Source of the DNA: a virus
DNA length: 38,720 nt
IMG/VR virus record: IMGVR_UViG_3300021961_000008
Span: 1 to 38,720 of that record
Direction: 5' to 3' (one strand)
Below the pieces are notes generated by a model. That model was not told the DNA's origin. It searched no databases and worked only from the letters and a program-made list of their open reading frames with translations. A program made the translations under genes and the position numbers. Below, piece by piece: positions 1-38,720 of the stretch; the first letter of the stretch is position 1, and each line of letters begins with the position of its first letter.

Positions 1-127
1 GCGGGTTGGACCCGCCACTCCCGCCCGTCGTGGTGCTGGTCGTTGTCGACCCGTGCGGCATGCCGAACAGGGTGCCTTGCTTGATCGCAAGCTGGCGCAT
101 CGGATAGTTCTGCTGCTCCTGCCATTG
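1..127. repeat. Left copy of 127-bp terminal direct repeat (assembly closure)
   Basis: Bases 1-127 are identical to 38594-38720. Both copies lie inside the same reading frame, which continues without interruption across the joint, so the window is a circular or circularly permuted genome cut inside a gene. The exact length of 127 matches a common maximum assembler k-mer, so this is probably overlap from assembly and not a packaged terminal redundancy. Confidence 0.95.
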
Positions 128-832
128 CTGGTAATCGAAGTCGGCCTGCGCTTGGTCCAGCTTGCGCTGTGCCATCCCGACCTGATTCGCGAGGTCGATG
201 TCCTGCATGCCGAACTGCCGCTGCGTCCCCGCCATCGTCGCCAGTTGGTTCGCTGCGCTCAGCCGCAGGTTCTGTGCGTTGTATGCGTTCGTGATGTCGC
301 CTTGCGCGAGCCCGGCCGCGTTGTTAAATGCGTTGGCATACATGTTCGCCGTCTGGTTCGCGTAAATGTCCCCGTAGTTCCGCGCGGTCTCTGCCTCCGC
401 CACACCATGTCGCGACCCACCAAACGCCCCGGCAGCGGCGGCGGATTGTGCGTTCTTTTGCTGCGTCATCGTCTGCTGCCGCTGGATGTCCGACATCGCG
501 CGGTCGCTGACGTTTTGCAGATATGGGTTCATGTACTTGTCGAGCCCCATGTCGAGGATCGATTTTGCGTTGTATTCGGTGCCGGCCCGGGTTGCGCCCA
601 TGCTCTGGTCAAGCGCGGCGCCACCGACGTTGGCATTCGAGAACGCCATCGCGCGCTGCTGCGCCTCGACTTCTGCCGGGGTGAATTGCGCCACGCGCTG
701 GCCGGTGTAGGCCTCATACGGTTTCGAGGCGACCTGCGAGGCCTGCTGCCAAAGCTGCTGCCCGGCCGTGTCCATCCACTCCGGCAGCTTGACGGTCGAA
801 GTGCTCGTCTGCGGAGAACTCGAATTGCCCAT
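1..832 (-). CDS. Virion-associated protein, N-terminal part (gene crosses the circular joint)
   Basis: This is the first 277 codons of a 309-aa protein. The ATG at 832 follows a strong ribosome site (AAGGAG, about 9 bases upstream). The protein opens MGNSSSPQTSTSTVKLPEWM and is rich in Gln, Ala and Asn with long helical stretches (WQQASQVAS, RQQTMTQQKNAQSAAAAGAF). The frame stays open to base 1 and resumes at 38593. Proteins of this look lie beside ejection-protein genes in many podoviruses, and the neighbours here fit: a gp13-like GNAT protein upstream and three large virion proteins downstream. An internal or tail-associated virion role is inferred; no catalytic motif is visible. Confidence 0.8.
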   Translation of the reverse strand, partial: MGNSSSPQTSTSTVKLPEWMDTAGQQLWQQASQVASKPYEAYTGQRVAQFTPAEVEAQQRAMAFSNANVGGAALDQSMGATRAGTEYNAKSILDMGLDKYMNPYLQNVSDRAMSDIQRQQTMTQQKNAQSAAAAGAFGGSRHGVAEAETARNYGDIYANQTANMYANAFNNAAGLAQGDITNAYNAQNLRLSAANQLATMAGTQRQFGMQDIDLANQVGMAQRKLDQAQADFDYQQWQEQQNYPMRQLAIKQGTLFGMPHGSTTTSTTTGGSGGSNP

Positions 833-834
833 CT

Positions 835-1290
835 CTAAAGCTCCTTGGTAAGGGTGACCTGCTCGGCCACATACCCGCTTCGTTTTGTCATCCAACTGCG
901 CTCCCATCCGCGCCGGCATGTAGTGATAATCCGCCGGCACCCGTTGCGCCGCGCGTAGTCCTCGACGTAGGCCTCGATGCGCTCGGCGGCCTCTAGCGAG
1001 CCCCCGGCCAGCCACCCGTTCAATTCCGTACAGCGCGGGTGCGCCACAATTTCAGTGACAGCGCACCCCTCGGGGTCCGACCAGAACTGCGCCTGTCCTC
1101 GCGCTACTCGGTCGAACACATCGACCACATGGTGCGTGCCGCCGGACCGGGCCAGCGCGGCCTCGATCCAACCGTAGCACCGGGCGAACACCTCGGCCCA
1201 TTCCGGCAGCTCACCGTCGACCCGGACAGCGTCCAGCGCTAAAACGAAGTCGCGGTCAGCACCCCAGCGTTCGAGACCGTCAGTTTCCAT
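835..1290 (-). CDS. GNAT-like virion protein (T7 gp13-like)
   Basis: The product is 151 aa. The second half resembles the GNAT acetyltransferase fold seen in T7 gp13-type proteins: an alternating hydrophobic stretch (GCAVTEIVAHP), then LNGWLAGGSLEAAERIEAYVEDYARRNGCRRIITTCRRGWERSW and an end of QVTLTKEL. Phage relatives of this type sit next to ejection-protein genes, as here. The acetyl-CoA loop is not clearly conserved, so a structural role is as likely as catalysis. The ATG at 1290 overlaps the upstream gene by 52 bp, and no other good start codon is nearby. The stop lies two bases before the next gene's ATG. Confidence 0.75.
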   Translation of the reverse strand: METDGLERWGADRDFVLALDAVRVDGELPEWAEVFARCYGWIEAALARSGGTHHVVDVFDRVARGQAQFWSDPEGCAVTEIVAHPRCTELNGWLAGGSLEAAERIEAYVEDYARRNGCRRIITTCRRGWERSWMTKRSGYVAEQVTLTKEL

Positions 1291-1472
1291 CGCGTACCGT
1301 CTGGTGAGGACAAAATCAGTCGCTCGGACCCGCTCACCTCTAGGTCCTGCCCACGTTTTCGGTTCATGGTATCGGCCCGCTCGATGATCCCGTTGCGCAC
1401 GACCTCTCGCTCGGCGCTGTACGCCGAAAGCGGGACGGGCAAACGAAGTGATGCCGGCGCCGGGGAACTCAT
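1239..1472 (-). CDS. Small conserved phage structural-region protein
   Basis: The product is 77 aa. Translation is placed at the ATG at 1472, which overlaps the stop of the nozzle gene as ATGA; an upstream in-frame extension to 1520 has no such support. The protein opens MSSPAPASLRLPVPLSAYSAE, has a short helix (REVVRNGIIERADTMNRK), and ends in a beta-rich tail (RLILSSPDGTRWKLTVSNAGVL). That Pro-rich start plus 'ILSSPDGTRW.LTVSNAGVL' tail recurs in small phage proteins encoded between tail and internal-protein genes. Function is unknown; a minor tail role is inferred from position. Confidence 0.75.
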   Translation of the reverse strand: MSSPAPASLRLPVPLSAYSAEREVVRNGIIERADTMNRKRGQDLEVSGSERLILSSPDGTRWKLTVSNAGVLTATSF

Positions 1473-2959
1473 CGGCCGCCCCCGGTCGTTGCCTCTACGC
1501 GCGGCGTGCCGACGCGCCAATCGGCGTCAGCAGCACCAGTCACGCGCACGGCCGCTTGCCGTCCGGTAAAACGCACGTCGGTGTAGTCGTCCAATGGATA
1601 CGGACCGAACGTGGACTCGGGCCCGTTGGGCGTGAATCGGGTTTTGAACGACATGGTCACCTGCCCCTGCGTTTTTTCGTCCGGGATGAGTTTGGTCACC
1701 ACCGCGACCGCGTCACCATTGCCGATTTCAATGGCGCCGGACTCCGCATACCGGGCGCTCAATAACGGCGTGTTGGCCGCGGTCCAGCCCTGCTCGTGCG
1801 AGTAGACGTAGCCATCAGTGCTGGCCGCGAACGGGTAGCGGAAGATGCCGCCCGCGGTCCACGCGGTGCGCGCCAGCTGGCCGATACTCCAGTGGTTTTC
1901 GCGATAATTCCAGAGCACATACCGGTCATTTTCGGTCGAGGATGCGCTAGGGTAAAACCACCATATTTCGGAGTGCTGTGGGTTAGCGCCAGCGTAAACT
2001 TTGCTGATCTGGTTGGTGTTGATGTCGCCGAAAACATAATCGCGAACATCGCACGGCAAAATCCCAGCAGCGCCGTCATATTTGTAAAAATTGTCCGCCC
2101 CCATCCAGACCGCAAACGTATCGCCGGCCGCGATAGCGTTAGCGCCAACAGCGCCGCAAAACGACCCGACCCGCTCGAATCCGTATATGTATGGCAACCC
2201 GACATAGGTCATGATGTGCGCATCAACGTCGGTGACAATTAAGGTCTGACCGCGGACGCGGCGCGCGGCCTTAATCGTGCCGCTGGTTTGCAGTTCCTGA
2301 TCCCCGGCCGTTGTCGTCGCCGTGACCGTCCACTGGTTGCGGTCCTCTTGCGAGGACCACTGAACCTTGCGGCCGTTGCCACCTGCCCCAAGCGCGACCA
2401 GATGCCGCTCTGGCGTCACGATGACGCCAAGGTTCGACGTTGGGGCATTCGTAACGGCCGTCGCCACGCTGGCCGGGTTGAGCGCCCACTCGAAGATGGT
2501 GCCGTTGTGAGGCGCCACCGCTACCAGATACTCGCCCCATGTGTCGAAAGACCACGTCGCCACGTCCAAAATAGCGCCGCCAGATGCGGCCCGGGCGGTG
2601 CCGAACGTGCTGGCGCCGAACGGGCCGGTGCCGTAGCCGAGGCCGTACACCGCGTCGACGCGACCGGCAATCAGCCCGGCCGGGGTGATGTCGTACAGCG
2701 TCCCGGAGTCGTTCCACGCATACAGCTTGCTGTTGGTCCCGACTGCCAGATAGCGCTGAATCCCCAACGAGCGCCACGAAAAAAGACCACGGCAAACACC
2801 CGTGAATGTCGTTGCCGTTTGTCTCTGCCACCCGCCAATCGGTAGCATCATCCCGCTGGACCACCGCACGAGGTTTGCGTCAAACCAACGGCCACCCACA
2901 GAATATTGTGTGCCGTTGCGAACGACCCCTGCGGGGAGTTTAAGCGGGACCAGCGCCAT
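1469..2959 (-). CDS. Tail nozzle / packaged-DNA stabilisation protein (P22 gp10-like)
   Basis: The product is 496 aa. The start (MALVPLKLPAGVVRNGTQYS, then GRWFDANLVRWSSGMMLPIGGWQR) is characteristic of the P22 gp10-type family, which forms the beta-propeller nozzle under the portal and adaptor and plugs the head after packaging. Repeated blade-like segments follow (YLAVGTNSKLYAWN, GEYLVAVAPHNGTIFEW, RHLVALGAGGNGRKVQWSS, TFAVWMGADNFYKYDG, DRYVLWNYRENHWSIG). The length suits a short-tail nozzle. The ATG at 2957-2959 overlaps the TGA of the upstream holin-like gene. It implies a short-tailed particle, consistent with the absence of tape-measure or tail-tube genes. Confidence 0.85.
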   Translation of the reverse strand: MALVPLKLPAGVVRNGTQYSVGGRWFDANLVRWSSGMMLPIGGWQRQTATTFTGVCRGLFSWRSLGIQRYLAVGTNSKLYAWNDSGTLYDITPAGLIAGRVDAVYGLGYGTGPFGASTFGTARAASGGAILDVATWSFDTWGEYLVAVAPHNGTIFEWALNPASVATAVTNAPTSNLGVIVTPERHLVALGAGGNGRKVQWSSQEDRNQWTVTATTTAGDQELQTSGTIKAARRVRGQTLIVTDVDAHIMTYVGLPYIYGFERVGSFCGAVGANAIAAGDTFAVWMGADNFYKYDGAAGILPCDVRDYVFGDINTNQISKVYAGANPQHSEIWWFYPSASSTENDRYVLWNYRENHWSIGQLARTAWTAGGIFRYPFAASTDGYVYSHEQGWTAANTPLLSARYAESGAIEIGNGDAVAVVTKLIPDEKTQGQVTMSFKTRFTPNGPESTFGPYPLDDYTDVRFTGRQAAVRVTGAADADWRVGTPRVEATTGGGR

Positions 2960-3123
2960 CAGGTTTCTTTGCGCAGGATTTCAACCACTGAGATTGCGGC
3001 GCCGACCGCGGTGCCGATCTGCGCAATTGCGTCCGGGTGGACATGCAGGCCGAATGCGCCAGCCAACAGCGCCGCGCCCTTCCACGTCGAAGGCTCTTTC
3101 AGTCGGGCAAAAACGTATTTCAT
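2959..3123 (-). CDS. Small holin-like membrane protein
   Basis: The product is 54 aa, MKYVFARLKEPSTWKGAALL followed by a hydrophobic, Gly/Ala-rich stretch (AGAFGLHVHPDAIAQIGTAVGAAISVVEIL) and a charged end (RKET). Small proteins with this REPSTW-type N terminus and one or two weak membrane segments are common beside phage endolysins and are usually annotated as holin-like. It follows the endolysin by 8 bases, has a ribosome site (GTAGGGG) and shares an ATGA overlap with the nozzle gene. It is the second holin candidate in this cassette; which one triggers lysis cannot be told from sequence. Confidence 0.75.
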   Translation of the reverse strand: MKYVFARLKEPSTWKGAALLAGAFGLHVHPDAIAQIGTAVGAAISVVEILRKET

Positions 3124-3131
3124 GCGCACCC

Positions 3132-3638
3132 CTACGGTAGGTTAATCAAATTGTCGGCAATCCGCCGGGACCACCCTTTGCCATATCGGTCGAAAACTTT
3201 TAGGTCCGCCATGAAGCGCAGGCGCTGCCCGATGAACACCGCGGCCAGTTTGTACTGGTCCATCGCCCGCACCGCGGCCAGTGTACCGGGGCCGATAATC
3301 CCGTCGTCCCGAACCCCAACAGCTCGCTGCAACCATTTTGCGGCCTGCCCGGTGCCAGAGTTTACGGCCGCGTCGAAAACCGCAAAACGCACCTGTTTCG
3401 GAAGCTCGTCCGCGTGAAGTTTGTCCCAGTAGTCGCGGCGATAAATCTGCTGCGCTCGGTCTAGCGTCAGCCCTTTAATGTCTTCCTGCGGGTAGGTGTT
3501 GGCCGCGATGCCATACTTGGTGCCCAGCAGTTGGCCAGAGCCAACTATGCCGCCAGTCCAATTGCCGGGGTCGTTGCGGTCGTCGCTGTAGCCGCCTTCG
3601 TGGCCGATAAGCACCTTGAAAGATTCCTCGAACGTCAT
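3132..3638 (-). CDS. Endolysin, glycoside hydrolase 108 type
   Basis: The product is 168 aa, a usual length for a single-domain GH108 lysozyme-like endolysin. The catalytic motif HEGGYSDD lies at residues 13-20, with Glu14 the likely acid. Further family features are DPGNWTGG, TKYGIA and the C-terminal peptidoglycan-binding-type segment (LQRAVGVRDDGIIGPGTLAAV). It would cleave the glycan strands of murein at the end of infection. There is no signal peptide, so export needs a holin. The ATG at 3638 overlaps the TGA of the XhlA-like gene, with AAGGGG about 10 bases upstream. Its first 31 bp are duplicated with two mismatches at 5791-5821. Confidence 0.9.
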   Translation of the reverse strand: MTFEESFKVLIGHEGGYSDDRNDPGNWTGGIVGSGQLLGTKYGIAANTYPQEDIKGLTLDRAQQIYRRDYWDKLHADELPKQVRFAVFDAAVNSGTGQAAKWLQRAVGVRDDGIIGPGTLAAVRAMDQYKLAAVFIGQRLRFMADLKVFDRYGKGWSRRIADNLINLP

Positions 3639-3639
3639 T
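3609..3639. repeat. Duplicated endolysin 5' end, copy A
   Basis: This copy lies at the start of the functional endolysin gene. It matches copy B at 5791-5821 in the same orientation at 29 of 31 positions. Confidence 0.9.
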
Positions 3640-3859
3640 TGCCGAACCCCTTAAGTGCCGCCGCCACAACGGCCGCGGCCGATGCAAGACCCGCGGCCCA
3701 CTTCACGATGCTGACGATATAGCCGGCCGTCTCCCAAGCTCGCACGAGCCCGCTCACCTGATTGGTCAGCTCACCCACCCGGTCGGTGAGCAGCTCCACG
3801 TCCTTTCGCAACATCGCCAGTTCGATGTCGTTCTGCCGCCAATCCGGGTGCTCAGCCAT
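3635..3859 (-). CDS. Haemolysin XhlA-like putative holin or lysis accessory protein
   Basis: The product is 74 aa. The N-terminal half is a heptad-like coiled coil (DIELAMLRKDVELLTDRVGE), followed by LTNQVSGLVRAWETA. The C-terminal half is one membrane segment (YIVSIVKWAAGLASAAAVVAAAL) and a short basic end (KGFGK). This order is typical of XhlA-type proteins, which sit at the inner face of the membrane and cooperate with holins. It overlaps the Cys-rich gene upstream by 8 bp and the endolysin downstream by 4 bp, so the three are probably co-translated. Confidence 0.75.
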   Translation of the reverse strand: MAEHPDWRQNDIELAMLRKDVELLTDRVGELTNQVSGLVRAWETAGYIVSIVKWAAGLASAAAVVAAALKGFGK

Positions 3860-4136
3860 CCGACACCCCGATGAGTCTCAGCAGCTCCGGAGTGGGCTTT
3901 TGCAGCGCGGATGATTTAATGGCCTGCGCTGCAAGCTCGCGCAAATTGTCAACGCGAGAGGCCGCGTCCCGGCCCTGCCTAGCGGTCTCCACCAGCAGCA
4001 TCGGCATGGCTGCAATGGCGCAGGTGTATCGGTCGAGGGTCTCTCCGGTCTGCGGGTGCTGGCCTTGCAGGTGGATGTGCCAGCAGCACGCATGCTCGGC
4101 GCATTCGTCTTTAATCAGGGGGCAGATGGTTTTCAT
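3852..4136 (-). CDS. Cys-rich conserved phage protein near lysis genes
   Basis: The product is 94 aa. The N terminus holds a cluster of Cys and His (CPLIKDECAEHACCWHIHLQG) with another Cys at TCAIAAMPML. The spacing suggests a small metal site. The rest is helical (LVETARQGRDAASRVDNLRE). Proteins opening 'K.CP....C....C..W.HL.G..PQTG....' occur in many phages and prophages close to lysis or tail genes; their role is not known to me. The ATG at 4136 is 5 bases after the fibre gene's stop. Confidence 0.7.
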   Translation of the reverse strand: MKTICPLIKDECAEHACCWHIHLQGQHPQTGETLDRYTCAIAAMPMLLVETARQGRDAASRVDNLRELAAQAIKSSALQKPTPELLRLIGVSDG

Positions 4137-4141
4137 GGCGG

Positions 4142-4957
4142 CTAGGTCTTGGTGATGACGTGCATGTCGTAGTACTGCAAATCCATCGTCATAGGATGGG
4201 TGTGGCCGCTGGACGCATTTTGTGCGGCGGCCTGCGAGGACGCGGTCGCGGTATAGGTAAACCCGTAGTCGCTGTTATCGCCACCAAGCGTGGCCCCTGC
4301 GGGAAAGCTCACCTTGTCGTAGTTGTGTGTGTGCGCGGGCATACCAGACTGTGCCGCGGTCAGCGTCGTTGAGTCGGTGGTCTTGGCGGCCGAGAAAACG
4401 GTGGTCCATGTGTCCGTGCCACCGGAGCTGGGGGTCGCGGAAACAATTCGCAGGCCTTTGTTGGTCTGCGCGGCAATCGTCCACCCGGTGGGCACCGAGC
4501 CCGTGCCGGCCGCGCTGGGCCGGAACAGCGTCTGGTTGCCGGAAACAAACTGCAAGCCGCTTGCGGTGTCGGCGTAGGTCTTGGTGACCGCGTCGGTGCC
4601 GGCCGTTGGCGCCGCGAGCCCGGTGACCTTGAACCCGCCCATCGGCAGGTCAGCCGTGGCGCCTGTCGTGACCTTCAGCGTGGTGAGCTCGGCCCCACCG
4701 TCTTTCAGCAGGGCCCCGTCGATTGTTACGCCCGACGCCGCGGTGCGCTCGGCAATGGCGTTTGTTTCGATGCTGCCGGTGATGACAATCTTTTTGCCGG
4801 CGCCGATGTTGATGCCAACCGACGTGCCCGTCCCGGCCGCGGTAAAGATGGCATCAAGCAGGTCGAAGTCGGTGTTGAGCTTAGCGCCCCATGTGTCCGC
4901 GCTGGCACCAACCTCCGGTTTGGTCAGCGACAGGTTGGTGGTAGTGGTATCTGCCAT
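4142..4957 (-). CDS. Tail fibre or collar-type protein with His-rich tip
   Basis: The product is 271 aa. The N terminus ([20 protein letters not shown], then [11 protein letters not shown]) is a frequent opening of phage fibre proteins. The middle is repetitive and low complexity ([18 protein letters not shown] is the common fibre motif linking a repeat to the next domain). The C-terminal third has paired HTH motifs ([11 protein letters not shown] near residue 207 and [20 protein letters not shown] at the end), like the metal-binding tip of T4-type fibres and tail-collar proteins. Receptor binding is inferred. It follows the repeat protein by 12 bases and lies inside the 2.2-kb cassette bounded by the duplicated endolysin start. 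Confidence 0.75.
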
Positions 4958-4969
4958 CGGAGGCCCTCT

Positions 4970-5779
4970 TTATGCGGCGGCGGACCAGCCGCCCGGTGGT
5001 ACTGTTTGCGCGGTCCACGTCTCGGCCGGGGTCGCCTGCGCGGTCCACGGATCAATTGGCGCGGTCTGGGGGGTCCAAGTCGCCGCAGACGTTGCAATCG
5101 GGCCCCATGATTCGCCGGTATCAATTACGGGAAGCCATTGGATAGTGGCAACGCTTCCGGCGTAAACTGAACACTCACCACTGCCGATTAAAACTATAGC
5201 GCTTCCCGACACAGTTGCCGGGCCCGCAATGTCTACCGGCCCGCTAACCTCGGCAAGCTGCGCGATAGCACTAGCTACAATCAGCGCGCTGCCGTCTATC
5301 AATACGGCGGAAACTAAGGTGGCACTTGCTGACGCAACAGCATAAACGTCTGCCGCAATCGGCTTGAACGTAAACAAGTCGCCGGCAGCGGACGCAACGG
5401 CGGAGGCGTCTGCCGCAAGTTGGATGGACGTGGATAAGTCGCCGGCAACAGACGCAACGGCGGAGGCGTCTGCCGCAAGTTGGATGGACGTGGATAAGTC
5501 GCCGGCAACAGACGCAACGGCGAAAACGTCTGCCGCAAGTTGGATGGACGTAGACAAGTCGCCGGCAGCAGACGCAACGGCGGAAACGTTCGCCGCAAGC
5601 TGAATGGACGTGGACAAGTCGCCGGCAGCAGACGCAACGGCGGAAACGTTCGCCGCAAGCTGAATGGACGTGGACAAGTCGCCGGCAGCAGACGCAACGG
5701 CGGAAACGTTTGCCGCAAGCTGATTGTCGATTCTAATCGACGAAAACGGTGCTACGGAAAATGGCGCGATGGAAAACAT
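4970..5779 (-). CDS. Repeat-containing fibre-like protein with 20-residue repeats
   Basis: The product is 269 aa. Residues about 18-143 consist of six to seven copies of a 20-residue unit close to QLAADASAVASAAGDLSTSI, encoded by 60-bp DNA repeats. The units are Ala/Ser-rich, predicted helical or beta-rod-forming, and end in a degenerate copy (PIAADVYAVASASATLVSAV). The C-terminal 45 residues carry a second irregular Trp series (SWGPI, TWTPQT, PWTAQA, TWTAQT, GWSAA). A rod-like virion spacer is the natural inference; the family is unknown to me. The ATG at 5779 overlaps the TAA of a 13-codon remnant upstream (TAATG), and there is no strong ribosome site, so translation may depend on coupling. 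Confidence 0.75.
   Translation of the reverse strand: MFSIAPFSVAPFSSIRIDNQLAANVSAVASAAGDLSTSIQLAANVSAVASAAGDLSTSIQLAANVSAVASAAGDLSTSIQLAADVFAVASVAGDLSTSIQLAADASAVASVAGDLSTSIQLAADASAVASAAGDLFTFKPIAADVYAVASASATLVSAVLIDGSALIVASAIAQLAEVSGPVDIAGPATVSGSAIVLIGSGECSVYAGSVATIQWLPVIDTGESWGPIATSAATWTPQTAPIDPWTAQATPAETWTAQTVPPGGWSAAA
5341..5720. repeat. 60-bp tandem repeat array inside the fibre-like gene
   Basis: The period is exactly 60 bp for about 6.3 units. Units 5401-5460 and 5461-5520 are identical over all 60 bases, as are 5581-5640 and 5641-5700; 5521-5580 is intermediate, while 5341-5400 and the partial 5701-5720 are diverged ends. Two pairs of perfect neighbours mean recent duplication and a length that can change without breaking the frame. 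Confidence 0.95.
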
Positions 5780-5820
5780 TATCTGGCTTCAAGCACCTTG
5801 AAAGATTTCTCGAAAGTCAT
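5779..5820 (-). pseudogene. Vestigial endolysin start (13 codons)
   Basis: This minus-strand mini-frame reads MTFEKSFKVLEAR and stops. Its first ten codons match the start of the real endolysin at 3638 (MTFEESFKVL), and the DNA at 5791-5821 matches 3609-3639 with only two mismatches in 31. It overlaps the upstream membrane-protein stop (ATGA) and the downstream repeat-protein start (TAATG). It is most simply the stump of an endolysin gene left by recombination, now perhaps serving as a coupling peptide. Confidence 0.75.
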
Positions 5821-5821
5821 T
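5791..5821. repeat. Duplicated endolysin 5' end, copy B
   Basis: This 31-bp direct repeat is 29/31 identical to copy A at 3609-3639. Differences are at 5808 and 5815. The two copies bound a segment of 2,182 bp that carries the XhlA-like gene, the Cys-rich gene, the fibre and the repeat protein. Confidence 0.9.
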
Positions 5822-6122
5822 CGTCCCCTCGTTTACTTCCGCCGCTCGTCACCATTATCCCACTCAGTGCCCCCGTCAAAAATGTAGCAATAGGGGTTAC
5901 CAATTTGAAAAACTCAGCATCGTTTGGCGCTTGAGAATCAATCGGCTGAGTCACGAAAATCAATGAAAAAAGAACCGCCGCGATAATCCCGACCATCGTT
6001 ACGGCTAACGTCAGGCCGACAATAAATCGAAGACGAGCATCAAGTTCCGCGGGCGTCAATCGGGAACTTGTTTTGCCTACAGGTTGTTCGTCTGATGTCG
6101 TTTCGCTAGTTGTTCTGGGCAT
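5817..6122 (-). CDS. Two-span membrane protein of the lysis/fibre region
   Basis: The product is 101 aa. A polar N terminus (about 33 residues, Thr/Ser/Glu-rich) is followed by two membrane segments, FIVGLTLAVTMVGIIAAVLF and FFKLVTPIATFLTGALSGIM, joined by a short loop with QAPNDAEF, and a polar tail GGSKRGDE. Phages of aquatic hosts often carry a protein of this shape beside a small 'CGYDG.FRYPC' lipoprotein, as here; its function is not established. A hairpin of two spans could act as a class II-type holin. It overlaps the lipoprotein gene by 46 bp and ends in an ATGA overlap with the endolysin remnant, which suggests that an endolysin once followed it directly. Confidence 0.75.
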   Translation of the reverse strand: MPRTTSETTSDEQPVGKTSSRLTPAELDARLRFIVGLTLAVTMVGIIAAVLFSLIFVTQPIDSQAPNDAEFFKLVTPIATFLTGALSGIMVTSGGSKRGDE

Positions 6123-6283
6123 GTTCCGGTCGCCTCACAAAATGGCTTTTGGCAATCCTCGTTTTTCCAGTTTTTTGGATTTTGGCATGGATAGCGAAAA
6201 TCTCCGTCGTATCCGCAACCACTAACCAGCGTGATCGTAGCAATGAGGGTCACCCAGACCGACAACTGCTCATTTGGACTCAT
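6077..6283 (-). CDS. Small Cys-rich lipoprotein
   Basis: The product is 68 aa. A hydrophobic N-terminal segment ends in a lipobox (TLIATITLVSGC, Cys23), followed by YDGDFRYPCQNPKNWKNEDC and further Cys residues (PFCEATGTCPEQL). Lipidation and export are predicted. The spaced Cys suggest disulfides in the periplasm. An outer-membrane spanin is one possibility because it lies next to a holin-like gene, but no inner-membrane spanin partner is evident. The ATG at 6283 overlaps the TGA of the fibre gene. Confidence 0.75.
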   Translation of the reverse strand: MSPNEQLSVWVTLIATITLVSGCGYDGDFRYPCQNPKNWKNEDCQKPFCEATGTCPEQLAKRHQTNNL

Positions 6284-7416
6284 TTGGCTTCAAGCGCCGC
6301 CACGCGGGCCTTGAGGTCTTCGATTACCGCCTGCTGCTCTTGCATGGCTTTGGTCAGCAGAGAAACCATATTGCCGTAAGCTAGCGCATCGGGGCGGTTC
6401 TGGTCGTCGTATTGGACAAACTGAGACAACCCGATGTCATGCACTTCTTCAGCAATAAATCCACCGAATACAGTGTCGCCGTCGTTGTTGCCTTTGTAGG
6501 TGACTGGGCGAAGTTGCATCACCTCGGCAAGGCCGTAGGTTGCGTCGGCAACTGAGTTTTTATATCGGAGCGAAGAGGTACTGCGCTGAAGGATGCCGCT
6601 GGCAGAACTCATCACCATGTTTGCAGCGGTGCCGGTGGTGCTGGCATAAGCGTCGGGGCAGCGAAACGCACCGTCCACAACGTACAAGCCATCCGCAGAA
6701 GTGTAGCGGACTCGTTCCCCAAGGGCGCCGGCTTTTACGGTGATCAACGAAAACGTTCCATCCTCACTTGCGTTGGTCGGGTCTGCGATTGTTGCCGCCA
6801 ACCGGACGTATTCGGTCTGGACAGCGGTGCTGTCATTGCCGTAAAAACGCAAAAGTGCGATGTCGTCTGATGCCGCTGGAGAAGCGCTGTTTTTCAGAAA
6901 ATTGATGTTCATACCGTTCACGCCAGCATCGGTATCAACAAAATATGCGTTTGTAAGTCCGGTGGACCGCGAGGTGAACGAATACCCGGCAACAGCCACG
7001 CCACCAGTAGCGAGAGTGGTAAATTCACCAGTCGAGGGTGTGGTAGCGCCTATCGTAGTGCTATTAATCGTCCCCGCAGTGAACGGATACCCCGCAATAT
7101 TACCGCTGGCGTCTTCGTAGACCGCTTTACTGGCTGGATAGACGCAGAAGACGTTGGACGTACCGGCGAGGGTGATGGCCGCGCCAGCGGCGGATGACGC
7201 TAGGATAGTGGTGCGGGCAAGCGTAGTGCCGGAAGCGGTGTAAGTCCCAATCCCGACTTCCCAGTTGGCCCCACTGGTGACGCAGTAATACGTCGTGTTG
7301 GCATTGCCAATTGTTGCAAAAGACTGAAACCCGGACACCGCGCCTGCGAGCGTAATAGTGCCCGTGCCAGTAGTGGTAGTGGTCTCCTGTACGCGATCTG
7401 CAACAACTAGCGCCAT
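6280..7416 (-). CDS. Tail fibre/spike with C-terminal S74 intramolecular chaperone
   Basis: The product is 378 aa. The N-terminal 100 residues (ADRVQETTTTTGTGTITLAG, then YYCVTSGANWEVGIGTYTASGTTLARTTILAS) form a virion-attachment-type domain common in fibres. The middle is beta-rich. From about residue 281 (SSLRYKNSV) to the end it matches the peptidase S74 chaperone: a Ser at the cleavage position with Lys286, GLAEVMQLRPVTYKG, FGGFIAEEVHDIG, and a terminal coiled coil (QQAVIEDLKARVAALEAK). In this family the C-terminal domain trims itself off after the fibre trimer folds. It begins 2 bases after the upstream gene's stop. Confidence 0.85.
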   Translation of the reverse strand: MALVVADRVQETTTTTGTGTITLAGAVSGFQSFATIGNANTTYYCVTSGANWEVGIGTYTASGTTLARTTILASSAAGAAITLAGTSNVFCVYPASKAVYEDASGNIAGYPFTAGTINSTTIGATTPSTGEFTTLATGGVAVAGYSFTSRSTGLTNAYFVDTDAGVNGMNINFLKNSASPAASDDIALLRFYGNDSTAVQTEYVRLAATIADPTNASEDGTFSLITVKAGALGERVRYTSADGLYVVDGAFRCPDAYASTTGTAANMVMSSASGILQRSTSSLRYKNSVADATYGLAEVMQLRPVTYKGNNDGDTVFGGFIAEEVHDIGLSQFVQYDDQNRPDALAYGNMVSLLTKAMQEQQAVIEDLKARVAALEAK

Positions 7417-7418
7417 GG

Positions 7419-7889
7419 TTAGTTGTCTATCTGGACGCTAAGCGCCGCCGCAGGAAACGTCGGCGCCGCGTCGCCGTTGTTGACCGTTTTAGATGTCGTC
7501 AACGTGCCATAGATCAGCAGATTGCCCCCGGTCGCAGCATCAAAAATCCCAAAAGACGTGATGGTGCCCCAATTGGCTGTCGGGACCGGAAACGTCACAG
7601 ACCCATTATTGCTGGTAGTCCCGGATGTCCCTGACGAAACGGTAGTCGACGCTGCCGCTTGCGTCCCCGCCCAATTGGAAAGGCTCGACGTAATGGCGAC
7701 GCGAGCATACGAGCCCCCAGACACCTCGGTGCCGCCGCCTGCGTCTGAAGGGGCCGAGGTATAGAGCCCGGCATACAGCGTGGCCGGGCCAGTCCCGGCC
7801 GCTGCGGATGCCCCCGTAATGCCGATTGCTTGGGCGCGAAACAGCCAGTCGATCAACTTGTTTTCGAGAAAATTGGAAAAAGCGGCCAT
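7419..7889 (-). CDS. Phage structural protein of the 'GIFDA' fibre-associated family, paralog 1
   Basis: The product is 156 aa. It opens FSNFLENKLIDWLFRAQAIG, has LYAGLYTSAPSDAGGGTEVS and YARVAITSS in the centre, and WGTITSFGIFDAATGGNLLIYGTLTTSKTVNNGD near the end. This pattern is a frequent small virion protein, usually labelled a tail-fibre or head-fibre component; its exact place in the particle is not certain. The neighbour at 7902-8288 has the same layout and is a diverged duplicate. The start at 7889 has a clear GAGGGA ribosome site. Confidence 0.75.
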   Translation of the reverse strand: MAAFSNFLENKLIDWLFRAQAIGITGASAAAGTGPATLYAGLYTSAPSDAGGGTEVSGGSYARVAITSSLSNWAGTQAAASTTVSSGTSGTTSNNGSVTFPVPTANWGTITSFGIFDAATGGNLLIYGTLTTSKTVNNGDAAPTFPAAALSVQIDN

Positions 7890-7901
7890 GTTGTCCCTCT
7901 A

Positions 7902-8288
7902 CTAAGACTGTGTAATCGTGACGGCGCCGGCAGGGATCAATAGCACGTCGTTCGTGAAAACTGTCCGCGCGACTGCTATGTCTCCCCATGCCAACAAATT
8001 ACCGGATGAAAGCGAATCGAAAATCCCAAAGCCAACAACGGTGCCCCATGCACTTCCCGCTGCGGCGAATGCTATGTCGGAGACGTTGCTAGCAGCGGAC
8101 CCCGTCGCAGAAAACGTAATCGGGCGTCGAGCGTAATTAGTTCCGGTGAGCTCTACACCGCCACCGGAATCTGTCGGCAACGTGCTGTAGGCGGCGACAT
8201 AAAGCGTGCCTGCTGGCGTGTAGGGAACGCCACAGAAAACATGCTGCACCACTGCGTTCTCAAGATAATCGGTGTAGGAGCCGGCCAT
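7902..8288 (-). CDS. Phage structural protein of the 'GIFDA' fibre-associated family, paralog 2
   Basis: The product is 128 aa. It shares with the 156-aa neighbour the N-terminal helix (YTDYLENAVVQHVF), a centre with YVAAYSTLPTDSGGGVELTG, then NYARRPITFS, and a C-terminal WGTVVGFGIFDSLSSGNLLAWGDIA and VLLIPAGAVTI. It lacks the Thr/Ser-rich insertion found around residues 80-100 of the neighbour. The start overlaps the adaptor stop (TGATG), so the two are translated together. Possibly the pair form mixed oligomers on the head or tail. Confidence 0.75.
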   Translation of the reverse strand: MAGSYTDYLENAVVQHVFCGVPYTPAGTLYVAAYSTLPTDSGGGVELTGTNYARRPITFSATGSAASNVSDIAFAAAGSAWGTVVGFGIFDSLSSGNLLAWGDIAVARTVFTNDVLLIPAGAVTITQS

Positions 8289-8905
8289 CAGTAGGACCTC
8301 GACCGAATCTTAACAACGCCGCCGCTAAACTCCTGCCGGGAGTTGGCCAGCACCAGACTATCCATCGCAGCGCCCAACAGGCCGCGCCACGTTTCGATGC
8401 GGCCGTCATCGCGCAGGTATGGCGCGCTTGCGATGAGCGACGCCCACAGATAGATGTCCGGGTGCGCGGTCAGTAGCCAATTGGTCGTGTTGGACTCGGA
8501 TAGGGTCGGCGTTTTGCCGTAGTAGATCATCTCCGCGGTCTGCGCGGAGTCTGGCGCCGGCAGCACCTCCATCGAGGCGCCGACGACAGAAAAATATCGG
8601 GGCGTGCCGCTGGTCGGGTAACCTTGGCTCTTTTTGAGCTGCATCTCTTCCTGCGTCAGGAATTGCAGCTTAGTGACCGGGCTGGTGCGCAGGTACAGCG
8701 TCGTCATCTCGAGGTAATCGAGCGGCAGCGTGGTGTACTGCGAGTCGATTGTGGCGTCCGCGCGGACGACCATTGGGCGGATTCGCATGTCGCGATTGAG
8801 CCCAGCTTCGGCGAGCTGGATAAAAGTCGGGATCTGGTCGGTGAGGTCGGTCCGGTTAAGCCAGTCCGCTACCGCGGCTTTAAGGGTCGCGTAGTTGGTG
8901 ATCAC
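8288..8905 (-). CDS. Head-tail adaptor protein (SU10-type)
   Basis: The product is 205 aa from the GTG at 8905. It opens ITNYATLKAAVADWLNRTDL, then IPTFIQLAEAGLNRDMRIRP, the usual N terminus of SU10-type adaptors, which form the ring between portal and nozzle. Further family-like segments are TLPLDYLEMTTLYL and LLTAHPDIYLWASLIASAPYLRDD. I chose GTG at 8903-8905 because it overlaps the upstream stop as GTGA, the coupling used through this operon; a TTG 15 bases further out at 8920 is possible but has no better ribosome site. Confidence 0.8.
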   Translation of the reverse strand: MITNYATLKAAVADWLNRTDLTDQIPTFIQLAEAGLNRDMRIRPMVVRADATIDSQYTTLPLDYLEMTTLYLRTSPVTKLQFLTQEEMQLKKSQGYPTSGTPRYFSVVGASMEVLPAPDSAQTAEMIYYGKTPTLSESNTTNWLLTAHPDIYLWASLIASAPYLRDDGRIETWRGLLGAAMDSLVLANSRQEFSGGVVKIRSRSY

Positions 8906-9198
8906 ACGCGGCCCCGCCAAATCCGGAAGCAGTCGTTTTGCGGGTCATTTAACCAGCGCTTCACCGCGGCCGGGTCGTTCCAGCTACCGTCGCGCATCAT
9001 CTGCTCGACGATCACCATCGGGATTTCGGCCACGGGTTTCATCTCAGAATCCCATTTACCGTGGTCCTGACGAGCTCGCGCGAAGTCGATGATCGGCGCT
9101 ACATCCTGCTGCGAAACGTGGACCACGCGGCCGTCCTCGTGCGCGTCGCTGACCAGCGTTTTTGCGGTTGTCGCTGTCGTTTCGAGTACCGTTTTCAT
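8902..9198 (-). CDS. Small protein following the capsid gene
   Basis: The product is 98 aa. It opens MKTVLETTATTAKTLVSDAHEDGRVVHVSQQDVAPIIDFARARQDH, with a central KPVAEIPMVIVEQMMRDG and a C-terminal WLNDPQNDCFRIWRGRV. Proteins with 'QQDV.PI.D.A' and 'IP..V.E....DG...D...VKRWLND' motifs follow the capsid gene in SU10-like and related phages. They are thought to be head-associated but lack an assigned role. The ribosome site is the G-run GGGGGG just downstream of a hairpin. Confidence 0.7.
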   Translation of the reverse strand: MKTVLETTATTAKTLVSDAHEDGRVVHVSQQDVAPIIDFARARQDHGKWDSEMKPVAEIPMVIVEQMMRDGSWNDPAAVKRWLNDPQNDCFRIWRGRV

Positions 9199-9217
9199 GT
9201 GCCCCCCATAAAGGCTC

Positions 9218-9235
9218 GGGGGCGTTGCCGCCCCC
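9218..9235 (-). terminator. Stem-loop after the major capsid gene
   Basis: On the minus strand the stem is GGGGGCG/CGCCCCC (7 bp, perfect) with the stable tetraloop GCAA, followed by GAGCCTTTAT. It sits between the capsid stop at 9251 and the next start at 9198. The U-run is weak, so it is more likely a partial terminator or a 3' end that protects capsid mRNA than a full stop. Confidence 0.6.
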
Positions 9236-9250
9236 TTGCCATCACCAGTC

Positions 9251-10186
9251 TTAGGTCGTGGTCAGGTCCGCGATCACACCGTGCGCCGCTTCGTTGCGCA
9301 TTTCGAGACCGTACTCCACCACGATCATTTCCGTTTCCGCGTCGCCGATTTTAGCAATCGGGGTGCGCTGGAAGTTGCGGAAGTAGCCCACCGCCGCGTA
9401 GCTCGGGTCGAGCAAAAACGCGGTGCGCTCACGCTGCCAGCGGTTGGGGACCACTTTGAGGTCACCAAAGTCGGAAGCGTAAATCGTCGCGGACTGCAAG
9501 ATGGTGCTCGGGGACACAACCTGCTGCGAAGTGCTGCGGCCGGTAAATGCCGAGACCTTCATCTTGTTGACCGGGCCAACCATCAGCAGCGTGGGCTCCG
9601 CGCCGTTGATGTAGCAGGTCTGCAAATTGCCTTTGAGCAGCGTCTCGTCCAGCGCACGCTGGGTGCCGTCCGTCGCGGCCGTGGAGGTGGACCCGCTGGC
9701 ACCACCGACGCCGCGGCTAGCGTTGGTCGACAGCCACGATTCAATCGCGCGCGTGAGGCGGGCCGTGGTCGTGTTGCCGGAGTTAGACGCCTGATTTGCA
9801 AGCAGGGACTTCTCCATGTCGCGCTTGAGCGCTTTGCTTGAGAGCGCCATCTGGTGCGCCATTTCGCTGTTGCGGCCGGCGCTGTTCATCGACTGCTGCG
9901 AGCCGGTGACGGTAGCGTCGCGCTTCTGGATCTGGCAGATGTTAGAGGCGCGAACGGTAGCGGTGGCGGCGCTGCGGCTCAATTCAAAACCTTCCAGCTC
10001 GGCCGTGGTGGAGACGGCGGGCAGGTTTTCAGTCTGCCAATCGAAAGTCACGTTGGAGACATTGCGGCGACCGACAGCCGTAACGAACGGGGTGTCGGTC
10101 GGGTCAATGTTGTAGATCATGTCCGAGAGGTCCTCGCGGTTCCCCTTGGCGGTGTAGGTCGGAAAAGCATTCGTGACGATAGCCAT
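9251..10186 (-). CDS. Major capsid protein (SU10-type, DUF5309 family)
   Basis: The product is 311 aa. The start (NAFPTYTAKGNREDLSDMIY, then NIDPTDTPFVTAVGRR) and the block RASNICQIQKRDATVTGSQQ are characteristic of SU10-type HK97-fold capsid proteins, as is the helix SEMAHQMALSSKALKRDMEK. The C terminus carries DFGDLKVVPNRWQRERTAFLLDPSYAAVGYFR and IVVEYGLEMRNEAAHGVIADL. It follows the scaffold gene by 5 bases with a GAGG ribosome site and is followed by a stem-loop. The length matches the family, so it is complete. Confidence 0.9.
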   Translation of the reverse strand: MAIVTNAFPTYTAKGNREDLSDMIYNIDPTDTPFVTAVGRRNVSNVTFDWQTENLPAVSTTAELEGFELSRSAATATVRASNICQIQKRDATVTGSQQSMNSAGRNSEMAHQMALSSKALKRDMEKSLLANQASNSGNTTTARLTRAIESWLSTNASRGVGGASGSTSTAATDGTQRALDETLLKGNLQTCYINGAEPTLLMVGPVNKMKVSAFTGRSTSQQVVSPSTILQSATIYASDFGDLKVVPNRWQRERTAFLLDPSYAAVGYFRNFQRTPIAKIGDAETEMIVVEYGLEMRNEAAHGVIADLTTT

Positions 10187-10191
10187 TTTAA

Positions 10192-11166
10192 TTACCTCGA
10201 AAGTAGAGCTTCAAAAGCGCTCGCGGCATCGCGGACGCTCCCAGTTTTTGCAAGACGCTGTTTCGCGCGCGTCAAATCGCTCACCGACTTCGGCACGGTA
10301 TTCGCCGCCCCGGGGCGCAGCACGGGCGCAGCTTGGCGCTGCACCGGCTTCACCTGTCCGGCTCGGTTTTGCAGTTGGTCGAACAGCATGGCTTTGCGCA
10401 AGATGGCCACAGAGCGGTGGTCCACCAGACTCTTCAGCTCATCGGCATGGAACCCGTTCTGCTGCCCATAGGTCAGCAGTGCGTCGCGTTCCTGTTTCGC
10501 GGTCTCCGGGTTTTTCCACTCGGGGACTACGGTCAGCAACGCATCGCGCTCCTGCATCAGGACCGACTGGTTGTGCTGAGCCTGCTCGAACTGAGCGATC
10601 TCGGCCAATCGGCCCTGCTCCTGCTGGATTGCGTAGAGCCGCTGCTGCCGCCGCTGTTTTTCAGCCCACTGCACGCTGTACTCGATGGGGTCGTCGGCGC
10701 GAAGCCGGTCCCAGTCGGGTTCCGCGGGCGTGTTGGCCTCGACCTGCTGCTGTAGTGCGTTGAGCAGGTGCGCGTATTGTGCGCGCTCCGTCCGGACCTG
10801 ATCGAACTCGGCGAGCGCTGCTTTGCGTGCCTCGGCGAGCTCTTGGGTCTTACGGGTGTAGTCCGCGGTCCTTGAATAACCGTTGATCAGCTCATTAAGC
10901 GGGACCTCGATCTCTTGACCATTAACCTTAATGGTGTAGACCGGCACCGGGTCTTGCTCTGCCTCCGATTCATCATCATCGCGGAGCGGCTCCGACACGT
11001 CTTCCGGCGCGTCGTAACCGGCGTCGGAATAATCCGGCGCCTGCGTGCTTTCGGAAGCCTCTTGGGTCTCCGGCTGTTCGCCGGCCAATAAACTCTCGAA
11101 AGCGGCTTCTGCGGCTTGTAGGCTGCCGCTGTTAACATCCGCAGTGCTCTCTGGCGTGCTGCTCAT
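10192..11166 (-). CDS. Capsid scaffolding protein
   Basis: The product is 324 aa. An acidic, disordered N terminus (about 75 residues, Glu/Asp/Ser/Pro-rich) precedes YTIKVNGQEIEVPLNELINGY, then SRTADYTRKTQELAEARKAALAEF, a long charged helix, and a basic C-terminal region (KSVSDLTRAKQRLAKTGSVRD). The 'VNGQE.EV.L.ELI.GYSR..DYT.KT' block is typical of phage scaffold proteins. Position between portal and capsid agrees. AAGGAG lies about 9 bases before the ATG at 11166, one of the strongest ribosome sites in the block. Confidence 0.85.
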   Translation of the reverse strand: MSSTPESTADVNSGSLQAAEAAFESLLAGEQPETQEASESTQAPDYSDAGYDAPEDVSEPLRDDDESEAEQDPVPVYTIKVNGQEIEVPLNELINGYSRTADYTRKTQELAEARKAALAEFDQVRTERAQYAHLLNALQQQVEANTPAEPDWDRLRADDPIEYSVQWAEKQRRQQRLYAIQQEQGRLAEIAQFEQAQHNQSVLMQERDALLTVVPEWKNPETAKQERDALLTYGQQNGFHADELKSLVDHRSVAILRKAMLFDQLQNRAGQVKPVQRQAAPVLRPGAANTVPKSVSDLTRAKQRLAKTGSVRDAASAFEALLSR

Positions 11167-11169
11167 CGT

Positions 11170-11433
11170 TTACTCCTTGCGCCCTTTTAGGCGCTCCATA
11201 TGGGCCAACGTGAGGCGCCCAGACTGCGCCACTACGTTTAGGTGGGTTCTGACGTGGTCAAGGCAGGTGATGGCCCTGTAGAGCATCTCGCGGCCTTGTG
11301 CGTCCTCTGGCGGGGTTTTGCGCCAGCTCTCGACGTACTGGGCCTCGAGGTCGGCCAGCACTTTCTGCAGCACCGGGTCGTCCAGCAACTGCTGGGCTCG
11401 GGCGCCATATTCGACTTCTTCGGACCGGGTCAT
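11170..11433 (-). CDS. Small helical protein between portal and scaffold
   Basis: The product is 87 aa, almost all helical and charged: TRSEEVEYGARAQQLLDDPV, then LQKVLADLEAQYVESWRKTP and REMLYRAITCLDHVRTHLNVVAQSGRL. Similar small proteins sit at this spot in many head-gene clusters. No motif gives a function; an assembly helper is possible. It starts 8 bases after the portal stop and stops 4 bases before the scaffold start. Confidence 0.75.
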   Translation of the reverse strand: MTRSEEVEYGARAQQLLDDPVLQKVLADLEAQYVESWRKTPPEDAQGREMLYRAITCLDHVRTHLNVVAQSGRLTLAHMERLKGRKE

Positions 11434-11440
11434 CGGGTTC

Positions 11441-13630
11441 TCACATCATCGGGAGCTGTTGTGGCATTTGAGGCGCGACGGCCTGCTGCATCGCTGTCTG
11501 TTGCCGGGACTGTTCGCGCTCGCGCTCGACCAGCGCGCGGATCTGCGCGACGTTGACCTGCGCGCCGTACCTCGCTTGGATTTCGGCGGCGCGCAGCGAG
11601 ATGTCTGCGTCGAGCTTGTCTCGCTCGCGGTCGTCGGCCCGCAGCGATTCTTCCTTTTTGAGCTGGAGCTCGGCCGCTTTTTTGGCGATGTCTGCGTGGA
11701 TCGACTGCGCCTGCACCTGCGCCAATATCTGCTCCGGCGTCGGGCCCGGCGGGGTGGGCTCAGGCGGCTGGTAGTCGGCCGAAACTTCGCTCACAAACTG
11801 CGACGCATCACGGAATCCGGACAGCTCGACCACTTTGGCCAGCGTGTTCCGGTACTGCTGCACGGTGACCAGCGGATTCGCCGGACCCAGCGTTTGCAGG
11901 ATCTGCTCCTGCTTCGCCGCAATCTGCGTAAGCATTGCCATGCGCTCTTCATTGCTGCTAGCACTCAGCGCCACGTTCACATCGACATCCATATCCGCAT
12001 TCCAGACTCGCGGGTCGATGGGCACAAACTTGCCCCGCAGGCGCACGATCATCGGCTGGCTCTGGTGCTTGGTCAGCATGCGGAGCAGGCCGCGGAACAT
12101 GCGCTTGAGCCCAGTCTCGGCAAACACCCGGGCCACCAGCTCTATGCGGCCCTGCGCAGCGCTTATGGTGGCCGCCACGGCCGCTCTGGTGCTGCTCTGG
12201 AGCGCGTCCGCGTTGAGGCCCTGCGAGGCCTTGCTGATGCCCGTGCGCGTCTCCTTGACCATGTCGAGGTATTCGACCACCGGGAACGCCGCCTGCCCAA
12301 CAAAAGGCTGCGAGAAAGGCTGGACCATGCCCGGCGCGCGCATGCGGATGATGGCCCCGGTTTCGTTGTTCAACACGTCGTCGAGGTTGACCTGCCCTTC
12401 GACAATGGCCGTCCGGGGGTGGATGGACTGCGCAAGACTGTCGAGGATGTCGCGCATCACTTCGGACTTAGTCTCCTGAATGTCGAGGACCTTGTCGGCC
12501 TCGCTCAAACCGATGACAAGATGCGGCTCGGGGTCCGGCGTAAAAACCGCGAACGGGACCTCGTCGCATCCCTCCGCTGCCACGACCTTGTACGCGCTGC
12601 CGATGGTGCAAACCTTCACCAGCTCGGCGACACCATCGCCGTCGCGGTCATAGCGCAGGTAGCTCTCGATGTAGAGCACCTTGCGGCTCGGGGCGTCAGA
12701 TCGGTCCGCCTTGTAAATCGACAGGAAAGGATTGCGCTCGGTGCGCTCCTCGTTCGTTTCGAGGTCGTCGTCCTCGCTGGAGTTTTCCTCGACCAGTTTC
12801 TGGTCGTAGCCCATCGCCACGAGGTCGCTGACGGTGAGCACCTGCCGGTGCGCCACTAGGCTTGCGCTGTCGAGGTCTCTCGCGCGCCGGTCTACCAAAA
12901 ACTCCTCCGGCGGCACCGCGGCGACGCGGTACTTGAGTTGGCGCTTAACCCGGCGCAGGACCACATCGAACGTCGGTAGCGCCATCGGCTGGAGGCCCTG
13001 CATGTCGAGGCTTTCGGCCTTGGCCTCGACGTTCATCGCGACACTCACCACGGCCAGTTCCGGGTCCTGCGTCAGCACCGCAACCTCGGCGTCAGATAGC
13101 CCCGAATAGCTGTACTCGCTAGTGTCGATCTGTTCCTCGGGCCACCACTTAACGATGCCGGTCTTGCGGACTAGCGCATCCTTGAACACCGCGTAGAGGA
13201 TCGAAAAGCCCGGGTTCTGCTTGCTGAAAATCTGGTGGACAACGTCGGTCGCTTGCTCTGCGCTAGCGATGTCCTCCGGGCCCACGGGGACAAACTCGGC
13301 CACGCGCTCGGTGCCCGTAAAGATGCGCATCAGGTTGGGCATCATGCCCAGCACCACGTCGCGCACATCGGTGCTCACATGCGCGCTGCGACCCTCCTCT
13401 TCGGTGCCAAACGGTTCGCCCCGATAATATCTCGTCGCCTTCGCGCGCTCCGGGGACACCACGCTGTCGATGTAATCAATCGCATCTGTGAGCTCAGCCG
13501 CAACGGCCGCGGAAAGTTTCTCGTTGGCCTCAATCTCGGCCGCGTCTTCGCGACCAGCGTCGTCCTCGTCCGGCAGCTCGACGCCTGCGTCGGCCAGCAT
13601 CGCGATCTGTTCTGGGGTCGGTCCGGTCAT
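11441..13630 (-). CDS. Portal protein (P22-type)
   Basis: The product is 729 aa, in the size range of P22-type portals. Family-like segments in order are DYIDSVVSPERAKATRYYRG, RSAHVSTDVRDVVLGMMPNLMRIF (N-terminal wing), GFSILYAVFKDALVRKTGIV, VLRRVKRQLKYRVAAVPPEEFLVDRRA, DILDSLAQSIHPRTAIVEGQ, and SQGLNADALQSSTRAAVAAT (crown side). The last 150 residues are a long Gln/Glu-rich helix (YGAQVNVAQIRALVEREREQ), like the barrel of P22 gp1. The ATG at 13630 overlaps the upstream stop as ATGA; the in-frame extension beyond it is unsupported. It forms the dodecameric DNA gate and binds terminase. Confidence 0.9.
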   Translation of the reverse strand: MTGPTPEQIAMLADAGVELPDEDDAGREDAAEIEANEKLSAAVAAELTDAIDYIDSVVSPERAKATRYYRGEPFGTEEEGRSAHVSTDVRDVVLGMMPNLMRIFTGTERVAEFVPVGPEDIASAEQATDVVHQIFSKQNPGFSILYAVFKDALVRKTGIVKWWPEEQIDTSEYSYSGLSDAEVAVLTQDPELAVVSVAMNVEAKAESLDMQGLQPMALPTFDVVLRRVKRQLKYRVAAVPPEEFLVDRRARDLDSASLVAHRQVLTVSDLVAMGYDQKLVEENSSEDDDLETNEERTERNPFLSIYKADRSDAPSRKVLYIESYLRYDRDGDGVAELVKVCTIGSAYKVVAAEGCDEVPFAVFTPDPEPHLVIGLSEADKVLDIQETKSEVMRDILDSLAQSIHPRTAIVEGQVNLDDVLNNETGAIIRMRAPGMVQPFSQPFVGQAAFPVVEYLDMVKETRTGISKASQGLNADALQSSTRAAVAATISAAQGRIELVARVFAETGLKRMFRGLLRMLTKHQSQPMIVRLRGKFVPIDPRVWNADMDVDVNVALSASSNEERMAMLTQIAAKQEQILQTLGPANPLVTVQQYRNTLAKVVELSGFRDASQFVSEVSADYQPPEPTPPGPTPEQILAQVQAQSIHADIAKKAAELQLKKEESLRADDRERDKLDADISLRAAEIQARYGAQVNVAQIRALVEREREQSRQQTAMQQAVAPQMPQQLPMM

Positions 13631-14058
13631 TTCGGCGCCTTGTACTGGATTCGCAGAATCTGATTGCGCACGCGGTCGCGCTCTAGCCGGGGGCCGTGAA
13701 TCGGACCGCCAGCCAGCCACGCAGAGCACGTCCGGTCGCCAGCGCACTTGAAGTCGAACAGCTCACAAAACCCAAGGTCAGCCGCGTCCAGCACGTTCGC
13801 CGCGTAGCCCTCGGGCTCGTCGTCGATGCCGTCAAGAATGCAGTCAAGCATCTCCGCAGTCTGGATAAACGCAGCGCAGTTCCCGCAGCGCATGCCCTTG
13901 GCCTGCGCCACCGTCGTCTGCCATTCATCCGCCCGGGCTTGCCAAAACTGCGGGCTGGGGTCGCCCGGGTTCGCCGGGCCATAGCCGACGTTTTTGAACG
14001 CCCAGTCGCGGGCCTTGAGGTTGGCCTTGATGTCGCGCGTGGCGAGCGGGCACTCCAT
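13627..14058 (-). CDS. Cys-rich conserved head-region protein
   Basis: The product is 143 aa from the ATG at 14058, which overlaps the upstream TAG by one base. Motifs in order are MECPLATRDIKANLKARDWA, YGPANPGDPSPQFWQARADEW, RCGNCAAFIQTAEMLDCILDG, GFCELFDFKCAGDRTCSAWL and GGPIHG. The Cys pattern CGNC, C, C, C, C recurs in small proteins next to phage portal genes and resembles a small iron-sulfur or zinc module. Its role in the particle is unknown to me. It ends in an ATGA overlap with the portal gene. Confidence 0.75.
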   Translation of the reverse strand: MECPLATRDIKANLKARDWAFKNVGYGPANPGDPSPQFWQARADEWQTTVAQAKGMRCGNCAAFIQTAEMLDCILDGIDDEPEGYAANVLDAADLGFCELFDFKCAGDRTCSAWLAGGPIHGPRLERDRVRNQILRIQYKAPK

Positions 14059-14393
14059 TAGTCGACGACCGTCCACGCAACCGTAGCCGCGGTCACCCCG
14101 GCGTCGCGGATAAAGGCCAGCTTTTCGTTGGCCTTGACGTAGACATATTCGACCCAATTGTTGACCAGCATCGGGCTGGCAGTGATGGTCGCGGTGGGCG
14201 TCGCGGCGATTGCAAAATGGCAATGGCCCTGCGAGCACGCTAGTCGCACCAGCACGTCCTTGGTCGCCGACAGAACCGCGGTGGCCGCGGAGGTCGTACC
14301 AACAGCGACAACGCCAGAGGTGCCGATGTCGTCAGACGATAGAATTGCGCCGGGGATGACACGGCCGTTGCCGTCGACAAGCTGGTTAGCCAT
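14058..14393 (-). CDS. Putative head decoration or minor structural protein
   Basis: The product is 111 aa. It is rich in Ala, Thr and Val with beta-strand periodicity: TSGVVAVGTTSAATAVLSAT, VLVRLACSQGHCHFAIAATP, WVEYVYVKANEKLAFIRDAG, and ends VAWTVVD. There is no catalytic motif. Such small all-beta proteins between terminase and portal are often capsid decoration or stabilising proteins; this is inference from composition and place. The ATG directly abuts the TAA of the 52-aa gene upstream, whose last codons (GCGAGGAAAAAG) supply the ribosome site. Confidence 0.7.
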   Translation of the reverse strand: MANQLVDGNGRVIPGAILSSDDIGTSGVVAVGTTSAATAVLSATKDVLVRLACSQGHCHFAIAATPTATITASPMLVNNWVEYVYVKANEKLAFIRDAGVTAATVAWTVVD

Positions 14394-14552
14394 TTACTTT
14401 TTCCTCGCGGCCTTGCGGCCCTCGCTCATCGCAATGGCGATGGCCTGTTTCGGACTCTTGACCACGGGCCCACCTTTGCCGGAATGCAGCGTGCCGCCCT
14501 TGAACTCGTGCATTACCTTGCCGACCTTGGCTTGCATCTTCGACTTCTTCAT
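14394..14552 (-). CDS. DUF6496-like small basic protein
   Basis: The product is 52 aa: basic N terminus (MKKSKMQAKVGKVMHEFKGG), then TLHSGKGGPVVKSPKQAIAI, and the end AMSEGRKAARKK. 'VMHEFK.G.L.SG.GGPVVKS.KQAIAIA.SE.RKA' is a recurring small phage and bacterial protein pattern (DUF6496). It may bind nucleic acid; the function is not known. The ribosome site GAGGG is 8 bases before the ATG. It is the first gene after the large terminase. Confidence 0.75.
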   Translation of the reverse strand: MKKSKMQAKVGKVMHEFKGGTLHSGKGGPVVKSPKQAIAIAMSEGRKAARKK

Positions 14553-14600
14553 GGTAGGCCCTCAAATCGATGGCGGAAGCGTACCACAGCGCGCGCAGGA

Positions 14601-16010
14601 TTACGCAAGACGCGGGATGGCCCGGCGGATAGGCTTCGACCACGGGGAGTTGTACGACGCCCCGTAGGTCACCGTAGCGGCATCAGAGGCGAACGTGAGC
14701 ACAAACGCATCGGCAAGGTCGGGCGACGCCAGACCGCGGCGCCGGATCTCGTCCTTGCCTTCCACCTGCGTCTTACCGTTGCTGCTGAACTTGTAACGCA
14801 CGGTGGCCAGCTCCGACACGAGCTGCTCGTCCTTCGGCAGCTTGCAGTCGCGTTTCTCGAACCACGCCTTGGCCTTGTACCAGAGCTCGGCGCGCAGGTT
14901 GCGGTAGGTCCCGCCCATCGCCGGGGACTCGCTGACGTTGATCCCGCGCGCCGGCAAGTTGAGTTCGCGCAGCCGGTCCACGACCCCGGCGCCAAGCCCG
15001 ATGGAATCGACCAGTATCTCGACCGGCCGCTCCTCATGCGACAGGGCCTCATACTCGGCCACCACGGCGCCCGTGAGCTGCATCAGGTCCAGACCCCGCC
15101 AGCGGCGCACAGGCTCCAGCACAGCGTTCCCTGCGCGCTTACAGAGCGCGCTGGAGTCGCTGCCGAACCGCGCCACGTCCAGCCCCCAGACGGTCTGCGC
15201 CACGTCGCTGCGCGCTACATCGCGATGGATGGCGGCTTCCAGCAGCTCCATCGGGATGATGGTGTCGTCGTCGCTGCGCGGGAACTCGCCCAGCACGCGG
15301 ACCCGGTATGCGTTCGACTCCTCGCCGTAGCGGCTCTGCATTTCGGCCAGATAGGCCGGGCTCACGCGGGGGCTGTCGGCGCAGGACACCCGGCGCGTCC
15401 ACCACTCCGACGACAACCGGTGGTGGGTGTCGTAGAAGAACCCAGAGCTGCGCACCGGGTTGCCCAGCAGGATGGTGGTGGCCGCATGCCCGGACATCGA
15501 CCCGGCCGCGGCCTCGAACACCTGCTCGGGCACGCCAGAGGCCTCGTCGGCGATCAGCATCACGTTGTCGCTGTGAATGCCCTGCAAGGCCTCTGGCTGC
15601 TCTGCGCGGCTTGTGCGCGCGCTGATGAAGGCCTCGGTGGGGCTGCTCTTGAGTTCGATGCGCTCCTGCTTCGGGTCGAGCAGGTCAGCCAGCGCGGGGG
15701 GCAGCGCTTTGACCCAGCGCTTCACCTCGGCGAACAGGGCGTCGTAAAGCTGGCTGCTGGTGGGCGCCGTCACCACGATCTTGACCGGGTAGCGAGTCAG
15801 CAGATACCAGAGCATGGCCCAGCTTGCGCCGGTTGATTTGCCCACACCGTGACCGGACCGGATGCTGACCCGGCGATGCCCGGCCGCCACCGCGCGCAGG
15901 AAGTCCTTCTGCCAGTCGTCGGGCTCGACGCCGAGCACGTCGACAACGAACGCCACCGGGTCGTTACGGTAGGTGAGCAGGAACGTGACAAACGGGTTGG
16001 GCATGGACAT
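14601..16010 (-). CDS. terL: Terminase large subunit (ATPase and nuclease)
   Basis: The product is 469 aa. The ATPase has Walker A SGHGVGKST at residues 52-60, Walker B LIADEA with the acidic pair at 155-156, and a coupling segment LGNP at 182-185. The nuclease has Asp278 (VWGLDVARFGSD), Asp335 (ILVDSIGLGAG) and Asp434 (SPDLADAF). It pumps DNA through the portal and cuts it; the P22-type portal suggests headful packaging. ATGs at 16010 and 16004 are both possible. Neither has a Shine-Dalgarno site: the U-run of an intrinsic terminator ends right at 16010, and an in-frame stop lies just upstream. The small subunit is 3.5 kb away. Confidence 0.93.
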   Translation of the reverse strand: MSMPNPFVTFLLTYRNDPVAFVVDVLGVEPDDWQKDFLRAVAAGHRRVSIRSGHGVGKSTGASWAMLWYLLTRYPVKIVVTAPTSSQLYDALFAEVKRWVKALPPALADLLDPKQERIELKSSPTEAFISARTSRAEQPEALQGIHSDNVMLIADEASGVPEQVFEAAAGSMSGHAATTILLGNPVRSSGFFYDTHHRLSSEWWTRRVSCADSPRVSPAYLAEMQSRYGEESNAYRVRVLGEFPRSDDDTIIPMELLEAAIHRDVARSDVAQTVWGLDVARFGSDSSALCKRAGNAVLEPVRRWRGLDLMQLTGAVVAEYEALSHEERPVEILVDSIGLGAGVVDRLRELNLPARGINVSESPAMGGTYRNLRAELWYKAKAWFEKRDCKLPKDEQLVSELATVRYKFSSNGKTQVEGKDEIRRRGLASPDLADAFVLTFASDAATVTYGASYNSPWSKPIRRAIPRLA

Positions 16011-16036
16011 AAAAAAGGCACCGCGGGGGGTGCCTT
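16011..16036 (-). terminator. Intrinsic terminator between recombinase and terL
   Basis: On the minus strand the stem is AAGGCACC/GGTGCCTT (8 bp, perfect) around a six-base loop, with a run of six T. It ends the recombinase transcript (stop at 16060). The last T of the run is directly next to the ATG of terL, so late transcripts must either read through it or start inside its hairpin. Confidence 0.88.
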
Positions 16037-16059
16037 AGTGTGACCGGGGCGCAGGGCCT

Positions 16060-16731
16060 CTACAAGGCGCCTGCCTCGCGCAGGACGCGGCGCACGGCCT
16101 CATGGCTGGCCTTGAGGCCGTGCTGGGCCTCCACAGCCGCGCTGATGGCCCGCAGGCTCGCGCCAGTGGCGCGCAGGGCCAGCATGGTGGCGATGGCCGC
16201 CTGCTGCTCCGGGATGGCCTCCAGCGTCGCGCTGCGGCCGTGGCCGATGGTGCGGTAGCCAAACGGGGCGCTGCCGCCGATGTGGCCGCCCTGCGCGCGC
16301 TTGTTGCGCTGGCCGGTCTTCTGACGGTCCTTGATGACCCGGCGCTCATGGCCGGCAAAGGCGCACAGGATTTCGAGCATCAGGCGGGCGTAGATGTTGC
16401 TGTCGTCGGTCACGTCGCCGTGGCCGTTCACGATCAGGCGCACGCCGGCCTGTTTGAAGCCGTGGACCGTGTTCAGCGCGTCGCGCAGGTCACGGCTGAA
16501 GCGGTCCAGCTTCGCGACGATGATGGTGTCGCCGCGGACCGGCTCGACACCGTGCGCGGCCAGACGGTCAACGAACGGCAGCGAGCCGGAGACGCCAGCG
16601 TCTTCGACCCACTGGGTAACGTCGAGGCCGTGCGCCATCGCGTTGCCGGCAATCTGGCGGCGCTGCTCGTCGAGGCTGGTGCCGTCCGCCTGCTCGGCGG
16701 TGCTGACGCGGATGTAGCCGTAGGTGCTCAT
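16060..16731 (-). CDS. Small serine recombinase (resolvase/invertase family)
   Basis: The product is 223 aa. The start YGYIRVSTAEQ gives the catalytic Ser10; DAGVSGSLPFVDR and KLDRFSRD (Arg77, Arg80) complete the active site; ARLMLEILCAFAGHERRVI is the long dimer helix. A short GHIGGSAPFGYR segment precedes a C-terminal helix-turn-helix (GASLRAISAAVEAQHGLKAS, then HEAVRRVLRE). The size fits resolvases and invertases, not large phage integrases. It may resolve multimers, invert a segment or integrate the genome; no recombination site was recognised. The ATG at 16731 carries the shared leader, and the track's longer frame is discarded for that reason. Confidence 0.87.
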   Translation of the reverse strand: MSTYGYIRVSTAEQADGTSLDEQRRQIAGNAMAHGLDVTQWVEDAGVSGSLPFVDRLAAHGVEPVRGDTIIVAKLDRFSRDLRDALNTVHGFKQAGVRLIVNGHGDVTDDSNIYARLMLEILCAFAGHERRVIKDRQKTGQRNKRAQGGHIGGSAPFGYRTIGHGRSATLEAIPEQQAAIATMLALRATGASLRAISAAVEAQHGLKASHEAVRRVLREAGAL

Positions 16732-16745
16732 GGTCGGGTCCTCGG

Positions 16746-17015
16746 TTAGGCGCCGCGGGCGGCTTTGATAATGCTGGCAAGATACCGGCGGGACGGCTGC
16801 GCGCCTTGGCAAACGCGGTAGCGGCCATTCCAACTGCTGCCGCTCCACACCTCAATGTCGCAAAAGTCGAAGTCGTAGGAGCGGTCCCAGATGGCGTCTT
16901 TGACGGTCTGGCGGCTGGCCTTGCACATCGTTACCAGCTCGCTGATCAGCAGCGGCTTTCCGGTCTCAATGAAGTGGTCCAGCAAAGTCTGGCGAATCAG
17001 GTCGGGCTTGCTCAT
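16746..17015 (-). CDS. Small putative DNA-binding (winged-helix-like) protein
   Basis: The product is 89 aa. The first half reads as a helix-turn-helix: DLIRQTLLDHFIETGKPLLI, then SELVTMCKASRQTVKDAIWD. The second half is a beta-rich wing (FDFCDIEVWSGSSWNGRYRV) and a short basic tail. It has the shared leader and is the first gene after the promoter at 17048-17076, so it may be an autoregulator of that promoter. The stop is 15 bases before the recombinase ATG. Confidence 0.7.
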   Translation of the reverse strand: MSKPDLIRQTLLDHFIETGKPLLISELVTMCKASRQTVKDAIWDRSYDFDFCDIEVWSGSSWNGRYRVCQGAQPSRRYLASIIKAARGA

Positions 17016-17047
17016 GGTCGGGTCCTCGGTTGCGGTTGGTGAGGGGA

Positions 17048-17076
17048 AGTGTAGAGATTGCCCGCCATGCCGTCAA
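17048..17076 (-). promoter_or_regulatory. Sigma70-type promoter within a 10-bp inverted repeat
   Basis: The -35 TTGACG (17071-17076) and -10 TACACT (17048-17053) are separated by 17 bp. Perfect arms GGGGAAGTGT and ACACTTCCCC (17043-17052 and 17076-17085 on the plus strand) flank and partly cover both boxes, a layout expected of an operator. It lies about 33 bases upstream of the start at 17015. Confidence 0.75.
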
Positions 17077-17090
17077 CACTTCCCCGCAAT

Positions 17091-17333
17091 TTATTTTGCG
17101 GGCTCCCGGCGCCGCGGGCGGATGTGCCCGGTCGCCATCCAGTAGCCCTCGCAGGCCTTGCAGTCCGGGCTAATGCCGTCCGGGGTGTCAGGGTGGGGGT
17201 AGAACGCATCCGAGCGCTTGCGCTCGCCGCACGTCGCGCAGGTCCGCCAGCCCATCGCGGCGCCGAGCCGGCGAGACTCCCGGTGCCAGCCGCTGGGGCG
17301 CCGGGCTACCACGGCCGGTTCCCGATGACCCAT
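17091..17333 (-). CDS. Small zinc-finger protein
   Basis: The product is 80 aa. It has TCATCGERKRSDAFYPHPDT, then PDGISPDCKACEGYW: two CxxC pairs (Cys32/35 and Cys58/61) with the 'C..C...K....F...P.T.DG..P.CK.C' spacing of a phage zinc finger found in HNH-linked and free-standing small proteins. It ends in a basic tail (HIRPRRREPAK). The ATG at 17333 overlaps the gene upstream by 28 bp and has no clear ribosome site; a second ATG at 17255 would give a 54-aa protein that keeps the finger. The true start is therefore uncertain. Confidence 0.65.
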   Translation of the reverse strand: MGHREPAVVARRPSGWHRESRRLGAAMGWRTCATCGERKRSDAFYPHPDTPDGISPDCKACEGYWMATGHIRPRRREPAK

Positions 17334-17488
17334 GCATCGATGTGTGGCGCCGCGGCCAGCAGGAACAGCAGGGCGAGCATCAGGCCCACCACGCCGACCA
17401 CCTCGAAGACACACCGCAGGGCGCGCTGCCAAAGCGGGGTGGGGCGGTGCCAGACGGCCATTGGGCCGCGGTAACGGGATTTACGCAT
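17306..17488 (-). CDS. Small single-span membrane protein
   Basis: The product is 60 aa. A basic N terminus (MRKSRYRGPMAVWHRPTPLW) is followed by a membrane helix (VFEVVGVVGLMLALLFLLAAA) and a short end, PHIDAWVIGNRPW. It would sit in the inner membrane. The leader that starts it is encoded by the last codons of the gene upstream (RGPDHA), giving an 8-bp overlap. Its function is unknown; superinfection exclusion or host-membrane effects are possible roles for early membrane peptides. Confidence 0.7.
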   Translation of the reverse strand: MRKSRYRGPMAVWHRPTPLWQRALRCVFEVVGVVGLMLALLFLLAAAPHIDAWVIGNRPW

Positions 17489-17711
17489 GGTCGGGTCCTC
17501 GGGCGATGGTCATGGTGGCAACAGCGCAGCCGGCGCCTTCCATCTCGATCCGGTAGCGCCCGCGGCCAACGCGCTCCAGCCGCGTGTTCGGGTTGCTGCG
17601 CCAGTCCCGGAGCAGGATAGCAGCCCGCTTCCGGGTCATGCTGGGGTCGACTTGCAGCGGCTCCGCGTTCCACGCCCAGTGAAAAACGGTGCGGTGGGGT
17701 TTCTTCGGCAT
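17481..17711 (-). CDS. Small basic protein of unknown function
   Basis: The product is 76 aa: MPKKPHRTVFHWAWNAEPLQ, then VDPSMTRKRAAILLRDWRSN, and a beta-rich end RLERVGRGRYRIEMEGAGCA. It is basic and may be a small DNA-binding fold, but I do not recognise a family. The ATG at 17711 is chosen over the in-frame one at 17741 because it carries the shared leader (17709-17727). Confidence 0.7.
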   Translation of the reverse strand: MPKKPHRTVFHWAWNAEPLQVDPSMTRKRAAILLRDWRSNPNTRLERVGRGRYRIEMEGAGCAVATMTIARGPDHA

Positions 17712-17738
17712 GCTCGGGTCCTCGGTTGGTTGACTGGA

Positions 17739-17776
17739 CACCGCGGGGGCGGTGTTTCGGCCCGGTCCCCCGGGCC
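17739..17776 (-). promoter_or_regulatory. Tandem hairpins in intergenic leader (minus strand)
   Basis: Read on the minus strand: GGCCCGG-GGGA-CCGGGCC (17759-17776), then GAAA, then CACCGC-CCCC-GCGGTG (17739-17754). The first loop is a GNRA tetraloop. The same order of two hairpins separated by GAAA occurs on the plus strand at 31125-31161. There is no U-run, so RNA processing, protein binding or stability is likelier than termination. Confidence 0.65.
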
Positions 17777-17789
17777 ATCGTCAGCAGTC

Positions 17790-18125
17790 TTACGGCTCGT
17801 CGTCCTCGTCGTCCTCGTCGTCCTCGTCGTCCTCGTCGTCCTCGTCGGCGTCCGGGTCGTACTCCATCAGGGCGGCGAACCGCGCCTCGCGCTGTGCGAG
17901 GGCCTCGCGCTGTGCGCGGACCTCGGCGGCGAAGCGCAGGCCCTCTTCCAGCCAGAACACGAACGGCATCTGCTTGAAGTGGCAGAGCGGCATGGACCGG
18001 TCCTGCCAGACGTTGGCCGGCACGTCGTCGTAAACGTAGTACAGGTAGCCGTAGCCGCGGTACAGGGTGACGGGGGCGCCGGCCTTGGCCAGCGCGCGGT
18101 TAAGGTCGGGGATGGTCTTGGCCAT
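17790..18125 (-). CDS. Unknown protein with an acidic Asp/Glu repeat tail
   Basis: The product is 111 aa. The N-terminal domain (KTIPDLNRALAKAGAPVTLY, then RGYGYLYYVYDDVPANVWQD) resembles small phage proteins seen beside early genes. The centre is helical (FVFWLEEGLRFAAEVRAQRE). The last 20 residues are an Asp/Glu repeat, five turns of Asp-Glu-Asp, encoded by a 9-bp DNA repeat that could expand or contract. Acidic tails can mimic DNA or bind basic proteins; that is inference. It is started by the shared leader. Confidence 0.72.
   Translation of the reverse strand: MAKTIPDLNRALAKAGAPVTLYRGYGYLYYVYDDVPANVWQDRSMPLCHFKQMPFVFWLEEGLRFAAEVRAQREALAQREARFAALMEYDPDADEDDEDDEDDEDDEDDEP
17797..17849. repeat. 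9-bp microsatellite coding an acidic tail
   Basis: The plus strand repeats TCGTCCTCG with period 9 for about six units, coding Asp-Glu-Asp on the minus strand. Copies are nearly perfect, so slippage could change the tail by three residues at a time without a frameshift. Confidence 0.85.
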
Positions 18126-18145
18126 TGTCGGGTCCTCGGTTGCGG

Positions 18146-18583
18146 TTAGCGGGCGTAGTGGACAGGGCGCTCGTAGCGGCCGGTCTCGTCACGGTACACG
18201 GAGCACTGGCGGCCGTGGCGGCTGCCGTCCTGCCACGTCCAGCGGCGGGTCTCGCCGCGGGCAATCGGGCTGCTGGAGCAGTCCCATGAATCGAGCAGGC
18301 CTTCGGCCTCCAGCGCGGCGTTGAGGGTCTCAAAGTAGTTCTGCATGACCGTGCCGTCGCAGAGGTCGACCCCGTTCTCAAGGGCGTAGGCCACGCCGGC
18401 CGGGGTAAACCGCAGGTACACGTTGCCGCGGTCGGAGACGGTGCTGATCAGGTCGGCCTGCTTGAGCTCCTTGAGCTCCTTGAACTTTGTCAGTTTTCCG
18501 CCGACGTACACGATGGCCGACCATTTGCCGGCGCGGCGGGCGTAGGAGAGAAAGAGGTCGTGGCTGGGGCTGGTGATGTTCAT
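18146..18583 (-). CDS. Unknown early-region protein, 145 aa
   Basis: It opens MNITSPSHDLFLSYARRAGK, then WSAIVYVGGKLTKFKELKEL. The middle (QADLISTVSDRGNVYLRFTP, then AGVAYALENG) reads like a winged-helix end with a beta hairpin. The C terminus is polar with three Cys (WDCSSSPIARGE, HGRQCSVYRDETGRYERP). I do not recognise a family. The shared leader and the promoter at 18616-18644 directly precede it; the downstream gap to the acidic-tail gene is only 20 bases. Confidence 0.72.
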   Translation of the reverse strand: MNITSPSHDLFLSYARRAGKWSAIVYVGGKLTKFKELKELKQADLISTVSDRGNVYLRFTPAGVAYALENGVDLCDGTVMQNYFETLNAALEAEGLLDSWDCSSSPIARGETRRWTWQDGSRHGRQCSVYRDETGRYERPVHYAR

Positions 18584-18615
18584 GCGCGGGTCCTCGGTTG
18601 CGGTTGGTGAGGAGT

Positions 18616-18644
18616 AGTGTAGAGGTCGCGGGACAGGGCGTCAA
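18616..18644 (-). promoter_or_regulatory. Sigma70-type promoter
   Basis: The -35 TTGACG (18639-18644) and the -10 TACACT (18616-18621) are 17 bp apart. It shares GTGTTGACG and CCTCTACACTACTCC with the sister promoters nearby. The transcript would start about 25 bases before the leader at 18581. Confidence 0.75.
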
Positions 18645-18666
18645 CACCCTGCCCCGCGGCCGGGGG

Positions 18667-19074
18667 TCAGGGCTTCAAGCGCGCGATTCGCTTCGCGAGC
18701 TCGGCCTTAAATCGCGCCGGGACCTTACCGGGCGCCTCGTCGAACTCGGCCGGAAGCTGGCCGGGTTCTTCGTTCCCGACGTAGGCGTAGCCGATGTCGA
18801 GCAGGTCGAGCATGTCCTCGCCCGGCTTGCCGGTGGACAGGATAGTGGTCGGCAGGCGCTCATATCGACGCTTGGTCAGCGCCAGTTCGTAGCGCACCTC
18901 AAGCGGGCCCGCGGCGCCACCGTCCACGGTGAAGCGCTCGCCGCTCAACACGCGGCGAATCTGGTCGTCGGAGAAGTCGGCCAGCGAGTCGTGGTGCCAG
19001 ACATCCAAGATGTCGTTGAAGTCGTCGGTGGTGACGGTCTCAAGCGCCCATTCGTAGGCTGTTTTGGTCTTCAT
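18667..19074 (-). CDS. Unknown early-region protein, 135 aa
   Basis: The N terminus (MKTKTAYEWALETVTTDDFN, then DILDVWHHDSLADFSDDQI) recalls a short phage segment of the type 'YEW.LE.VD...DI.DV.F.D.L'. The middle is GPLEVRYELALTKRRYERLP, then TTILSTGKPGEDMLDLLDIG, and the end is charged and helical. No function can be assigned. It starts from the shared leader, downstream of a GNRA hairpin. Confidence 0.72.
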   Translation of the reverse strand: MKTKTAYEWALETVTTDDFNDILDVWHHDSLADFSDDQIRRVLSGERFTVDGGAAGPLEVRYELALTKRRYERLPTTILSTGKPGEDMLDLLDIGYAYVGNEEPGQLPAEFDEAPGKVPARFKAELAKRIARLKP

Positions 19075-19109
19075 AGTCGGGTCCTCGGTTTCTCGGTTAC
19101 AGGGTGGTG

Positions 19110-19129
19110 GGGGAGGGTCGCCCCTCCCC
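19110..19129 (-). promoter_or_regulatory. Intergenic hairpin with GCGA loop (minus strand)
   Basis: The perfect 8-bp stem GGGGAGGG/CCCTCCCC closes on GCGA, another GNRA tetraloop. It lies 8 bases after the stop at 19137 and about 35 before the start at 19074. There is no U-run. Confidence 0.6.
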
Positions 19130-19136
19130 GGCCGGG

Positions 19137-19373
19137 TTAGACGTACTTGCGACGGATCAGGAAGTCGACCAAATCGGACTTCCAGTTGGCCTCACGCACC
19201 TTGCCGTTCGTCTGAACGACGTAGTAGACGGTGCGGCCGTCGCGGCAGAGCTCGCCAATCAGCTTTTCGGCGCGGGCTTCCAGCCGTTCGCGGCGGGACA
19301 TCGCGCGGTCCTCGGCGAGGCAGCGGCGGCTGAAGCGGTTCTCTAACATGCGTTCCATTTGCTCGGTGGTCAT
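19137..19373 (-). CDS. Small charged protein, 78 aa
   Basis: The N-terminal half is helical and Arg/Glu-rich (TTEQMERMLENRFSRRCLAE, then DRAMSRRERLEARAEKLIGE). The C-terminal half is LCRDGRTVYYVVQTNGKVRE, then ANWKSDLVDFLIRRKYV, which looks like a beta hairpin plus helix. No family is recognised. It is the first gene after the promoter at 19409-19437 and carries the shared leader. Confidence 0.7.
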   Translation of the reverse strand: MTTEQMERMLENRFSRRCLAEDRAMSRRERLEARAEKLIGELCRDGRTVYYVVQTNGKVREANWKSDLVDFLIRRKYV

Positions 19374-19408
19374 GTGCGGGTCCTCGGTTGCGTTGGTCAG
19401 TGAGGAGT

Positions 19409-19437
19409 AGTGTAGAGGTAGCGCGACACACTAGCAA
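19409..19437 (-). promoter_or_regulatory. Sigma70-type promoter with upstream A-tract
   Basis: The -35 TTGCTA (19432-19437) and the -10 TACACT (19409-19414) are 17 bp apart. Eight consecutive A (minus strand, 19451-19458) lie about 14 bases above the -35, where an UP element for the RNA polymerase alpha subunit would be. Confidence 0.7.
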
Positions 19438-19491
19438 TAGGGTGGTGCAATTTTTTTTGGCGGTGGGTGTGGGCCTCTGCACCAGCCGCGC

Positions 19492-19536
19492 CCCCGGCCG
19501 GGGCCGGGCCCGGGGGGCCTCGGCGCCCGGGCGCCG
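19492..19536. repeat. GC-only palindromes behind the small terminase gene
   Basis: CCCCGGCCGGGG (19492-19503) and CGGCGCCCGGGCGCCG (19521-19536) are perfect palindromes, with GGGCCCGG between them. They follow the terS stop at 19542 and could form strong RNA stems, but no U-run follows on either strand. Confidence 0.75.
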
Positions 19537-19541
19537 GGAGC

Positions 19542-20063
19542 TCAGGCGCGGGGCGCCTTCGGGGCGCGTCGGCGCCGCGGCTCAGGGACCGCGTCAGGCT
19601 CAGGCGCCGGGCTTGTCAGGCCTTCGGTGTCAGGCTCGTACACGGGCCTGTCAGGCTCGTGCGTCAGGGCCTCCGCGCTGGCCTTGACAGCGGTCAGGTG
19701 CAGGTCGCCGAGGTTGACCTGCACGGCAACGCCGGCCCGGTCCGCGAAGCGGGTCGGGTCCCAGCGGCCGGCGAGCCAGCGCCGCGCGTCCACGCGCAGC
19801 CGGTCGCGCGCCACCTCACCCAGCACGTCATCCGCTATGGCCAGCGTCTCAGTGGCAAGCAGGTCCGCCGCCTTTTCCCTAGCTCGCGCGTATAGCCCCG
19901 CTTGCTCAGTCTGATCAAGCCACTTGGTCAGCGCCTGATATGGCACGTCCATTTGCTTGGCCACATCGGGCAGCGGAGTACCAGCCTCAAGCAACTCCCT
20001 CACCTCATCGCGTTTGTGGGCCAGCGTAACCAACCCGACCCGCGTTTTCAGCCGTCCAGCCAT
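19542..20063 (-). CDS. terS: Terminase small subunit (Sf6-like), putative
   Basis: The product is 173 aa. The N-terminal helix-turn-helix (GTPLPDVAKQMDVPYQALTK, then WLDQTEQAGLYARAREKAAD) is followed by LLATETLAIADDVLGEVARD, then RLRVDARRWLAGRWDPTRFA and DRAGVAVQVNL, the 'R..A..W...R..P..F.DR' signature of Sf6-type small terminases, which bind the packaging site and present DNA to the large subunit. The C-terminal 45 residues are a disordered Pro/Glu then Arg tail (PEPRRRRAPKAPRA). The ATG at 20063 follows GAGGAGGG; iterons begin 15 bases above it. Confidence 0.8.
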   Translation of the reverse strand: MAGRLKTRVGLVTLAHKRDEVRELLEAGTPLPDVAKQMDVPYQALTKWLDQTEQAGLYARAREKAADLLATETLAIADDVLGEVARDRLRVDARRWLAGRWDPTRFADRAGVAVQVNLGDLHLTAVKASAEALTHEPDRPVYEPDTEGLTSPAPEPDAVPEPRRRRAPKAPRA

Positions 20064-20199
20064 AAAACCCTCCTCTGTGACGCATGTGACGCATCTGTGA
20101 CGCATATTTCGGCCAGTCCGTCACACCTATCTTCTTGATTCATCGGCTAATTATCCCTCTGTGACGCAAATGACGCATATTTCCGACATTAAACCGCTC

Positions 20200-20236
20200 C
20201 ACACATGCGCGCGAGCGCGGGCGCGCGCGCGTACAC
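20200..20236. repeat. Alternating purine-pyrimidine tract (Z-DNA-prone)
   Basis: It reads CACACATGCGCGCG, AGCGCGG, then a GCGCGCGCGCGTACACAC run, nearly all alternating purine and pyrimidine. It lies at the centre between the two opposed iteron clusters. Confidence 0.8.
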
Positions 20237-20383
20237 ACCAAACTTGTCTAAAAATGCGTCATTTCAGTCACAGGCGTTTATTTCTCATTGCATTCAACCA
20301 CTTAAGTGTGACTCATCACAAAATAATGAGTCACAGATGCGTCATTTGCGTCACACACGGCCGAAAACGGCGCATCATCCCGG

Positions 20384-20450
20384 GAAAAGTTTCCGGAACA
20401 ATGCGTCATTTGCGTCACACGCCGAGAAAAGTTTCCGGAACAATGCGTCA
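20384..20450. repeat. 25-bp direct repeat in the iteron region
   Basis: Bases 20384-20408 and 20426-20450 are identical; each begins with the near-palindrome GAAAAGTTTCC and ends with one iteron. The period is 42 bp. Confidence 0.9.
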
Positions 20451-20456
20451 CGTCAG

Positions 20457-22847
20457 TCACGCGCCACCGACACCGAACTCACCACGCACCACGACACCGG
20501 CCGCCCGGCCCAGTTGTCCCGGCCCCAGCCGCACCGCCAGACCCGCAAACGCCCGCGCATCCCGCGTCCGCACGGCCTGCAATCCCCTCTGCTTGAGCGC
20601 GGCCGACAACCGCTTGGCGCTCCCAACGTACTCGCCCTGCTCGACCGCCCAGCCGCGCCAGCTCTCGAACAGCTCGGGAATGGTCGCGAACTCTGCCGGC
20701 CCCGCCGTGCAGCAGTCGTCGATCCAACGCCCGAACACGTCCTCCTCCTCGCAGTAATCGTCGGTCGCGTCGAGCACCGCCTGCGGCGGCCGGAGACCAT
20801 CGCGCTGCCACTCTAGGCACGCCTCGACCGCCCAGCCCATGATGGCCGGCAGCTCGGCCCTAAGCCGCTCTGGCAGCGTCTGGTCGACCACAGCAGGCGG
20901 CCGGATGAACGGCACCACATGCAGCCGACGCCTGATGCCGCTCTCGACGTTGCGAATGGCCGGGCGATGGTTGCCCAAAAACACCAGCTTGAACTGCGGC
21001 ACATAGGTGAACTCGTCGCGGTGCAGGAACCGCGCGGTGACCGGCTCGCCGCCCGTCAATTCCTTGACGCGACCCTCGGCCCATCGCCGGCCGTCCTGCG
21101 TCTCGCTAGCCCACACCAACCGCGCGCCGCGCAACCGCGCCAGCTCAGTCGGGTGCCGGTCCACGGTGCTAGCCACAAACGTCTCCATCTGCGACTTGAC
21201 CGCGTAGTCCCCCAGCAGCGACGCCACCAGCCCCGCAAAAACCGACTTGCCAGTGCCGCCCGGGCCGAACAGGAACGACAGGTGCTGCTCGTGCGTCTGC
21301 CCGGTCAGGCAGTACCCAATCAGCCGCCGCAGGTAGCCCAGCAGCGCATCGTCCTCGCCCGTGGCCCAGCGCAGGAACTCCAGCCACGCCACCGGCCGCG
21401 TCTTGCGGTCAGGCACCGCGCCCGCCACCCGCATCACCAGCTCGCCCCGGTGTCGGTCGCGCAGCACCCCGGTGCGCAGGTCCACGATGCCGCCGGGTGT
21501 GTTCAGCAGCATCGGGTCCGCGTCGAATTGCTCAGCCCGCACATTCACCCGGCGGTCCGCTCGGGCATAGGCCTCGCAGTTGTTGCGCGAGCTCACGCTC
21601 GACAGCCGCTCGGCCACCTTTGTCGCGCGCTCGGCCTTGTAGTCGCCCCGGGCCAGCACCTCGCGCGCGGCCTCTTGCAGCAGCGCCCCGGCCCAGTCCG
21701 CCACCAGCAGCGTCTCGTCCGGCGCCCAGCGCGAGCCGTCCCAGACCAGCCAGCCGCCCAGCGCGGCGCAGTGCTTGGCCTCGTGTGAGTGCGCCAGCAC
21801 CATCCGCGCCGCCATCGCCGCGTCGGTGTACTCCACCGTGCCCCGGCTCTCGACCTCGTCCGCAATCGGCTCCACCGGGAACTCCCACCCGGCCGCGTTC
21901 CAGCCATAGCGCGCGGCGCGGTCCGCCACCCATTGCCATCCGATCCGGTATGGCGAACGCATGCGCGCCCAGTCCCGGGCCACGTTTTGTGGGTCATTGT
22001 CTCCATCAGGCCAGCGCGCGGCCCATGCCTGATAGACCTGCAACGCGGCGCCCTCATCGGCCGCGCCCGCGGCCTTGATGGCGATGCCCACCGCGATGTA
22101 CTCCTCGTAGTTGGCGGCATCGTTGGGCATGGCCGCCACAGCGCTCGCCAGCAGGTCCAGAGACGGCGCGCGCAGTGAGTCCTGCGCAGGCGCATCCCCA
22201 GCCATCGCCACCGCACCCGTGCCCTCTCGCTCGACCTTGAGCCCCAGAAAATCCACCTCGGACTCAAGCGCGGCAAAGAATGCCTGCACCTTGTCCCGGT
22301 CGACCTCGCGCAGGCCCATTGGGCTCAGCTCGCACAAGTCCGCGTCCCACTCGTAGGGGCGGCCTGTGGTGGCGTGTGTGCCCGCGATGACGTACTGCTG
22401 CCCATCGGCCAGCATCTCGACCAGATGCCGCTTGCCGCTATCCTCAGTCAGCCACAGCCGCATCCGGCCGAACGGTGTCGAGCAGCGGTAGGCCAGCAGC
22501 CGCTTGGGGGCGCGTCCGATCCGACAGGGCGCCGGCCCCAGTATCTCCAACGCGAGCCGCTCGACGACCGCGGCGAGGTCCTCGTCCAGCACATCGATGT
22601 CGAGCGCCGGATAGGTCCGCGCCCGCAGGCCGATGCTGGCCCCGGTGCGGTCCATCGTCTGCGCATCGGACAGACGCACCTCGGCGCGGCGCCAGTCGTA
22701 CCCGGCCCACCCCGCGCCACCCAATCGCGCTGGCGCCTTGCCCAGCGCATCCGGCTTGATATTGCTAGCCGGAGACAACGCGGCGCCCGGAGGCGCCACG
22801 CTGACGAGGTCCGTAAACCCCGCCGAAAATAGTTGTTCTGCTCTCAC
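20457..22847 (-). CDS. Primase-helicase (Prim-Pol, D5, SF3 helicase)
   Basis: The product is 796 aa from the GTG at 22847. The N-terminal ~200 residues match a bifunctional primase-polymerase domain (PALDIDVLDEDLAAVVERLA, then GRAPKRLLAYRC). A middle segment (VGIAIKAAGAADEGAALQVY, then QAWAARWPDGDN) is the primase C-terminal type. The D5 N-terminal domain (HCAALGGWLVWDGSRWAPDE) leads to the SF3 ATPase: Walker A LFGPGGTGKS near residue 528, an acidic LVWASETQDGRRW, and sensor KLVFLGNHRP. It would prime and unwind phage DNA. ATG codons upstream belong to the polymerase overlap, and GTG is preceded by GAGGGG. It lies next to the iterons. Confidence 0.88.
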   Translation of the reverse strand: MRAEQLFSAGFTDLVSVAPPGAALSPASNIKPDALGKAPARLGGAGWAGYDWRRAEVRLSDAQTMDRTGASIGLRARTYPALDIDVLDEDLAAVVERLALEILGPAPCRIGRAPKRLLAYRCSTPFGRMRLWLTEDSGKRHLVEMLADGQQYVIAGTHATTGRPYEWDADLCELSPMGLREVDRDKVQAFFAALESEVDFLGLKVEREGTGAVAMAGDAPAQDSLRAPSLDLLASAVAAMPNDAANYEEYIAVGIAIKAAGAADEGAALQVYQAWAARWPDGDNDPQNVARDWARMRSPYRIGWQWVADRAARYGWNAAGWEFPVEPIADEVESRGTVEYTDAAMAARMVLAHSHEAKHCAALGGWLVWDGSRWAPDETLLVADWAGALLQEAAREVLARGDYKAERATKVAERLSSVSSRNNCEAYARADRRVNVRAEQFDADPMLLNTPGGIVDLRTGVLRDRHRGELVMRVAGAVPDRKTRPVAWLEFLRWATGEDDALLGYLRRLIGYCLTGQTHEQHLSFLFGPGGTGKSVFAGLVASLLGDYAVKSQMETFVASTVDRHPTELARLRGARLVWASETQDGRRWAEGRVKELTGGEPVTARFLHRDEFTYVPQFKLVFLGNHRPAIRNVESGIRRRLHVVPFIRPPAVVDQTLPERLRAELPAIMGWAVEACLEWQRDGLRPPQAVLDATDDYCEEEDVFGRWIDDCCTAGPAEFATIPELFESWRGWAVEQGEYVGSAKRLSAALKQRGLQAVRTRDARAFAGLAVRLGPGQLGRAAGVVVRGEFGVGGA

Positions 22848-22854
22848 GTTCCCC

Positions 22855-24798
22855 TCACTTTCTGTATCGTTGCCCTTTCCAACCCTCGGCCGCCAGCGGC
22901 AGCCCGGATGCCCATAATGGCGCATCACACATCGCATCTTCCAGAGCCGGCACTGATGCCTGTTCTTCTGGGACCTCGCAAACAATTTCGTCGTGTACCG
23001 ACAGCACGACCGGCATGCCGGCCTTTTCTGTCGTCAGCATTGCATGCCAAAGCAGATCCGCCGCGATGGCCTGCACCGCGTTTTCGACCAGCAGCCCACT
23101 GTACAGATCGCGCGGGGCCCACTGCCGAGTTACCGAATTGACGCCCCAGACGCGCACCGCCGGCTGGGTCGAGCCCCACGGGGTGGCGCGGTCCACCAGC
23201 GCCGGTTTGGCGTAGGCCAGCGCGCGCCCGGACGGCAGCTCCATGCGCAGGAATCGGTCCCGGAACTGAAACCGGACCTTGTCTCCGACGCGGTACACCG
23301 CGCCCGGGCTTTCCATCGCCGCGACACAAGCCTGCTCCATCTGCTTCCAGAGCCGCGTGATTGCCGTGTTCGAGCCTCGATACACATCCACGACACGCTT
23401 GGCCTCTTCTGCATCGATGTCGACGTTCTGGGCGCCGCAGGAATCGCGAAACTTGACGTGGCCCATGCCATACCCAAGGCCCAGCACGGCCATCTTGGCA
23501 AGCTGCCGTTCGCCCTTTGTGATGCGGTCCGCCGGCTTGGCGTAGATGCGGGAACCCATCTCCCGATACACGTCGCCACCATCCGCAAACGTCTGCAAGA
23601 GCGCATCCTCCCCGGCCAGCCACGCCAGCACCCGGGCCTCGATGGCAGCGTAGTCCGCAGCCACCAGCAGATGCCCCGGCGCGGCCATCATCATCGGCCG
23701 CAGCATCGACGACAGCACCTCCAGCACCGGATAGTGAACGTCGATGCCGTCGATGTCTCCGGCTAGCACGTCGGGGATAAAACGCTCGGGCTTGTTGACT
23801 GCACCGCGCGGGAAGTTCTGCGGCTGCACGAGCTGGCCAGACCAGCGCCCGGTGGAGGCGCCGTGGAACATCATCAGGCCCCGCAGGCGCCCGTCCTCGC
23901 AGACGCACTCCAGCATCGTGTTGACCTTGGCCACCGACGACCGGCCAAACTCCTCGCGCAGGCGCAGCGCTGTCTCCTGCTCTGGCAGCAGGTCTGGCAG
24001 CTCCAGCATGCGGCTGACGTTAAGTTTGTCGACGCCCGGAGTCTCTAGCCCGCTCTCGCGCAGCCACGCGGTGAGCTGCGCCGCGCTGGTGACCGCGCTG
24101 ACCGCGTTGTTTGTTGCCTGACGCATCGCGGCGTCGGCGAGGTCGGTAGCCTGCTCGGCCATCTTTTGCGCGGCTTGCGCGAGCTCACGGTCCAGCAGGA
24201 TACCGCGGTCGTTGATCGTCTGGTCGAGCAGGTACACCTCGCGGCTCAGCGGCGGCAGCTCCGGGATGACCTGCGCGCAAGCGCTCTCGGTGCGCACGTC
24301 CTGTTTGCAGTACTCGACTAGCGCGCTGACTTTTTCCCGCTGATGCCACCAGACCGGGCCGCTGTCGGCTATCAACCGCGGCCGGCACATTTGCAACATC
24401 AGCCGCTGGCCGCTGCCGTCCTTCTGGTCCAAGACGCCCAGCACCTTAGCAGCGTCGCCGAGTTTGTTGGGCAGCGCCATCGCTCGCGCATCCGCGGCCG
24501 TGCAGTACCACTGCTCGCGCGGGATGGCCGGGAATCGATAGCGCGGGACCATAATCCGGTCCCAGATGCGCCGCTCGAACCCGGCGTTCCACGCTCGCAT
24601 TGGCACGCCCTGCGCGATTAACGACAGCAGCTCCACGTCCCAGCCGCTGATGCCGGGGCGCCACTCGCGAACCTCATCATCGAAGGGCAGCCGGTAGGCC
24701 ATACACCAGACATCGGTAGTAGGGTCTTCGGTGTAGCGGTACACGCCGACCGCGCGCAGGTCGCTACAGCTCCGGGTCTCGAAGTCGATGCTGATCAT
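22855..24798 (-). CDS. Family A DNA polymerase with 3'-5' exonuclease
   Basis: The product is 647 aa. The exonuclease has DFET (Asp5, Glu7), WNAGFE (70-75) and YCKQDV (163-168). The polymerase has the TGRWS/QPQNFPRG block (316-332), motif A ADYAAIEARVLAWL (381-394), motif B RQLAKMAVLGLGYG (431-444) with Lys435, and motif C VHDE (601-604). All catalytic residues are present, and there is no 5' nuclease domain. It is the phage replicase, sharing an operon with the primase-helicase, from which it is separated by 7 bases. The ATG at 24798 overlaps the gene upstream by 4 bp. Confidence 0.93.
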   Translation of the reverse strand: MISIDFETRSCSDLRAVGVYRYTEDPTTDVWCMAYRLPFDDEVREWRPGISGWDVELLSLIAQGVPMRAWNAGFERRIWDRIMVPRYRFPAIPREQWYCTAADARAMALPNKLGDAAKVLGVLDQKDGSGQRLMLQMCRPRLIADSGPVWWHQREKVSALVEYCKQDVRTESACAQVIPELPPLSREVYLLDQTINDRGILLDRELAQAAQKMAEQATDLADAAMRQATNNAVSAVTSAAQLTAWLRESGLETPGVDKLNVSRMLELPDLLPEQETALRLREEFGRSSVAKVNTMLECVCEDGRLRGLMMFHGASTGRWSGQLVQPQNFPRGAVNKPERFIPDVLAGDIDGIDVHYPVLEVLSSMLRPMMMAAPGHLLVAADYAAIEARVLAWLAGEDALLQTFADGGDVYREMGSRIYAKPADRITKGERQLAKMAVLGLGYGMGHVKFRDSCGAQNVDIDAEEAKRVVDVYRGSNTAITRLWKQMEQACVAAMESPGAVYRVGDKVRFQFRDRFLRMELPSGRALAYAKPALVDRATPWGSTQPAVRVWGVNSVTRQWAPRDLYSGLLVENAVQAIAADLLWHAMLTTEKAGMPVVLSVHDEIVCEVPEEQASVPALEDAMCDAPLWASGLPLAAEGWKGQRYRK

Positions 24799-24983
24799 AC
24801 CGGCCGCCCCGCGCGGATCGCTTTGGCGCAGTCATATGGCGTTGCGCCCTCGGGCCAGTCCTGTAGCTGCTCGCAGATTTTTGCGCAACGCTCCCTCTCC
24901 TTGCGCTCGGCGGCAGCGACCAGCGCGGCGCACCGGCACAACTCAACCGGCGCGTCGCATTGGCCGCAGACGTCGCGGTTCAT
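24795..24983 (-). CDS. Tiny 'AAER..CA' family protein with Cys pair
   Basis: The product is 62 aa: MNRDVCGQCDAPVELCRCAA holds CxxC and CxC Cys groups, then LVAAAERKERERCAKICEQL and CAKAIRAGRPV. It belongs to the chain of small proteins in this operon that share an 'AAERE.CA..CE' helix. The start at 24983 uses the AGGGGG embedded in the last codons of the gene upstream (ERGQE), and it overlaps the polymerase start. Function unknown; the Cys may bind zinc. Confidence 0.7.
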   Translation of the reverse strand: MNRDVCGQCDAPVELCRCAALVAAAERKERERCAKICEQLQDWPEGATPYDCAKAIRAGRPV

Positions 24984-25318
24984 TCCTGCCCCCTTTCGCT
25001 AATTGCTGCCATCACGGCCAACGCGCCGATTGCCCTCCACTGGGCGAGGTCGTCGCCCAGTTGCAGTTGAAAGTCTGCGTAGCCTTCCGCAGCCTTCGCG
25101 CACGCCTCGCGCTCGGCCAGCACCGCCGCCGCCAGATTTTTCTGCCGGTAATCGCATTCGCAAATAGGGCAATTTTCTTGCTGCTCGGCCAGCACCGCCG
25201 CTTCCACAATTTTTTCGATTCGGTCTAACATGTCGGAGTGCTGAGTTTTCCCAAGCATTTCCGACGTTTTCGGCAACGTCATCCAGCCCAGACGCTGACA
25301 AATCTCTTCCCTAGTCAT
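24980..25318 (-). CDS. Small 'AAER..CA' family protein with duplicated helix
   Basis: The product is 112 aa. It opens MTREEICQRLGWMTLPKTSE and contains the helix twice: AAVLAEQQENCPICECDYRQ and AAVLAEREACAKAAEGYADF. The duplication shows in DNA as an identical 18-bp block at 25111-25128 and 25183-25200. The first copy carries a CPICEC knuckle. It ends ISERGQE, whose codons form the ribosome site of the next gene. The N-terminal MTREEI is shared with the gene at 25705-25878. No function is known. Confidence 0.72.
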   Translation of the reverse strand: MTREEICQRLGWMTLPKTSEMLGKTQHSDMLDRIEKIVEAAVLAEQQENCPICECDYRQKNLAAAVLAEREACAKAAEGYADFQLQLGDDLAQWRAIGALAVMAAISERGQE

Positions 25319-25467
25319 TCCTGCCCCCTTGCGCGAATCGCCTTTTCTTTGTCGTCTGCCACTGCGCCGCGCAGCGCGTTTATGGCGTCAAAGATCTTGG
25401 TCGCCGTTTCCTCGTCATCCCAACACTTAATTAAGTGTTGCGCCGCTTCCCTCAGTTTTTTACACAT
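25315..25467 (-). CDS. Tiny helical protein ending in IRARGQE
   Basis: The product is 50 aa: MCKKLREAAQHLIKCWDDEE, then TATKIFDAINALRGAVADDK, EKAIRARGQE. The ATG at 25467 is chosen because AAGGGGG, the end of the gene above, lies 6 bases upstream; the longer frame to 25557 has no such signal. The last four codons GCA AGG GGG CAG are in turn the ribosome site of the next gene, whose ATG overlaps this stop (AATGA). Function unknown. Confidence 0.65.
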   Translation of the reverse strand: MCKKLREAAQHLIKCWDDEETATKIFDAINALRGAVADDKEKAIRARGQE

Positions 25468-25708
25468 TTTTCCCCCTTGCGCGGATTTTCGCCGCGCTAA
25501 CACATGCGCCTTTTTTGAACCCCTGCGCCCAATGCTCAAGTTCCGGGCTGCCCCCATAGCGCCGCTCTAGGCGGTCGCAAATCCCCGCACACGCTTCGCG
25601 CTCGGCAGCGACTGCATCCATCACTGCGCCAATGACTCCATCCATCAGACGTTGGTCAGTTATCGTAAGATTCTTAGCGATGATTTCTTCAATTTGTTCA
25701 AGGTTCAT
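25460..25708 (-). CDS. Small 'AAER..CA' family protein, 82 aa
   Basis: It opens MNLEQIEEIIAKNLTITDQR and has the family helix (AVAAEREACAGICDRLERRY, then GGSPELEHWAQGFKKGACVS). It ends AAKIRARGKNV, coded by CGCGCAAGGGGGAAAAATG, which also starts the next gene. Overlaps are 4 bp upstream and 8 bp downstream. It is all helical and charged with no known role; the base composition is lower in GC than the flanking replication genes. Confidence 0.7.
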   Translation of the reverse strand: MNLEQIEEIIAKNLTITDQRLMDGVIGAVMDAVAAEREACAGICDRLERRYGGSPELEHWAQGFKKGACVSAAKIRARGKNV

Positions 25709-25878
25709 TTGGCGACATAGCAGCGTTGCTGCTCCTCTTTCAACGCCTGCCTTTCGGCAGCGGCGACAAGGGCGGCGAGGCGTTCAATGTCCTGCAAATT
25801 GCAGGTAAAGTCGGAGGACATGTCGTGGGCATCAAACCCAGCATCCCGCGCCAACCGGATGATTTCTTCGCGTGTCAT
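25705..25878 (-). CDS. Tiny MTREEI-type protein, 57 aa
   Basis: The protein reads MTREEIIRLARDAGFDAHDM, then SSDFTCNLQDIERLAALVAA, AERQALKEEQQRCYVAK. It shares MTREEI with the gene at 24980 and the AAER helix with its neighbours. Proteins of the type 'MTREEI...AR.AGF......ER.A.LVAAAER' are common in phage replication regions. The ATG at 25878 overlaps the TGA above; AGGGGGGA precedes it. The longer frame to 25932 is rejected. Confidence 0.7.
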   Translation of the reverse strand: MTREEIIRLARDAGFDAHDMSSDFTCNLQDIERLAALVAAAERQALKEEQQRCYVAK

Positions 25879-26039
25879 ATCTTCCCCCCTTTCGCGGATT
25901 TGTTTTTGTCGGCCCGCTGCTTGATAGCGCACGGCGCATGGATTGTTCGCCAGCCGCCAAGGTGGCGCTCAAAATGCCCAGCTCCCCTCTCGACCGTCGC
26001 ACCACAGGCATAGCATTGGCCCGGGTATCGGTTTCTCAT
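25875..26039 (-). CDS. Tiny zinc-finger-like protein, 54 aa
   Basis: The protein is MRNRYPGQCYACGATVERGA, then GHFERHLGGWRTIHAPCAIK and a Lys-rich end. CYAC plus HAPC gives a C2-HxxC-type metal site with a GHF turn and the Trp before the second half. It ends KSAKGGKI; the codons form AAAGGGGGGAAG, the ribosome site of the next gene. It overlaps both neighbours by 3-4 bp. It was identified by direct translation of the minus strand. Confidence 0.72.
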   Translation of the reverse strand: MRNRYPGQCYACGATVERGAGHFERHLGGWRTIHAPCAIKQRADKNKSAKGGKI

Positions 26040-26323
26040 TTCTCCCCCCTTGCGCCGCTGGCGCTTTCGGCTGCAAGCGCTGCGTACGCGACATCGTCGA
26101 TGTAGTCGTCTTCCCGATATGCGCCCTGCGCGCCCCGCGCCTTTTTGAGAATGGACATAAACTGCCAGCCCTCTGTCTCGGTCAGATCATGATTGTAGAG
26201 AGTGTTAAAAGCTGCCACGGCTCTGGCCATCGAGCGCTCTCCGGTTGGCGTGTCTCGGCTGGCCGCGCGGTCCTCCATTTCAGCCTTCGCTTGCGCTAAA
26301 TAATCTGTCGCACGTCTGCTCAT
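26036..26323 (-). CDS. DUF6378-like protein
   Basis: The product is 95 aa. The central block MARAVAAFNTLYNHDLTETE, then GWQFMSILKKARGAQGAYRE and DDYIDDVAYAALAAESA, is the DUF6378 pattern widespread in phages, usually near replication or nucleotide genes. It is a small helical domain with a conserved acidic DDY.D group; no activity has been shown that I know of. Start and stop both overlap neighbours by 4 bp. Confidence 0.8.
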   Translation of the reverse strand: MSRRATDYLAQAKAEMEDRAASRDTPTGERSMARAVAAFNTLYNHDLTETEGWQFMSILKKARGAQGAYREDDYIDDVAYAALAAESASGARGEK

Positions 26324-26799
26324 TTCTTCATGCTCTCCACGAACTTTTTGAGTTTTTCAAACGAGTCTTTGCCGATGTATCCGCCTTTGTTCCAACTTGA
26401 GACTGTTTGCTGCGAAACGCCGAGCTCAGCCGAAAGTTTTCGGTGAGATAGTTGGCTCTTTTTTATCAGCTTCTTGATTTCGGCCTGCGCTTCCAGCAGT
26501 AGCTCGAGAGACATTGTGCGGACGGGGCGTTGCGCGGTGCCATTCTCGTCCTCGGCATCGTCTTCCTCGTCGTCCTTCGGCGCGCAATACACCGGCTGCT
26601 GGCCATCAAGATTCAGCCGGACCCGCCACGCGCGGCGGGGCATGCCCTTGGCCTCAAGTCGGGCGGCCAAGGTCATCGCGGCTTGGAATTGCTCGGCGGT
26701 CTGGAAGTAGGCCCGATAGCTGGCGTCGCCGCCTCTGGGCCCGCTGTGCGGATTCGCAGCGGCCACTCCGGTCTCGCTGCGTTTGTGATGTGCTGGCAT
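26320..26799 (-). CDS. Helix-turn-helix regulator with acidic linker
   Basis: The product is 159 aa. The N-terminal domain (DASYRAYFQTAEQFQAAMTL, then AARLEAKGMPRRAWRVRLNL) is followed by an acidic linker (DDEEDDAEDENG). The C terminus is an XRE-type helix-turn-helix: LIKKSQLSHRKLSAELGVSQ, then QTVSSWNKGGYIGKDSFEKL. This is the only gene in the replication block that starts with the shared leader (AACCGAGGACACGAGAATG). It could control the replication block or the leader-bearing genes. No effector domain is visible. Confidence 0.78.
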   Translation of the reverse strand: MPAHHKRSETGVAAANPHSGPRGGDASYRAYFQTAEQFQAAMTLAARLEAKGMPRRAWRVRLNLDGQQPVYCAPKDDEEDDAEDENGTAQRPVRTMSLELLLEAQAEIKKLIKKSQLSHRKLSAELGVSQQTVSSWNKGGYIGKDSFEKLKKFVESMKK

Positions 26800-26815
26800 T
26801 CTCGTGTCCTCGGTT
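26797..26815 (-). promoter_or_regulatory. Shared start leader before the HTH gene
   Basis: AACCGAGGACACGAGAATG matches the consensus with two changes outside the ribosome site. A 6-bp GC stem (GCGGCG/CGCCGC) lies just upstream at about 26821-26856, overlapping the end of the DUF2815 gene. Confidence 0.8.
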
Positions 26816-26853
26816 GGGACGCGGCGACCGCGATGGCCGCCGCGCCGAATGGT

Positions 26854-27396
26854 TTACAGGTCGTCGAGTGACTCCCCGGCCTCGGCCTCGAACTCGTCCT
26901 GCGCTCGGGCGCGGCCGTCAAGCCGCTCGCCGTCGCCAATCTTTTGCAGATTGCCGAGCGCGAAGCTGACCCCCTTGTTCCCGTTTTTGTCGTACGGGAA
27001 CGGGCGCAGGCTAGCGCGGACGTAGCAGCCCGCGTACACATCGGCCGCGTTCTCGATTGGCTGCGGGCGCCCATCCGGGCCCGCGTAAATCGACACAACG
27101 CCCGGCCGCTGCTGGCTCTTGACGTTCAAGAACACGCTGCCCTGTTCGTAGCCCTTGTCGACACCGTCCTCGCGGAACGGCAGGCGGGCCTTGCCCGTTT
27201 TGACCATCTCGGCCCACTTGGCGCCCCAATGCTCCTTGCCGGCCTCGTCGGCCGCAGCGCGCAGCGCGCTCAGGTCGGCGCCGGGCTCGAACACCAAAGC
27301 GCACGAATAGACCGGCGTGGAGGACCCGGGCGGGGTCTGGGGCTCGAACAGGTGCGGGTAGCTCAAGCGCGCCCGCGGGGTGATTACCTTGCTCAT
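26854..27396 (-). CDS. DUF2815 protein, probable ssDNA-binding protein
   Basis: The product is 180 aa. The DUF2815 pattern is clear: RARLSYPHLFEPQTPPGSST, YSCALVFEPGADL, then ENAADVYAGCYVRASLRPFP and YDKNGNKGVSFALGNLQKIG. The C terminus is acidic (DEFEAEAGESLDDL), like the protein-binding tails of single-strand binding proteins. These proteins accompany DUF2800 nucleases, family A polymerases and SNF2 helicases in a conserved phage module, and an OB-fold ssDNA-binding role is the usual proposal. AGGAGA precedes the ATG at 27396. Confidence 0.85.
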   Translation of the reverse strand: MSKVITPRARLSYPHLFEPQTPPGSSTPVYSCALVFEPGADLSALRAAADEAGKEHWGAKWAEMVKTGKARLPFREDGVDKGYEQGSVFLNVKSQQRPGVVSIYAGPDGRPQPIENAADVYAGCYVRASLRPFPYDKNGNKGVSFALGNLQKIGDGERLDGRARAQDEFEAEAGESLDDL

Positions 27397-27405
27397 AAAC
27401 GTCTC

Positions 27406-28557
27406 CTAGTTTTTCTCGATTGCGGCAAAATCATCGGCCGCGGTAGTGGCGACCACAGCGGGTCGTTTGTCGGCCGCGGGGGCCAGCGTTTCACCGCTGG
27501 AGACCGCCGCCACCAAATCTGCCGGGAAGTTTTTCTTCCCGACCAGTTTCTCGATCTGCGCCGGGCTCTTGATTGCCGGCGCCTCCCAAATATCGGCGCC
27601 GGGCAGGCGGGCCGCTACGGTCTCCGGGTCGCAGGACCATTTGCGGATGGCGCGCTTAGCAACCAGCTTCCAGCCCGGGACTGTCTTCCCGGCCGCCAGC
27701 AGCTCCTGCGCTTGGGCGCGCAGCGCGGTCACCCAGTTGTCGAGCTCCCCCGCGCGAGCCAGCAGCTCACCGACCTGCTCTGCGCTCAGCAACCGCACAT
27801 CGCGCAGCGCGGGCGGGTTGAACTCGTCCTGCGCCGCGGACAGCACCGCGTCACGTTTGGCCGGGCACAGCGCCAGCGCGGGGCAGAACCGGCAGTGCCC
27901 GCCCGGCACCAGCTTCGCGTCTGGCGCCGTCGCGGCCTCGACCCCGTCGATAAGGTCCGCGGCGTAATCCAGCAGGTCCCCCGGGCGGAACGATTCGCAG
28001 CGCACCGGGCCGTCCGCGTGCGGCGCTCGCGGCTGGATGATATAGGCGTCTACCCGGTCGCACGGCGAGTCGTCTGGCAGCCCCAGCAACTGCGCCAGAG
28101 CGTAGTAGCGAAGCTGCGAATTGTTGGCCACCTCGACCGGCACGCCTTGGCCGTGCTTGTAGTCCCCGATCACCAGCAGCTTCTCGGCGCGCCGGTAGAG
28201 CACGAAGTCGGCGGTCCCGAACATCGGAGCCGGCGGGTGCAGACGTTCCAGCGAGCCGCGGCGTTCGAGGCCCCAGTCGTCGGTTTCCTGCACCATGCCG
28301 AGCGCCCAGTCAACGTAGACCTGCACGGCCTCGGCCATCTCCTCGGTGTATTCGACCCCGTTCGATGCTTTCGCGCCGACATACGCCGAGGCCGGCTTGC
28401 CGGCCTTGATGGCCAACTCGCCCATCTCGTGCGCGGCGGTGCCCTCTTCGGCATAGACGCTGCTGGTGTTGGGCACGCCGCGGCTCATCGACACAGAGCC
28501 GGGGCAGGCCATCCAGCGGTAAGCGCTTGATGCGCCAAACTCCGAATGCACCGCCAT
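27406..28557 (-). CDS. DUF2800 nuclease, Cas4/AddB-like PD-(D/E)XK with Fe-S Cys
   Basis: The product is 383 aa from the ATG at 28557, which overlaps the upstream TGA (TGATG); a GTG one codon earlier is less likely. Nuclease residues are in the expected order: GTAAHE (His43), GTADF (Asp117), GDYKHG (Asp132, Lys134). Cys18 and the CRFCPALALC group (222, 225, 231) fit a Cas4/AddB-type [4Fe-4S] cluster. It should process DNA ends in recombination-dependent replication together with the DUF2815 protein. Its family length is normal and no key residue is missing. Confidence 0.87.
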   Translation of the reverse strand: MAVHSEFGASSAYRWMACPGSVSMSRGVPNTSSVYAEEGTAAHEMGELAIKAGKPASAYVGAKASNGVEYTEEMAEAVQVYVDWALGMVQETDDWGLERRGSLERLHPPAPMFGTADFVLYRRAEKLLVIGDYKHGQGVPVEVANNSQLRYYALAQLLGLPDDSPCDRVDAYIIQPRAPHADGPVRCESFRPGDLLDYAADLIDGVEAATAPDAKLVPGGHCRFCPALALCPAKRDAVLSAAQDEFNPPALRDVRLLSAEQVGELLARAGELDNWVTALRAQAQELLAAGKTVPGWKLVAKRAIRKWSCDPETVAARLPGADIWEAPAIKSPAQIEKLVGKKNFPADLVAAVSSGETLAPAADKRPAVVATTAADDFAAIEKN

Positions 28558-28943
28558 CACGCACCTCCGCAGGCGGCGATGACCGCAGGCACCAGCTCGT
28601 CAGTAATTTCCGCGGTGCGCTTGATGCCGAGCGTGGCCATCATTTCGCGCGCCTTGACCGTGCCATGCTGGCCCGCGTAGGCCTTCACCGCGTCCACAGC
28701 CTGCTCGACGGTAGCGGGCTCGACCACAAACGGGTCCGGCTCCTGCGTCGCCTCTGGCGGCGTCTCCGGCGGCTCTGGCGGTCGCAGGCAGTTGCTTGGG
28801 CTGGACTCCGCGCGAATAGCCGCGCGCTCCTCCTGCGCCTCAAGCGAATACAGCCAGTCCACCGCGGTCTGCGCCTCGGCGGTGTCCGCGGCGTCTACGG
28901 TCACCTCAAACTGGCCCACAATTGTCTTCAGATACAGCCTCAT
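28557..28943 (-). CDS. Unknown 128-aa protein of the replication module
   Basis: The N terminus (MRLYLKTIVGQFEVTVDAAD, then TAEAQTAVDWLYSLEAQEER) is a small beta plus helix unit. A Pro/Glu-rich linker (RPPEPPETPPEATQEPDPF) leads to a helical C-terminal domain: TVEQAVDAVKAYAGQHGTVK, then AREMMATLGIKRTAEITDEL. The C-terminal pattern recurs in small phage proteins within recombination modules. No activity is known. GAGGTG precedes the ATG at 28943, which is 2 bases after the helicase stop. Confidence 0.72.
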   Translation of the reverse strand: MRLYLKTIVGQFEVTVDAADTAEAQTAVDWLYSLEAQEERAAIRAESSPSNCLRPPEPPETPPEATQEPDPFVVEPATVEQAVDAVKAYAGQHGTVKAREMMATLGIKRTAEITDELVPAVIAACGGA

Positions 28944-28945
28944 CT

Positions 28946-30241
28946 CTACACCTCGTTTTCGATTATTTCGTCTACCTGCTTGACCTTACGGCCGAGCACC
29001 CGGGTGACCGCGTCGTCAATGGACCCGGCCAACCCAAACATCCGCACCGTAACCGGCAGGCTCTGCCCGATCCGATGCGCCCGCTTCGCCGCCTGCAAAT
29101 TGTCCGCAGGCGACCAACTCATCTCGACAAACGCGACCTGCGAGGCTGCGTGCAGCGTCACCGCGGTGGCGCAGGCCTGTAGCTGGCCGACGAACACCCG
29201 GCACGCCGGGTCTGTCTGGAATCGGTCGATAGCCTCCGCGCGCTGTGTTTGCGGCACCGAGCCATCGATGTAGGCCGGGCTAAACTCGGCCAACGTGTCG
29301 CGCAACACCGCGAGCACGTCCTTGTGAACCGCAAAAACCACGATTTTTCGGTATGCGTTTTCGCGCAGCTCGTCGCGTATCTGCTCCGCCACAGCGGGCG
29401 CCTTGGCCGCGCCCGTCAGGCGCCGCAGCGTGGACAGCGCCACCGCGTCGAGCTCTGCCGGGTCCGCGTCTGGATTGCCGAGCACCGCGAGCGCGGCCAG
29501 CGTCGCCGGCTCAGCTTCGACCGCGCGCAGCTCCGGCGACATCTTGGCCACGTCGACCGTGTGGTGCTGCCAGATTAGCGGCGGCAAGTCCGGCAAGACA
29601 TCCTCGACCTGCCGGCGTCGCATCACGTCGTGCAGCAGCGCGCGCAACCGGGCCACCTTGTCGCGCTTGTTGCCCAGCACGCGGATGCCGTAGGTCGTCG
29701 ACATGTACCGGCAGTATTCGCCGATGTACGACATGTAACTTTTGTCGCCGCTGAGCAGGTGCGGCCAGAGTGCGCGCAGGTGTGGCCAGAGCTCGCCGAC
29801 ATCGTTGGGCGCAGGCGTGCCGGTGAGCAACCACACGCGGCCCGCGTGCGCCGCAATGCCCGTGTTCTCGCAGCGGTCCCCATAGACGAGCTTGGTACGT
29901 TTGCTGGTGCGGCTTTTAAGGTAGTGGGCCTCGTCGCAGATCAGCAGGTCAGGGCGCGCGGTGGCCATCAGGATTTCGCAGCTCTGATTGCGGACTGCGG
30001 TGTCGTATGAAAAAACATCGAGCTGGCCCGGGCCGCCCCAGCGCTCCCATTCGCGGCGCCACATCGTCCGGGCGATGGCCGGGCAGAGCACGACCGTCTG
30101 CTGGGCTCCGGCCATGCGAGCGGCAGCGATGGCCTGCGGCGTTTTGCCAAGGCCCATGCCATCGGCAAGCAGCGCAAAGCGCTGAGCGGCTAGCCATTTA
30201 GCTCCTTCGTATTGATACGGATAGAGCAGCGGCGCGCTCAT
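28946..30241 (-). CDS. SNF2-family helicase-like ATPase
   Basis: The product is 431 aa, short for SNF2 proteins but typical of the phage form. Motif I GMGLGKT (28-34), motif II DEAH (103-106), motif III LTGTPAPN, and a second RecA domain with AKRAHRIGQ (motif VI) are all present. It is likely a DNA translocase that remodels replication or recombination intermediates. The ATG at 30241 overlaps the RuvC-like stop (ATGA), and the in-frame extension to 30397 lies within that gene and is rejected. Confidence 0.9.
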   Translation of the reverse strand: MSAPLLYPYQYEGAKWLAAQRFALLADGMGLGKTPQAIAAARMAGAQQTVVLCPAIARTMWRREWERWGGPGQLDVFSYDTAVRNQSCEILMATARPDLLICDEAHYLKSRTSKRTKLVYGDRCENTGIAAHAGRVWLLTGTPAPNDVGELWPHLRALWPHLLSGDKSYMSYIGEYCRYMSTTYGIRVLGNKRDKVARLRALLHDVMRRRQVEDVLPDLPPLIWQHHTVDVAKMSPELRAVEAEPATLAALAVLGNPDADPAELDAVALSTLRRLTGAAKAPAVAEQIRDELRENAYRKIVVFAVHKDVLAVLRDTLAEFSPAYIDGSVPQTQRAEAIDRFQTDPACRVFVGQLQACATAVTLHAASQVAFVEMSWSPADNLQAAKRAHRIGQSLPVTVRMFGLAGSIDDAVTRVLGRKVKQVDEIIENEV

Positions 30242-30714
30242 GCGACCACCCGCGCGCCATAGACGGCCAGCAGGGTCGCATCGGCGCGGCCGTCGTCCTT
30301 TTTGCGGCTGAAGCGCTCGGCTTCGGTTGGGAACAATTGCATCGCCATGTGGCGCGCTGCGTCCTTGCCGCCTGTGAGGCGCAGGGCGCGCATCCACGTC
30401 GCTGGCGCCACGTCGGTGTAGCGCACGCCGGCCCCGGCCAGTACGCCTTCGCAGACGCCAAACGCGCGGCCAAAGGCAAACGTGCTGGCGACGCCCTGCC
30501 CGGGCATGCTGTGGACCCGCTCGACGACCGCGTGGTCAATCGGCTGGAGCGCGGCCACGACCAGCGACAGCGCCTGCGCCGAAACGTGGCGCACGTTGCG
30601 CGTGCCGCGGCGAATGTCGACGCATGGCATATCGATTACGGCAATGGTGTTTTGCTCGGTGTCGAGCAGTGCGATGGCGCCAGACGCGCCCGGGTCAATC
30701 CCCAGAACTCTCAT
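30238..30714 (-). CDS. RuvC-like Holliday-junction resolvase
   Basis: The product is 158 aa. The RNase H-fold active site is complete: GIDPG with Asp7, VVERV with Glu65, and DGRADA with Asp141 and Asp145. HSMPGQGVASTFAFGRAFG and the WMRALRLTGGKDAARHMAMQ segment are as in RuvC. It would cut branched DNA before packaging. It is the first gene of the leftward replication block. Its leader is AACCGAGGTAATTATG, a partial form of the shared leader, and an attenuator-like hairpin lies 33 bases upstream. Confidence 0.88.
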   Translation of the reverse strand: MRVLGIDPGASGAIALLDTEQNTIAVIDMPCVDIRRGTRNVRHVSAQALSLVVAALQPIDHAVVERVHSMPGQGVASTFAFGRAFGVCEGVLAGAGVRYTDVAPATWMRALRLTGGKDAARHMAMQLFPTEAERFSRKKDDGRADATLLAVYGARVVA

Positions 30715-30740
30715 AATTACCTCGGTTTCGCGGTTGCCCT

Positions 30741-30766
30741 AAAAGCGCCCCGGTGTGACCCGGGGC
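30741..30766 (-). terminator. Terminator-like hairpin upstream of the replication block (possible attenuator)
   Basis: On the minus strand the stem is GCCCCGG/CCGGGGC (7 bp) with a six-base loop GTCACA, followed by GCTTTT. It lies between the intergenic region where a leftward promoter must be and the RuvC-like start at 30714, so any such transcript meets it first. Confidence 0.6.
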
Positions 30767-30816
30767 AAGGTAGGGAGGGAAAGCAGGACCACTGTAGCGC
30801 AACCTCTACAAAAGTG

Positions 30817-30845
30817 TTGACAGGCAATCTCTACTAGCAGACAAT
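30817..30845 (+). promoter_or_regulatory. Sigma70-type promoter for the rightward block
   Basis: A consensus -35 TTGACA (30817-30822) and -10 GACAAT (30840-30845) are 17 bp apart, 31 bases before the start at 30877. GGCAATCTCTAC in its spacer is identical to bases of the leftward promoter at 17048-17076. Confidence 0.72.
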
Positions 30846-30859
30846 TACCGAACCAACCA

Positions 30860-30879
30860 ACACCGAGGACCCGAACATG
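30860..30879 (+). promoter_or_regulatory. Shared start leader, rightward copy 1
   Basis: ACACCGAGGACCCGAACATG matches the minus-strand family, here on the plus strand. AACCAACC precedes it, as in rightward copy 2 in part. Confidence 0.85.
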
Positions 30880-31113
30880 AATTACCCGCACGACCAACTG
30901 GCCACTGAAGATGATGCCTGCCGTGAGTACGCTTGCAACGTCGGTCGCGAGCGCCCTGAACAGGCGTGGATCCTCACGGATTACGACACGTGGCAGGCTA
31001 ACCCGTTTTACGCCGGCCCGGCGGTTCGTCACCCGGAAGATGACGGTTTTTACGAACAATGCGAGGCGTGGGAAGCTGCCGACGTTGAGGTCGATATGGA
31101 CTGCCCGTTTTAA
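30877..31113 (+). CDS. Small acidic protein, first rightward gene
   Basis: The product is 78 aa: MNYPHDQLATEDDACREYAC, NVGRERPEQAWILTDYDTWQ, ANPFYAGPAVRHPEDDGFYE, then QCEAWEAADVEVDMDCPF. It is strongly acidic (about 20 Asp/Glu against 4 Arg and no Lys), with many aromatics and four Cys. No family is recognised. With a near-consensus promoter and the shared leader (CACCGAGGACCCGAACATG), it should be made early and abundantly. A DNA-mimic or host-takeover protein is a plausible guess from charge alone. Confidence 0.75.
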   Translation: MNYPHDQLATEDDACREYACNVGRERPEQAWILTDYDTWQANPFYAGPAVRHPEDDGFYEQCEAWEAADVEVDMDCPF

Positions 31114-31124
31114 GCTACTGATGA

Positions 31125-31161
31125 GGCCGGGGGGACCCGGCCGAAACCCCGCCCGCGGGGT
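31125..31161 (+). promoter_or_regulatory. Tandem hairpins in intergenic leader (plus strand)
   Basis: GGCCGGG-GGGA-CCCGGCC (31125-31142), then GAA, then ACCCCG-CCCG-CGGGGT (31146-31161). The first loop is a GNRA tetraloop, and the arrangement mirrors 17739-17776 on the other strand. It lies in the 75-base gap between the acidic gene and the next leader. Confidence 0.65.
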
Positions 31162-31170
31162 CTAGCAACC

Positions 31171-31191
31171 AACACCGAGGACCCGAACATG
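31171..31191 (+). promoter_or_regulatory. Shared start leader, rightward copy 2
   Basis: CACCGAGGACCCGAACATG before the start at 31189; identical over 19 bases to rightward copy 1. Confidence 0.85.
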
Positions 31192-31914
31192 AGCAATCGC
31201 TTCCCCATTCCCGGCCAGAAGTGGATCGAAAACGAAGCCGCATATGGCGCGGCCGTGAAGCGCAACATCCTGATGAACGCCCGCAAGACGTTTAACGCGT
31301 GGGCCAACCACGTCACCGACTGGCTGATCGAGAACGAAGGTCGCAACGAGTTTTGCGGCAAGCTGGCCGGGTCGCTCGACCAGTACGGCAAACTGTCCGA
31401 AAAGCAGGTCGCCTGCGTCGAGCAGATGATGGTCGACGATTGGTATCGCGAGCGAGACAAGGTCGAGCGCAAGGCCCAGCGCATCGCGGCGGACCTCGAC
31501 AAAGGCCACGTCGGCGTCGTGGGCCAGCGTCAGGACTTCGAGCTGACCGTGCAGCACGTCCACACGTTCGAGCGCCCCGGCTTCGGCTATGGCGCGCGCA
31601 TGGAAACCGCTTACATCTACATCATGCGCGACGCGGCGGGGAACATCGTTGTATACAAGGGTGCGGCCGAGATACAGCAGCAAGTCGTGTGGGTTTACCG
31701 CGAACTGGCCCGCGATGCCGAAGGCAAAGCGTACCGCGGCGTGTACTCCGGGCATGTGGAGAACCATTACTCGACCGTCGCGGCCAAGGCCGGCACCCGC
31801 GTCACCATGAAGGCCACGGTCAAAGAGCACGGCGAGCGCGAGGGGGTCCCGCAGACCATTATCCAGCGCCCGAAAATCACCTCGGTGATTGTCGAGCACC
31901 ACACCTGCGGTTAG
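31189..31914 (+). CDS. Putative OB-fold nucleic-acid-binding protein, 241 aa
   Basis: The N-terminal half is helical: ARKTFNAWANHVTDWLIENE, then GRNEFCGKLAGSLDQYGKLS, EKQVACVEQMM. The 'GKLSEKQ...V' turn is shared with small phage proteins thought to act on nucleic acid. The C-terminal half is beta-rich: QRQDFELTVQHVHTFERPGF, then METAYIYIMRDAAGNIVVYK, and TRVTMKATVKEHGEREGVPQ, TIIQRPKI. That order, with a final RP-K strand, fits an OB-like barrel as in proteins that bind ssDNA or RNA. This is a fold-level guess. It has its own leader and no overlap with neighbours. Confidence 0.75.
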   Translation: MSNRFPIPGQKWIENEAAYGAAVKRNILMNARKTFNAWANHVTDWLIENEGRNEFCGKLAGSLDQYGKLSEKQVACVEQMMVDDWYRERDKVERKAQRIAADLDKGHVGVVGQRQDFELTVQHVHTFERPGFGYGARMETAYIYIMRDAAGNIVVYKGAAEIQQQVVWVYRELARDAEGKAYRGVYSGHVENHYSTVAAKAGTRVTMKATVKEHGEREGVPQTIIQRPKITSVIVEHHTCG

Positions 31915-31939
31915 GATGGCGGCCAGTCACTACACCAGC

Positions 31940-31957
31940 CCCGGGCGCCTGCCCGGG
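31940..31957 (+). promoter_or_regulatory. Hairpin before the winged-helix gene
   Basis: The perfect stem CCCGGGC/GCCCGGG closes on GCCT, 20 bases before the ATG at 31977, with an ACGGAG ribosome site in between. There is no U-run; it may modulate translation of the gene. Confidence 0.55.
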
Positions 31958-31976
31958 CGAACCTACGGAGCCACCC

Positions 31977-32249
31977 ATGAGCCGCGTCCTGTCCGCCATC
32001 GAACAACATGGGCCGATGACCTCGGTCCAGCTCCGGTCAGTGCTTGCGTGCTCACCACGCACCATTGCCCGGCTGATTTCCAACGCCCGAGACGAGGGGC
32101 TGCTGTACGTCCTGCGCTGGGACCGCGAGGGCGAACGCGAATACCCGATGCCGGTGTTCGCGCTGGGCGCCCTGCCCGACGCGGACAAGCCCGACCCTAG
32201 AACACCAACCGAATACCAGCGCAAATGGCGCGCAAAAAGGGGGACCTGA
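31977..32249 (+). CDS. Winged helix-turn-helix regulator, 90 aa
   Basis: The protein opens MSRVLSAIEQHGPMTSVQLR, then SVLACSPRTIARLISNARDE and GLLYVLRWDREGEREYPMPV: a complete winged helix with recognition helix SPRTIARLISNAR and a wing. The tail FALGALPDADKPDPRTPTEY, then QRKWRAKRGT, is the 'LG..PDA.KP...T..E...R.R' end common in small phage regulators. It probably controls phage promoters; the divergent region and the leader genes are candidates. It starts by the ACGGAG site and its stop overlaps the next gene (TGATG). Confidence 0.8.
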   Translation: MSRVLSAIEQHGPMTSVQLRSVLACSPRTIARLISNARDEGLLYVLRWDREGEREYPMPVFALGALPDADKPDPRTPTEYQRKWRAKRGT

Positions 32250-32542
32250 TGGACGCACGAGTGACCCGCCTGCTGGCACGATGCAGCACTACGCCGGCTG
32301 AAGCCGCGCAATACCTTGGCCTCGACCCGGCGGTGCTGTCGCTTGACCCGGCGCCGGAGTACGTCTGGCACGCTATCCGCTCGTTTTGCGCCACTGCGCG
32401 CGAGCACCAGAGCATGGAGCTGCCAGAGGATCTCCGCATCCTGCATTTGCAGGGCGAGCTGAGACAGCTCCGGTGGCAACTGTCGACGTTGCGTTCAGTG
32501 CTGGCCGGGTGTCGTAAAACCATTGCTGAGCTCAGTCACTGA
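32249..32542 (+). CDS. Small helical protein, 97 aa
   Basis: The protein opens MDARVTRLLARCSTTPAEAA, then QYLGLDPAVLSLDPAPEYVW. The C-terminal half is a long charged helix (LRILHLQGELRQLRWQLSTL, then RSVLAGCRKTIAELSH). The N-terminal half may be a degenerate helix-turn-helix. The ATG at 32249 is preferred over 32225 because AAGGGGG lies 8 bases upstream and the stop of the regulator overlaps it. It ends one base from the convergent late gene. Confidence 0.7.
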   Translation: MDARVTRLLARCSTTPAEAAQYLGLDPAVLSLDPAPEYVWHAIRSFCATAREHQSMELPEDLRILHLQGELRQLRWQLSTLRSVLAGCRKTIAELSH

Positions 32543-32545
32543 GCT
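32529..32545. terminator. Hairpin across two convergent stop codons
   Basis: The plus strand reads AGCTCAG-TCA-CTGAGCT, a perfect 7-bp stem, covering the TGA at 32540-32542 and reaching into the TAG at 32544-32546 of the opposing gene. With only one base between the two genes it may act as a bidirectional pause or terminator, though no U-run follows. Confidence 0.55.
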
Positions 32546-34625
32546 ACGTCCCGGCTCCCGTGTCCTGACCCTGCGAATCGGTCATGGCCTGCCCCACCAT
32601 GTAGAGGGCCGTGACCGGCACAATGCCTTTAGCCACCAGAGCCTTCAGCGCATCGAGTCCGCCAGTGCTCAGGGCCTCCATCATCGGCCGGTAGTACGGC
32701 GCCTGTGTCAGGCCGTGCTGCTTGGCGAAAGCCTCAGTCGCGGCCAGTTGAGCCGGCGCGATGGTCTGCATCGTCCGGTTAAAGTTCTCCACGACACGGG
32801 GACCCGCGGCCTCAATGCCAGCGATGTACGGTTTCGACGACCACTGTCCCGGCGCGGGTTTGTTTTCCGGAATAATGTTGCTCGACATGACCCGCGGTTG
32901 TAATTCGGCCCCAAACTCGGCCCCGGCCGCCTGTAGCTCCTTTGCCAGTTTTTTCCGTTGAGCGGTAGTTGGTTTCGTTTCGTCGAACATCAACACACGG
33001 GCACCGGACGGGGACGCAATCGGCATGTCGATCCCCAGCGCTTGAGTTCTCTCGCGAAGCCGGGCCAGCTCATCTGGCGATAACGGGCCGCCGGGGCGGA
33101 CAAAATCATATGCCCCCGCCGAGACATTGGAGGGCTTTCCGGCCGCGTAATTCCACGCCGCTTGGTCTTGCAGCCCAAGCAAGCCATGCGCAGATGCCAC
33201 CGCATTCATCACCTTTTCGCTGGCCGCATCAATCTGCTGTGTTCCTGTGAGTTTGCCCACCGGGACCTGAGAGACAAACCCCGGGTTGATGTTCCCCTCA
33301 TACACACCAAGATTAGGCAGCGTTGGCGCGCTAAGCGGGCCCATCCCGCGCACAATGTTGTCGATGCCATTGGGGCCAATCACGGGGGCTTCCAGCGCAT
33401 CAGCGTAGGCCTGCCGGGTCGCCAACGGCATCCCCAGCAGCTCCGGCAAATGCCCGGATGTTTCTCCGGGCGTCCACTCGCGAGTCAGCAGCCCGGAGTT
33501 TTCTCCGATGAAGTCACCGTAATGCTTGGCCGCAGACTGAATATCCGGAGCAAGCCCAGCCCGGAAACGCTGCGGGGCCCACGCTGCCGCTTGCAATCGG
33601 TAGTTATTCCAATCCATCGGCTCGCCCGCAGCTTGTGCGCGCAAGTTCATCTGCTCAACGGCCCATGCACTTTGATCGTCCAAAAACTGATGTCCGGCCT
33701 TGCCAACACCTTTGCTCCACGGTTTGCCTGTTTTCGGATCTGTCACGCCCCATGCACGCACCTGATGGATGTCGTTGGTCGGCCGAATGTTTGGATTCGG
33801 GCGCCAATTGACTGACAAACCTTCGGCATACGGCTCGCGTTTTAGCCCTGATGTTCCCGGTTCGACGCCGGACATAATGGCCTTCACTTTTTTGTTCATC
33901 GCATTGGGGAATCCCCCAGCAGTCAACGGCATGCCGGTGAGGTCCTCATTCCAGCCCTTGAACCCGTACATGGTGTTCGTGCCGACTGGCGTGCGCGAAC
34001 TGTAGGTGGCCATCACATTGGCCAACTTGTCTGCATCAGGCACCTGTTGGCCAGTCAGATTAAACAGGTCTCGGCTGGTGTCGTCGTACCAGTACTTGCT
34101 CGCATCCGCACCGGCCGTCGCATCCGCTAAATAGTTTCTCCGAGCCACGCCCAACTTTTGCGGGTTGATCCCGCCGAACGCATTGGTGCCGCGGTAGTTG
34201 CCCTTGGTCCCGCCAGTGAGATAGCGGCCAAGTTTTTTGGAGCCCTTGCCCGATTTGCCACCGCCCGGGATCATCGAACCGATCACGCCAAGGCCACCCA
34301 GCGCGGAGTTGATGGCCCCGCTGCGGTAGTCGCCGCGCTCTAGCGCGGACAGGCCCTCGTCAACCAGTTGCGAGCCCTCCTGCACGCCCATCGCGTTGCC
34401 CACGCCCGGCACAAAATCGAGCAGACCGGCGACGTTGGGGGCCTGCCGCTGTATCCACCCGCTGTTAGGGAACGACTCCCGCAAATAGTCGGTGGCCCGG
34501 TCGCGCAGCGATGGCGACATCGAGACCATATCGGCCGGGACTTGGCCGTTCTGTGCTGCCCACAGCGCATCGTCGAGCAGGCTCTGCTGCCCGGTCATGT
34601 ACCGCCGAAAATAGTCGTTTGCCAT
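32544..34625 (-). CDS. Large virion protein, last gene of the late block
   Basis: The product is 693 aa. The N terminus (DYFRRYMTGQQSLLDDALWA) and a Gly-rich segment (VIGSMIPGGGKSGKGSKKLG) precede a conserved-looking domain: KYWYDDTSRDLFNLTG, ANVMATYSSRTPVGTNTMYG, FPNAMNKKVKAIMSGVEP, then NDIHQVRAWGVTDP and LDDQSAWAVEQMNL. The last 150 residues contain LRERTQALGIDMPIASPSGA and RVLMFDETKPTTAQRKKLAK. Its size and place behind the ejection genes suggest an internal or ejected protein; I see no lytic transglycosylase motif. AGGAG precedes the ATG. Confidence 0.75.
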   Translation of the reverse strand: MANDYFRRYMTGQQSLLDDALWAAQNGQVPADMVSMSPSLRDRATDYLRESFPNSGWIQRQAPNVAGLLDFVPGVGNAMGVQEGSQLVDEGLSALERGDYRSGAINSALGGLGVIGSMIPGGGKSGKGSKKLGRYLTGGTKGNYRGTNAFGGINPQKLGVARRNYLADATAGADASKYWYDDTSRDLFNLTGQQVPDADKLANVMATYSSRTPVGTNTMYGFKGWNEDLTGMPLTAGGFPNAMNKKVKAIMSGVEPGTSGLKREPYAEGLSVNWRPNPNIRPTNDIHQVRAWGVTDPKTGKPWSKGVGKAGHQFLDDQSAWAVEQMNLRAQAAGEPMDWNNYRLQAAAWAPQRFRAGLAPDIQSAAKHYGDFIGENSGLLTREWTPGETSGHLPELLGMPLATRQAYADALEAPVIGPNGIDNIVRGMGPLSAPTLPNLGVYEGNINPGFVSQVPVGKLTGTQQIDAASEKVMNAVASAHGLLGLQDQAAWNYAAGKPSNVSAGAYDFVRPGGPLSPDELARLRERTQALGIDMPIASPSGARVLMFDETKPTTAQRKKLAKELQAAGAEFGAELQPRVMSSNIIPENKPAPGQWSSKPYIAGIEAAGPRVVENFNRTMQTIAPAQLAATEAFAKQHGLTQAPYYRPMMEALSTGGLDALKALVAKGIVPVTALYMVGQAMTDSQGQDTGAGT

Positions 34626-34637
34626 GCTGCCAGTCTC

Positions 34638-36770
34638 CTACGGGCCGAAGGGAAGTTGTTGTTGCGATTGAATCATGCCCGCGGCCACAGCGCGCCGCTG
34701 CAAAGCCTCTGACATCTTGAGCACCTTTGTGCTCGATGCCTCGCCCATCAGTTGCCGTGCAAGTTTCGGGTCGAGCATCGCGTCCACCAGCAGAGCCTGC
34801 ACGTTCGATTCCGGGATCTTGTAAAGCCACTGGAACGGGGCGGTGACCGTCTTGGCCGCCTGCGTCGAGCCCAAGTAGTCGCCGACTACCTGCCCAACGA
34901 TGTTGGCCATCGTCATGTTTTTGAAAGTGTCCGACCCGGGCTGCCGGGTGATCCGGCTGCCGGAGCTCAGACTCATTTCGCTGCGGATGTCGCTAAAAAC
35001 TCGGTCGAGGACTCGCTGTTGAGTGGCGGTGAGTGCGTCCAGCTCGCCGGTCCCGCGGAGCCTCTCAATTGCCGAGCGCAGCTTCCCCGCCATGATGATC
35101 GGGAACTGCTGAGCCCCGCCGCCGGCCTTGGTCACGTCAATAGCCGCGGACTCGCCGGCCCGGCGCAGATGGTCAAAAATCTCCATCTGGTTTATGGCTT
35201 TCGATGTCTGCGAATACTTGCGCATGTAGGCCATGTAGCCGGGCGCCGAGGCCTCAATTACATCGTCCACCGCGCGGATAACCTGCTCTAGCTCACCCTT
35301 GGCCAACGATAGCGACGGCACGTCCTTCGAGTACCGGCCAACCGATGCGTCCCGCAGGTCCTTGCGGATGGAGTACAAGCGCTCGGGCGTGTCGATGTTT
35401 TGCTGTAGCCGACCCATCGCCCAGTTGAGCGCGGTCTGCACGTCGGACCGGGTCCCCTTGGACCCTTGCATGATCCGGTCGACCACTGCCCCGACCCCGG
35501 TGCGCGTCGCCTCATTCAGCGCGCCCCCAGCGTAGCCAGTGCCCTCCAGCGCGGCGGCTCTGGCGGACCCGCCGAAAGCCTCCTCGCGCATCGCGGCGCC
35601 CGTCAGGTCGCGCTTGGCGGCGGCGTACTCTGCCGTGGTCATCAGCGGAACCCCGGGCTGGCCGCCCTGAGCCGCCAGCAGCTCCGCGGCGCCCGGTTTG
35701 ATGTTTGCGCCGCTCAGCCGATTGAGCTCGGCCACGCGCGCCTCGTTTCGCTGGGACGCTAACTGCCCGGCCTTGTTCGTCTCGTCAAAGGCCTTGAGGA
35801 TAGGCTGCTGCGCCCCGGCCAGCCCAGCGTCTCCTGCGACCTCTCCGGTGGTCATGCGGGAGCCCGGGAGGATCTCCATCTGATTGGCGTTAAGCTGGGT
35901 CAGGGCGCGCCTCGGATCGGACGCAAGACTGTTCAGCACGCCTCCGGCAACTGCGCGCTGGCCGGCGTTTGTGATCGCCCTGACCGGGGTCGCCACCCGG
36001 TTTACTAGGTTGCCGGTCGCTGCCGGGGCCAACGTACCGGCGCCCATGATGGCCAGCCCGGCCCCGGTCTCGCCTAAATCCTTCATGGCCTCGGGGTGCT
36101 GCGCCAGATACTGCGCCATGCCGGTCGACGCACCCACCCCAACGGCCTGCTGTATGGGGCCCTCTGCAAGCCCAGAGAACACGGGGGCCGCGGATGTCCC
36201 AGCCGTCATCGCGGCCACTTTCCCGGCTGCCGCAGCACCGCCCACCGCGCCCAGAATCGGCGTGGCGTATGTCAACGCGGTCTGCTGGCCCGGGGTCTGC
36301 GGTTCCGGTAATCCGGCCATGTCTGCCAGTTGCACGCCGGCGTCGGCCAGCATCTTGGTGTACGCAAACGGCTCCGGCGCCTGCGCAGGGCGGCCCAGCG
36401 CTTGCTGAGTCAGTGTCGGGAACAGCTCGTTAGCGCCCTTGGCCGCCAGCGCTTGCAGCGAGCCGTATGCGTCCATAGTGAGCGCGGGAAGGCCCAGCAC
36501 CGCACCGGGCGCGGCCTGCACGGCAGCGCGGCCTGCAAGGCCTGCATACTGCCCCGCGGTCTCCAGCATGCTGGGCGGCGGGGACGGCGCGGCTGGCGCA
36601 GCGCCGGCTTTGGCCAGATAGGCCAGAATCGCGTCCGGGCTGTGCCCGCTTGTGAGGGCTTCACTGACCTGCGGGCCCAGCTCCCCCTTGGCCAGAAAAT
36701 TGACAACGTCGCCGGGCGCGTAGCCCGCGGCGAGGGCCTCTTGGATCTGAGCGTTAAGCTCCGGGGTCAT
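34638..36770 (-). CDS. Large ejection-type virion protein, 710 aa
   Basis: A Gly/Ala-rich N-terminal third with two similar small helical units (IQEALAAGYAPGDVVNFLAK and VSEALTSGHSPDAILAYLAK) and hydrophobic helices is followed by long helical segments. The C-terminal part matches podovirus internal proteins: YMAYMRKYSQTSKAINQMEI, then AGGGAQQFPIIMAGKLRSAI, TATQQRVLDRVFSDIRSEMS, and DTFKNMTMANIVGQVVGDYL. Such proteins leave the head with the DNA and form a channel through the envelope; this is inferred from family-like pattern and position. The start overlaps the upstream gene by ATGA. Confidence 0.8.
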   Translation of the reverse strand: MTPELNAQIQEALAAGYAPGDVVNFLAKGELGPQVSEALTSGHSPDAILAYLAKAGAAPAAPSPPPSMLETAGQYAGLAGRAAVQAAPGAVLGLPALTMDAYGSLQALAAKGANELFPTLTQQALGRPAQAPEPFAYTKMLADAGVQLADMAGLPEPQTPGQQTALTYATPILGAVGGAAAAGKVAAMTAGTSAAPVFSGLAEGPIQQAVGVGASTGMAQYLAQHPEAMKDLGETGAGLAIMGAGTLAPAATGNLVNRVATPVRAITNAGQRAVAGGVLNSLASDPRRALTQLNANQMEILPGSRMTTGEVAGDAGLAGAQQPILKAFDETNKAGQLASQRNEARVAELNRLSGANIKPGAAELLAAQGGQPGVPLMTTAEYAAAKRDLTGAAMREEAFGGSARAAALEGTGYAGGALNEATRTGVGAVVDRIMQGSKGTRSDVQTALNWAMGRLQQNIDTPERLYSIRKDLRDASVGRYSKDVPSLSLAKGELEQVIRAVDDVIEASAPGYMAYMRKYSQTSKAINQMEIFDHLRRAGESAAIDVTKAGGGAQQFPIIMAGKLRSAIERLRGTGELDALTATQQRVLDRVFSDIRSEMSLSSGSRITRQPGSDTFKNMTMANIVGQVVGDYLGSTQAAKTVTAPFQWLYKIPESNVQALLVDAMLDPKLARQLMGEASSTKVLKMSEALQRRAVAAGMIQSQQQLPFGP

Positions 36771-38077
36771 TGGCGGGGCCTCTGGAAGATGTCTTCAAGC
36801 GGCCGACGTTCACCCGGCGGCACTGTTTTCGGGACCCCCACCGGGGGCACCGCCACCCGGCCGGGGGTGAAGTCATAGCTTTCGGCCAGTTGCCGGTATT
36901 GCTGTTCGACGGGGGCGTAGGCGTGCTGCGCGGCGTCGAACAATCGCTGCGTGACGGCAGCGAACTCAGCCCGCTGCTGCGGGTTCAGCGTCTCGCCGTT
37001 TTTCAGCTTGGTGTAGTAGTTCTGCATGCTGTCGAGCAGCCCGGTGGTCTGCATCGCCATCGCCAGTTCGGACTCACGGACCACGCTGCCGGGGTCCAGC
37101 ATCTTCATAAACATCGTTGCGGCGCCGAGGTCCGAAACCCCGCTCGGGTCTGCTAGCAGGGTGTCCATCTTCGCCTTGGTCTCGGCCAGCGCGCCGTATG
37201 CCTTGACGACCGGCAATCCTTGGAACTCCTTGCGCAGGTCCATCTCGTTGCTAAACAGTTTTTGGTCGGCCTGCAAGGTGACGCTTGTGCCGGTCCCAGA
37301 ATTGAGGCTTTCGGCGACCTGCTTAAGCTGGGGCAAGTCGGCCTGTGTTGGGTCGCGCCCGTAAATCTGCCGGAAGGCCTGCACAGCTCCGGGGACCGTT
37401 GCCTGCGGCGTGTAGCCCGGCACAGGACGCAACGTCCCTTGATCGCCCACCTGCACGGCAACCGGCCTGCCGTCCGCGCCAACCATTGTCTGCGTGGAGG
37501 TCCCAAACTTCTCGGCAGGGTCTAGCCGGTCCGCCATCGCCATGTAGTTCGCCGCGGCCGGACTGTCGCCGCGCATTGCGGCGAACTGTGCCGCCTGCCG
37601 GTAGCGCTCAGCCTTGGCTTTGGTGCCTGACATCGGAGTGCCCGCGGGGGGCGCCCCGGAAGCCCCTGCGGCTGCCGCAGGCCCCGCAGGCCCCGCAGGC
37701 GCGCCTAGAGGTGCGGTAGCCGCCGGGGAGAGCATAGACGCGCCAGACGGGCTCTCCGTGGCTCCTGCGGCATCTGGGTACAGCGTGCGCAGCTCCAACG
37801 CCTGCATCATCTGCGCGCGGCGCATCTCGGCCAGTTTGGCCGCGGTCAGCATGCCCTTGACCTGCTCGTCGGCCCCGGTCGCGTAGGCCTGCTGCCCGGC
37901 GCCGATGCTTTGCGCAATCGCCGGCAGCCAGCGGGGGTCCTGCCCGGGCTGGCCGACGCTGTTGGCCATCATTGTCAGGCCAGCGTTGAGCAACGCGCGT
38001 TTCTGCAAGCCCTGTTGCTGCTCAGCGGTCAGTAAGCCGGACGGATCGGCTCCGAATAGGTCGAGTAGGCTAGCCAT
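36767..38077 (-). CDS. Ejection-type virion protein with FMKMLDPGSVVRE motif
   Basis: The product is 436 aa from the ATG at 38077 (CAGAGG ribosome site). Gln/Ala-rich N terminus; Ala/Gly/Pro low-complexity stretch around residues 120-150; then NEMDLRKEFQGLPVVKAYGA, LGAATMFMKMLDPGSVVRES, LKNGETLNPQQRAEFAAVTQ, and RLFDAAQHAYAPVEQQYRQL. The 'Y.KMLDPGSVVRE...G..L....' block is widespread in phage internal and tail-associated proteins. It is flanked by other ejection-type genes and overlaps the downstream one by 4 bp. Confidence 0.8.
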   Translation of the reverse strand: MASLLDLFGADPSGLLTAEQQQGLQKRALLNAGLTMMANSVGQPGQDPRWLPAIAQSIGAGQQAYATGADEQVKGMLTAAKLAEMRRAQMMQALELRTLYPDAAGATESPSGASMLSPAATAPLGAPAGPAGPAAAAGASGAPPAGTPMSGTKAKAERYRQAAQFAAMRGDSPAAANYMAMADRLDPAEKFGTSTQTMVGADGRPVAVQVGDQGTLRPVPGYTPQATVPGAVQAFRQIYGRDPTQADLPQLKQVAESLNSGTGTSVTLQADQKLFSNEMDLRKEFQGLPVVKAYGALAETKAKMDTLLADPSGVSDLGAATMFMKMLDPGSVVRESELAMAMQTTGLLDSMQNYYTKLKNGETLNPQQRAEFAAVTQRLFDAAQHAYAPVEQQYRQLAESYDFTPGRVAVPPVGVPKTVPPGERRPLEDIFQRPRQ

Positions 38078-38486
38078 AGGGGGACCTCTGGGGGGAGTAC
38101 GGGATCGCGGTGGCACCCATCAGCTTCATCAGCTCCTCGATTGGAATGTACCGGCCGGGCGTAATCTGGGCTTGCGGGGCCTGCATCTGCGGGGCGGGTT
38201 TGTCCATACTGTCGGCCAACAGGCCGAGCCCGGCCGTCATCTGGCCCATGTTTACACCCCCACCCATCGCCCCCAGACTTTTTGGGGCGTACAAGGACTC
38301 CGCCAGCAAGCCAGAACTGTCGAGCCCGGGGGCCATGCCCATGCTCTGCGGGCTGTACATGCCCGCGCCCCATGAGTTGGCCGGGGTGGCGCCGGGCATC
38401 GACGCCGGCTGGTAAAGCTGGGAAGCCCAGCCCGGCGCCCAGCTTGAGCTGGCCGCGGTGTTGGGATTGAACAGGCTGCCGAACAT
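38070..38486 (-). CDS. Small Met/Gly/Pro-rich virion protein, 138 aa
   Basis: The protein opens MFGSLFNPNTAASSSWAPGW, and the body is low complexity and rich in Met, Gly, Pro and Gln (GMYSPQSMGMAPGLDSSGLL, MGGGVNMGQMTAGLGLLADS). The C terminus is GRYIPIEELMKLMGATAIPY. The start resembles the end of the preceding gene (GLLGSLF). No family is recognised; a minor ejected or tail protein is inferred from position. It starts 10 bases after the joint-spanning gene and overlaps the next by 8 bp. Confidence 0.7.
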   Translation of the reverse strand: MFGSLFNPNTAASSSWAPGWASQLYQPASMPGATPANSWGAGMYSPQSMGMAPGLDSSGLLAESLYAPKSLGAMGGGVNMGQMTAGLGLLADSMDKPAPQMQAPQAQITPGRYIPIEELMKLMGATAIPYSPQRSPYG

Positions 38487-38495
38487 GGTGCCCTC

Positions 38496-38720
38496 CTAAA
38501 ACAGCGAACCGAGCAGGCCGATGGTTCCGCCTGCAACGGCGCCCCACGGCCCAAACGCGGACCCGGCCATTGCACCCCCAGCGGCGCCCATCAGCGGGTT
38601 GGACCCGCCACTCCCGCCCGTCGTGGTGCTGGTCGTTGTCGACCCGTGCGGCATGCCGAACAGGGTGCCTTGCTTGATCGCAAGCTGGCGCATCGGATAG
38701 TTCTGCTGCTCCTGCCATTG
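38496..38720 (-). CDS. Virion-associated protein, C-terminal part (same gene as 1-832)
   Basis: This is the remainder of the gene that begins at 832. Bases 38594-38720 repeat the window start; 38496-38593 are the unique last 98 bases. The C terminus is low complexity: a Ser/Thr/Gly linker (GSTTTSTTTGGSGGSN), then a Gly/Ala-rich hydrophobic segment (LMGAAGGAMAGSAFGPWGAV) ending GLLGSLF. That segment could enter a membrane or pack into a channel, as expected of an ejected protein, but this is inference. The joined length is 930 bp, 309 codons plus stop. Confidence 0.8.
   Translation of the reverse strand, partial: QWQEQQNYPMRQLAIKQGTLFGMPHGSTTTSTTTGGSGGSNPLMGAAGGAMAGSAFGPWGAVAGGTIGLLGSLF
38594..38720. 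repeat. Right copy of 127-bp terminal direct repeat
   Basis: This is the second copy of bases 1-127. Removing it gives a unique genome of 38,593 bp and restores one intact minus-strand gene (832 back through 1, then 38593 to 38496). Confidence 0.95.

Follow-up and report, generated by a model that had tools for sequence, protein, structure and literature searches.

The non-coding stretch at positions 20064-20456 of the 38.7-kb viral sequence analysed here (referred to as the window) lies between a primase-helicase gene and the gene for the terminase small subunit (terS), which raises the question of whether its dense array of iterons serves replication, packaging or both. On the basis of sequence comparison this region is a candidate replication origin, with a probability of roughly 0.88, whose iterons would be bound by the C-terminal winged helix of the adjacent primase-helicase. 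The layout suggests an origin like that of phage P4, but with two mirror-image halves flanking an alternating core.

A site count bore out the eleven exact copies of TGACGCA originally predicted for this region, with five on the plus strand to the left (20078, 20087, 20098, 20162 and 20171) and six on the minus strand to the right (20255, 20338, 20347, 20402, 20411 and 20444). Across the whole window 19 sites occur against 7.6 expected, and eleven within 393 bp corresponds to a Poisson p of about 1e-20. The predicted pairing at a 9-bp pitch was real for four pairs, and the 10-bp inverted repeat was exact (20307-20316 and 20326-20335). Degenerate copies were also present, although the first reading missed some of those scored at no more than two mismatches to the consensus TGTGACGCA (20117 (-), 20264 (-), 20307 (+) and 20327 (-)). 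The predicted 25-bp direct repeat was real but belonged to a larger 42-bp tandem duplication (20380-20421 and 20422-20463, 86% identity), within which the minus-strand sites at offsets 326, 335 and 368 fall. The region has a G+C content of 49.6% relative to 63.9% for the window, is overlapped only by antisense open reading frames (20161-20757 and 20205-20816, both extending into the primase gene) and gave no match in an Rfam scan. The densest repeats of the window are found in a 269-aa ORF at 4970-5779 (-), which consists largely of QLAANVSAVASAAGDLSTSI-like repeats of about 20 residues.

With up to two mismatches to TGTGACGCA allowed, the stretch from 20076 to 20355 contains twelve sites that mirror each other exactly around 20215.5-20216, inside the GCGCGC tract, at offsets of +0, +9, +20, -41, +84, +93, -179, -188, +231, -251, -262 and -271. 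The full 12-site mirror was never reached in 2000 trials of random placement, where the maximum was 9 of 12. The core includes an unbroken alternating run of 18 nt (20221-20238). The features of the locus are collected in Table 1.

Table 1. Coordinates of the array and its flanking genes in the window
Feature	Position	Strand	Remark
Terminase small subunit gene, Sf6-type	19542..20063	-	Array neighbour; candidate user only
Outer left module: TGTGACGCA at 20076, 20085 and 20096 (+), inverted copy at 20117 (-)	20076..20125	+	
Inner left iteron pair, 9-bp pitch, TGTGACGCA AATGACGCA	20160..20177	+	
Alternating pyrimidine-purine core with few interruptions, holding the dyad centre at 20216	20199..20240		
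Inner right pair of iterons, TGCGTCATT TCAGTCACA, of which one is degenerate	20255..20272	-	
Outer right module, mirroring the left one: 20307 (+), 20327, 20338 and 20347 (-), with the 10-bp inverted repeat inside	20307..20355	-	
Extra right-hand iterons at 20402, 20411 and 20444 in the 42-bp tandem duplication	20380..20463	-	
P4/D5-family primase-helicase gene, putative iteron reader	20457..22985	-	
C-terminal winged-helix domain of the primase-helicase	20532..20738	-	AlphaFold2 models
Predicted recognition helix; GSAKRLS at helix start holds the covarying Lys/Arg position	20589..20618	-	

The left half of the mirror (0, 9, 20, inverted 41, 84 and 93) has, within three bases, the layout of the annotated type I repeats of the P4 ori (0, 10, 21, inverted 42, 86 and 96). 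Six type I-like iterons in the order + + + - + + are present in the half-array; if sites were placed uniformly, as a simple null model, such P4-like spacing would arise by chance with a probability of about 6e-6. The iterons of the P4 ori and of the window share a GTGA core read in the same direction. Homology between the P4 initiator alpha and the primase-helicase of the window was seen with BLASTP (E 4e-9) and with hhalign (E 4e-14 over 377 columns), and both proteins have a winged-helix origin-binding fold, which for the window protein is predicted from the fold only.

The primase-helicase contains Prim-Pol, PriCT-2, D5_N and DUF5906 domains and is a member of TIGR01613; its listed TTG start is doubtful and the true start probably lies near 22848. 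An AlphaFold2 model (mean pLDDT 89) contained a C-terminal winged helix, which when modelled alone aligned with RFX, AsfvPrimPol and the P4 origin-binding domain 1ka8. The last of these was absent among the best 50 Foldseek matches listed and surfaced with VIA-align (Z 7.8, 79 aligned), and the likeness supports rather than proves a P4-type binding domain since a middling Z may reflect the common winged-helix fold. The C-terminal winged helix of the primase-helicase would be the better candidate for the iteron reader, while nothing links the array to the two other candidates from the same genome, a 159-aa HTH protein and a winged-helix ORF.

Searches with the primase as query covered named phages as well as viral contigs and bacterial genomes, and showed that the architecture recurs. 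In numerous phages and prophages, opposed iteron pairs at a 9-bp pitch, about 77-87 bp apart on either side of a centred alternating tract, lie just 3' of a P4/D5 primase-helicase gene. The median distance from the primase stop to the array was 24 bp (177 arrays, partly redundant) and the pair-to-pair distance in primase-adjacent arrays clustered at 73-89 bp. Iteron sequences varied among arrays and included TGTGACGGA, TCTGACGCA, AGTGACGTT, AACGAGGCA and TCGAAGGGA among others; the iteron of the window was common to primase-adjacent arrays of other contigs. A score of at least 29 was obtained for 46% of 68 non-redundant downstream regions compared with 0.04% of 2252 control windows drawn from the same loci. 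The 'four' detector misses degenerate arrays and other pitches, and its best scores below 28 are not meaningful. One candidate array (L009) was rejected as a chance match within a gene. The alternating pyrimidine-purine run in the array core had a median of 21 nt in 73 relatives and 6 nt in controls, reached at least 14 nt in 75% of cores versus 0.8% of controls, and was centred at 0.49 of the core. This statistic is independent of array selection because the iteron detector, not the core, chose the arrays.

Primase synteny alone failed for the closest relatives of the window, and their arrays were located via the alternating tract and repeats. In G008, where the primase is 42% identical and the iteron is TGTGACAGA, sites were found at +0, +9, +20, -39, +85, +94, -180, -256, -265 and -274, and in G007 the outer sites were mirrored, lying at 0, 21, 32 and 44 on the left and at equal distances from the right end. 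In G006 (the L028 genome; L273 890-1060) the array upstream of terS is weak: its pitch is 8 bp (TGACGnnC TGACAC) and its core is rich in A instead of alternating. The nearest relatives count against the origin reading in that their arrays lie by terS, with the primase as much as 14 kb away.

One residue of the predicted recognition helix covaried with one base of the iteron. Of the 59 scored loci with Arg at this position, 57 had GACGC iterons, none had GACGG and two had neither. With Lys, the iterons were GACGG in 59, while GACGC or mixed iterons occurred in a few real arrays. The window itself is an exception to the covariation as it combines Lys with GACGC. A tree based solely on the helicase domain, and so excluding the winged helix, gave 11 independent contrasts, of which 10-11 ran in the same direction and none in the opposite direction; well-supported branches alone left five contrasts, at about p 0.06. 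A whole-domain partial Mantel test gave a weak correlation (0.105, p 0.017). Joint transfer is a partial alternative to coevolution of residue and iteron, and could mimic it because the Lys/Arg codon and the array adjoin in most loci. In G002 and G004, whose arrays do not adjoin the primase, Lys was found with GAAGG iterons, as the covariation rule predicts.

Under the origin reading, the C-terminal winged helix of the primase-helicase would bind the TGTGACGCA iterons, and the two mirror-image sets, each a triplet, an inverted single and a pair, would position two helicase assemblies, loaded as a double hexamer, face to face on either side of the alternating tract. The ATP-driven hexamers might then melt the central tract, with the core as the proposed opening or loading site, after which the fused primase domain would prime both strands and the phage family-A DNA polymerase would extend them in bidirectional forks. 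GC skew was rejected as origin evidence: a change occurs near 20 kb with a sign opposite to that of an origin, and the measure is confounded because the main genes lie on one strand.

A rival reading, which takes up the other half of the original prediction, is a packaging (pac) site, with or without an additional role in replication, at which TerS would bind the repeats and start headful packaging. SPP1-type TerS proteins bind repeats near their own gene, and the terS start is 13 bp from the array. The array is also located just upstream of terS in the five closest relatives with enough sequence (G002, G004, G006 (weakly), G007 and G008), at a distance from the primase of about 3 kb in G002 and about 14 kb in G007, and in G004 TerL spans the junction of the joined contig ends, as expected of a circularly permuted genome. 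A packaging role is therefore possible in the window lineage, where the array stays upstream of terS even with a distant primase. Overall it is unsupported, since elsewhere arrays of the same architecture precede RuvC-/RusA-like resolvase genes or TerS-like genes apparently unrelated to Sf6 TerS, where the TerS and some RuvC assignments reflect a reading of the sequences by eye. No tie of the array to one TerS family was seen across relatives, with the Sf6-like TerS kept only in the window lineage, and the feature common to the arrays is the primase family rather than the downstream gene. The presence of the window iteron beside primases in other contigs, the covariation with the primase winged helix and the spacing shared with the P4 ori likewise argue against packaging, which we consider unlikely. 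An origin, in contrast, is strongly supported by the P4-like spacing, the conserved pairs beside the primase and the covariation, while the pac half of the prediction drew no positive evidence beyond position; the same is true of the suggestion that one array is read by two proteins. A serine recombinase of the resolvase family (E 3.6e-30) is encoded at 16060-16848 (-), between terL and terS.

A cruciform origin, recognised by its DNA secondary structure and not by iterons, was proposed by Berkner et al. (2014) for pRN1 and phage BIP-1 (PMC4234260). The minimal replicon of pRN1 requires a 100-bp element just downstream of the primase-helicase gene, and this element and its BIP-1 counterpart were read by the authors as a stem-loop without iterons (PMC4234260). 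Function in pRN1 needed arm symmetry, as an arm mutant was rescued by a symmetric second mutation, and sequence-specific binding was undetected, which together favour a structural role in pRN1 and speak against a simple iteron reading (PMC4234260). The arms of the window array are likewise inverted repeats. They are nevertheless built of 9-bp tandem units whose sequence tracks the primase winged helix, and in the homologous P4 ori the iterons are direct repeats that form no single large hairpin; recognition of a cruciform is regarded as unlikely. Very unlikely is a control element for late genes, an operator or promoter to which a phage regulator would bind. The position before terS, the first late gene, and the palindromic half-sites within the array would suit such an element, but no sigma-70-like promoter or terminator was found in a scan (a weak test), no dedicated regulator was linked to the array, and an operator is not expected to form a 12-site mirror around a conserved, centred alternating tract in phages whose neighbouring genes differ.

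The preferred reading, an iteron origin bound by the primase-helicase, may extend beyond this genome. The chances are slightly better than even that it represents a widespread, little-recognised origin class, defined by opposed pairs at a 9-bp pitch about seven to eight helical turns apart, a centred alternating tract replacing the A+T-rich opening element, a P4/D5 winged-helix reader and a residue-base code that can be decoded in part. The 'stem-loops' of pRN1 and BPP-1 would belong to this class. If true, this would provide a sequence rule for locating origins in phages, prophages and related elements with P4/D5-family primase-helicases, would turn the pRN1 and BPP-1 'stem-loop' origins into iteron origins, and would offer a testable recognition code of Lys/Arg against G/C. 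It would also raise the question of how an alternating tract that is rich in G+C, and not in A+T, is opened by helicases of the SF3 type. The opposed-pair architecture was undescribed in the open literature on BPP-1, AcaML1, Sfi21 and P4 type I iterons, a result of little weight with subscription journals outside its scope.

Among known systems, P4 has a single half-origin beside A+T-rich DNA and no alternating tract, whereas the window has two putative half-origins mirrored about an alternating core. No P4-style A+T-rich opening region was found in the window, the core being G+C-rich alternating pyrimidine-purine, and no P4-style type II repeats were seen at the array. P4 requires both ori and crr, while no further iteron cluster that could be a second, crr-like cis site was present within the window. 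The primase domain is Toprim in P4 alpha and Prim-Pol (AEP) in the window protein. The P4 crr (L282 4313-4585) is directly downstream of the alpha gene and carries one 9-bp-pitch iteron pair per 120-bp repeat, resembling half of the inner module of primase-adjacent arrays.

In SCCmec, the D5_N-family helicase Cch2 uses its C-terminal domain to bind iterons that lie directly 3' of its own gene, and the same is reported for SaPI Rep proteins (PMC7581432). SaPI5 Rep and Cch2 resemble the window in the D5_N/Primase_Cterm helicase, the C-terminal DNA-binding domain and the iterons directly downstream; the Cch2 site differs in its three AAGTG direct repeats, with no opposed-pair dyad or alternating core described (PMC7581432). 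In Bordetella phage BPP-1/BIP-1, for which a stem-loop was the earlier proposal, the array 3' of bbp29 (L016 10937-11038) consists of inner pairs only, with opposed AACGAGGCA pairs at 0, 9, 84 and 93 and a 14-nt alternating run. This array is about 470 bp past the primase gene, with the annotated bbp28 ORF between them on the other strand, and this ORF may be spurious. The arms of pRN1, TTATGTCCATAGTGTCCAACT, hold TGTCCA twice at a 9-bp pitch with an opposed mirror pair 79 bp off (L261 5084-5183), and a weaker GGAC version of these pairs was seen in pRN2. Although pRN1 is an archaeal plasmid without a long alternating tract, it shares with the window opposed 9-bp-pitch pairs within about 100 bp, downstream of a gene for an AEP-SF3-winged-helix protein.
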